Shown here piece by piece: positions 1 through 40,243 of a DNA stretch of 40,243 nt. The stretch lies in assembly GCA_040752595.1 (NCBI GenBank), contig JBFMGX010000012.1:1-40243 (forward strand), read 5' to 3'. The notes below the pieces were generated by a model. It did not search any database. It was given only the letters and a program-made list of their open reading frames with translations, and was not told where the DNA came from. Each line of letters opens with the position of its first letter. Position 1 is the first letter of the stretch. The position numbers were made by a program, and so were the translations under genes. The DNA comes from Candidatus Zixiibacteriota bacterium. Its GTDB lineage: Bacteria; Zixibacteria; MSB-5A5; WJJR01.

Positions 1-2
1 CG

Positions 3-401
3 GTGACGCGCGAAACCTGGGACGACAACAACTTCCTTCCGCAGGATTATGCCGTCAATCCCGTGCGCGCTCTGCGCCTTTGGCGTGAAGCCGCCCGACC
101 GCCGCTGCATGTATGGGTCCGCTATCTGTGCGAGTTCAATTCTCAGGAACTGTGCCCGACGCTGGATTCGCTGACGGTCCCCACGCTGGTCCTCAAACCT
201 GGATTGGAAGGGCTTTGGTACGAGGCCGGGCAGAATTACATGCGCGACACCTATTGCCAGGCCAGTTGGGATGGCTGCGGGACGGACAATCCGATGCTCA
301 CGATCAAGACTATCCCCGACTCGCGTGTGTGCATGTGGTTTGACCAGCCCGTAAAGGTCAATGCCGTAATCGATTCGTTCTTGAAAGGGCAGGGGATGTA
401 A
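3..401 (+). CDS. Alpha/beta hydrolase, C-terminal part (5' end outside window)
   Basis: Only the last ~132 codons are visible; the frame is open to the left edge, so the gene is partial. The strand segment VPTLVLKPG (residues ~59-67 of the visible part) is the typical beta-strand before the acid residue of alpha/beta hydrolases, and the end (FDQPVKVNAVIDSFL) matches the usual final helix. In active members a histidine stands shortly before the D/E-x-P of that helix (pattern GHF..E.P). Here the stretch reads SRVCMWFDQP, with Val109 where the His would be, so this copy may not be a working hydrolase. The visible part cannot show the nucleophile. It ends 14 nt before the start of the downstream glycosylase gene, so the two may be co-transcribed. 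Substrate unknown. Confidence 0.6.
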   Translation: MTRETWDDNNFLPQDYAVNPVRALRLWREAARPPLHVWVRYLCEFNSQELCPTLDSLTVPTLVLKPGLEGLWYEAGQNYMRDTYCQASWDGCGTDNPMLTIKTIPDSRVCMWFDQPVKVNAVIDSFLKGQGM

Positions 402-415
402 GGCGAGATTGCCGT

Positions 416-1306
416 GTGCCCGAACTTCCCGACATCGTCATCTACCTGGAGGCCCTGCGATCCCGCATCCTTGGGAAGCCAGTTGAGCGGATCGACATCC
501 GCAATCCGTTCGTCCTGCGGACCGTCGATCCGCCGATTGCCGCGGCCCAAGGGACACGCGTCATTGAGCTGCGGCGCGTCGGCAAGCGCATCGTCCTTGG
601 GTTGGACCGCGGCCTGTTCCTCGTGATTCATTTGATGATTGCCGGGCGCCTGCACTGGCGCCCGCCCGGGGGCAAACCGGTCGGTGGCAAGTTGACTCAG
701 GCCGCCTTTCACTTTCCCAATGGCGCTCTCTTACTCACCGAGGCCGGAACCAAACGTCGGGCCTCGATCCATGTGATCTCCGGCGAGCACAATCTGAGCG
801 CCTTCGCACGCGGTGGTCTGGAGGTACAAGAGACGACGATGGTGGAGTTCGCCGCACGGCTGCGTTCCGAAAACCGCACGCTGAAACGCGCCCTCACCGA
901 TCCACGTCTGGTCAGCGGCATCGGCAATTCCTATTCCGATGAAATCCTGCATCGTGCCCGTCTGTCGCCGCTGGCGCTCACAGGCAAACTCTCAGATGAT
1001 GAGATCGACCGACTGTTTGCGGCCGCGCGTGATACTCTGGACGAATGGACGGCCCGTCTGCGCGCCGAAGCGGGCGACGGCTTTCCGGAGCACGTGACCG
1101 CCTTTCGCGAGGGCATGGCGGTGCATGGGCGATTCGGCCATCCCTGTCCGGTCTGCGGCGCGCCGGTGCAGCGCATTCGCTACGCCGACAACGAAACCAA
1201 CTACTGCGCCCGTTGCCAGACCGGCGGTCGCCTCCTCGCCGACCGTGCCCTGTCTCGCCTGCTAAAATCCGATTGGCCCAAGTCGGTCGATGATCTGGAT
1301 GCGTGA
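416..1306 (+). CDS. Fpg/Nei-family DNA glycosylase (formamidopyrimidine-DNA glycosylase-like)
   Basis: Base-excision repair enzyme that removes oxidised bases and cuts the abasic site. The GTG start is fixed by the protein beginning MPELPD: Pro2 is the catalytic imine-forming residue and Glu3 its partner. The helix-two-turn-helix segment GIGNSYSDEIL is present, and a C-terminal zinc finger has Cys pairs at 244/247 and 264/267. In classical Fpg and Nei the finger hairpin carries a DNA-contacting Arg; here the hairpin reads YADNETNYC with no Arg at that place. I have the impression that this YADNE-NYCARCQTGGR ending marks a separate Fpg/Nei subfamily, so substrate preference (8-oxoG, FaPy or oxidised pyrimidines) should not be assumed. 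At 296 residues its length is normal. Confidence 0.9.
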   Translation: MPELPDIVIYLEALRSRILGKPVERIDIRNPFVLRTVDPPIAAAQGTRVIELRRVGKRIVLGLDRGLFLVIHLMIAGRLHWRPPGGKPVGGKLTQAAFHFPNGALLLTEAGTKRRASIHVISGEHNLSAFARGGLEVQETTMVEFAARLRSENRTLKRALTDPRLVSGIGNSYSDEILHRARLSPLALTGKLSDDEIDRLFAAARDTLDEWTARLRAEAGDGFPEHVTAFREGMAVHGRFGHPCPVCGAPVQRIRYADNETNYCARCQTGGRLLADRALSRLLKSDWPKSVDDLDA

Positions 1307-1349
1307 CCGGTGCTGCCCTGCTTGGCATGTGCCGGTCAGTCCCGGGTGA

Positions 1350-1412
1350 ACCCTTCGACTCGTTCCGCCGAAGGCGGAACTCGCTCAGGGCAAGCGGAGA
1401 GGCCGGGATTCG
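1350..1412. repeat. 63-bp direct repeat, left copy (contains 18 nt of tRNA-Ser 3' end)
   Basis: Identical by eye to 1747-1809. It begins ACCCTTCGACTCG and ends GGCCGGGATTCG. The last 18 bases (1395-1412) copy the 3' end of the tRNA-Ser gene (1792-1809), but the tRNA sequence does not continue beyond 1412. The internal part CCCTTCG...CTCAGGGCAAGC belongs to a dispersed palindromic repeat type seen again near 25676-25700. Confidence 0.9.
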
Positions 1413-1484
1413 TTTATCCCGAGCGGAGTCGAGGGATTTATCCCGAGCGGAGTCGAGGGATTTATCCCGAGCGGAGTCGAGGGA
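1413..1484. repeat. Three perfect tandem copies of a 24-bp unit
   Basis: Units lie at 1413-1436, 1437-1460 and 1461-1484, each starting TTTATCCCGAGCGG and ending GTCGAGGGA. The array begins directly after the left 63-bp repeat. The third unit forms the last codons and the stop codon (minus strand TAA at 1464-1462) of the GIY-YIG gene. There are no spacers, so this is not a CRISPR array. Confidence 0.95.
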
Positions 1485-1740
1485 AACCCGCAACGAGTTT
1501 CTCCTTCTTCTCTCTGGTCCAGCGCTTCAATTGAGCTTCGCGCCGCCGGGCGCCGTTTTGGTCTGAGTGGATCTCCGAGTACAACAGGACGACCGGTCGT
1601 CGCTGGGCCGTGTACTGGGCACCTTTGTCAGCGTTGTGCTTTCTAATGCGTGCGTCGAGGTCGTCGGTTATGCCGGTATAGATTGACCCGTCGGAGCATC
1701 GGACGAGATAGACAAACCAAGGTCTGTGTGCTGAGGGCAC
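1462..1740 (-). CDS. GIY-YIG domain nuclease, small single-domain type
   Basis: A 92-residue protein consisting of one GIY-YIG nuclease domain (YhbQ/UvrC-N type). Visible signatures are FVYLVRC and YTGIT (the two strands that give the family its name), an Arg/His pair in DARIRKHN, and the metal-binding Glu region in RRREAQLKRW. Stand-alone proteins of this class are common and mostly uncharacterised; some relatives cut branched or damaged DNA. The start is GTG at 1740. The gene sits exactly between two 63-bp direct repeats, and its last residues (FPRLRSG) come from a tandem repeat, so its C-terminus was probably replaced when the repeat array formed. It lies downstream of tRNA-Ser on the same strand. 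Role in this cell unknown. Confidence 0.85.
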   Translation of the reverse strand: MPSAHRPWFVYLVRCSDGSIYTGITDDLDARIRKHNADKGAQYTAQRRPVVLLYSEIHSDQNGARRREAQLKRWTREKKEKLVAGFPRLRSG

Positions 1741-1746
1741 CTATCG

Positions 1747-1809
1747 ACCCTTCGACTCGTTCCGCCGAAGGCGGAACTCGCTCAGGGCAAGCGGAGAGGC
1801 CGGGATTCG
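1747..1809. repeat. 63-bp direct repeat, right copy, overlapping tRNA-Ser 3' end
   Basis: Identical to 1350-1412 with a period of 397 bp. Bases 1792-1809 are the 3' part of the tRNA-Ser gene. A direct repeat that keeps a tRNA 3' end intact and leaves a tRNA fragment at the far side is the usual footprint of integration at a tRNA gene. Confidence 0.9.
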
Positions 1810-1878
1810 AACCCGGGAACGAGTTTCCCCGTTAACTGCTTAGCAGGCAGCTGCCTTCGGCCGCTCGGCCACCTCTCC
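1792..1878 (-). tRNA. tRNA-Ser (anticodon GCU)
   Basis: Folds as a class II tRNA. The acceptor stem pairs GGAGAGG with CCTCTCC. The anticodon stem GCTGC/GCAGT encloses the loop CTGCTAA, which gives anticodon GCT. A long serine-type variable arm follows, and the T-arm is CCGGG-TTCGAAT-CCCGG. The discriminator base is G. CCA is not encoded (CTT follows), so it must be added enzymatically. The 3' end overlaps the right 63-bp direct repeat. Confidence 0.97.
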
Positions 1879-1929
1879 TGAAGTCCCTGACCCGGCAGAC
1901 AGCAGGGCGCCGGTCTACCGAGTCGCGAC

Positions 1930-1959
1930 AACATACGATTCTCACATGCCGGTTGCCAA
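1930..1959 (-). promoter_or_regulatory. Probable sigma-70-type promoter for tRNA-Ser
   Basis: On the minus strand, TTGGCA (1959-1954) is followed after an 18-nt spacer by TATGTT (1935-1930). The predicted transcription start is about 45 nt upstream of the tRNA 5' end at 1878. It lies directly behind the comB stop codon. Confidence 0.5.
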
Positions 1960-1968
1960 CCGATTCCG

Positions 1969-2703
1969 TCAGTCGAGAGCCAGCCGCCCGTCACGTAGCA
2001 CTGGAACAACCGGAACCGAGTCCACCGCCGCGCAGACAGAAAGGTCGCCCCCGAACCCCAGCCCAATGAGGTACTTCCCATGCTCGGATTGCCACAACGG
2101 CATCGCCGGATCGGAACGGAAGCGGTCCCAGAGAATCTGCGCCGTCAGGGCGCCATCATTGACCAGTTCAACGTCCGCATCGAGCTCCCACAACCGGGAA
2201 ATTAGTGCCCCAGCGCCGACCGCGTCCTCCAGGGCGAACTGTCCCAGCTTTCCCGAGCAGACAATCAACGTCGGTAGATTCACTGCCGCGATCTTCTCGG
2301 CCGCCGCCGAGAGATTGACCAACCCGCCGATCAAAACCTCGACACCCGGGGGCGCAGCGGCAATCGCTTGGGAGCCGTTGGTCGAGGAAAAGACCAGGCG
2401 TCGACCGGACACCGTCTCGCGCGTGTATTCCGACGGCGAGTTCCCCAGGTCGAATCCGGGGAGCTTCCGCCCGCCGCGTTCGCCGCACAGCAACGTGTCA
2501 CTGTCCGCCGCATTCGACTTGAAAGTTCGGGCAGTCTCGACATTGGCGACCGGAATGATCTCCTGCGCGCCATTCGACAATGCCGTGCACAGCACGGTGG
2601 AGGCGCGCAGGATGTCGACCACGACACAGCACCCGAGCGCCGGGCCGAACATGGCGATGTCGGCGGCACGCGAACCGGGGGAGAGGGAGACGGCGATGTG
2701 CAC
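1969..2703 (-). CDS. comB: ComB-family 2-phosphosulfolactate phosphatase
   Basis: Matches the ComB family, whose founding member dephosphorylates 2-phosphosulfolactate to sulfolactate in coenzyme M synthesis. Family signatures visible are VVVDILRAST near the N-terminus, GERGGRKLPGFDLGNSPSEY in the middle, and the STNGSQA turn. The reading frame is open further upstream, but that stretch is translated palindromic repeat. I therefore place the start at the GTG at 2703 (VHIAVSL), giving about 244 residues, close to the family length. Many bacteria that do not make coenzyme M carry ComB homologues, and no other CoM gene is visible here, so the true substrate is open. It is the last gene of the minus-strand run uvrA-aconitase-gcvT-comB. 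Confidence 0.85.
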   Translation of the reverse strand: MHIAVSLSPGSRAADIAMFGPALGCCVVVDILRASTVLCTALSNGAQEIIPVANVETARTFKSNAADSDTLLCGERGGRKLPGFDLGNSPSEYTRETVSGRRLVFSSTNGSQAIAAAPPGVEVLIGGLVNLSAAAEKIAAVNLPTLIVCSGKLGQFALEDAVGAGALISRLWELDADVELVNDGALTAQILWDRFRSDPAMPLWQSEHGKYLIGLGFGGDLSVCAAVDSVPVVPVLRDGRLALD

Positions 2704-2713
2704 GTGTTCTCTG

Positions 2714-2780
2714 AGTGCCCCACCCGAAGGGTGGGTTTTCAGTTCCCGGCAAGGCCATCCCACCCTGCGGGTGGGGCACT
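2714..2780. repeat. 67-bp palindromic intergenic element between comB and gcvT
   Basis: The outer ends form a perfect 12-bp inverted repeat (AGTGCCCCACCC at 2714-2725 and GGGTGGGGCACT at 2769-2780). Each end also makes its own hairpin: CCCACCC-GAA-GGGTGGG (2719-2735) and CCCACCC-TGC-GGGTGGG (2759-2775). The layout resembles REP/BIME-type or MITE-like elements rather than a terminator, because no T-run follows. Confidence 0.8.
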
Positions 2781-2791
2781 ACGATTCCTCG

Positions 2792-3904
2792 TCACTTGTG
2801 GCTCGTGTTCTTTACAAATGGCGGCTTTGTCACCGTCGCGGGTGCTCCCTGCTCCCGAATGACAACATCGATCTTCGTGCCCGGCTGCGTGTATTCCGTG
2901 GCGACATACCCGAGGCCGATTCCCTTGTCCAATGACGGCGACTGCGTCCCGGATGTGACGCTCCCCACGCGGGTGCCGTTCACGCGGATTTCGCACCCCG
3001 GACGCGGGATGGCGCGCTCGTCCATGATGAATGCGCTCAATCGACGTTTCGCGCCCTGCTGCTTTATCGCCACCACGTGAGACTTGCCGATGAAGTCATA
3101 CGGCTTGTCGGGCTTGACCACCCATCCCAATCCGGCTTCGATCGGATTGGTCGTGTCGTCGATGTCCTTGCCATAGAGGGCGTATTTCATTTCCAAACGC
3201 AGCGTGTCGCGCGCCCCGAGTCCGACGGGGACGATCCCGTACTCGGTCCCGGCGGCCATCGCCGCCTCCCAGCAACTGACCGCCAGATCGTTGGGCAGGT
3301 AGATTTCGAATCCATCCTCTCCCGTGTACCCGGTGCGTGAGAAGACGATCCGTTTCCCGGCCACAGTTCCCTCGGCGGCATGGTAATAGGCGATCTCATC
3401 GAGATTGTAGTTGACGAGTTGTCGCATCACCGCTTCCGCCTTGGGACCCTGGATGGCGACCAGCGCGGTCTCGTCGGAACGATTCGCCAGTTGCACTCCG
3501 GCCGGGCAGTGCGAGGACAGCCAAGCGAAGTCCTTCTCAATGTTGGCGGCGTTGACCACAAGAAGCGCGCGATCGGGAAGATGGTAGATCAACAGGTCAT
3601 CCACGATCCCGCCCTCCGGGCTCATCATCACCGAGTACTGTGCCTGATAAGTGGCCAGCGAAGAAACATCGTTCGTTGTCATCTTCTCCAGGAACTCCAG
3701 CATTCCCGGGCCGCGGACCTCGAATTCCCCCATGTGTGACAGGTCAAACAACCCGACGGAGGTGCGGACTGCGCGGTGCTCGGGGATAATGCCGGAATAC
3801 TGGATCGGCATGCGGTACCCGGCGAAGGGAACCATGCGCGCCCCGAGCGCGATGTGTTGGGCGGTCAGCGGCGTGTCCTTCACGGGTGCGGATGTGGTTT
3901 CCAT
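2792..3904 (-). CDS. gcvT: Aminomethyltransferase, glycine cleavage system T protein
   Basis: Transfers the methylene group from aminomethyl-lipoyl H-protein to tetrahydrofolate and releases ammonia. The full-length T-protein pattern is visible: VPFAGYRMPIQY and the GLFDLSHMGE block near the N-terminus, TNDVSSL, VVNAANIEKDFAWL, the folate-domain SRTGYTGEDGFEIY, and the C-terminal barrel with VGSVTSGTQSPSLDKGIGLGYV. At 370 residues it is the normal length. The start is ATG 3904, with AGGAG about 12 nt upstream. The H and P proteins are not in this window. It lies 39 nt downstream of the aconitase gene on the same strand; a 67-bp palindromic element separates it from comB. Confidence 0.96.
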   Translation of the reverse strand: METTSAPVKDTPLTAQHIALGARMVPFAGYRMPIQYSGIIPEHRAVRTSVGLFDLSHMGEFEVRGPGMLEFLEKMTTNDVSSLATYQAQYSVMMSPEGGIVDDLLIYHLPDRALLVVNAANIEKDFAWLSSHCPAGVQLANRSDETALVAIQGPKAEAVMRQLVNYNLDEIAYYHAAEGTVAGKRIVFSRTGYTGEDGFEIYLPNDLAVSCWEAAMAAGTEYGIVPVGLGARDTLRLEMKYALYGKDIDDTTNPIEAGLGWVVKPDKPYDFIGKSHVVAIKQQGAKRRLSAFIMDERAIPRPGCEIRVNGTRVGSVTSGTQSPSLDKGIGLGYVATEYTQPGTKIDVVIREQGAPATVTKPPFVKNTSHK

Positions 3905-3943
3905 GCGGCTCTCTCTACTCCTCTTGGTTCCCGATGTATTCTC

Positions 3944-5872
3944 TCAAGCGTGAGCCCGGGTGTAATTCAACAGCCCGCCGGCGGTGAGGACGGCCCGGTT
4001 GAACGGCGTCAGGTCATAGGTCAGTTCGAATATTGTGCCCTTGGTGCGATTGCGCGCCTGCAGATTCTGGCCCGACTTGATGCGCTCGACCACGTCCTCG
4101 ATCTCGATCTGATCGCCGGCCTCGACCTTGTCATAGTCCACGGGATTGACAAAGGTCAGGGGCGGTATACCGAAGTTGACGAGATTGGCATGGTGGATGC
4201 GCGCGAACGACTTCGTAATCACTGCCTTGACGCCCAGATACATCGGCGCCAGCGCGGCATGTTCGCGCGAGGATCCCTGCCCGTAGTTGTCGCCCCCGAT
4301 GATCAGCCCGCCGCCCTTCTCTTTCGCACGCTTGGGAAAGTCGGGATCGACCCGCACAAAGACAAACTCGGAAATCGCCGGGACATTGGAGCGCAGAGGC
4401 AGCACCTTGGCCCCGGCCGGCATGATATGATCGGTCGTGATGTTGTCGCCGACTTTGAGGAGAACCTCGCCGGTGATCCGCGGAGGCAACTGTGTCTGCT
4501 GCGGCAGAGGTTTGATGTTCGGCCCCCGGCGAATTGTGACCGACTTGCGATCGGCAGGCGGCTTAAGGATCAGGGCGTCATCGATCGGGATGGCATCCGG
4601 AAGCGTGATCACCGGCGGTTCCTTGGCGAACGTCCTTGGATCGGTGATCGTGCCGGTCAGGGCGCAGACAGCGCAGACTTGCGGCGACGCAAGATACACC
4701 TTGGCGTCCTTGGTCCCCGAACGGCCCTCGAAGTTGCGGTTGAAACTGCGGATCGACACGGCCCCCGAGGGGGGGGCCTGTCCCATGCCGATGCACGGTC
4801 CGCAGGCCGATTCCAGAATGCGCGACCCGGCCGCGATCATGTCGGTCAGCCCGCCGAGTTGCGACACCGCCGTGAAGACCTGCCGTGAGCCGGGTGTGAC
4901 CGTCAGATTGACGTCGGGATGGACATGCTTCCCCTTCAAGATCGCGGCTGTCACCAGCAGATCATATAATGAAGAGTTGGTGCACGAGCCGACGCACACT
5001 TGATCGACCTTCAATCCGGCCACCTCGCGCACCGGCACGACCTTGTCCGGCGCGTGTGGCTGCGCGATCATCGGCTCCAATGCCGACAAATCGATGGTGA
5101 TCGCCTGGTCATAAGTTGCATCGGGATCGGCCGCCAGCGGTCGGTAGTCCGGCTCGCGCCTTTGCATCGCCAGGTAACGACGCGTGTTCTCATCGGCGGG
5201 GAAGATCGAGGTCGTGGCACCCAGTTCGGCGCCCATGTTGGTGATCGTGGCCCGCTCGGGGACGGTCAGGGATTTGACCCCATCGCCGGCGTACTCAAAG
5301 ATCTTGCCCACGCCGCCTTTGACGGTGAGCTGGCGCAGTATTTCCAGAATGATATCTTTCGCCGCCACCCATGGATTGAGCTTACCCTTCAGATTGACTC
5401 TGACGACTTTCGGCATCGTCAGATTGAAGGGACCTCCCGCCATCGCCACCGCCACATCCAGACCGCCCGCGCCAATCGCCAACATCCCCAGCCCGCCATT
5501 GGTCGGCGTGTGCGAGTCCGATCCCAACAGCGTCTTGCCGGGAGCGCCATACCGCTCCAGGTGTACTTGGTGGCAGATGCCGTTTCCCGGCCGGGAGAAA
5601 TCGATCCCGTAGCGCGCGGCCACCGACTGGAGGTACTGATGATCGTCGGCGTTCTCGAAACCTGCCTGCAACATATTGTGGTCCACGTAGGAGACCGATT
5701 TCTCCGTCTTGACTTCATCGATCCCCATCGCCTCGAACTGCAGGTAGGCCATCGTCCCGGTGGCATCCTGCGTCAGCGTCTGGTCGATGCGGATTGCGAT
5801 CGGCTCTCCGGGCACCAGCTTCCCTTCCAGCAGATGCGATGCGATGATCTTCTGAACCAGGTTTTGTCCCAT
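3944..5872 (-). CDS. Aconitate hydratase, short (Aquifex-type) form
   Basis: TCA-cycle enzyme interconverting citrate and isocitrate with a [4Fe-4S] cluster. Cluster cysteines are visible in VGSCTNSS (~residue 294) and ACGPCIGMG (~356 and 359). The substrate-binding signature GSDSHTPTNGGLGML is present, and the mobile C-terminal domain carries YGQGSSREHAALAP. At about 642 residues it is much shorter than AcnA or AcnB (~850-900) and fits the compact Aquifex/mitochondrial-like type. The frame is open up to a GTG at 5902 and has an ATG at 5884. I chose ATG 5872 because family members begin at MGQ-L and a GGGTGA motif lies just upstream. It sits 65 nt downstream of uvrA. Confidence 0.93.
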   Translation of the reverse strand: MGQNLVQKIIASHLLEGKLVPGEPIAIRIDQTLTQDATGTMAYLQFEAMGIDEVKTEKSVSYVDHNMLQAGFENADDHQYLQSVAARYGIDFSRPGNGICHQVHLERYGAPGKTLLGSDSHTPTNGGLGMLAIGAGGLDVAVAMAGGPFNLTMPKVVRVNLKGKLNPWVAAKDIILEILRQLTVKGGVGKIFEYAGDGVKSLTVPERATITNMGAELGATTSIFPADENTRRYLAMQRREPDYRPLAADPDATYDQAITIDLSALEPMIAQPHAPDKVVPVREVAGLKVDQVCVGSCTNSSLYDLLVTAAILKGKHVHPDVNLTVTPGSRQVFTAVSQLGGLTDMIAAGSRILESACGPCIGMGQAPPSGAVSIRSFNRNFEGRSGTKDAKVYLASPQVCAVCALTGTITDPRTFAKEPPVITLPDAIPIDDALILKPPADRKSVTIRRGPNIKPLPQQTQLPPRITGEVLLKVGDNITTDHIMPAGAKVLPLRSNVPAISEFVFVRVDPDFPKRAKEKGGGLIIGGDNYGQGSSREHAALAPMYLGVKAVITKSFARIHHANLVNFGIPPLTFVNPVDYDKVEAGDQIEIEDVVERIKSGQNLQARNRTKGTIFELTYDLTPFNRAVLTAGGLLNYTRAHA

Positions 5873-5937
5873 CGTTTCACCCATCCTGTCTTGTGCGTCC
5901 ACGCGTCCGCTTGCACGAACGTCTATTGCTGATGCTG

Positions 5938-8832
<2,895 letters not shown>

Positions 8833-8865
8833 TACTCAAAGATCTCCGCAAGCATCTCCCGCATA

Positions 8866-8884
8866 GACACGAACGGTTTGTGTC
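8866..8884 (-). promoter_or_regulatory. 19-bp inverted repeat upstream of uvrA, candidate operator
   Basis: GACACGAACGGTTTGTGTC is an inverted repeat with eight of nine pairs matching around a single central base. Its near edge is 34 nt upstream of the uvrA start. The AAC-G-GTT core recalls the GAAC/GTTC half-sites of some LexA boxes, and uvrA is often in the SOS regulon. Binding by LexA is inference only. Confidence 0.35.
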
Positions 8885-9218
8885 GGCTCCTCCCTAGGTT
8901 CGGAACCACTCGTAAGCGCCCGCAAGGGGTGTTTTGTCGAGCCAGAGATCATCATGCAGGGGTCGCCGTCTTATCATCCCAAACAGGTCAAGTTAGTCTA
9001 ACACTACCACGCGAGCAATCGTTTCCGTGCACAGAAACGCCGGAGCGCGGGAATACTGACGCACGCCGGCGGTAGAAGACGTGGCGATGGGTATCGAGGC
9101 GCAGGTGGGATGATCGATCGAGCAGATCAGGCGCAATCAGTATCGTCGGGCAACGGGCCGGTTGCCTGGATGGGTGTCAGATGTTGCCATAAGTCACAGC
9201 GCTGAGGGCAGAAAGCGT

Positions 9219-9248
9219 TTGACCGTGTCACGGGAGGGTTTTTAGATT
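9219..9248 (+). promoter_or_regulatory. Candidate promoter for the FadL-like gene
   Basis: TTGACC (9219-9224), an 18-nt spacer and TAGATT (9243-9248). The implied transcription start near 9255 lies downstream of the far TTG codon at 9247, which supports the later start at 9331. Confidence 0.4.
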
Positions 9249-9330
9249 GCGGTTTGTCTTTTCGGCGGCGACTCGACCGGATTTGTCCGGGCGCCGGCCG
9301 CGCAGACAACCCTTAACGCGGAGTGGAGCA

Positions 9331-10845
9331 TTGTACTTCGGAACAGGATTTCGTCGGCGGTGCCTCGGCCTCCTGCTGACCCTCGTGCTGGCGCTGGCGG
9401 CCAGTCTGACCACCACCGAGGCAAGGGCCGCGGGCTTCGCGACGGCCGGGATTGGGATCAAGGCACGCTCCATGGGTGGGGCGTTTCGTGGACTGGCCAA
9501 TGACTGGAGCGCCGCATACTACAATCCGGCCGGCTTGGCTTGGCTGCACAAAGGGGAATTGAACGCGACACTCGGCACCTACAGCCCGCAAGTCACTTAC
9601 ACGCCGAACGTGACCGGCAGCGGCGTTGACCTCGGTTTCAATCAGGCCAACGGCCTCGAGCTCCATCCCCGTGACGACGTGTGGCCGCTTCCCTCGTTTG
9701 CCGTGGTCGCTCTCCCCAACTGGCGCGATGGATTGGCGGTGGGCGCGGCGGTCTATTGGCCCCACGACGTCAACTTCGGTTGGGATCTCTATCGCCAACC
9801 GGCGCAGTACAACAGCGATTTCCAGTTCCAGCATCAGAACTACCGAACGGACTTGGATGTTCTCGATGTCCACCCTGTGGTCGCCACGACGTTGGGCGAC
9901 AAATTGGCCGTCGGCGTCGGCCTGTCGTTGACCGACGGCAGCGTGGTTCTGCGACGGGTCGAGTTCGTGCCGAATTCCCTTGGTTCGCCTTTCAATGTCT
10001 ATCCGTACGATGACTTCGCCGGTGAGCTGCTGCTCAAAGGACGTGGCTTTGCCGTCGGTGCCAACGCCGGCGTGATGTGGAAGGCGTCGCCGACCCTCAG
10101 CGTCGGCTTCAGCTTCCAGCTCCCGACGACCATACCGGTCAGTGGAACGGGCACTCTGGACATGGCTTGGCCGATCAACCCCGCGATGGCGGATTCCCAG
10201 TTGAATATCGCCAATCAACAAACAGAAGAGCCATTGTTCGAGCGGACCCAGTACCTCGGCAACTACGATGAGGTTCGCAGTACTGATTGGCACCACACCG
10301 CCCCGTTCGACTTTGACCTGAAGCTGCCCGGCCAGGTGGGGGCTGGAATCGGCTGGAAGTCCTCGGAGCGCCTGACTTTGGCAGCCGATCTCGCCATCAC
10401 GTTCTGGTCAGCGGTTGAATCATGGGACGTAACGTTCTCCGAGTCCGGGTTGCGTACGGGAACGGATAGTGTCGGCCATCCGACGGCGATCACCGGTGTG
10501 GCGGTCCCCTTCCATTGGAAGGATCAGATCCGGTTGTCCGCCGGAGCCGAGTACGCCGCCACGCCCAAGGTCATGGTGCGCGGTGGGATGTACTACGACG
10601 GCGGCGCGGCCGTCGACTCGACATTCTCGCCCAACTTCCCGGATGTCGGTGGGCGCGTGGGATTGACGGCAGGGGTCGCCTACTTGCTGGGAGAAAGCTG
10701 GGAGTTCGCCGCGGCTCAAGAGCTGGCCTTTGCCTCCGGGCGGACCGTTCCCGACCAGGGCACCGCCAACGGTGTGACGGCGTTTCCGGGTGACTATTCG
10801 TTGTCGCGTTTCGAAACTCTGTTCTCAATCTCGTACCGGTTCTGA
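9331..10845 (+). CDS. FadL/OmpP1-family outer-membrane protein
   Basis: Probable outer-membrane beta-barrel of the FadL/TodX family, which carries long-chain fatty acids or other hydrophobic molecules across the outer membrane. A signal peptide is visible (FRRRCLGLLLTLVLALAAS ending ARA-AG). The family N-terminal block follows: GIGIKARSMGGAF, then NDWSAAYYNPAGLA. The chain ends SISYRF with the terminal Phe typical of barrel proteins. The frame is open from TTG 9247, but TTG 9331 has GGAGTGGAG just upstream and gives a normal signal peptide, so I prefer it (504 residues). The gene is followed after 17 nt by an esterase-like lipoprotein gene, so the two probably form an operon acting at the cell envelope. 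Ligand unknown. Confidence 0.85.
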   Translation: MYFGTGFRRRCLGLLLTLVLALAASLTTTEARAAGFATAGIGIKARSMGGAFRGLANDWSAAYYNPAGLAWLHKGELNATLGTYSPQVTYTPNVTGSGVDLGFNQANGLELHPRDDVWPLPSFAVVALPNWRDGLAVGAAVYWPHDVNFGWDLYRQPAQYNSDFQFQHQNYRTDLDVLDVHPVVATTLGDKLAVGVGLSLTDGSVVLRRVEFVPNSLGSPFNVYPYDDFAGELLLKGRGFAVGANAGVMWKASPTLSVGFSFQLPTTIPVSGTGTLDMAWPINPAMADSQLNIANQQTEEPLFERTQYLGNYDEVRSTDWHHTAPFDFDLKLPGQVGAGIGWKSSERLTLAADLAITFWSAVESWDVTFSESGLRTGTDSVGHPTAITGVAVPFHWKDQIRLSAGAEYAATPKVMVRGGMYYDGGAAVDSTFSPNFPDVGGRVGLTAGVAYLLGESWEFAAAQELAFASGRTVPDQGTANGVTAFPGDYSLSRFETLFSISYRF

Positions 10846-10862
10846 TCCGGAGGGAGTGAACA

Positions 10863-12200
10863 ATGAGACTTGTACACTGGTCTACCCTGACTCTGGCCGC
10901 CGGCAGCATGTTGGCGCTCGGGTGCTCACAATCCGAGAACCCGCTGCGTCCCGATTCCTACAGCGCGACAAGAACCATGAGTCGGTCTTACGGTTTCACG
11001 GAGCAGCTCGGTCGCAACTCCCTGAAAGATCCCGACGCGCGCCAGATCGTCGTGGCGTGGGCTTCGGACGAGGATCCCAGTACCCCCCAGCAGCCGTTCC
11101 CGATTCTCTATCTGTTCCACGGATACGGCGGGGATGCATCCGAATTCGATCGGTATGGTCTGCAGACCCTGTTGGACGACATGTACGCCAAGGGTGAGAT
11201 CGGGCGGATGATGGTCGTCACCGTCGATGCATCTGATCGTTTCGGAGGGTCCTTCTATCGGAACTCGGGCACGACGGGCGACTATGCGGATGTCATCGCG
11301 GAGTTGATGCGCCTCTCGGAGACGCCGGTCGGTTCGCAGTGGCGTTTCTACACGCAGGGGGGTCGCAACGCCCGCGCCATCTCAGGACATGGTATGGGCG
11401 GTTACGGTGCCATGCGCTATGCCATGGACCATCCCGACCTGTTCGCGTCGGTCTCCTCGATGTCCGGACCTCTGTCGCTGGGCAATCTCGATCAGAAGAC
11501 CGGCGTCTGGGATGAGGACGATGGGCTGGTCACCCAGGTCTTCGCCGAGAACGGGATCACTGCACCGGACCCAGACACGTATGCCAAGATCTTCGCCGGG
11601 GCGGAACGCCCGCGGACCCGACTGTACCTGGCCATGGCGGCGGCATTCTCTCCGTATCCTCTGCGGCGATTCGACTCGGTGGGCCATTACATCTATGACA
11701 TCATCATCGGCGGCTACCGCAAGAAGGACACGCTTTACCCCTATGATTTCTTCACCGCCATCCCGCGGGGGCCGCTGACGATCAAGTTCGATGGCGCCGA
11801 CACCAGCGGGGCAGGGGTGGACATGCTCTTCGATTCGAACGGCGTGCTCAGTCCCGAGAGTTGGGCGCGCTGGCGGGACTCGGCCGACGTTAGGAGCGTC
11901 TTTCCGAGGTTACGTCAGGCCAACCCGGCGTTCTTCAGCGCCCTGTTCAACACGCAGGACACCAACGTCTACATCGACGTCGGTGATCAGGACGAATACG
12001 GCTACCTCGCACAGAACCGCGAGTTTCACGAGACTCTGAATGAGGCGGGGGTGAAGCACCGCTACACCGAGTACACTGGGTTTGCGGGTGTTCCGGCCGG
12101 ACACTCGCAACTGGTCGCGGCGCGACTCCGTGAAGTCATCAAGTTCCACTCCGATCTCTTTGACAAGTACGGTGGGCGGCCACCGGCCCCGCCGCATTAA
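10863..12200 (+). CDS. Esterase-D-like (alpha/beta hydrolase) lipoprotein lacking the nucleophile Ser
   Basis: Resembles the putative-esterase family (esterase D, antigen 85, enterochelin-esterase type). It begins with a lipoprotein signal peptide, lipobox LALGC with Cys21. FPILYLFHGYGGDASEF is the strand and oxyanion region. The nucleophile elbow, normally GxSxG, reads GHGMGGYGA with Gly177 (codon GGT, 11391-11393) in place of Ser. A late Asp (DVGDQDEYG) and His (PAGHSQL) of the triad appear to remain. It may therefore be a binding protein, use another residue, or belong to a branch with a shifted nucleophile. The start has a clear GGAGG. It follows the FadL-like gene by 17 nt and ends before a strong terminator. 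Substrate unknown. Confidence 0.8.
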   Translation: MRLVHWSTLTLAAGSMLALGCSQSENPLRPDSYSATRTMSRSYGFTEQLGRNSLKDPDARQIVVAWASDEDPSTPQQPFPILYLFHGYGGDASEFDRYGLQTLLDDMYAKGEIGRMMVVTVDASDRFGGSFYRNSGTTGDYADVIAELMRLSETPVGSQWRFYTQGGRNARAISGHGMGGYGAMRYAMDHPDLFASVSSMSGPLSLGNLDQKTGVWDEDDGLVTQVFAENGITAPDPDTYAKIFAGAERPRTRLYLAMAAAFSPYPLRRFDSVGHYIYDIIIGGYRKKDTLYPYDFFTAIPRGPLTIKFDGADTSGAGVDMLFDSNGVLSPESWARWRDSADVRSVFPRLRQANPAFFSALFNTQDTNVYIDVGDQDEYGYLAQNREFHETLNEAGVKHRYTEYTGFAGVPAGHSQLVAARLREVIKFHSDLFDKYGGRPPAPPH

Positions 12201-12223
12201 TGCCTGCCGGCTGATTCGATTGG

Positions 12224-12260
12224 AGCGTCCCGCTCTCCTGAGAGGGCGGGACGCTTTGTC
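12224..12260 (+). terminator. Rho-independent terminator after the esterase-like gene
   Basis: A 14-bp stem (AGCGTCCCGCTCTC / GAGGGCGGGACGCT, one G-U pair), a CTGA loop and a trailing TTTGTCTT. It lies between convergent genes and works mainly for the plus strand; the minus-strand side lacks a T-run. Confidence 0.85.
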
Positions 12261-12269
12261 TTCACTGCT

Positions 12270-13334
12270 TCAGCGGTCGGTAGTGGCGCCGTCGTTCGGT
12301 AGGCCGAGGAGGTGGCGGGCGAGGAATTCCCCAGCGAAGGCGTGCCCGCGTGCGTTGAAGTGCCGGAAGTCGCGCCGTCGGTCATCGTAAAACTCGGGAT
12401 GTTGGTCGAAGGCGTTGGCCAACTCAACGAACTGGGCGCCTGCGGCGATCGCACTGAACCGCCCCAGCCGGCGGTACCGGTGGTGGTAGTGGAAGACCCC
12501 TGTTGTGTCGGTGTATCCCGGTGGCGGCCAGGCAATCGGCGACGTCACCAAGACGGGACGAGCGCCTGCCTGAGTCGCCGCCCGGCAGATCCGCTCGATG
12601 TTGGATGTGTACTCGGTCGAAGGTACTCTCCAGACGGGGTAGTCGGGCAACGAGTCTACCGGCTCCGGCGCGATTGTCTCCCAGAGTCTGTACCCCCAGC
12701 GGACAATCGCCAAGCGATCGAGGAAATCTCCCGTTTGAAGTCGCCATGTCGCCGACAGGCGCAACTGGTGGTCCGGTATTCCATATCCGGCGGGCTGATG
12801 GTCCGCCCAGGAGAACTCGAACAACACATAGTCGGGATGCAGCCGCGGCAACTCCCGTTCCGCCAGTATCGCTCCCTGGTACGCCGAGTAGTTGGTCACA
12901 CCGAGGTTGAGAACCTCCCAGCGCCGTTTCTCGGGGTCGCGGGCATTCAGTTCCCGCTCCAGCACGCGCGGCCACGGGGCCCCGTCGGCAACGCCGGTGC
13001 CAAACACGTTGTCGTCGCCGAGGCAGACAACCCTCATGACGTCGGCGGGTTTCATCTCGGAGTACTCCGTCGTGCGGAAGCCCTGTGAGTTGATCGTGTA
13101 TGCGCCGGGAACGAAGAAGTCGCCGCGGATGACTTGGTCGGGACGGTACCGCCAGAAGAGGTCGTGATCGCGCGCAATCTGGTCGGGATAGCTCCACTCG
13201 GGCGCCTCGACGAACGTCGTGTCGTGGGGCAGCGCGGGCATCCCCGCCAGCCGGCCGGCCAACTCCAACGCGGCCAATACCGCCACGACGATCGCGACAG
13301 CACGAACGGGATGTCGTCGTCTCTTGGCGGTCAT
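12270..13334 (-). CDS. SGNH/GDSL-hydrolase-like protein, membrane-anchored, catalytic Ser replaced
   Basis: About 354 residues with an N-terminal membrane segment (VRAVAIVVAVLAALELAG) behind a basic head, suggesting a periplasmic domain anchored in the inner membrane. The SGNH fold is indicated by VVCLGDDNVFGTG (block I), LNLGVTNYSAYQG (block II) and DFRHFNARGH (block V, D-x-x-H kept). Block I normally reads GDS; here residue 108 is Asp (GDD). The block III Asn also seems lost (FSWADH). Two of the four signature residues are therefore missing. Related anchored SGNH proteins modify cell-surface glycans. The frame is open to 13358, but the ATG at 13334 precedes the basic head and is preferred. 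It converges with the esterase-like lipoprotein gene across a terminator. Confidence 0.75.
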   Translation of the reverse strand: MTAKRRRHPVRAVAIVVAVLAALELAGRLAGMPALPHDTTFVEAPEWSYPDQIARDHDLFWRYRPDQVIRGDFFVPGAYTINSQGFRTTEYSEMKPADVMRVVCLGDDNVFGTGVADGAPWPRVLERELNARDPEKRRWEVLNLGVTNYSAYQGAILAERELPRLHPDYVLFEFSWADHQPAGYGIPDHQLRLSATWRLQTGDFLDRLAIVRWGYRLWETIAPEPVDSLPDYPVWRVPSTEYTSNIERICRAATQAGARPVLVTSPIAWPPPGYTDTTGVFHYHHRYRRLGRFSAIAAGAQFVELANAFDQHPEFYDDRRRDFRHFNARGHAFAGEFLARHLLGLPNDGATTDR

Positions 13335-13357
13335 GTGTACGAGTGCACAAATCGGCA

Positions 13358-13381
13358 AACAAGGGGCTTAAGCCCCTTGTT
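13358..13381. repeat. Perfect 24-bp palindrome
   Basis: Arms AACAAGGGGCTT and AAGCCCCTTGTT are exact reverse complements with no spacer. It lies between the M29 aminopeptidase stop and the SGNH start, both on the minus strand. It could act as a terminator hairpin but lacks a T-run and fits the dispersed palindromes of this genome. Confidence 0.85.
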
Positions 13382-13453
13382 CACCGCTGGGATCGCGAAT
13401 CCCCTGAATCTCGTGAGGTCATGCAACCGATTCTACGACTCTGCCCGCCCCCC

Positions 13454-14578
13454 TCAGCGCAGCGCCTTCGCCGAGAGCTTGTCCTTCAGCGCCGGATGGA
13501 CAAAGATCCCATCCTTGCGGATCAACTGTCCGTTGAATGAGATCTCGCCGCCCCCGTACTCCTTGGTCTGGATCAGTACCAGATCCCAGTGGATCGCCGA
13601 CTTGTTCCCGTTGGGCGCCTCATCGTAGCAATTGCCCGGCGTCAGATGAATCGAGCCGAATATCTTCTCGTCAAATAACGTGTCCTTCATCGGCTTTGTG
13701 ATATTCGGGTTGATGCCGAAGGAGAACTCGCCGACATACCGCGCTCCGGGATCGGTGTCGAAGATCTTGTCCAGATGGGCGCCGTCGCCGGCGCAGTCGG
13801 CGCGCACGATCCTGCCGTTCTTGAACACCAGGTGGACGCGCTCGAAGAGCGCCGATTCATAGAGCGAGGGGGTGTTGAATGTGATCTCGCCGTTGATCGA
13901 CGTCTTCACCGGGGCGGTGTAGACTTCGCCGTCGGGGATGTTGCGTTTCCCGTCGCACTTGACCGCCGGGATTCCCTTGATCGAGAATTCCAGATCGGTG
14001 CCCGGTCCCTTGATGTGCACGCGATCAGTCTTTTGCATCATGTCGACCAGGGGATCCTGCGCCTTGGACATCTTGGGATAGTCGACATTGCAAACGGAGA
14101 AGTAGAAATCTTCGAACGCCTCCCGCGAGGTCTCCGCCAACTGGGCCATGGCGAAGTTGGGATAACGCAGCACGACCCAACGCGTGCGCTTCACCCGTTG
14201 CTCGAAGTGCACCGGCTTGTAGTAGAACTTCTGGTAGGCGCGCCGCTTCGACTCCGGAACATCGGCGAGCGTGAAGGAGTTGTTCGAGCCGCGCACCGCG
14301 ATGTAGCAGGCCATATCCTTCATCAGCTTCAGATGCATCTTCCCGAACGCCTCCAACTGGCTGTCGCTGGCGTTCATCACCCAGCGGCGTTCGGTTTCCT
14401 CCTCATTGTGGAACCAGAAGGGGAGCCCCCCGGCCTGGGCGACCTGCGTGATGATCTCCCGGGTCAGATCAAAGCTGTCATCGCCCTTCGATTCGACCAG
14501 AACTTTGTCGCCGGGCTTCACGGCGGTCGAGTAGTTGACCAGCGTGTCGGCGAGTTTGATCAGACGTGTGTCCTTCAT
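13454..14578 (-). CDS. M29-family metallo-aminopeptidase (thermophilic aminopeptidase type)
   Basis: Matches the M29 family (AmpS, aminopeptidase T), dimetal cytosolic exopeptidases that release N-terminal residues from peptides. Visible pattern: DTLVNYSTAVKPGDKVLVE at the N-terminus, the central ALF-ERVHLVFKNGRIV block, and the metal-site region GARYVGEFSFGINPNIT followed by GSIHLTPGNCYDEAPNGNKSAIHWDLVLI, which holds Glu, two His and an Asp of the family's metal ligands. At 374 residues it is close to the usual ~400. The ATG at 14578 has GGAGG four bases upstream; a TTG directly before it is a less likely start. It transcribes away from thyX. Confidence 0.92.
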   Translation of the reverse strand: MKDTRLIKLADTLVNYSTAVKPGDKVLVESKGDDSFDLTREIITQVAQAGGLPFWFHNEEETERRWVMNASDSQLEAFGKMHLKLMKDMACYIAVRGSNNSFTLADVPESKRRAYQKFYYKPVHFEQRVKRTRWVVLRYPNFAMAQLAETSREAFEDFYFSVCNVDYPKMSKAQDPLVDMMQKTDRVHIKGPGTDLEFSIKGIPAVKCDGKRNIPDGEVYTAPVKTSINGEITFNTPSLYESALFERVHLVFKNGRIVRADCAGDGAHLDKIFDTDPGARYVGEFSFGINPNITKPMKDTLFDEKIFGSIHLTPGNCYDEAPNGNKSAIHWDLVLIQTKEYGGGEISFNGQLIRKDGIFVHPALKDKLSAKALR

Positions 14579-14969
14579 CAAGCCTCCAATCCATCCTGAA
14601 TGCCATGACTCTCGTATTCGTCGTGAAGTTTCTTGCGTGCCCGCCAGCCCTTCAGGGTGAATCCTTCAGGATGAACCCTTGGGCTGGCCCGCCGCGGCGG
14701 GCCGCGTAGCGGCGATCTACAGAATCGCTGACCGTGCCCAGACGGCCCCTTCGGGGCCGAGGTCAGCCCAAGGGCTGACCCGCACCTTCTCAAGTACCGC
14801 CTTCCCGTCCTCCGACGGGTCTGAGAATATACCGCTTCGCCGAAAGATGGTGGCATCGTCTCTGGTGATTTTGTATTCGTGTGATTCCCTGGCCCTGCAG
14901 GACCGGGGGGTGTAGGGGCGACCCGGTGGGTCGCCCTTGGGCGAGGCGGCGCCTCGCCCGTACGCAACC
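14579..14969. other. Repeat-rich divergent intergenic region
   Basis: Around 390 nt filled with palindromes and no convincing gene. CCCTTGGGCTG (14676-14686) pairs with CAGCCCAAGGG (14764-14774). GGCCCGCCGCGGCGGGCC is a perfect 18-bp palindrome (14686-14703). GGTCAGCCCAAGGGCTGACC (14761-14780) is a 9-bp stem with a 2-nt loop. Two back-to-back hairpins with 9-bp stems and 3-nt loops follow at 14916-14936 (GGGCGACCC arms) and 14939-14959 (GGGCGAGGC arms). Confidence 0.8.
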
Positions 14970-14984
14970 GATTGACGGTCAATC
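14970..14984. promoter_or_regulatory. Perfect 15-bp inverted repeat just upstream of thyX
   Basis: GATTGAC-G-GTCAATC, ending 2 nt before the ATG at 14987. It could be an operator or a small hairpin that hides the ribosome-binding site, since no clear Shine-Dalgarno motif is visible. Function is inference. Confidence 0.3.
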
Positions 14985-14986
14985 AC

Positions 14987-16396
14987 ATGCCCGATACGGC
15001 CCGCCGCATATATCTCATGAAAGACCTCCCGCCCGAGGTCGTGGCGGTCGCGTTTGCCAAGACCTCGCGCTCCCCGGAGCCGTTCGACCAGATCGCCGCT
15101 GAACTGACCGAGGCGGGATCGGCGAGATTCCATGAGAAGTGGGTCGTCGGCTATGGCCACGCCTCGGTGGCGGAGCATGCGGTCTTGTCGTTGGCCATCG
15201 AGAACGTGTCCATCCTTGCCGCCAAGGCGATTGAAGACAACCGCCTCGCCTCATACACGGAGAAGTCGACGCGCTACCAAGTTTATGAGCCCGAACGCGT
15301 CTACCGCCCCGAGTGTCTTTTGCACCATCCGGATTTGGCGCGGGAGTACGAAGCGCTTATCAGGGAGCTTCTGACCACTTACATCGATTGGTCCCGACAA
15401 GCGCTCGAATGGTTCAGGCGCGAGAATCCACGCCCCGCCGACAAATCGGAGGCCTTCTGGGAATCGCGGTTGCGCGCGCAGGCGTGTGATGCCATCCGCT
15501 ATCTGTTGCCGACCGCGACTCTGACCAACCTCGGCTGGACGGTCAATGCCCGTGAGTTGGCCCATGCCATCCGGAAGTTGACAGGTTCAGAGTTGGCGGA
15601 ACTTCGCATGATCGGGGAAGAGATCAAGACCGTGGCAACTGGGCAGGTTCCGACGCTGCTCAAGTATGCCGATCCCGATCTGGCGCGGGGACTCGGTGCC
15701 GGGGCGGTCGCGGGCGTCTTGAAGTCCGACGCGACTGTGAACACACCGACTTCGGTGCCTCGGTCACCCGAGGTGCGCGTTCTGCAGCATGATTCCGACG
15801 GACTGTCACATCTCTGTTGCGCGGTCGCGTACCCGCATCAGGGCGATGACTGGAATGCTCTGGCGGGTAGGATTCGCCAATGGTCCACAGGTGAAATGAT
15901 CGCCCTGCTCCGGGAGTATGTGGCCCCCTTGGGACCATTCGACTCGATGCCGCGCGCCTTTGAGCATTTGGTTTATCTCATCGAGATCACGATTGACTAT
16001 GGCGCCTGGCGCGACATTCAGCGTCATCGCATCGGTACGCAGACCGCCCAGGAACTCACTCCCCATCTGGGGTACACGGTGCCGACACTGATCGACCAGT
16101 TGGGGTGGCGCGGACGATTCGGCGAACTGGCGGGGCGTTCACAGCAGGTCTATGACGCAATCCACGCTGTCTCTCCGGCGGAAGCGGTCTATGCCCTCAT
16201 GCTCGCATTCCGGAAACGCTCACTCTTTGTCTGGAACTTGCGCGAAGTCTGTCACTTTGTGCGCCTGCGCGGCACCGCCAAAGGCCATGATGCCTACCGG
16301 GCGATCGCGCATGATCTCTGGCGGCAGATGCTCCGTCTGCAGCCGTGGCTGGGGGAGATCACATCACCGTTGGGTTCCGACTTCCGCGCGTGGTGA
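14987..16396 (+). CDS. thyX: FAD-dependent thymidylate synthase, tandem double-domain form
   Basis: ThyX makes dTMP from dUMP using FAD, NADPH and methylene-tetrahydrofolate. Typical ThyX is 210-280 residues; this one is 469 and contains two related domains. The first has GYGHASVAEHAV and, at ~83-97, NRLASYTEKSTRY, which keeps the Ser and S-x-R-Y end of the signature but has DN in place of the leading RH. The second has RHRIGTQTAQELT with R346-H347-R348 but a weakened second half. The RHR-x-x-S...S-x-R motif is thus divided between domains. Because ThyX active sites form at subunit contacts, the fusion may build one site from both halves. ATG 14987 is the likeliest start (TTG 14972 and ATG 15017 are alternatives). 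Confidence 0.88.
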   Translation: MPDTARRIYLMKDLPPEVVAVAFAKTSRSPEPFDQIAAELTEAGSARFHEKWVVGYGHASVAEHAVLSLAIENVSILAAKAIEDNRLASYTEKSTRYQVYEPERVYRPECLLHHPDLAREYEALIRELLTTYIDWSRQALEWFRRENPRPADKSEAFWESRLRAQACDAIRYLLPTATLTNLGWTVNARELAHAIRKLTGSELAELRMIGEEIKTVATGQVPTLLKYADPDLARGLGAGAVAGVLKSDATVNTPTSVPRSPEVRVLQHDSDGLSHLCCAVAYPHQGDDWNALAGRIRQWSTGEMIALLREYVAPLGPFDSMPRAFEHLVYLIEITIDYGAWRDIQRHRIGTQTAQELTPHLGYTVPTLIDQLGWRGRFGELAGRSQQVYDAIHAVSPAEAVYALMLAFRKRSLFVWNLREVCHFVRLRGTAKGHDAYRAIAHDLWRQMLRLQPWLGEITSPLGSDFRAW

Positions 16397-16659
16397 AATT
16401 CATTGTGATTGTGAAGTGACGCCGCTTGTGCTCGCGGCATCGACCGACACCGCAGCATTCCTTTTTGACAGGTTCGTCATCGGGCAGTTTGACTTCGTGC
16501 GCAGGTCGGTGGGATCTTATTGTGCTGCGGCGCGGCGCAGACATGGGGGCTCGGAATGTTGACAAGCAAGACCCCATTTGTCCAAACAACGACTACGGAC
16601 GGCGGGTACAAATGCCGGGAGTGGTGTGTTTGGGGTCACCGCTCGGTGAAGGGATCATC

Positions 16660-16935
16660 ATGAGTGAACATAAGGCCCTGCCGGTTCCTCCGATGCTGCC
16701 ATGGGTGGAGGTGACCAGCCGCCTGTGCAAGGGGTGCGACTTCTGCGTCGATGCCTGTCCCCCCAAAGTGCTGGGTTTTTCAACCGATATCAACGAACGC
16801 GGTTATCGCTATTCGTTCTATCTGGGTGACGGCTGCACGGGATGCGGAATCTGTTACTACAACTGCCCCGAGCCCGGCGCGATCGTCGTCTGGCGCAAGC
16901 CGACCGATAAGAAGGAAAAGAAGGTCCTGACGTAG
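16660..16935 (+). CDS. 2-oxoacid:ferredoxin oxidoreductase, delta (ferredoxin) subunit
   Basis: A 91-residue protein with two [4Fe-4S] motifs: [12 protein letters not shown] and [12 protein letters not shown]. Both are complete C-x2-C-x2-C-x3-C-P sets. Small proteins like this carry electrons from the thiamine-diphosphate subunit to free ferredoxin. The frame continues upstream, but the ATG at 16660 (MSEHKALP) with GGTGAAGGG upstream is the natural start. It is the first gene of a delta, alpha, beta-gamma set; alpha begins 76 nt after its stop. The neighbours make a role as the KOR/VOR ferredoxin subunit far more likely than a free ferredoxin. Confidence 0.92.
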
Positions 16936-17011
16936 GGCGGACTTGGCCCGCCGGTGATGCCGTCCTTCGGCGTGCAGACACATTGCGACGCAACCGGAAA
17001 AGAGAGGTGCT

Positions 17012-18076
17012 GTGGCTGGCGTGCGCATGGAATTGATGAAGGGGAATGAGGCGATCGTTCTGGGCGCCTTGCTGGCGGGGTGCCGTTCCTATTTCGGTTA
17101 CCCCATCACGCCCGCTTCGGAGATCGCCGAGACCGCGTCGTACTTCTTCCCGAAGGTCGGCGGGACGTTCATTCAAGCCGAGTCCGAAATCGCCGCCATC
17201 AACATGGTCTATGGGGCGGCGTCGACAGGTCAACGCACAATGACCGCGTCCTCCTCGCCGGGAATCTCCCTGAAACAGGAGGGAATCTCGTATTGTGCCG
17301 GGGCGGAGCTCCCCTGTGTGGTCGTGGACATCATGCGCGGCGGACCGGGGCTGGGGAACATCGGCCCCGAGCAAGGCGACTACAATCAGATGGTCAAAGG
17401 GGGGGGACACGGGAACTACCGCATAATCTGCCTGGCGCCGAATTGCGCCCAAGAGATGTGTGATCTGACCATGTTGGCGTTCGATCTGGCCGACAAGTAC
17501 CGCAACCCGGTGGCGCTTCTGGCGGACGGGTTCATTGGACAGATGATGGAGCCGGTGGTCATCCCGTCGGCCGTGGCCGCGCTCCCCGCCAAGCCCTGGG
17601 CGGTGACCGCACAAGAGGGAACCCGCGACAGTCTGATCACCTCCATCAAATTGAGCCATGATGAGCTCGAGGCCCACATCAACTACCTCTACAAGAAGTA
17701 TGCGGCGGTGGAAGCCGATGAGGTGCGCTTCGAGGAGTACCGTTGCGAGGATTGCGAATACATCACGGTGGCGTACGGCATCGTCTCCCGCGTGCTCATG
17801 AGCGCGGTCGATGCCGCCCGCGATGAAGGTATCAAGGTCGGGATGCTGCGGCCGATCAGTCTCTGGCCGTTCCCGGCGCCGCGTCTTCTGGAACTGTCGC
17901 GTACGCTCCGGTCCATTCTGGTCGCCGAATGCTCGATGGGGATGCTGATTGAAGACGTGAAGCTCGCCACCGAATGCCGCGTCCCTGTGCAACTGTATTC
18001 CCGCACCGGGGGCAATATCCCCAGCGCCGAGGAACTCCTCAATGCGATCCGCCGTCTGAAGGAGAGCGCATCGTGA
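17012..18076 (+). CDS. 2-oxoacid:ferredoxin oxidoreductase, alpha subunit (VOR/KOR type)
   Basis: Subunit of the enzyme that oxidatively decarboxylates a 2-oxoacid to acyl-CoA and reduces ferredoxin. Family signatures: [16 protein letters not shown], the [12 protein letters not shown] thiamine-contact motif, and [18 protein letters not shown]. Further on are [25 protein letters not shown] and the C-terminal domain with [13 protein letters not shown] and VAECSMGML. At 354 residues its length is normal for 2-oxoisovalerate/2-oxoglutarate type alpha subunits. The start is GTG 17012 behind GAGGTGC. Its stop overlaps the GTG start of the beta-gamma gene, so the two are translationally coupled. Whether the substrate is 2-oxoglutarate, branched-chain oxoacids or pyruvate cannot be decided by eye. 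Confidence 0.93.
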
Positions 18077-19512
18077 GCGACATCTTCAAGAAACCCGATT
18101 CGTTCTACGAGTATTTCACACGCTCCGCCTCACCCGACAAGGAGGCCACGCACTACTGTCCGGGATGCGGCCACGGCAATCTGCACAAGTTGATTGCCGA
18201 AGCGATCGACGATCTCGGCATTGCCGACCGCACCGTCTTCGTCAGCCCCGTCGGCTGTTCGGTCTTCGGTTACTACTATTTCCGCGTGGGGAATGTTCAG
18301 TCCGCCCATGGTCGCGCCCCCGCGGTTGCCACCGGGATCAAGCGGGCGCTGCCGCACTCGATCGTCATCTCCTATCAGGGCGATGGAGATCTGGCGGCCA
18401 TCGGCGCCAATGAAATCCTCCAGGCCGCCAACCGCGGCGAGTCGATCACCGTCATCTTCATCAACAATGCCATCTACGGGATGACCGGGGGACAGATGGC
18501 GCCGACCACGCTCATCGACATGAAGACGACGACGACCCCGTATGGGCGCTCGGTCGCCAATGAGGGATACCCGCTACGGGTCTGTGAACTGCTGTCCACG
18601 CTGGAGGCGCCGGTCTACATCGAGCGTTGCTCCCTCGAGGACAGCAAGACGATCATGAAGACGCGCAAGGCGATCCGCAAAGGGTTGCAGTTGCAGATCG
18701 AGAACAAAGGGTTCTCGCTGATCGAAGTACTGAGCCCCTGTCCGACCGGGTGGAAGCTGGATCCGCTCGAGTCGCGGAAGTGGATCACCGAGAACATGCT
18801 GCAGGTCTTTCCGCCCAACGTCTACAAGGACCGCAAGGACGCGGTCGCGCGCCCCGCTTTTCCACCCGTCATCATGGACCCGGACGCCGTGATCGAGGCC
18901 CTCGGCCTCGGCGAGGAATGGGAGACCGAGCAACGGTTGCCCGTCGATTTCCCCACCCACCAGTTGGTGCTGGCCGGGTTCGGGGGACAGGGCGTACTGT
19001 TCCTCGGGCAGTTCTTGGCCAAAGCCGGCATGCGCGAGGGGAAATCCGTGTCGTGGTTGCCGTCGTACGGGCCCGAGATGCGCGGGGGCACGGCCAACTG
19101 CCATGTCGTTATCTCGCGGCAACGGATTGGGTCCCCGTTCGTGTCCAATCCCGGGCTTCTGGTGGCCATGAACCAGCCTTCGCTGGAGAAATTCGCCGGC
19201 AACGTCGTACCGGGCGGGCTTGTTGTCTACGATAGCTCGTTCGTAAAGACCGTCTCATTGCCGACCCATGTCCGCGCGGTTCCCATTCCCTTTTCCGAGA
19301 TCGCCAACGAATTGGGGAATGCCAAAGTCGCCAACTCGGTGGCCGCCGGTGCGGTCATCGCGCTGACGCAGATCGTGTCCGAGAAGACCTATGCGGATTT
19401 GCTGCGACAACTGCCGAGGAAGGCATTGGTGGACGTCAACCTGAAGGCGCTGGCGGCTGGTGCCGCTGCTGCCGCCAGCCTTCAGCCGGACACGGCGCTG
19501 GCTGTACGCTGA
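18073..19512 (+). CDS. 2-oxoacid:ferredoxin oxidoreductase, beta-gamma fusion subunit
   Basis: One 479-residue chain carries two subunits that are separate in many organisms. Residues ~1-285 are the thiamine-diphosphate-binding beta part: [41 protein letters not shown] and the [15 protein letters not shown] metal-site motif. Residues ~300-455 are the gamma part: [16 protein letters not shown], then [14 protein letters not shown] linker joins them without a stop or frameshift. GTG 18073 is the start because it overlaps the alpha stop and removes a non-homologous lead. The end is alanine-rich. Together with the delta and alpha genes this makes a complete enzyme. Confidence 0.92.
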
Positions 19513-19586
19513 GCCGGAACAGATTCGCGGTCAGCCACCGCATCGTTGCCGGCCGCTACGAACCTTACACCGGGGGATCCTGACCC

Positions 19587-20687
19587 ATGCATATCGGCGT
19601 CGTCAAACAAGTCCGCCAGGACGAGCGGCGCGTGCCGTTGGTCCCAGCGGGGGCACACCTGCTGACCCAGCGCGGCCATACCATTCATGTCGAACATGAA
19701 GCGGGACAGGCGGCCGGCTTTGTGGACGAAGACTACATGGCCGCCGGGGCCAACATCGTCTACTCGCGGGCCGAGGTCGTCGGGCGCGCCGAACTCGTCC
19801 TCGGGGTCGCCCCCAACATCCCCGAGGACACGGGCGTCGTCATGCCGGGGCAGACCGTGATGTCGTTCGGCCATCTGGCGACGCTCTCGCCGTTGATGCT
19901 GCGTGGCTTCGCCGCCAAACAAGTGACCGCCATCGCCTATGAATTCATCGAGAACGATCAAGGCCGGCGTCCAATTGTCGAAGCGATGAGCGAGATCGCC
20001 GGGCAGATCGCCATCACGATGGCCGCGCGTATCTTGGAGAGTCACACCGGCGGCCGTGGGATCCTCCTGTCGGGTCTGCCCGGTATTCCCCCGGCGCATG
20101 TCGTCGTCATCGGCGGCGGCATGGTCGGAATGTCGTCGGTGCGCGCCGCGCTCGGGATGGGGGCGCAGGTCACGCTGTTCGACAATGATCCGGAGAAGCT
20201 CCGGATGGCGATGCGCGAGTTTAAGGGGCGCGTGGTGACCTACCTGCCGTACCGGCTCAACTTGGAACGGGTCCTGCCCCTGGCGGACGTGACGGTGGGC
20301 GCGGTCTGGGTGCACGCCGGCAAGCCCCCGATCCTGATCACACAGGAGATCGTGCGGCGCATGAAACGGCGCTCGGTCATCATCGACTGCTCGATCGATC
20401 AGGGCGGTATCTGCGCCACCGGTCGGCCGACCACCCTGTCTGACCCGACCTACATTGCCGATGGCGTCATCCACTGTTGCATTCCAAATCTGCCGGCGGC
20501 CGTGGCGCGGACTTCGTCGTTTGCGCTGGCCAATGCCCTGTTCCATTACGTCCGCCGATTCGCCGAGGGGGGGCTGGACGCTGTTCTGGCCGAACAGCCG
20601 CGTTTCGCCGAAGGGATCTTCATGAAGGCCGGGCGGCCGACCCATCCGGTGGTGGCCTCTTTGCTGGGGGACGAGTCCCCGGCGTGA
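19587..20687 (+). CDS. Alanine dehydrogenase-like protein (AlaDH/PNT family)
   Basis: Full-length (366 residues) member of the alanine dehydrogenase / transhydrogenase-alpha family. The Rossmann motif is VVVIGGGMVGMSSVRAALGMGA. Residues known from AlaDH that remain are the N-terminal Arg (DERRVPLVPAG), His96 (SFGHLAT), the Asp of IDCSIDQGG and the Asn of CIPNLPAAV. The usual LKVKEP motif, whose second Lys (Lys75 in M. tuberculosis AlaDH) binds pyruvate, reads LGVAPNIP here, giving Ala75. The protein may therefore act on another substrate or be a poor alanine dehydrogenase. It stands between the 2-oxoacid oxidoreductase genes and a CoA-transferase gene, which suggests amino-acid catabolism. 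ATG 19587 begins at the family start. Confidence 0.85.
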   Translation: MHIGVVKQVRQDERRVPLVPAGAHLLTQRGHTIHVEHEAGQAAGFVDEDYMAAGANIVYSRAEVVGRAELVLGVAPNIPEDTGVVMPGQTVMSFGHLATLSPLMLRGFAAKQVTAIAYEFIENDQGRRPIVEAMSEIAGQIAITMAARILESHTGGRGILLSGLPGIPPAHVVVIGGGMVGMSSVRAALGMGAQVTLFDNDPEKLRMAMREFKGRVVTYLPYRLNLERVLPLADVTVGAVWVHAGKPPILITQEIVRRMKRRSVIIDCSIDQGGICATGRPTTLSDPTYIADGVIHCCIPNLPAAVARTSSFALANALFHYVRRFAEGGLDAVLAEQPRFAEGIFMKAGRPTHPVVASLLGDESPA

Positions 20688-20911
20688 TCCCCCGCGCCCG
20701 GGGTCGTGGGGCCACACGCTTGGCCCCGTCAGATTGGGGAACATCCAGTCAATGGCTCTGGCAATGCCAACGGAACGAACCTCCGATTCGGACGATTGTT
20801 CTCTCATTCACAAGCTCCGGTGGCGTCTGTCTCCGAGGGCATGCACCTGCCCCCCGAACGCTGGGGTCGGCTGCTTCTTCTCGATCGCGGGAATCGACAG
20901 GAGTGAACACC

Positions 20912-22207
20912 ATGCACTGGCATGAGGACTATCGTGGCAAGCTGTGTTCGGCTGTGCAGGCAGTGCAGTTGATTGCCAGCGGCAATCGTGTCTACTATGG
21001 CGGCAACGCGGCCACCCCACAGGCCCTCATCCAGGCGCTGGCGGCGCGCTATGAGGAACTGACCGACGTCCAATTGTATCACGTCCTCCTGTTGGGCAAA
21101 GATCCTCTGAGCCGTCCGGAGATGGAGGGGCACTTCCGTCACAATTCGCTCTTTGTCGGCCCCGCCGACCGCGAGGCGGTCAACGACGGCCGTGCCGACT
21201 ACGTGCCGATCTTCCTGCACCAGATACCGCGGCTGTTCCTGGAGGGTTTGATCCCGTTGGACGTCGCCATGGTGATGGTCTCGCCTCCGGATGAGCACGG
21301 TTTTATGAGCTATGGCGTGGAGACCATGAACACCCACGCCGCCTGCCAGGTGGCCAAGACCGTCATCGTGCAGGTCAACGAGAAGATGCCGCGGGTGCTC
21401 GGGGACTCATTCATCCATGTCAGCCGCGTCAACGCTATCGTGGAGCATCACGAAGCGCTCCCGGAGTTGCCGCCGCGCCCGATCAGCGACGTCGAACACA
21501 AAATCGGCGAGCACATCCGTGCCTTGATCACCGACGGCGCCACCATCCAGATGGGAATCGGCGGCATTCCCGATGCGGTGTGGGCGATGATGGACGGTGT
21601 CAAGGACCTCGGGATACACACCGAAATGCTCTCCGATGGGGCCATGCGTGCCATGGAGCGCGGGATCGTCACCGGACGGAAGAAGACGCTCCATCCCGGC
21701 AAGGCCGTCATCACCTTCGCGCTCGGCACCCGGGACCTCTATGAATTCCTCGACAACAATCCGATTGTCGAGGCGCATCCGGTGGATCACGTCAACGATC
21801 CGTTTGTCATCAGCCAGAACGAGAATATGATCGCCATCAACTCCGCGATTGAAGTGGATCTGACCGGGCAGGTCTGCGCCGATTCGATCGGTCCCCAGAT
21901 CTACTCCGGTTTCGGCGGGCAGGTGGACTTCATTCGGGGCGCGGCCCGATCGCGCGGCGGCAGGCCGATTATCGCTTTGCCGTCGACCGCGAGGAAGGGC
22001 GCCGAGTCGCGGATCACTCCGCACCTCAAACACGCGGCCGGTGTCGTCACGACGCGGGCCGACGTCCATTACGTGATCACAGAGTACGGCAGCGCCTATC
22101 TCTTTGGCAAGAATCTGCATCAGCGCGCCGAGGCCCTCATCGGCATCGCCCACCCCAAGTTCCGCGATGAGTTGACCGCCGCTGCCGTCGACCGAAAACT
22201 CCTTTGA
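20912..22207 (+). CDS. Acetyl-CoA hydrolase / 4-hydroxybutyrate CoA-transferase family protein
   Basis: A 431-residue class I CoA-transferase of the Cat1/4-hydroxybutyrate CoA-transferase type. The catalytic Glu that forms the acyl-enzyme is seen as Glu314 in NSAIEVDLTGQV. CoA-pocket loops MGIGGIPDAV and YSGFGGQVDFIRGA and the end motif ITEYGSAYLFGK are present. The start ATG 20912 follows AGGAGTG at good spacing; the frame is open upstream but runs through unrelated sequence. Relatives move CoA between acetate and other acids or hydrolyse acetyl-CoA. Beside a ferredoxin-linked 2-oxoacid oxidoreductase, recycling CoA from acyl-CoA to acetate or succinate is a reasonable role. Exact substrates are not visible. 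Confidence 0.92.
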   Translation: MHWHEDYRGKLCSAVQAVQLIASGNRVYYGGNAATPQALIQALAARYEELTDVQLYHVLLLGKDPLSRPEMEGHFRHNSLFVGPADREAVNDGRADYVPIFLHQIPRLFLEGLIPLDVAMVMVSPPDEHGFMSYGVETMNTHAACQVAKTVIVQVNEKMPRVLGDSFIHVSRVNAIVEHHEALPELPPRPISDVEHKIGEHIRALITDGATIQMGIGGIPDAVWAMMDGVKDLGIHTEMLSDGAMRAMERGIVTGRKKTLHPGKAVITFALGTRDLYEFLDNNPIVEAHPVDHVNDPFVISQNENMIAINSAIEVDLTGQVCADSIGPQIYSGFGGQVDFIRGAARSRGGRPIIALPSTARKGAESRITPHLKHAAGVVTTRADVHYVITEYGSAYLFGKNLHQRAEALIGIAHPKFRDELTAAAVDRKLL

Positions 22208-22643
22208 CCAGTCCGGTCTTGGGATCAGCCCACGACATGTGGTCCTGATCCTGCATATTCGCCGTCTTGGCGACGACGCTGTTCGGATTATGCACAACGG
22301 AATCATCTCCGCGCACCCCGACAACTCCTGACGGTTCACGGAGTTCAATCGCGTGCGCGAGTTTTCCTGTCCGCTGGCTGCGCATTTGCCGCTGTGTGTC
22401 CATCGCGGCGGACTGTCACCGCGAAGACGACACTGCCTCTGAGATCGATTGCTCCTGGTATCCTCCCCCAACCCCGGGTTGCCGCCCTCAGCCCGGGGTT
22501 CCCTCCTTTCTCATCACCGGTCCATCCTTTCTCCCCGCATACGGGTAGAAGGTACTCCTTGCCTGAGGCAGCATCTCCCATGAGATTCGCAGGGGTGCAC
22601 GGGGAGTGTGCGGTGGGGGAACTCAGTGGTCGATCAGTCTTCC
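22208..22643. other. Intergenic region upstream of the CPBP protease gene
   Basis: About 435 nt without a credible gene. The only clear structure is an inverted repeat, AACCCCGGG (22470-22478) with CCCGGGGTT (22492-22500) and a 13-nt loop. It has a pyrimidine-rich tail but no T-run, so it is at best a weak terminator. Confidence 0.55.
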
Positions 22644-23510
22644 ATGTGGGATGACAATACTGAGTCGGGCGAGTCTCATCTGCCTGCACCGCCCTTGACT
22701 CCCGAGGGTGGGCGCCGTCTGCCCAGCTGGGACGGCGGGCATGCGATCCTCTTCTATGTTCTCAGTGCTCTGACCGCTCTTCTCTTGGGTGTTCTGCTGC
22801 TGGGTCCGCTGGGATTCTACGGCTCGGTGGCATTGACTGAGATACTGGGCTTTGCCCTCGCGCCGTACATTGTGAGCCGCTGGTTCGATACCGGATGGAA
22901 GCGCTGGACCGCACCGGCACGAGTCCGCTTCGCCTTCTGGCTGTGGGCGGTGGTGGCCGTACTGGCCTTCGCCATTACTGAGAGCAACCTGCCGGTCCTC
23001 ATTGACCGCTTCTACCCGATCCCGCCGACGCAGCTGGAATTCTACCGGCGCTACTTGGCCGCCGATTCACCCGGTGAGTTGGCGCTCTTTCTCTTGGTGG
23101 CGGCGGCGATTCCCGCCGTCTGCGAGGAGATCACATTCCGGGGCATCATCCAAAGCGGCTTACGGCACTCCTTCGGTTCCCGGCACGCCATCATCTGGTC
23201 CGGATTCCTGTTCGCACTCCTGCACCTGAACCCGTGGAACTTCGTCGGCCTGTGGGTGTTTGGGTGCCTGCTGGGGTACCTGACCGAACGCAGCGGCTCG
23301 ATTCGACCGGCGATCGTCGTACACGCTCTCAACAACGCGCTGGCGCTTGCGGTCTTCACTGCTCAGAGCCCGGACCAATGGGAACGTCCCCTAGAATGGG
23401 TCCCCTGGTACGTGACCCTGCCGGCTGGTCTCGCACTGCTCGTTTCCGTCTACCGGTTGCATCGGGTTCCCATAGACCCTGTTCCCCCGCCGATCGACAT
23501 GGCCTCATAA
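22644..23510 (+). CDS. CPBP-family intramembrane metalloprotease
   Basis: Membrane protein of the CPBP (CAAX prenyl protease / Abi) family. Hydrophobic segments include AILFYVLSALTALLLGVLLLG, the region around FWLWAVVAVLAFAIT, and ALFLLVAAAIP. The catalytic motifs are complete: EEITFRG (E-E-x3-R), the His of FALLHLNPWNF, and HALNN in the last conserved helix. Family members include Ras-converting enzymes, bacteriocin-immunity proteins and regulators; substrates are usually unknown. The start is uncertain: ATG 22644 gives 288 residues, while GTG 22608 adds 12 and neither has a clean ribosome-binding site. Nothing nearby suggests a bacteriocin cluster, so a housekeeping or signalling role is more likely. 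Confidence 0.88.
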   Translation: MWDDNTESGESHLPAPPLTPEGGRRLPSWDGGHAILFYVLSALTALLLGVLLLGPLGFYGSVALTEILGFALAPYIVSRWFDTGWKRWTAPARVRFAFWLWAVVAVLAFAITESNLPVLIDRFYPIPPTQLEFYRRYLAADSPGELALFLLVAAAIPAVCEEITFRGIIQSGLRHSFGSRHAIIWSGFLFALLHLNPWNFVGLWVFGCLLGYLTERSGSIRPAIVVHALNNALALAVFTAQSPDQWERPLEWVPWYVTLPAGLALLVSVYRLHRVPIDPVPPPIDMAS

Positions 23511-23720
23511 CCGGTTGTCCACATGCGCAGTGGGGTCGTGCGACGGGACATCACGTCAGTTTTGGACGACAGATTGGGAGGGCCGGTGTATATTACTTGC
23601 TTGCGGGGACTTGTGGGGCGCGAACGGTCCGGTTGATGGCATCGGCCACCGCGCACAACGTGGCCCCGTCGCCCGTAGAGGTACAACAAGGGGAGTTGCG
23701 ACAAGTATGACCCATTTGGG

Positions 23721-25565
23721 ATGGATAAGGAGAGCCGCAGCAGCGTGAATGAAACGACCACGAACGTGGCGTCGGGCCAGCTCAGTTCCGCGGGAGAGGA
23801 GAAGACTCCCACGCCCCCGGCGTCGCCCATTGTGCATCCGACCGATGCCGAGCTGCTGATCGAAGCGGCCAGGGCACTCCATGCCACACTGCGTCTCAAT
23901 GAGCTCTACGAGATCGTCCTTCAGGTCGTCGCCACGTTGACGGAATCGGCGGGGGCGGTCTTGTTGCTGCATCGTCCGCGCACGCACCATCCGATCATCT
24001 TCAAGTTCTGGCAGCGCGACACACTGGGATCAGTGGAGTTGCCGACCGACGTGGGGCGCGATTTCGTGAACTGGCTGGAGGCACGTGGGGACGACGGGTC
24101 TCCGTTCGTGACGCCTCTTGCCGTCGTGGATCAGGCGGTCGCCGCGGCGGCCACCAGTCCGGTGACACCCGGACGCTGGGTGGCTTTGGTCCACCGCTCC
24201 CGTGTCCTCGGTGCGGTCGGTGTCGTCACTGGTCCATCGCACCAGGGCGCTCGCGTCGACTCGCTCTTGGTGCCGATGGCGGAGCAGGTGGCCGTGGCGC
24301 TCGACAACGCGCTGCTCTATCGCGAGACGGAGCGCCAATCGCTGGAGAATCATTCGCTGGTCGAAGCCGGCCGTATGCTACTTTCATCGCTGGATCTGGA
24401 CGGCGTCCTCGATGCCATTCTAGACTCCCTTCAAAAGGTGTTTCCCTATAACGCCGGGGGCATCTTCCTCGTCGGCGCCGATGGCCGCGTAGAACGAATT
24501 GTTGATCGCGGCTACTCTGTGGGCCATGACTTCTATCTTTCCCCGCTGAAAGAGAAGGCGCGGGAGGGGCTGGTGGGCTGGGTGGCGACGCATGGTCAGC
24601 CGCTGATCGTCAACGATGTTCGCCGGGACCCGCGCTACCAACCGGCACGCGCGGCAACCCGCTCGGAGATGGTCGTACCGATCCACGTGGACGATCGTCT
24701 GGTCGGCGTGTTCAACATCGAGCGCGACATCGTGGACGGGTTCTTCGATGCCGACCTGGACTTTGTCACGGCGTTTGCGCAGCACGCCGGTGTGGCGATT
24801 GAGCGCGCCCGCGTGCATGCCGCGCTTCTGGAACAACGCCGCATCAAGGGCGAACTTGAAGTCGCGCGTCACATCCAGCGGACGTTCCTCCCGTCCGCCA
24901 ATCCCCAGATCGAGGGCTTTGACATCGCCGGGGTCAACATCTCCTCGGTCGAAGTCGGCGGCGATTACTACGACTTCATCGAGATCATCCCCGGCCAGAT
25001 CGGGATTGCCATCGCGGATGTCGCCGGCAAGGGAGTGCCGGCCGCCCTCATCATGGCGACGTTTCGGGCCTCCCTGATCGCGGAGATCCGCAATAACTAT
25101 GCCCTGCGCAGCATCATGCAGAAGGTCAATCGCCTGCTGTGTGAGCGCAATGACCAGTCCCGCTTCGTGACCGCTCTCTATGGCGTCTTGGACACCCGCA
25201 ACCGCATCTTCACCTTCTCCAATGCCGGGCACAATCCCGGTGTCCTGCGTCGCGCCGACGGCTCGGTGATCCTGCTCAAGGAGGGAGGGACCGCGCTCGG
25301 GCTGTTTGAGGATTCGGTCTTCGAGGAGCGCGCCTTGGGGCTGCTGTCTGGGGATGTCATCGTGCTTTACACCGATGGCGTCACCGAAATGGTGGGTAAG
25401 GACAAAACGATGTTCGAGTTGCCGCGCCTGATCAAGCTCGTTCACGACCACGCGCAGGAGCCCGCGCAGGCGATCGTTGATGCAATTCGCGCGTCCCTCG
25501 ATGCCTTCGCCGATCCCTCTGAGCCGGTCGACGATGTGACATTGGTCGTGGCCTGTGTTCGCTGA
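23721..25565 (+). CDS. GAF-GAF-SpoIIE (RsbU-like) serine phosphatase
   Basis: A 614-residue soluble signalling protein. Two GAF-like sensor domains (roughly 45-200 and 215-370) precede a short helical linker (LEVARHIQRTFLPS) and a C-terminal PP2C-type SpoIIE phosphatase domain (~395-614). Metal-binding phosphatase motifs are visible: VGGDYYDF, IADVAGKGVPAALIM, the SNAGHNPG loop and VLYTDGVTE, ending DDVTLVV. Such proteins dephosphorylate anti-anti-sigma factors in partner-switching systems after sensing a ligand or redox state. No anti-sigma, anti-anti-sigma or sigma gene is beside it, so the partner lies elsewhere. ATG 23721 is the likely start; GTG 23745 behind AAGGAG is possible. The protein has no transmembrane segment. 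Confidence 0.92.
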   Translation: MDKESRSSVNETTTNVASGQLSSAGEEKTPTPPASPIVHPTDAELLIEAARALHATLRLNELYEIVLQVVATLTESAGAVLLLHRPRTHHPIIFKFWQRDTLGSVELPTDVGRDFVNWLEARGDDGSPFVTPLAVVDQAVAAAATSPVTPGRWVALVHRSRVLGAVGVVTGPSHQGARVDSLLVPMAEQVAVALDNALLYRETERQSLENHSLVEAGRMLLSSLDLDGVLDAILDSLQKVFPYNAGGIFLVGADGRVERIVDRGYSVGHDFYLSPLKEKAREGLVGWVATHGQPLIVNDVRRDPRYQPARAATRSEMVVPIHVDDRLVGVFNIERDIVDGFFDADLDFVTAFAQHAGVAIERARVHAALLEQRRIKGELEVARHIQRTFLPSANPQIEGFDIAGVNISSVEVGGDYYDFIEIIPGQIGIAIADVAGKGVPAALIMATFRASLIAEIRNNYALRSIMQKVNRLLCERNDQSRFVTALYGVLDTRNRIFTFSNAGHNPGVLRRADGSVILLKEGGTALGLFEDSVFEERALGLLSGDVIVLYTDGVTEMVGKDKTMFELPRLIKLVHDHAQEPAQAIVDAIRASLDAFADPSEPVDDVTLVVACVR

Positions 25566-25599
25566 GGTCGTCTAACATAATGGCTGGAAAAGGAAATTA

Positions 25600-25706
25600 C
25601 CCTCACCCCAGCCCTCTCCCTGAAAGGGAGAGGGGGATCAGACTCTTCCCCTCTCCCCTTTGGGGAGAGGGGAGGCCTGCCCTGAGCGAGGCCGAAGGGG
25701 TGAGGG
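25600..25706. repeat. 107-bp palindromic intergenic element with three sub-hairpins
   Basis: The ends CCCTCACCCC (25600-25609) and GGGGTGAGGG (25697-25706) are perfect inverted repeats. Inside are CCCTCTCCCT-GAA-AGGGAGAGGG (25612-25634) and a 12-bp stem around TTT (TCCCCTCTCCCC, 25647-25673). A third part is related in reverse complement to the core of the 63-bp repeats (CCCTTCGGCCTCGC...CAGGGCAGGC). It lies between the SpoIIE phosphatase and tilS genes. Confidence 0.8.
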
Positions 25707-25797
25707 GTCGTCACAAGCGCATGACATATGACGATGCCCCAATGCACCTTGAGCTCCTCATTCTGCCAGGCGCTCTTCGGGATGGCTTCGCAGCGCA

Positions 25798-27267
25798 ATG
25801 ACTCCGGTTGCCCGCCATACTCCCGAACCGATCCCGCCGTTGGCGGCCCTGCGCGCGGCGGGGGGAAGCCGGATCGAGACACTCGCCCGGCGCGTGCAAG
25901 AATATTGGGAGGACTATGGACGTCCTTCGCGCCGTGCCCGGATTCTGGTGGCGCTGTCTGGAGGGCCGGATTCGGTGGCCCTGCTGGCGACTCTACTGCG
26001 GGAAGCGCCCCGTTATGATTGGACGATCGGTGCCGCGCACGTCAATTATCGGTTGCGGGGCGACGAGTCCGATGGGGAAGAGGACTTCGTGCGCCGTTTG
26101 GCAAGTACCTGGGATGTGAAGCTCCATTGTTGCCATCCTCGGCGGTCACGCTCCCGGCTAAAATCGAATCTGCAAGCCTGGGCCAGAGAGGCCCGATACC
26201 GTTTCCTGGAGAGAACGGCGCTCCGCCACCAATATGGGTGGATTGCCGTTGGTCATCAGATGGACGACCGGGCCGAGACCGTTGCGGCGGCCATCCTCAG
26301 GGCCGGTGGTACCTTCGCCCTCTCGGGAATCCCCCCCGTGCGCGGGATGATCATTCGGCCGCTCTTCGAGGCCACGCGGTCGGAGATCCTTGCCTTCCTG
26401 CGCCAGGTCAGGATTCCATACCGGCAGGATTCATCGAATCATGGCGATGCTTACCGACGCAACCGCATTCGCCATCATTTCCTTCCCGATTGGGAACGTG
26501 CCAATCCGGCGATCGCCCGCGGGTTGGCACGGCTCGGCGAGCAACTGTGGCGCCAGCGTGTGTACTTGGAACACATCGCGCATCGTCTGGTCGCGCGCGC
26601 CGTCCGATGTGAGCAAGACGGCCGCGTGACGCTGGCGGTCCGGCGCATGAACCGCTACGATCCGGTTCTCGACCCTTTTGTATTGAGGGACCTGGTCTCG
26701 AAAGTCGGCTTGAGTCTGGTCCCACGGGCGACGACGGTGGATCGGTTTGCGGAACTGCGGCGGCGACGTGCCGCCGGCGGATCTGTGCGCGTCGAGCAGG
26801 GGAAACTGGTCATCGAGCGGTCACAAGACGAGATCGCTGTCTGGCGACAGGGTGCGGTTGCCGGTGTGAAGCGAGTCCCGATCTCGGTTTCGAGGGCTGG
26901 TGGGCATGTGTCAGGGGTCGGCTCATGGAGCATCACCACCGATGTGACCTTGGGGCGGGACATGGGGACACCCGATGACTGCTGCCTCGCGCACTTTGAT
27001 ATAAAGCGTCTTGATGGTCCGTTGTACCTCCGTTGCGCCGAGCCGGGGGATCGTTACACACCCATCGGTTTGAGAGGAACCAAGAAGCTGATGGATCTCT
27101 TGGCGGAGAATGGTGTGCCGGCCTTCCGTCGCGGCGAGGTGCCGGTTCTGACCGATGCGGCGGGAATCCTGTGGCCGATCGGCTATCCCGTCGCCGCCCG
27201 CGTCCGCGTGACGGCGCACACCCGACGGATCCTGCGTGTACGGGTTACCGGAGGCCCGACCCAATGA
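25798..27267 (+). CDS. tilS: tRNA(Ile)-lysidine synthetase
   Basis: Converts the wobble C of the tRNA-Ile CAU anticodon to lysidine using ATP and lysine. The PP-loop motif SGGPDS lies at residues 54-59, followed by HVNYRLRGDESDGEE and the GHQMDDRAETV block characteristic of TilS. The C-terminal substrate-binding domain is seen as LYLRCAEPGDRYTPIGLRGTKKLMDLL. The chain is 489 residues with about 40 extra N-terminal residues before the PP-loop strand, so a later start is possible; I keep ATG 25798. Its stop overlaps the hpt start in ATGA, the conserved tilS-hpt-ftsH arrangement of many bacteria. Confidence 0.95.
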   Translation: MTPVARHTPEPIPPLAALRAAGGSRIETLARRVQEYWEDYGRPSRRARILVALSGGPDSVALLATLLREAPRYDWTIGAAHVNYRLRGDESDGEEDFVRRLASTWDVKLHCCHPRRSRSRLKSNLQAWAREARYRFLERTALRHQYGWIAVGHQMDDRAETVAAAILRAGGTFALSGIPPVRGMIIRPLFEATRSEILAFLRQVRIPYRQDSSNHGDAYRRNRIRHHFLPDWERANPAIARGLARLGEQLWRQRVYLEHIAHRLVARAVRCEQDGRVTLAVRRMNRYDPVLDPFVLRDLVSKVGLSLVPRATTVDRFAELRRRRAAGGSVRVEQGKLVIERSQDEIAVWRQGAVAGVKRVPISVSRAGGHVSGVGSWSITTDVTLGRDMGTPDDCCLAHFDIKRLDGPLYLRCAEPGDRYTPIGLRGTKKLMDLLAENGVPAFRRGEVPVLTDAAGILWPIGYPVAARVRVTAHTRRILRVRVTGGPTQ

Positions 27268-27851
27268 CCGAGCCGGCCACCGCACCGACGGGCACGAAGC
27301 CGCACCACCGGATGGACGTGCTGTTTACTGCCGAGCAAATCGCTCGACGCGTGGAGGAACTGGCGCGCCAGATTGAGATCGACTTTGCCGATGACACGCC
27401 GGTCCTCGTGGGCATGCTGAAGGGGAGTTTCATCTTCGTGGCCGACCTGTGTCGGGCGTTGCGTATCCCGCATCACGTGGACTTCATGGCGATTGCCGCC
27501 TATGGCACCGGCACCACACCCTCCGGAGCGGTTCGACTCTTGAAGGATTTGAGTGTAAACATTACCGGACGGTCGGCTCTCATCGTCGAGGATATTGTCG
27601 ACTCGGGAGCCACGCTGGCGTATATTCGTCGCCTCTTGAGTGCGCGGCAGCCGCGTCGCTTGGCGGTTGTGACATTGCTGGACAAACGCGCATCTCCGGA
27701 GCCGGACCTGCCGATTGAGTATGTGGGGTTCAAGATCGGAGCGGGATTCGTCGTGGGATACGGATTGGACCTGGCGGAACGGTATCGCCACCTGCCCCAC
27801 ATTGCCAGACTCGATCCTGCTCACATGGAGGAGAATACACCGAGTGCCTGA
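27264..27851 (+). CDS. hpt: Hypoxanthine phosphoribosyltransferase
   Basis: Purine-salvage enzyme making IMP (or GMP) from hypoxanthine (or guanine) and PRPP. The PRPP-binding motif [14 protein letters not shown] sits near residues 104-117. Other family marks are [15 protein letters not shown], the AIAAYGTGT loop and [19 protein letters not shown], ending with the conserved [17 protein letters not shown]. At 195 residues it is slightly longer than usual because of a ~15-residue lead ([15 protein letters not shown]). ATG 27264 overlaps the tilS stop and has GGAGG upstream, which fixes the start and points to translational coupling. Confidence 0.96.
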
Positions 27852-29889
27852 TTCCCAGCCGCCACGCCCGGACCGGACGTCGAAAAACCGTCCTCCGCGC
27901 CTCCCGAATGACCCCGGCTCGCGGTCGCCGATGTCTTGGAAGCGATCCTCGCGGACCCTCATCTTCTGGGTGGCGTTGATCACCCTTTCAGCAATCCTGG
28001 TCAACTACTACAGCTTCGGACGGCAGTCGCGGGTCGAGGTCACCTATACGGAGTTCGTCGAACAGCTCGATGCCGACAACGTCGCCTCGGTCACCGTGGT
28101 GGAACGCCGTCTGAAGGGGAAGTTCAAGGTCGACGTTCTCAAGGACGTCAACGGCCGCTCGCGCCGGGTCAAGGAATTCCAGCTTCTGCTGCCGACCAGC
28201 GATGCGGAGCCGTTGATGGCGCGCTTGGAAGCCAAGAAGGTGGCGATCAATGCCGAGGAAGAAGGGGTCAATTGGACCAGTCTGCTTCTCGGTTTTGCGC
28301 CGTGGCTTCTGATTCTCGTCTTCTTTTGGCTGTTCATGTTCCGGCAGATGCAGTCCGGGCCGAAGGGGATCTTTTCCTTCGGCAAGAGCCGGGCGCGCCT
28401 TCTGACCGAGGATCGTCCCAAGGTCACATTCCAGGACGTCGCCGGCGCCGATGAAGCCAAAACCGAATTGCAGGAAGTCATTGAGTTTCTCCGTGATCCG
28501 GGACGCTTCCAGCGTCTGGGCGGCAAGATCCCCAAGGGAGTCCTCCTTCTCGGTCCGCCTGGAACAGGAAAGACGCTGTTGGCCAAGGCTGTGGCCGGTG
28601 AGGCCGGGGTCCCCTTCTTCTCGATGTCTGGATCGGATTTCGTCGAGATGTTCGTCGGCGTTGGTGCTTCACGCGTCCGTGACCTCTTCGAGCAGGGCAA
28701 GCGGTCGGCCCCCTGCATCATCTTCATTGATGAAATCGACGCCGTCGGGCGTCAGCGCGGCGCCGGGCTCGGTGGCGGTCACGACGAACGGGAGCAGACG
28801 CTGAACCAGCTCCTGGTCGAGATGGATGGGTTCGAGTCCAACGAGGGTGTGATTCTGCTGGCCGCAACCAACCGCCCCGATGTGCTCGATCCGGCGCTGC
28901 TCCGGCCCGGACGATTTGACCGCCAAGTCGTGGTGGATGCCCCGGACGTGCGGGGACGAGAGGGTATCCTCAAAGTCCACACGCGCCGCATCACGCTGGC
29001 GTCCGATGTTGACTTGAAGGTCTTGGCGCGCGGCACTCCGGGTCTGTCTGGGGCCGACATCGCCAACCTCGTCAATGAAGCGGCCCTCCTGGCGGCGCGG
29101 CGCAACCGCGACAATGTCGCCATGGAGGACTTCGAGAACGCCAAGGACAAGGTGATGATGGGGACCGAACGCCGGTCCCTGATGATCACGCCGGACGAGA
29201 AGAAGACCACGGCATACCACGAGGCCGGGCACGCCCTGGTCGGCAAGCTGACGCCGAAGGCCGACCCGGTCTACAAGGTCACCATCATCCCGCGCGGGCT
29301 GGCGCTCGGCGTAACCCAGTTTCTGCCGATCGATGAGCGGCACACCCACTCCCGCGAGTACCTCGAAGCGCGCCTGGTCTACACGTTGGGTGGGCGCGTG
29401 GCCGAGAAGCTGGTGTTCAATCAGTACACGACCGGAGCCGGCAACGACCTCGAACGAGCCACCGCACTCGCGCACAAGATGGTCTGCGAATGGGGAATGT
29501 CGGATGTGCTGGGTCCGGTGACCTTCGGCAAGAAGCAGGAGGAGATCTTCCTCGGACGGGAGATCGCCCGTCACCGCGACTACTCCGAGCGAACGGCGCA
29601 GGCCATCGACGATGAGGTCAAACGCATCGTGACCGAGGCCGAGGCCAGCGCGGTGGCGTTGTTGTCGGAGAACATCCACCACCTCCACACGATTGCCAAG
29701 GCGCTTCTGGAGCGTGAGATTCTCGATGGTGAGGAGATCGATGCGCTCATGCGCGGCGAAGAACTTAACGCCCGTCCCGAACCGCCGCCCCTACCGGCAG
29801 AAGCGGCGCCGATTCTCGCGGCCAAGCCAACTCCGGCCCGGGAGGTTGAACCTCTGGGGGACATGGCGCCAGGGGCGTCACCGGCATAG
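27844..29889 (+). CDS. ftsH: ATP-dependent zinc metalloprotease FtsH
   Basis: Membrane-bound AAA protease that degrades misfolded membrane proteins and selected regulators. Two transmembrane segments ([16 protein letters not shown] and [18 protein letters not shown]) flank a small periplasmic domain. The AAA module has Walker A GPPGTGKT (237-244), Walker B IIFIDEID (~292-299) and the second region of homology [18 protein letters not shown]. The zinc site is HEAGH (459-463). The last ~45 residues are Pro/Ala-rich. The frame is open upstream within hpt; GTG 27844, with GGAGGAG about 11 nt ahead, overlaps the hpt end by 8 nt and gives 681 residues. ATG 27931 is a possible later start. Confidence 0.97.
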
Positions 29890-29897
29890 AGAGACGC

Positions 29898-30749
29898 ATG
29901 TCAACACCGGACGATCTCCGGCCGAGAAACATCTGGCCCCCATCGCAGCCCCCCTGGGTGATGGGGGTTGTCAATGTCACCCCCGACTCATTCTTCGACG
30001 GCGGGCGGTTTGCCGATCCGGTGGCCGCCGTCGCGCAGGCGCGCCGGCTCATCGATGAAGGGGCCGATATCCTTGACATCGGGGGCGAGTCCACACGCCC
30101 CGGCTCGGAACCTGTCTTCGCAGATGAACAAATCCGTCGCGTCGTCCCCGTGATCGAGCAGATCCGCGCCCTCTGGCCCGGTCCGATATCGGTCGACACG
30201 ACCCGCGCCGCCGTCGCCGCCGCGGCATTGGCCGCGGGCGCCAATTGGGTCAATGACATCTCGGCGCTGCGTGATGACCCGGAGATGCTGCCGTTGGTTG
30301 CCCGATTGGACTGTGCCGTGGTCCTGATGCACATGCAAGGCACCCCGCGCACCATGCAAGTCGATCCGACCTATCACGATGTCGTTGCCGAGGTGTCCGG
30401 ATTCCTCTCCGATCGTGCCCGCATGGCGGAATCAAGCGGGATTCCACGCGACAGAATCATCATCGATCCCGGCATCGGCTTCGGTAAGACGCTTGAGCAC
30501 AATCTCCAATTGCTGCGCGCAATCCCACGGCTTGTCGCCCTCGGGTATCCCGTTCTGGTCGGCGCCTCACGCAAGTCGTTCATCGGTCGGATTACCGGCG
30601 CCCCCCCGGAGGAACGCCTCGAAGGGTCACTGGTGGCAGCCATCCGCGCGGTCGAAGCCGGCGCCAAGATCATCCGCGTCCACGATGTCGCATCGACCCG
30701 ACGGGCCCTGTCGGTGGCCGCCGCCCTGACGCCCAAGATCCCCGCTTAG
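29898..30749 (+). CDS. folP: Dihydropteroate synthase
   Basis: Folate-pathway enzyme that joins p-aminobenzoate to the pterin pyrophosphate; the target of sulfonamides. Signature 1 is GVVNVTPDSFFDGGRF (from ~residue 22) and signature 2 is DILDIGGESTRPGSEPV. Further TIM-barrel motifs are SVDTTRAAVAAAAL, NDISALRDD and DPGIGFGKTLEHNLQLL, then GASRKSFIG and IIRVHDV near the end. At 283 residues it is complete. It starts 8 nt after the ftsH stop and so belongs to the tilS-hpt-ftsH-folP operon. Nothing unusual is seen in its catalytic loops. Confidence 0.97.
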   Translation: MSTPDDLRPRNIWPPSQPPWVMGVVNVTPDSFFDGGRFADPVAAVAQARRLIDEGADILDIGGESTRPGSEPVFADEQIRRVVPVIEQIRALWPGPISVDTTRAAVAAAALAAGANWVNDISALRDDPEMLPLVARLDCAVVLMHMQGTPRTMQVDPTYHDVVAEVSGFLSDRARMAESSGIPRDRIIIDPGIGFGKTLEHNLQLLRAIPRLVALGYPVLVGASRKSFIGRITGAPPEERLEGSLVAAIRAVEAGAKIIRVHDVASTRRALSVAAALTPKIPA

Positions 30750-30989
30750 CCCTGAGCATTCTCCGCCCGCTCGATTCATCTGCGTGCCACTGACCTTGGT
30801 CAGTGGTTGTCTTGCTCCTGCGCGGACGATGTCGGCAGGTCACCTGACAGTCTTCCGAGGCCTCGCGCTCGGGAGCCGCCACTGACCGAGGTCAGTGGCA
30901 CACACGAGGCCGGCAGTTGCAATTGACCACTTCCCTGATCCTCCGTATCATGAGTAGGACACAGGGCGTGACCACGCCGGAGGAATGTC
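30750..30989. repeat. Intergenic region with two copies of a 20-bp palindrome
   Basis: CCACTGACCTTGGTCAGTGG (30787-30806) and CCACTGACCGAGGTCAGTGG (30879-30898) share 9-bp arms and differ only in the central dinucleotide. They lie 92 bp apart between folP and cdaA. No promoter or gene is clear in the rest. Confidence 0.85.
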
Positions 30990-31751
30990 TTGGATCTGTT
31001 CCGCGTCGGGTTTCTGCGCTTCGGGATCGTCGACCTGATCGATATCCTCGTCGTCGCCTACATCATCTACCGGCTTCTCCTTCTGATGAAAGGCACGCGC
31101 TCGGCGCAGATCTTTGTCGGGCTGATGCTGGTCGGCGCCGTGTCGTTCCTCGCCTTCTGGTTCCAACTGGAGGGGCTCAAGTGGCTGTTCACCAATCTGG
31201 CCACCGTCGGCTTCATCGTTCTGGTCGTTGTCTTCCAGCCGGAACTTCGCGGCGCCCTGGCGCAGATCGGCCATTCGCAGATGTTCCGCGTCTTCTTCAA
31301 ACTGGGGCCGAATCCCGCCGTCGATGAGATCGTCCGCGGCGCCGAACGGCTCACCGAACTTGGCTGGGGGGCCCTCATCGTTTTGGAGCGGGAAGTAGGT
31401 CTGCGCAATGTCGCCGAGACCGGCAAGACCCTCGATGCCCGCCTCTCCGCCGAGATGCTGGTCACGATCTTCACGCCACACTCGCCTCTCCACGATGGCG
31501 CCGTCATCGTCAGCGGCGAGACCATCGCCGCCGCTGCTTGCACGTTGCCGTTAACCATCAACGATGAATACGCCGATCTCTTCGGGATGCGTCACAAGGC
31601 CGCCGTCGGGATCACCGAGGACTCCGACGCGATTGTCGTTGTCGTATCGGAAGAGACCCGCCGCATCTCGCTGGCGCACCGCGGACGCCTCTATCGCAAC
31701 ATCGCCCTCGAACATCTGAAGGAGAACATGGTCGCGTTGATGGGGCCGTGA
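30990..31751 (+). CDS. cdaA: Diadenylate cyclase CdaA
   Basis: Makes cyclic di-AMP, a second messenger controlling potassium and osmolyte balance and cell-wall physiology. Three N-terminal membrane segments (ILVVAYIIYRLLLL, IFVGLMLVGAVSFLAF, LATVGFIVLVVVF) precede a DAC domain. The DGA motif is in SPLHDGAVIV (~168-171). The second motif, normally RHR, is RHK here (Arg201-His202-Lys203, GMRHKAAVG), a conservative change. At 253 residues it is normal for CdaA. The start is a TTG at 30990, supported by GGAGGAATG directly upstream. It follows folP, a neighbourhood also seen in other bacteria. No cdaR-like regulator follows; obg is next. Confidence 0.95.
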   Translation: MDLFRVGFLRFGIVDLIDILVVAYIIYRLLLLMKGTRSAQIFVGLMLVGAVSFLAFWFQLEGLKWLFTNLATVGFIVLVVVFQPELRGALAQIGHSQMFRVFFKLGPNPAVDEIVRGAERLTELGWGALIVLEREVGLRNVAETGKTLDARLSAEMLVTIFTPHSPLHDGAVIVSGETIAAAACTLPLTINDEYADLFGMRHKAAVGITEDSDAIVVVVSEETRRISLAHRGRLYRNIALEHLKENMVALMGP

Positions 31752-31800
31752 ACGCCAAAGTGCGGCGTGCGTCCTCGGGATGCACCGGCATGTCGTAGGA

Positions 31801-31819
31801 CAGGAGCCCTGTGCTCCTG
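31801..31819. repeat. Small hairpin upstream of obg
   Basis: CAGGAGC-CCTGT-GCTCCTG, a 7-bp stem with a 5-nt loop, 15 nt before the obg start. It may be one more dispersed palindrome or affect obg translation; no T-run follows. Confidence 0.5.
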
Positions 31820-31828
31820 ACATCATGA

Positions 31829-32835
<1,007 letters not shown>

Positions 32836-32836
<1 letters not shown>

Positions 32837-33987
32837 TGGAGCCGACCCAGCCGACAGGACCTGCCGAGATAGTGGCACCGTCTGTCTCCGGGGACCGTAT
32901 TCCTGTGGATGCGGAATACTGGTTGGCTCTGTCGCACCTGCCGGGCGTGGGCAGAGCGACCTTCCTCAAGCTCATCGCAGCGTACAAGTCCCCCAAGCTC
33001 GCCTGGCAGCACAATGACAGCGACTGGCGTGAGACCGGCATCTTCCGCCGCCCGGTGCAAACCGAATCATCCCGTTCGGACGCGTTGGTCTGGGCCAAGA
33101 TACAGGTCGATCAACTGGCCAAATCGCCGTGGTCGCTGATTGTCTTTGGGGACTCTCGCTATCCCGAATCACTGACCCGGCTGCGCTATGCACCGCCGTA
33201 TTTCTTTCTCTTGGGGGCTGTTCCCGACGCTCCTGCCGTTGCTGTGGTCGGTGCCCGCCAGGCCACCGAGTACGGCGTGCGCGCCACCCGGATGATCGTC
33301 GGCCAACTCGCGGCGGCGGGAATCACGATCGTCTCCGGCTTCGCGCGCGGCATCGACACCGTGGCCCATACCGCGGCGCTGGAGGCCAACGGTTCGACAA
33401 TAGCCATCTGGGGTGCCGGGCCCGACACCGTCTACCCGCCGGAGAACAAGAAGTTGGTTGAGCCGGTCATCCAGCGCGGTGCTGTACTCACCGAGTTCCC
33501 CTTCGGGACCCCGCCCGACGCGCACAATTTCCCGATCCGCAATCGCCTGATTGCGGGTCTCTCGCAGGGTGTTTTGATCGTGCAGGCGGGACGACGCTCG
33601 GGGGCGCTGCTGACCGCGCAGCATGCTCTGGACCAGGGCAAGGAGGTCTATGCCATCCCCAGCGAGATCGGGCAGGAGCAGTTCGGAGGCACACTGGAAC
33701 TGCTGAAGCAGGGAGCCCGGCTTGTCACTTCGGCTGATGACATCCTCAGCGGTTTTCGCATCATGAGATCCGAAACCAGTGCCGCCCCATTGCCCAGGCC
33801 ATTGCCCCCACTGACGGAGATCGAACGGCAGGTCTATGACGGACTGGGAGGATCTGCTTGCCACATCGACCGCCTGGCGGTTTCTTTGCGCCTGTCCGTG
33901 GGAGAGTGTGCCCGCGTCCTGACTTTGTTGGAGCTGAAGGGGCTGGTCAAGAAATCGGCAGGGAATCTCGTCTCGCGTCAATCATAG
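32836..33987 (+). CDS. dprA: DNA-processing protein DprA
   Basis: Binds incoming single-stranded DNA and loads RecA during natural transformation; also widespread in bacteria not known to be competent. Helix-hairpin region LSHLPGVGRATFLKL is near the N-terminus. The Rossmann-like DprA core starts with VAVVGARQATEYGVRAT and continues with SGFARGIDTVAHTAAL, GAGPDTVYPPENKKL, FPIRNRLIAGLSQGVLIVQA and RSGALLTAQHALDQGKEVYAIP. A C-terminal winged-helix segment follows (IERQVYDGLGG...CARVLTLLELKGLVKK). At 383 residues it is complete. No other competence genes are in the window. It overlaps obg by one base. Confidence 0.96.
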
Positions 33988-34072
33988 TACAGACCGATGC
34001 CGGTCCAGCTCCCAGCCCCAAGGACCGTGAGAGATCCCGGCCGGAACCGGTCACTGTCCACCGCACCCCACC

Positions 34073-34339
34073 GTGAAAGAGAAACAGGTGACCGTGACCA
34101 ATCCGCTCGGGGTGCATGCCCGCCCGGCGGCGATGATCGTGCAGACCGCAACCAGGTTCAAATCCGAGGTCTCACTGGTCAAAGATGGCCGCACCGTGAA
34201 CGGCAAGAGCATGCTGGGGGTCATGACGCTGGCGGCTGAGATGGGGTCTGTGATCACCATTCGCGCCGAGGGCCCGGATGAAGCCAAGGCCGTTGACGCG
34301 ATTACCCGTGTGTTTGAGATTCGTTTCGGTGAGCGGTAG
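34073..34339 (+). CDS. ptsH: Phosphocarrier protein HPr
   Basis: Small PTS phosphocarrier of 88 residues. The active-site His is in NPLGVHARPAA (His15 in family numbering). The segment GRTVNGKSMLGVMTLAAEMG has the Ser (Ser46 equivalent) that HPr kinase phosphorylates in many bacteria. The start is a GTG at 34073; no clear ribosome-binding site is visible, but the N-terminus KEKQVTVTNPLG aligns with the family. It is followed 3 nt later by enzyme I. No sugar-specific EII component is present, so a regulatory role through HPr phosphorylation is plausible. Confidence 0.95.
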   Translation: MKEKQVTVTNPLGVHARPAAMIVQTATRFKSEVSLVKDGRTVNGKSMLGVMTLAAEMGSVITIRAEGPDEAKAVDAITRVFEIRFGER

Positions 34340-34342
34340 CCG

Positions 34343-36133
34343 ATGACGGTGCGATATGCCGATTCCGAGCGACGCTGGCGGGGGATCGCCGCCGCGCCGG
34401 GGATTGCGCTGGGGCCGGCCTTCGTCTACCGCCTGGCCACCGAGGAGCTCTCGCGACGGCATCTCGACCCTGATGTCTCTGTCGACGATGAGTCTCGGCG
34501 GCTCGATGAAGCGCTGTCCGCAGTGCGAGCCGAACTGCTGGCGCTCAAGGACGAGTCCCCCAGTTCCGTCGGATCTGCTCTCGGCAAGATCTTCGATGCA
34601 CAGGTTCTCCTTGTTGACGATCCGACGATCCGCGCCCGTGTCAAAGAGATGATCGCGACGCAACGCCTCTCGGCGGAGACCGCCTTTGCGGCCGTCGTTG
34701 GCGAGGCCCAGCAGGCGATCCAGCGCACCGCCGACCCGTATTTGCGCGAGATGGCCAATGAAATCCAGGCGGTCAAACGGCGGGTCATCCATCGGCTGTT
34801 GGGTGTCCCGGAGTTGCGCGATCTCTGCCTTCTGGAGCCGGCCATTCTGCTGGCACACACGATCACGCCCAGTGATATCATCAGCTTGAAGAAAGAGTTC
34901 GTGCTCGGAATCGTGGCCGAGACGGGCGGGAAGACGTCGCACACGGCGCTGTTGGCCAAGTCGCTCGGGATTCCGGCCGTCGTCGGCGTCGGCATCGACT
35001 TGCGTGTTGTCCGTCCGGGGACACGCGTCGTCGTCGACGGTTTCTCAGGTCTCGTCATCGTCGAGCCGCGCGGCCAGACCGTGGAATTTGTGGAGCGTAA
35101 GAAGCGGCGCACTCATTCCCCCTGGCCCAAGCGTCTGGATGTGCTCCGTGATCTCCCCGCCACGACAAAGGACGGGCACACGCTCTCGCTTATGGCCAAT
35201 ATCGATCTCGCCGGCGAGACCGAGCTGGTCTGTGCCGCCGGCGCCGCCGGTGTCGGTCTGTACCGCACAGAGTACCTGTTCCTGCAGCAGGGATCGTATC
35301 CCACCGAAAACCGACAACGCGAGGTATACCGTCGGGCAGTGGAAACGCTTGGGGGTCGACCTCTCATCGTGCGGACGTTCGACCTTGGATCCGACAAGGC
35401 ATTGCCCGACCTGCCGCCCGAATCCAATCCGGCACTGGGGGTGCGCGGTGTCCGCATTTCGCTGGCCCATCCGGCACGGTTGGTGTCGCAGTTTCGCGCT
35501 CTGCTGGCAGCGTCCGCCCACGGCCCCGTGTGGGTGATGGTGCCGATGATTTCGACCGTCGAGGAATTCTGCGAGGTGCAGCGGCTTTGGGCGCAAGCGC
35601 GGGAGGATCTGGGCCGGCGGAAGTCGGCCATTGGCCGCAAGGTCAAGCTTGGGCTGATGATCGAAACCCCGGGGGCGGTCCGCATGGCGCCGGAGCTGGC
35701 CCGACGCGCCGATTTCTTCTCCCTCGGGACGAATGATTTGACGCAGTATACAGTTGCCGTCGATCGCGGTAATGCCCGCCTGGAGCGCCTGCACCACTAC
35801 TGGCACCCTTCTCTCTGGCGCCAGATCGCCGATACGGTCGCAGCCGCGCACAAGGCCCGAATCCCGGTGGGTGTCTGCGGCGAGATGGCCGGCGATCTTC
35901 TGACCACAGCCCCCCTCTTGGGTCTCGGTGTCGATTCGCTGTCGCTGCACCCGAATTCCGTCCCGCGCATGAAGTCACTGGTCCGATCACTCTCTTTCGC
36001 CAAAGCCCGGCAGTTGGCGGCGAGGATTCTCCGCACCGAGACGGCGGATGATGTCTGCACTCTGGCGACCAACTTCCTCAAAGGTGCACCAACTCGTGAG
36101 CGATTCCAGCATCCAAATCACAGGCGGCGCTGA
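34343..36133 (+). CDS. ptsI: PTS enzyme I (phosphoenolpyruvate-protein phosphotransferase)
   Basis: Takes phosphate from phosphoenolpyruvate and passes it to HPr. The phosphorylated His is His200 in GGKTSHTALLAKSLGIPAVVG. The N-terminal HPr-binding helical domain spans about 35-150. The C-terminal PEP-binding barrel has GVGLYRTEYLFLQ, VRTFDLGSDK, MIETPGAVRMAP and FFSLGTNDLTQYTVAVDR, with the active Cys in PVGVCGEMAGD. At 596 residues its length is normal. It begins 3 nt after ptsH and its 3' end overlaps the next gene by 38 nt. No EII gene is visible. Confidence 0.96.
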   Translation: MTVRYADSERRWRGIAAAPGIALGPAFVYRLATEELSRRHLDPDVSVDDESRRLDEALSAVRAELLALKDESPSSVGSALGKIFDAQVLLVDDPTIRARVKEMIATQRLSAETAFAAVVGEAQQAIQRTADPYLREMANEIQAVKRRVIHRLLGVPELRDLCLLEPAILLAHTITPSDIISLKKEFVLGIVAETGGKTSHTALLAKSLGIPAVVGVGIDLRVVRPGTRVVVDGFSGLVIVEPRGQTVEFVERKKRRTHSPWPKRLDVLRDLPATTKDGHTLSLMANIDLAGETELVCAAGAAGVGLYRTEYLFLQQGSYPTENRQREVYRRAVETLGGRPLIVRTFDLGSDKALPDLPPESNPALGVRGVRISLAHPARLVSQFRALLAASAHGPVWVMVPMISTVEEFCEVQRLWAQAREDLGRRKSAIGRKVKLGLMIETPGAVRMAPELARRADFFSLGTNDLTQYTVAVDRGNARLERLHHYWHPSLWRQIADTVAAAHKARIPVGVCGEMAGDLLTTAPLLGLGVDSLSLHPNSVPRMKSLVRSLSFAKARQLAARILRTETADDVCTLATNFLKGAPTRERFQHPNHRRR

Positions 36134-37214
36134 TCCGCGCCCGGCGGCCGCACGGCTCGATGATCCCGCTCGTCACGCGCAGTATGATCCCGGCGGCATG
36201 CACGCCGCCATCGGCTCACTTTCCGAGCAACTGCGGGAGGCGCCGGGGCTCGCCGATCAGGTGAACTGGACGGCCTTCAAGCCCACCACGCCGGCGGGTG
36301 TCTGTCTGTGCGGCATGGGCGGATCGGCGATCGGCGGCGATCTGGCGCGGGCCTATTGGGAACATGAATCACCGGTCCCGTTCCTGATCGTGCGCAATGA
36401 CCACCTTCCCGAGTTCATCAACCGCTTCTGGTTGGTCATCGCCTCCAGCTATTCCGGGAACACCGAGGAGACGCTCTCGGCCACCGATGAGGCCCGGCGA
36501 CGCGGCTGCCGCATCCTGGCGATTGCCACCGGGGGCGGGGTGGAGCAGATGGCATCCCAGTATGGCTGGCCGATGATCAAACTGCCCGGCGGATTCTCGC
36601 CACGAGCCGCGCTGGGGTACTCCTTTGGCCCGGTCATGCTCGCGCTGGCCCGCTGGGGAATCGTTCCCGATCGCACCGACCTTTTGAAGATGTCCGCCGA
36701 CTTCCTCGAACAACGCTCGCAGTTCTATGATCAGAAGCGCCCGCTGACAGACAATGCGGCCAAACAGGTGGCCGCAGTGTTGGAGGGGCATCACACCTGC
36801 GTCTATGGCAGCAGTGGCTCCACCGATGTCCTCGCCTATCGCTTCAAGGGACAGTTGTGCGAGAATGCCAAGGTCCCGGCCTTTGCCAATGTGCTGCCGG
36901 AGCTGAATCACAACGAGCTGGTTGGCATGGACGGCTACACCGGCGGCGGGCAACTGGCATTGGCGGTGATGCGCAGCGCCGATGACACGCCGCGCGCCGG
37001 TATACGGCTGGATTGGATTGTTCAGCGACTGTCGGCGCGCGGCATTCCGGTGGTGTCGCTCACAGCCTCTGGCGCCAACCGTCTGGTACGGATGCTCTCG
37101 CTCGTGCAACTCGGTGACTATATCAGCTATCATCTGGCTATAGTCAGAGGTTGTGATCCCACACCCGTCGCCGTGATCAATGACTTGAAGTCCCAGCTTG
37201 ACTCGACGCGATAG
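36096..37214 (+). CDS. Bifunctional phosphoglucose/phosphomannose isomerase
   Basis: SIS-domain sugar isomerase that interconverts fructose-6-phosphate with glucose-6- or mannose-6-phosphate. Key motifs are LCGMGGSAIGGDLAR, SSYSGNTEETLS (sugar-phosphate loop) and VLPELNHNELVGMDGY, which holds the catalytic Glu and His. The frame is open from 36048, but GTG 36096 behind AAAGGTG gives 372 residues; this start overlaps ptsI by 38 nt, indicating coupled translation. Placing a hexose-phosphate isomerase behind HPr and enzyme I connects central sugar metabolism with the PTS phosphate chain, although a transport EII is missing. Confidence 0.92.
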   Translation: MSDSSIQITGGADPRPAAARLDDPARHAQYDPGGMHAAIGSLSEQLREAPGLADQVNWTAFKPTTPAGVCLCGMGGSAIGGDLARAYWEHESPVPFLIVRNDHLPEFINRFWLVIASSYSGNTEETLSATDEARRRGCRILAIATGGGVEQMASQYGWPMIKLPGGFSPRAALGYSFGPVMLALARWGIVPDRTDLLKMSADFLEQRSQFYDQKRPLTDNAAKQVAAVLEGHHTCVYGSSGSTDVLAYRFKGQLCENAKVPAFANVLPELNHNELVGMDGYTGGGQLALAVMRSADDTPRAGIRLDWIVQRLSARGIPVVSLTASGANRLVRMLSLVQLGDYISYHLAIVRGCDPTPVAVINDLKSQLDSTR

Positions 37215-37537
37215 TCCGGGGCGCCGCTACCTGTCGCTTCTGGGCCCGCTATGGAACGGCCCCTCCAATTGTCATTCCGAACGACTTGTCCCGAATGAAC
37301 TGAGGGAAGTGAGGAATCTGCTGTTTCTTCTTGGGAAGTAGGGGCCGATGCGTCGCTCCATCCTGCCCGGGGCGGAAGACCTCTTCAAACTGTAACTCTG
37401 AGCGAATCCCCTCCCATCGGGCGGAATCCGGGAATTCTGAATTCCGCTTGACACCGGCAGCGCAACGCCGATCTTATCTACGAAGAAGGACGCTCCTCAG
37501 CGTCGAACAGTGACAGGGCCCTTTGGCGGGGTTGGCG
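37215..37537. other. Intergenic region with a candidate promoter
   Basis: About 320 nt. It holds a stretch resembling widespread bacterial dispersed repeats (TGTCATTCCGAACGACTTG...GAGGAATCTG, 37269-37320) and the promoter-like pair at 37448-37477. I see no gene or RNA fold. Confidence 0.5.
37448..37477 (+). promoter_or_regulatory. Candidate sigma-70 promoter for the exported FG-GAP-like protein
   Basis: A perfect TTGACA (37448-37453), an 18-nt spacer and TCTTAT (37472-37477). It lies about 60 nt upstream of the ATG at 37538. Confidence 0.45.
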
Positions 37538-39136
37538 ATGACCCCCGATGATCCCGCAAGACGGCGCAAGCTCCCGTTGCTGGCGCTGGCATGTGTGCTG
37601 GCGCTGGTCGGGTATGTCTCGGCCGGCGACTCCAGTCGTGTGGTGACCGACGACCCACGCACTTGGCGGGTGATTCCGTGGTGGGCTATCGGCGGTGGCT
37701 ATCAACAGGCGGAGGCAGGCGTTCCGTTCGGGGCCGCAACATCGTACGGTTCGGATTCAATGGAGTGCCCGCTTCTTGCCGCGTTCTCCGTTACCCAGGG
37801 TGATATCGCGGTCCATTTCGATTCGAGTCGGAAAGTGACCGAGCTGTACGTGGGGGACTATTACAACAACCGTATCGTCCGACACGATGTGGATTCCGCT
37901 CTCCGCCACGATACGATCCCGCTCCCGGCTACGTACCGCGTGGCCTGGCTCGTGGAAGATGTGGACCGAGACGGCCAGCTCGATCTGGTCGGCCAGACCG
38001 GCAATTTGGTGGACGGGTACTTGGACTTTCTCTCAGCACCCGACTGGAGCCTGCGCCAGCGCTTCGTCTTCCCCGGGATGAACGTGGGGATGGACCCGGT
38101 CAGCGTGAACCTCGACAGTGATGCCGCACTGGAGCTCTACCTGACAGTGGGCAGCCTTGGCGGGACATCGCGTGCGCTGGTAATAGACTTCAATGCTACA
38201 GCGGACAGCTTCGAGATCGTTTCCGATATTGCAGCCCCGCCGCTCACCGGTGGACCATCGGCTGTCGGCGATTTCGACCATGACGGTCGCATCGAGTTCA
38301 TCGCCGGTAGCGAGTCAGGTTACATGCTGTTCGAGTGGAAAGACGGTGGCTTGGTGTACATTGGGCGCGTCGGCGAGACTTTGGCAGGCAATCAGCATTG
38401 CGCCTCAGCCGTCCGACCCAAGCCCGGAGGAGTCTTACATGTGCTCCTGGGGTATTCGTTCACAGAGGTCCCTGGGGGAGAATACCGGTATGAGTTACTC
38501 CAGCCGATTGGGGACAATGTGTTTCGGGTTGTTCAAGTGTTTTCGGAAATCACCGGGGCAGTTGGGTGGACGCCGGCCTTTGGATTCGATGTCGACTGTG
38601 ACGGGCTCGATGAGCTGACGATGTTCTTCTCTCCCTACCACAAGGTGTGGGAGTGGAACACACCCCAAGTCGCGTTTGTCGAAACATGCAGCTGGAACGA
38701 AGGTGACGTCGGCATGCTTGTCTATTGGTATGGTGTCGACTTTGATCAGAACGGGGCTCAGGAATGGGGAACGGTCAACCACCGCGATGAATTCCAGGCG
38801 TTCTTGGGATCTGGCTGTGAGAACTGCGATTCGTCAGGTCGGTGCATTCCACCAATTCCGGCATGCTATTGTGCATGCCACGGCGATCCGAATTGTGATG
38901 GTGTTCGCACAGATGTCCAGGATGTTGTCAACTGTGTTGACGTGGCGTTTCGGGGGCAAGGGGCGCAGCCCGATCCGGGTCCGCTGTGCTCCATCAAACA
39001 GACGGACGCCGACTGTGACAGTTTCACAACGGTCATTGATGTCGTGAAGATCATCAATGTGGCGTTTCGGAACGCTGACCCGACAATTGAATTCTGCAAT
39101 CCCTGCGTCCCGATCACGCAAGGAGACGCGAAATAG
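37538..39136 (+). CDS. Exported FG-GAP/VCBS-like protein with C-terminal dockerin-like module
   Basis: A 532-residue secreted protein of unknown function. The signal peptide is RRRKLPLLALACVLALVGYVSA. The body has repeated short Asp-rich strands (DVDRDGQLDLVG, VNLDSDAALELYL, GDFDHDGRIEFIAG, DVDCDGLDELTMF), the pattern of FG-GAP/VCBS calcium-binding propeller blades. From about residue 445 a Cys-rich tail holds two dockerin-type loops: GDPNCDGVRTDVQDVVNCVD and TDADCDSFTTVIDVVKIINV, each followed by VAFR(G/N). Such tails are frequent on exported proteins of uncultured FCB-group bacteria as far as I recall. ATG 37538 is chosen; TTG 37523 is an alternative. The sialidase-like gene follows 26 nt later, so they may be co-transcribed. 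Confidence 0.75.
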   Translation: MTPDDPARRRKLPLLALACVLALVGYVSAGDSSRVVTDDPRTWRVIPWWAIGGGYQQAEAGVPFGAATSYGSDSMECPLLAAFSVTQGDIAVHFDSSRKVTELYVGDYYNNRIVRHDVDSALRHDTIPLPATYRVAWLVEDVDRDGQLDLVGQTGNLVDGYLDFLSAPDWSLRQRFVFPGMNVGMDPVSVNLDSDAALELYLTVGSLGGTSRALVIDFNATADSFEIVSDIAAPPLTGGPSAVGDFDHDGRIEFIAGSESGYMLFEWKDGGLVYIGRVGETLAGNQHCASAVRPKPGGVLHVLLGYSFTEVPGGEYRYELLQPIGDNVFRVVQVFSEITGAVGWTPAFGFDVDCDGLDELTMFFSPYHKVWEWNTPQVAFVETCSWNEGDVGMLVYWYGVDFDQNGAQEWGTVNHRDEFQAFLGSGCENCDSSGRCIPPIPACYCACHGDPNCDGVRTDVQDVVNCVDVAFRGQGAQPDPGPLCSIKQTDADCDSFTTVIDVVKIINVAFRNADPTIEFCNPCVPITQGDAK

Positions 39137-39162
39137 GCGGAAGTGGCCAAGAGGGAGGCAGA

Positions 39163-40152
39163 ATGACCAAGACAAAGAGGATTCTGCGTTGGTCGGCAGG
39201 GTGCTGCGCTGAAGCGCTGCTCGCAATGCTGCTCGCCGGTCCGGGTTCCTCTATTGCTGGCACAGAGACCTTGTGCGCCGATGACACCGCGTCGATGGCC
39301 GAATGCCCGGCGTGTTCCAATCTCGCTTCTCCGGTCCGGTCCAACTATGTGAACCTTACGGTACACGCAAACGACGGAGTTGAGCAGGCAGAAATCAGTG
39401 TCGCCATCAACCCCGTGGACCAGCAGCGGTTGCTTGTTGGCTACATGACCGATCGATGCGGTACGTATTTAGCAAGGCTGCTTGGATACGCCGGTTCTCC
39501 GGACGCCGGCGCCAGTTGGGTTGGCGCCGATACCCTGCCCGGGAGCGGGACGGCCGACCCGGTCGTAGCCTATGATGCAGACGGAAATGCCTACTATTGC
39601 CACCTCCGAAACCTGAGTCTGTACGTTAGTAAGTCGCCCGACGGCGGCACGTACTGGCCACTCAATCAGATATTCCTGATCTCATCGGCCGGCGAGTCGA
39701 ATCCGGACAAGCCTCACTTCGCTGTCGATCTCGTGTCACCCTCGTACAGAAACCACATCTACTGTGCTTGGAGTTCTAATGGCTGGCCGCTGAATCCGCA
39801 CACCTATCATTACGGGATCGCCTTCAAGCGTTCGACAAACGGCGGTGAGTCCTGGGGCACTTCGCGGTCGCTCACCCAAGAGCTCGGCGACTCTGTCGCG
39901 TTCTGCCAAGGAGTAAATCTGGCGATCGCACCTGATGGAGCAATCTATGCCGCATACTCTGTCTACAACAAGTATCCCAGCATCACTGATTCTCTCTACA
40001 CGGAGGACGCCATAGGGTTCAACCGATCAGACAACTCTGGCGTAGATTGGATAGGTGCAAGGAAGATCATCAACGTCCAAGGGATCAGGAAGGCACAGAG
40101 CGAGTTCCTGCCTCCGTGTCCTGTGTCAGACAAATTCGGCCAAAAAAGTTGA
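39163..40152 (+). pseudogene. Exported sialidase-like (BNR-type) protein, apparently truncated by an insertion
   Basis: The start is strong (GGGAGG, then ATG 39163). A signal peptide is likely (SAGCCAEALLAMLLAGPGSSIAG). The body shows sialidase/BNR-like propeller pieces: S-DAGASWVGADTLPGSG, DPVVAYDADGNAYYC, SPDGGTYWPL and STNGGESWGTSRSLT. The frame runs to about 40110-40125 and then ends with ten or so residues (CPVSDKFGQKS) encoded by what looks like the end of an insertion element, in which an opposite-strand gene begins. The propeller is incomplete at 329 residues, and a C-terminal half, perhaps with a dockerin-like tail as in the neighbour, is expected beyond. Function unknown; truncation is inferred. 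Confidence 0.6.
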
Positions 40153-40243
40153 TGGTCTGACGCCGGCCTCCGCGCGGTTGTGACGAAGCCTTCTCTGCCT
40201 CGCCTGTTCAACTTTCTCCCGATACTCTTCCAACAACCTGGTC
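40115..40243. mobile_element. Probable insertion sequence, left end only
   Basis: The sialidase-like frame changes character near 40115-40125, where TGTGTCAGACAAATTCGGCC begins; the transposase-like stop codon lies inside that sequence. The exact boundary, terminal inverted repeat and target duplication cannot be confirmed because the other end is outside the window. Confidence 0.4.
40126..40243 (-). CDS. C-terminal end of a probable transposase (runs out of window)
   Basis: An open frame enters from the right edge on the minus strand and stops with TGA at 40128-40126 after 38 residues. The peptide is strongly basic and helical (TRLLEEYREKVEQARQRRLR, ending STFLAEFV), like the C-terminus of insertion-sequence transposases. 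It overlaps in antisense the last codons of the sialidase-like gene, which is expected where an element has landed in a gene. Too little is visible to name the IS family, and an alternative is an unrelated neighbouring gene. Confidence 0.45.
   Translation of the reverse strand, partial: TRLLEEYREKVEQARQRRLRHNRAEAGVRPSTFLAEFV

Follow-up and report, generated by a model that had tools for sequence, protein, structure and literature searches.

A putative minimal mobile element with a GIY-YIG nuclease gene at tRNA-Ser(GCU)

The window, a stretch of 40,243 nucleotides from a Candidatus Zixiibacteriota bacterium, contains a small unit behind a tRNA-Ser(GCU) gene. Judged from sequence comparisons, it is rather likely that this unit is a minimal mobile element that inserts in tRNA T-loops and is probably driven by its own GIY-YIG nuclease. 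This reading is preferred because related genes follow tRNA genes in large excess, and because copies of the 3′ end of the unit's own tRNA, with a fixed start in the T-loop, stand at the far border. It is also preferred because these repeats vary with the target, gene-less derivatives exist, and orthologous sites are found empty. Finally, 32 non-Ser tRNA genes of the genome are bare, the targets cluster on the nuclease tree, and the motif of the phage enzyme SegB fits the T-loop. A minimal mobile unit moved by its own nuclease or by a host recombinase had been proposed in the original prediction, and the empty sites, the units in relatives, and the gene-less units support it.

The unit behind tRNA-Ser(GCU)

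The coordinates of the features are collected in Table 1. Along the tRNA strand, tRNA-Ser is followed by the hairpin, the GIY-YIG gene, three 24-nt REP-like half sites, a copy of the tRNA 3′ end, and the hairpin again; the genes flanking the unit are mutM and comB. As originally predicted, two identical 63-bp repeats (1350-1412 and 1747-1809, 100% identity within the window, spacing 397) lie around a complete GIY-YIG gene (92 aa), and the 3′ end of tRNA-Ser(GCU) lies in the right repeat with a copy in the left. Of the 63 nt, 19 belong to the tRNA, and the remaining 44 form a REP-like hairpin, whose DNA fold has -10.5 kcal/mol and a z of -2.4 (1351-1391 folded, in the copy identical to the left element end). 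The unit is thereby bounded at both borders by tRNA 3′-end direct repeats.

Table 1. Features of the unit and its target gene (positions in the window)
Feature	Position	Strand	Basis
tRNA-Ser(GCU), target gene, intact	1791..1878	-	ARAGORN and Rfam
tRNA-proximal direct repeat, T-loop C56 to tRNA 3′ end, CGAATCCCGGCCTCTCCGC	1791..1809	-	repeat comparison
Left element end, REP-like hairpin TTGCCCTGAGCGAG-TTCCGCC/GGCGGAAC-GAGTCGAAGGGT	1747..1790	-	sequence; equivalent position in relatives
GIY-YIG nuclease ORF, 92 aa, UPF0213-type, putative GTG start	1462..1740	-	ORF and Pfam PF01541
Right element end, three perfect 24-nt copies of TCCCTCGACTCCGCTCGGGATAAA	1413..1484	-	repeat comparison; single such end in relatives
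Distal direct repeat, 19-nt copy of the tRNA-Ser(GCU) 3′ end, target-site-duplication-like	1394..1412	-	repeat comparison
Solo second left-end hairpin copy, past the distal repeat	1350..1393	-	repeats; similar solo left ends in L043, L052, and L071

The window repeat is 63 nt instead of 19, probably because a leftover element end adjoins the duplication. This solo left end, of a kind also found after the distal repeat in relatives (Table 1), is probably the leftover of an earlier insertion or a tandem copy. Most simply, it would be a second unit, older or recombined, whose gene was lost. The full identity of the 63-nt copies suggests a recent tandem exchange. The right end may have been expanded locally into the 24-nt array, a feature that the original prediction does not list, probably by secondary tandem amplification as in the relative G004; its gene-nearest copy (1461-1484) overlaps the 3′ end of the ORF.

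In the ORFs of the unit and in a domain search, neither a tyrosine or serine integrase, nor a known transposase (DDE, Y1, serine, or tyrosine), nor a Y1/HUH RAYT was found. The GIY-YIG gene is the sole gene of the unit, which agrees with the earlier view of a unit of about 400 bp with a small nuclease and no integrase. There is no Rfam intron in the window, and the gene is not inside a self-splicing intron.

The encoded protein matches Pfam PF01541 (E=6e-20) and PDB 1zg2 of the UPF0213 / YhbQ-YazA family (E=2e-15), and Y11, Y21, G23, R31, H35, and E68 are 100% conserved in 85 close relatives. By its sequence, it is a GIY-YIG nuclease of the UPF0213 type with the conserved Y, Y, G, R, and E. 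The PDB records of the same family (1zg2 and 1ywl) are of single-domain proteins and state no tie to tRNA genes or palindromes. Plasmid and phage relatives of the nuclease were found, all less than 60% identical. The idea that the nuclease C-terminus arose from the variable arm of the tRNA (repeat D3, 82% over 22 nt) was rejected because about 0.3 chance matches are expected by estimate and KKExLIxGFP is a family motif even without an overlapping tRNA copy. The ORF tails LSKSRD or LSRSRD in L068, L069, L200, L213, L071, and others are apparently encoded by the palindrome-like right end, which apparently supplies the nuclease C-terminus in more than one phylum.

Targets, direct repeats, and gene-less units

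Is the linkage to tRNA genes common among the relatives? A tRNA or tmRNA gene lies within 300 nt upstream on the same strand in 46 of the 165 unique GIY-YIG ORFs, against an expectation of about 0.42, in a set that was collected by similarity, not randomly, and whose near relatives are not independent. Within the same distance, the counts are 2 for upstream on the opposite strand, 14 for downstream on the same strand, and 0 for downstream on the opposite strand. Given the size of the excess, chance is untenable as the source of the linkage. The 119 of 165 relatives without a same-strand tRNA within 300 nt upstream count against the mobile-element reading. Close relatives in the same class are sited behind tRNA-Ser (GCU, CGA, GGA, and UGA), tRNA-Gln, and tmRNA, and relatives in Omnitrophota and Verrucomicrobia behind tRNA-Gln, Lys, His, Glu, and Leu. 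Units of this kind, gene-less miniatures among them, follow tRNA genes in three or more bacterial phyla. On a nuclease tree of 61 domains and 88 columns, in which many forks are open, the target amino acid changes 9 times, compared with 18.5 times when shuffled (0 of 200 as low), and the isoacceptor changes 16 times. Thus, each nuclease clade appears to have a favoured tRNA family, yet shifts among isoacceptors and host families.

At 11 tRNA-Ser loci, it was revealed that an 18-22-nt copy of the 3′ end of the locus's own tRNA, from T-loop C56, follows the gene, and in 11/11 the copy starts at the same place, between GTT and CGAATC. A test for the distal copy over the tRNA-linked loci was positive at p<=0.01 in 17 of 45, a few of which are owed to a neighbouring real tRNA. 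The copy was undetected at most Gln, Lys, His, Glu, and tmRNA loci and is clear mainly in the tRNA-Ser group, which counts against the mobile-element reading. L052 (Ser-UGA) and L055 (Ser-GGA) have a common right end, CTCAGGATCTCCGGGCAATAGCCCT.CGA, ahead of CGAATC, and L043 (Ser-CGA) and L046 (Ser-GGA) have the common right end gactCGCTCAGGGcctgacgg. In both pairs the direct repeat varies with the target. Near-identical ends face different tRNA copies, and therefore the repeat comes from the target, which is the expectation for a target-site duplication. If the element carried an att core, this core would stay the same across targets.

Some orthologous sites are empty. The tRNA-Ser(GGA) gene, recognised by its conserved upstream gene, has no units in five family members (G001, G002, G004, G005, and G006). 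At the tRNA-Ser(GCU) gene behind comB, the site is filled in the window and G003 but empty in two others, G005 and G006, a difference that may reflect gain or loss. The empty tRNA-Ser(GCU) sites that the original prediction looked for thus exist, and its counter-case, a unit inherited only vertically in all relatives, is not seen in full, as the relatives differ in presence. Behind 32 other, non-Ser tRNA genes of the window's own genome, no repeat or REP was found. Linkage to tRNA genes together with element-free alleles is what a free-standing homing endonuclease displays, with the tRNA as its presumable cleavage target. At the tRNA-Ser(CGA) gene of G040 (L176), where G056 and G029 carry a GIY-YIG unit, a tyrosine-integrase element lies exactly at the tRNA 3′ end, and G040 was rejected as a clean empty Ser(CGA) site because of this element.

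I found two gene-less units in the same genome as the window, at tRNA-Ser(GGA) (G000:C27, locus L168). The outer unit is complete with 88 bp, the inner unit lacks most of the left end, and copies of the Ser(GGA) 3′ end stand between and after the units. G004 has an intact element that is separated from tRNA-Ser(GCU) by three 82-bp units in tandem. These units consist of the left end, a few ORF-start-like bases, the last ORF bases, and the right end, followed by CGAATCCCGG, and their ends are those of the adjoining full element. The gene-less units resemble MITEs made by internal deletion. A search for other repeat-GIY-YIG-repeat units had been suggested; such units occur in relatives, and gene-less ones occur in the window's own genome. 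At the level of sequence, these comparisons show insertion at a fixed tRNA place with 18-22 target bases duplicated, and ends common to full and gene-less copies.

Possible mechanism and alternatives

The proposed element has the order tRNA, left palindromic end, GIY-YIG gene, right palindromic end, and tRNA 3′-end copy, and its insertion at tRNA-Ser(GCU) would have kept the tRNA intact. The GIY-YIG protein may recognise the T-loop motif GTTCGAATC and make the break, with one strand cut at the T-loop and the opposite strand cut at the tRNA 3′ end, a distance of about 18 nt. The element DNA would then be joined in, and gap filling would double the 18-22 nt. Alternatively, the protein might make only the break, with repair giving an equivalent outcome. 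Copies with internal deletions could be mobilised in trans. Repeated insertion or recombination at one tRNA would yield tandem arrays, and therefore the solo left end that lengthens the window repeat to 63 bp. A stagger of 18 nt is long for a GIY-YIG enzyme, which counts against the mobile-element reading.

The nuclease is favoured as the mover because of the fixed T-loop breakpoints, the clustering of targets on its tree, and the precedent of SegB. SegB of phages T4 and T6, a free-standing GIY-YIG homing endonuclease, breaks tRNA genes and prefers the motif RAWTSGAAC (PMC13096335). The reverse complement of this motif, GTTCSAWTY, is the T-loop sequence where the repeats start here. By analogy, SegB is the best outside support for the GIY-YIG protein as the breaker. 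Both cases have a GIY-YIG nuclease linked to tRNA genes and a tRNA region amplified in tandem, whereas segB is a phage gene, and the consulted text of PMC13096335 does not describe palindromic ends, target-site-duplication-like repeats, or gene-less derivatives.

The chief rival is a site-specific (tyrosine) recombinase, supplied in trans by the host or by another element, as the agent of integration at the tRNA 3′ end. In that case, attL and attR would be the repeats, and the nuclease would be cargo. As in integrase-borne genomic islands, a tRNA 3′-end direct repeat bounds the unit and the tRNA is intact; such repeats are a hallmark of integrase att sites. Furthermore, tRNA-Ser sites do draw tyrosine integrases, as exemplified by G040, in which an integrase-encoding element occupies precisely this end of tRNA-Ser(CGA), and this counts against the mobile-element reading. 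However, the present unit differs from such islands in having no integrase, a size of about 0.4 kb, a target-derived repeat, and palindromic ends; its neighbours are mutM and comB. The repeat follows the tRNA that is hit while the element ends stay the same, and the target correlates with the nuclease tree. Integration by such a recombinase is therefore unlikely. The same low likelihood is assigned to a free-standing homing endonuclease gene that spreads solely by the cutting of empty alleles of the same tRNA and copying through homologous repair, with the repeat captured once per site and then inherited. The SegB precedent in phages speaks for it, as do the target amino acid kept over large distances and the group I introns adjoining the relatives L265 and L203. 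Isoacceptor switches with new matching repeats need ectopic insertion, beyond what allelic copying alone could do, and so do the gene-less derivatives with the same ends.

Two readings leave the nuclease gene immobile. In the first, which the original prediction named as the main alternative, the tRNA 3′ end would have been duplicated locally in tandem and REPs would have spread independently. Tandem duplication does occur, as seen in the 3x24-nt array, the G004 arrays, and the whole tRNA and GIY-YIG duplication of L096. As the primary event it fails, since the repeat is tRNA-specific also at other tRNAs. The breakpoint at T-loop C56 is fixed in 11/11 tRNA-Ser cases, the same ends occur at unlinked tRNA genes, and orthologous sites are empty. 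Local duplication is thus strongly disfavoured as a sole explanation, with a very small residual probability. A host gene that profits from read-through transcription of the tRNA, with the 3′ copy as a processing signal, would fit the same-strand bias behind tRNAs. This is the least credible of the alternatives, since the distal copy has decayed in some relatives (L045), varies by tRNA, and occurs in gene-less units. The preferred reading remains a mobile element that inserts in tRNA T-loops.

Palindromic repeats and relatives at other sites

In a genome-wide repeat census made by pattern searches, the 63-mer was confined to the window locus in the 2.94-Mb genome. Scattered 63-bp repeats far from any nuclease gene would have spoken against the unit; the 63-mer is unique, but its REP part is scattered. 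The 19-nt core of the 24-nt right end has 37 occurrences at <=2 mismatches in the own genome, compared with 0 for a reversed control. The nuclease gene is accordingly flanked by palindromic repeats that are also dispersed across the genome. As in REP/REPIN and RAYT systems, short palindromes surround one small nuclease gene and gene-less copies are scattered, whereas RAYT is a Y1 HUH transposase and the present unit has a GIY-YIG protein and inserts at tRNA genes with direct repeats. Three points count against the mobile-element reading. The scattered REP copies are mostly distant from any nuclease gene. REP count and nuclease have at best a weak tie across 117 genomes, and REP copy number was for this reason rejected as a stand-in for the nuclease. 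The terminal inverted repeats, which are clear in the mini-elements (TTTATCCTGAGCG vs TTCATCCTGAGCG) and weak in many full copies, are short and singly often no better than shuffles.

A survey of 2013 described a CGTC class of REPs that apparently lacks a dedicated transposase (PMC3733652). A text search of open-licence literature found no description of elements like the present one in cellular genomes. The recurrence of such units behind tRNA genes in several phyla points to a type of very small mobile DNA that has not yet been described. A bolder and rather doubtful proposal is a widespread, undescribed transposon-like class with a GIY-YIG nuclease of about 90 aa as the sole protein, T-loop insertion with target-site duplication, and gene-less miniatures mobilised in trans. 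It might be the missing mobiliser of the common CCTGAGC..GTCGAAGG palindromic repeats across bacterial phyla. The GIY-YIG fold is not known to drive bacterial transposition. If true, the elements would be among the smallest autonomous mobile elements known, and would join tRNA-attacking GIY-YIG homing enzymes, REP-like palindromes, and tRNA integration sites, which are now kept apart.

Several relatives have other arrangements. The 14 tRNA genes within 300 nt downstream on the same strand (e.g., L202 and the second gene of L046) are outside the reach of the insertion model. When 40 loci were searched with Rfam for other structured RNAs as targets of the unlinked relatives, only group I introns near two were found. 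In Omnitrophota, such introns adjoin L265 (951-1176, within a tRNA cluster) and L203 (1992-2265). In L096 (G079:C177), a tRNA-Ser(CGA) gene and a GIY-YIG gene of another clade are duplicated together in tandem. L230 and L221 have extra tRNA-Leu(CAA) or tRNA-Gln 3′-end copies between the tRNA and the GIY-YIG gene, which suggests nested insertions.

Besides the gene of the unit, the window's genome has another small GIY-YIG gene that is more distantly related (L004, G000:C20:69556-69759). It follows tmRNA at a distance of about 110 nt, as does its counterpart in G002 (L132). Different palindromes (TTCTGC..GCAGAA and GCCCTGC..GCAGGGC) precede these genes. No GIY-YIG gene was detected behind the tmRNA of G001, and G005 retains only a similar hairpin start. 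The tmRNA-linked genes probably form a parallel family that has a repeat of its own. In G011, a stretch of 18 nt (C193:14256-14273) matches the T-loop end of tmRNA (model 346-363); it lies about 1.1 kb from the tmRNA and is possibly an integration scar.
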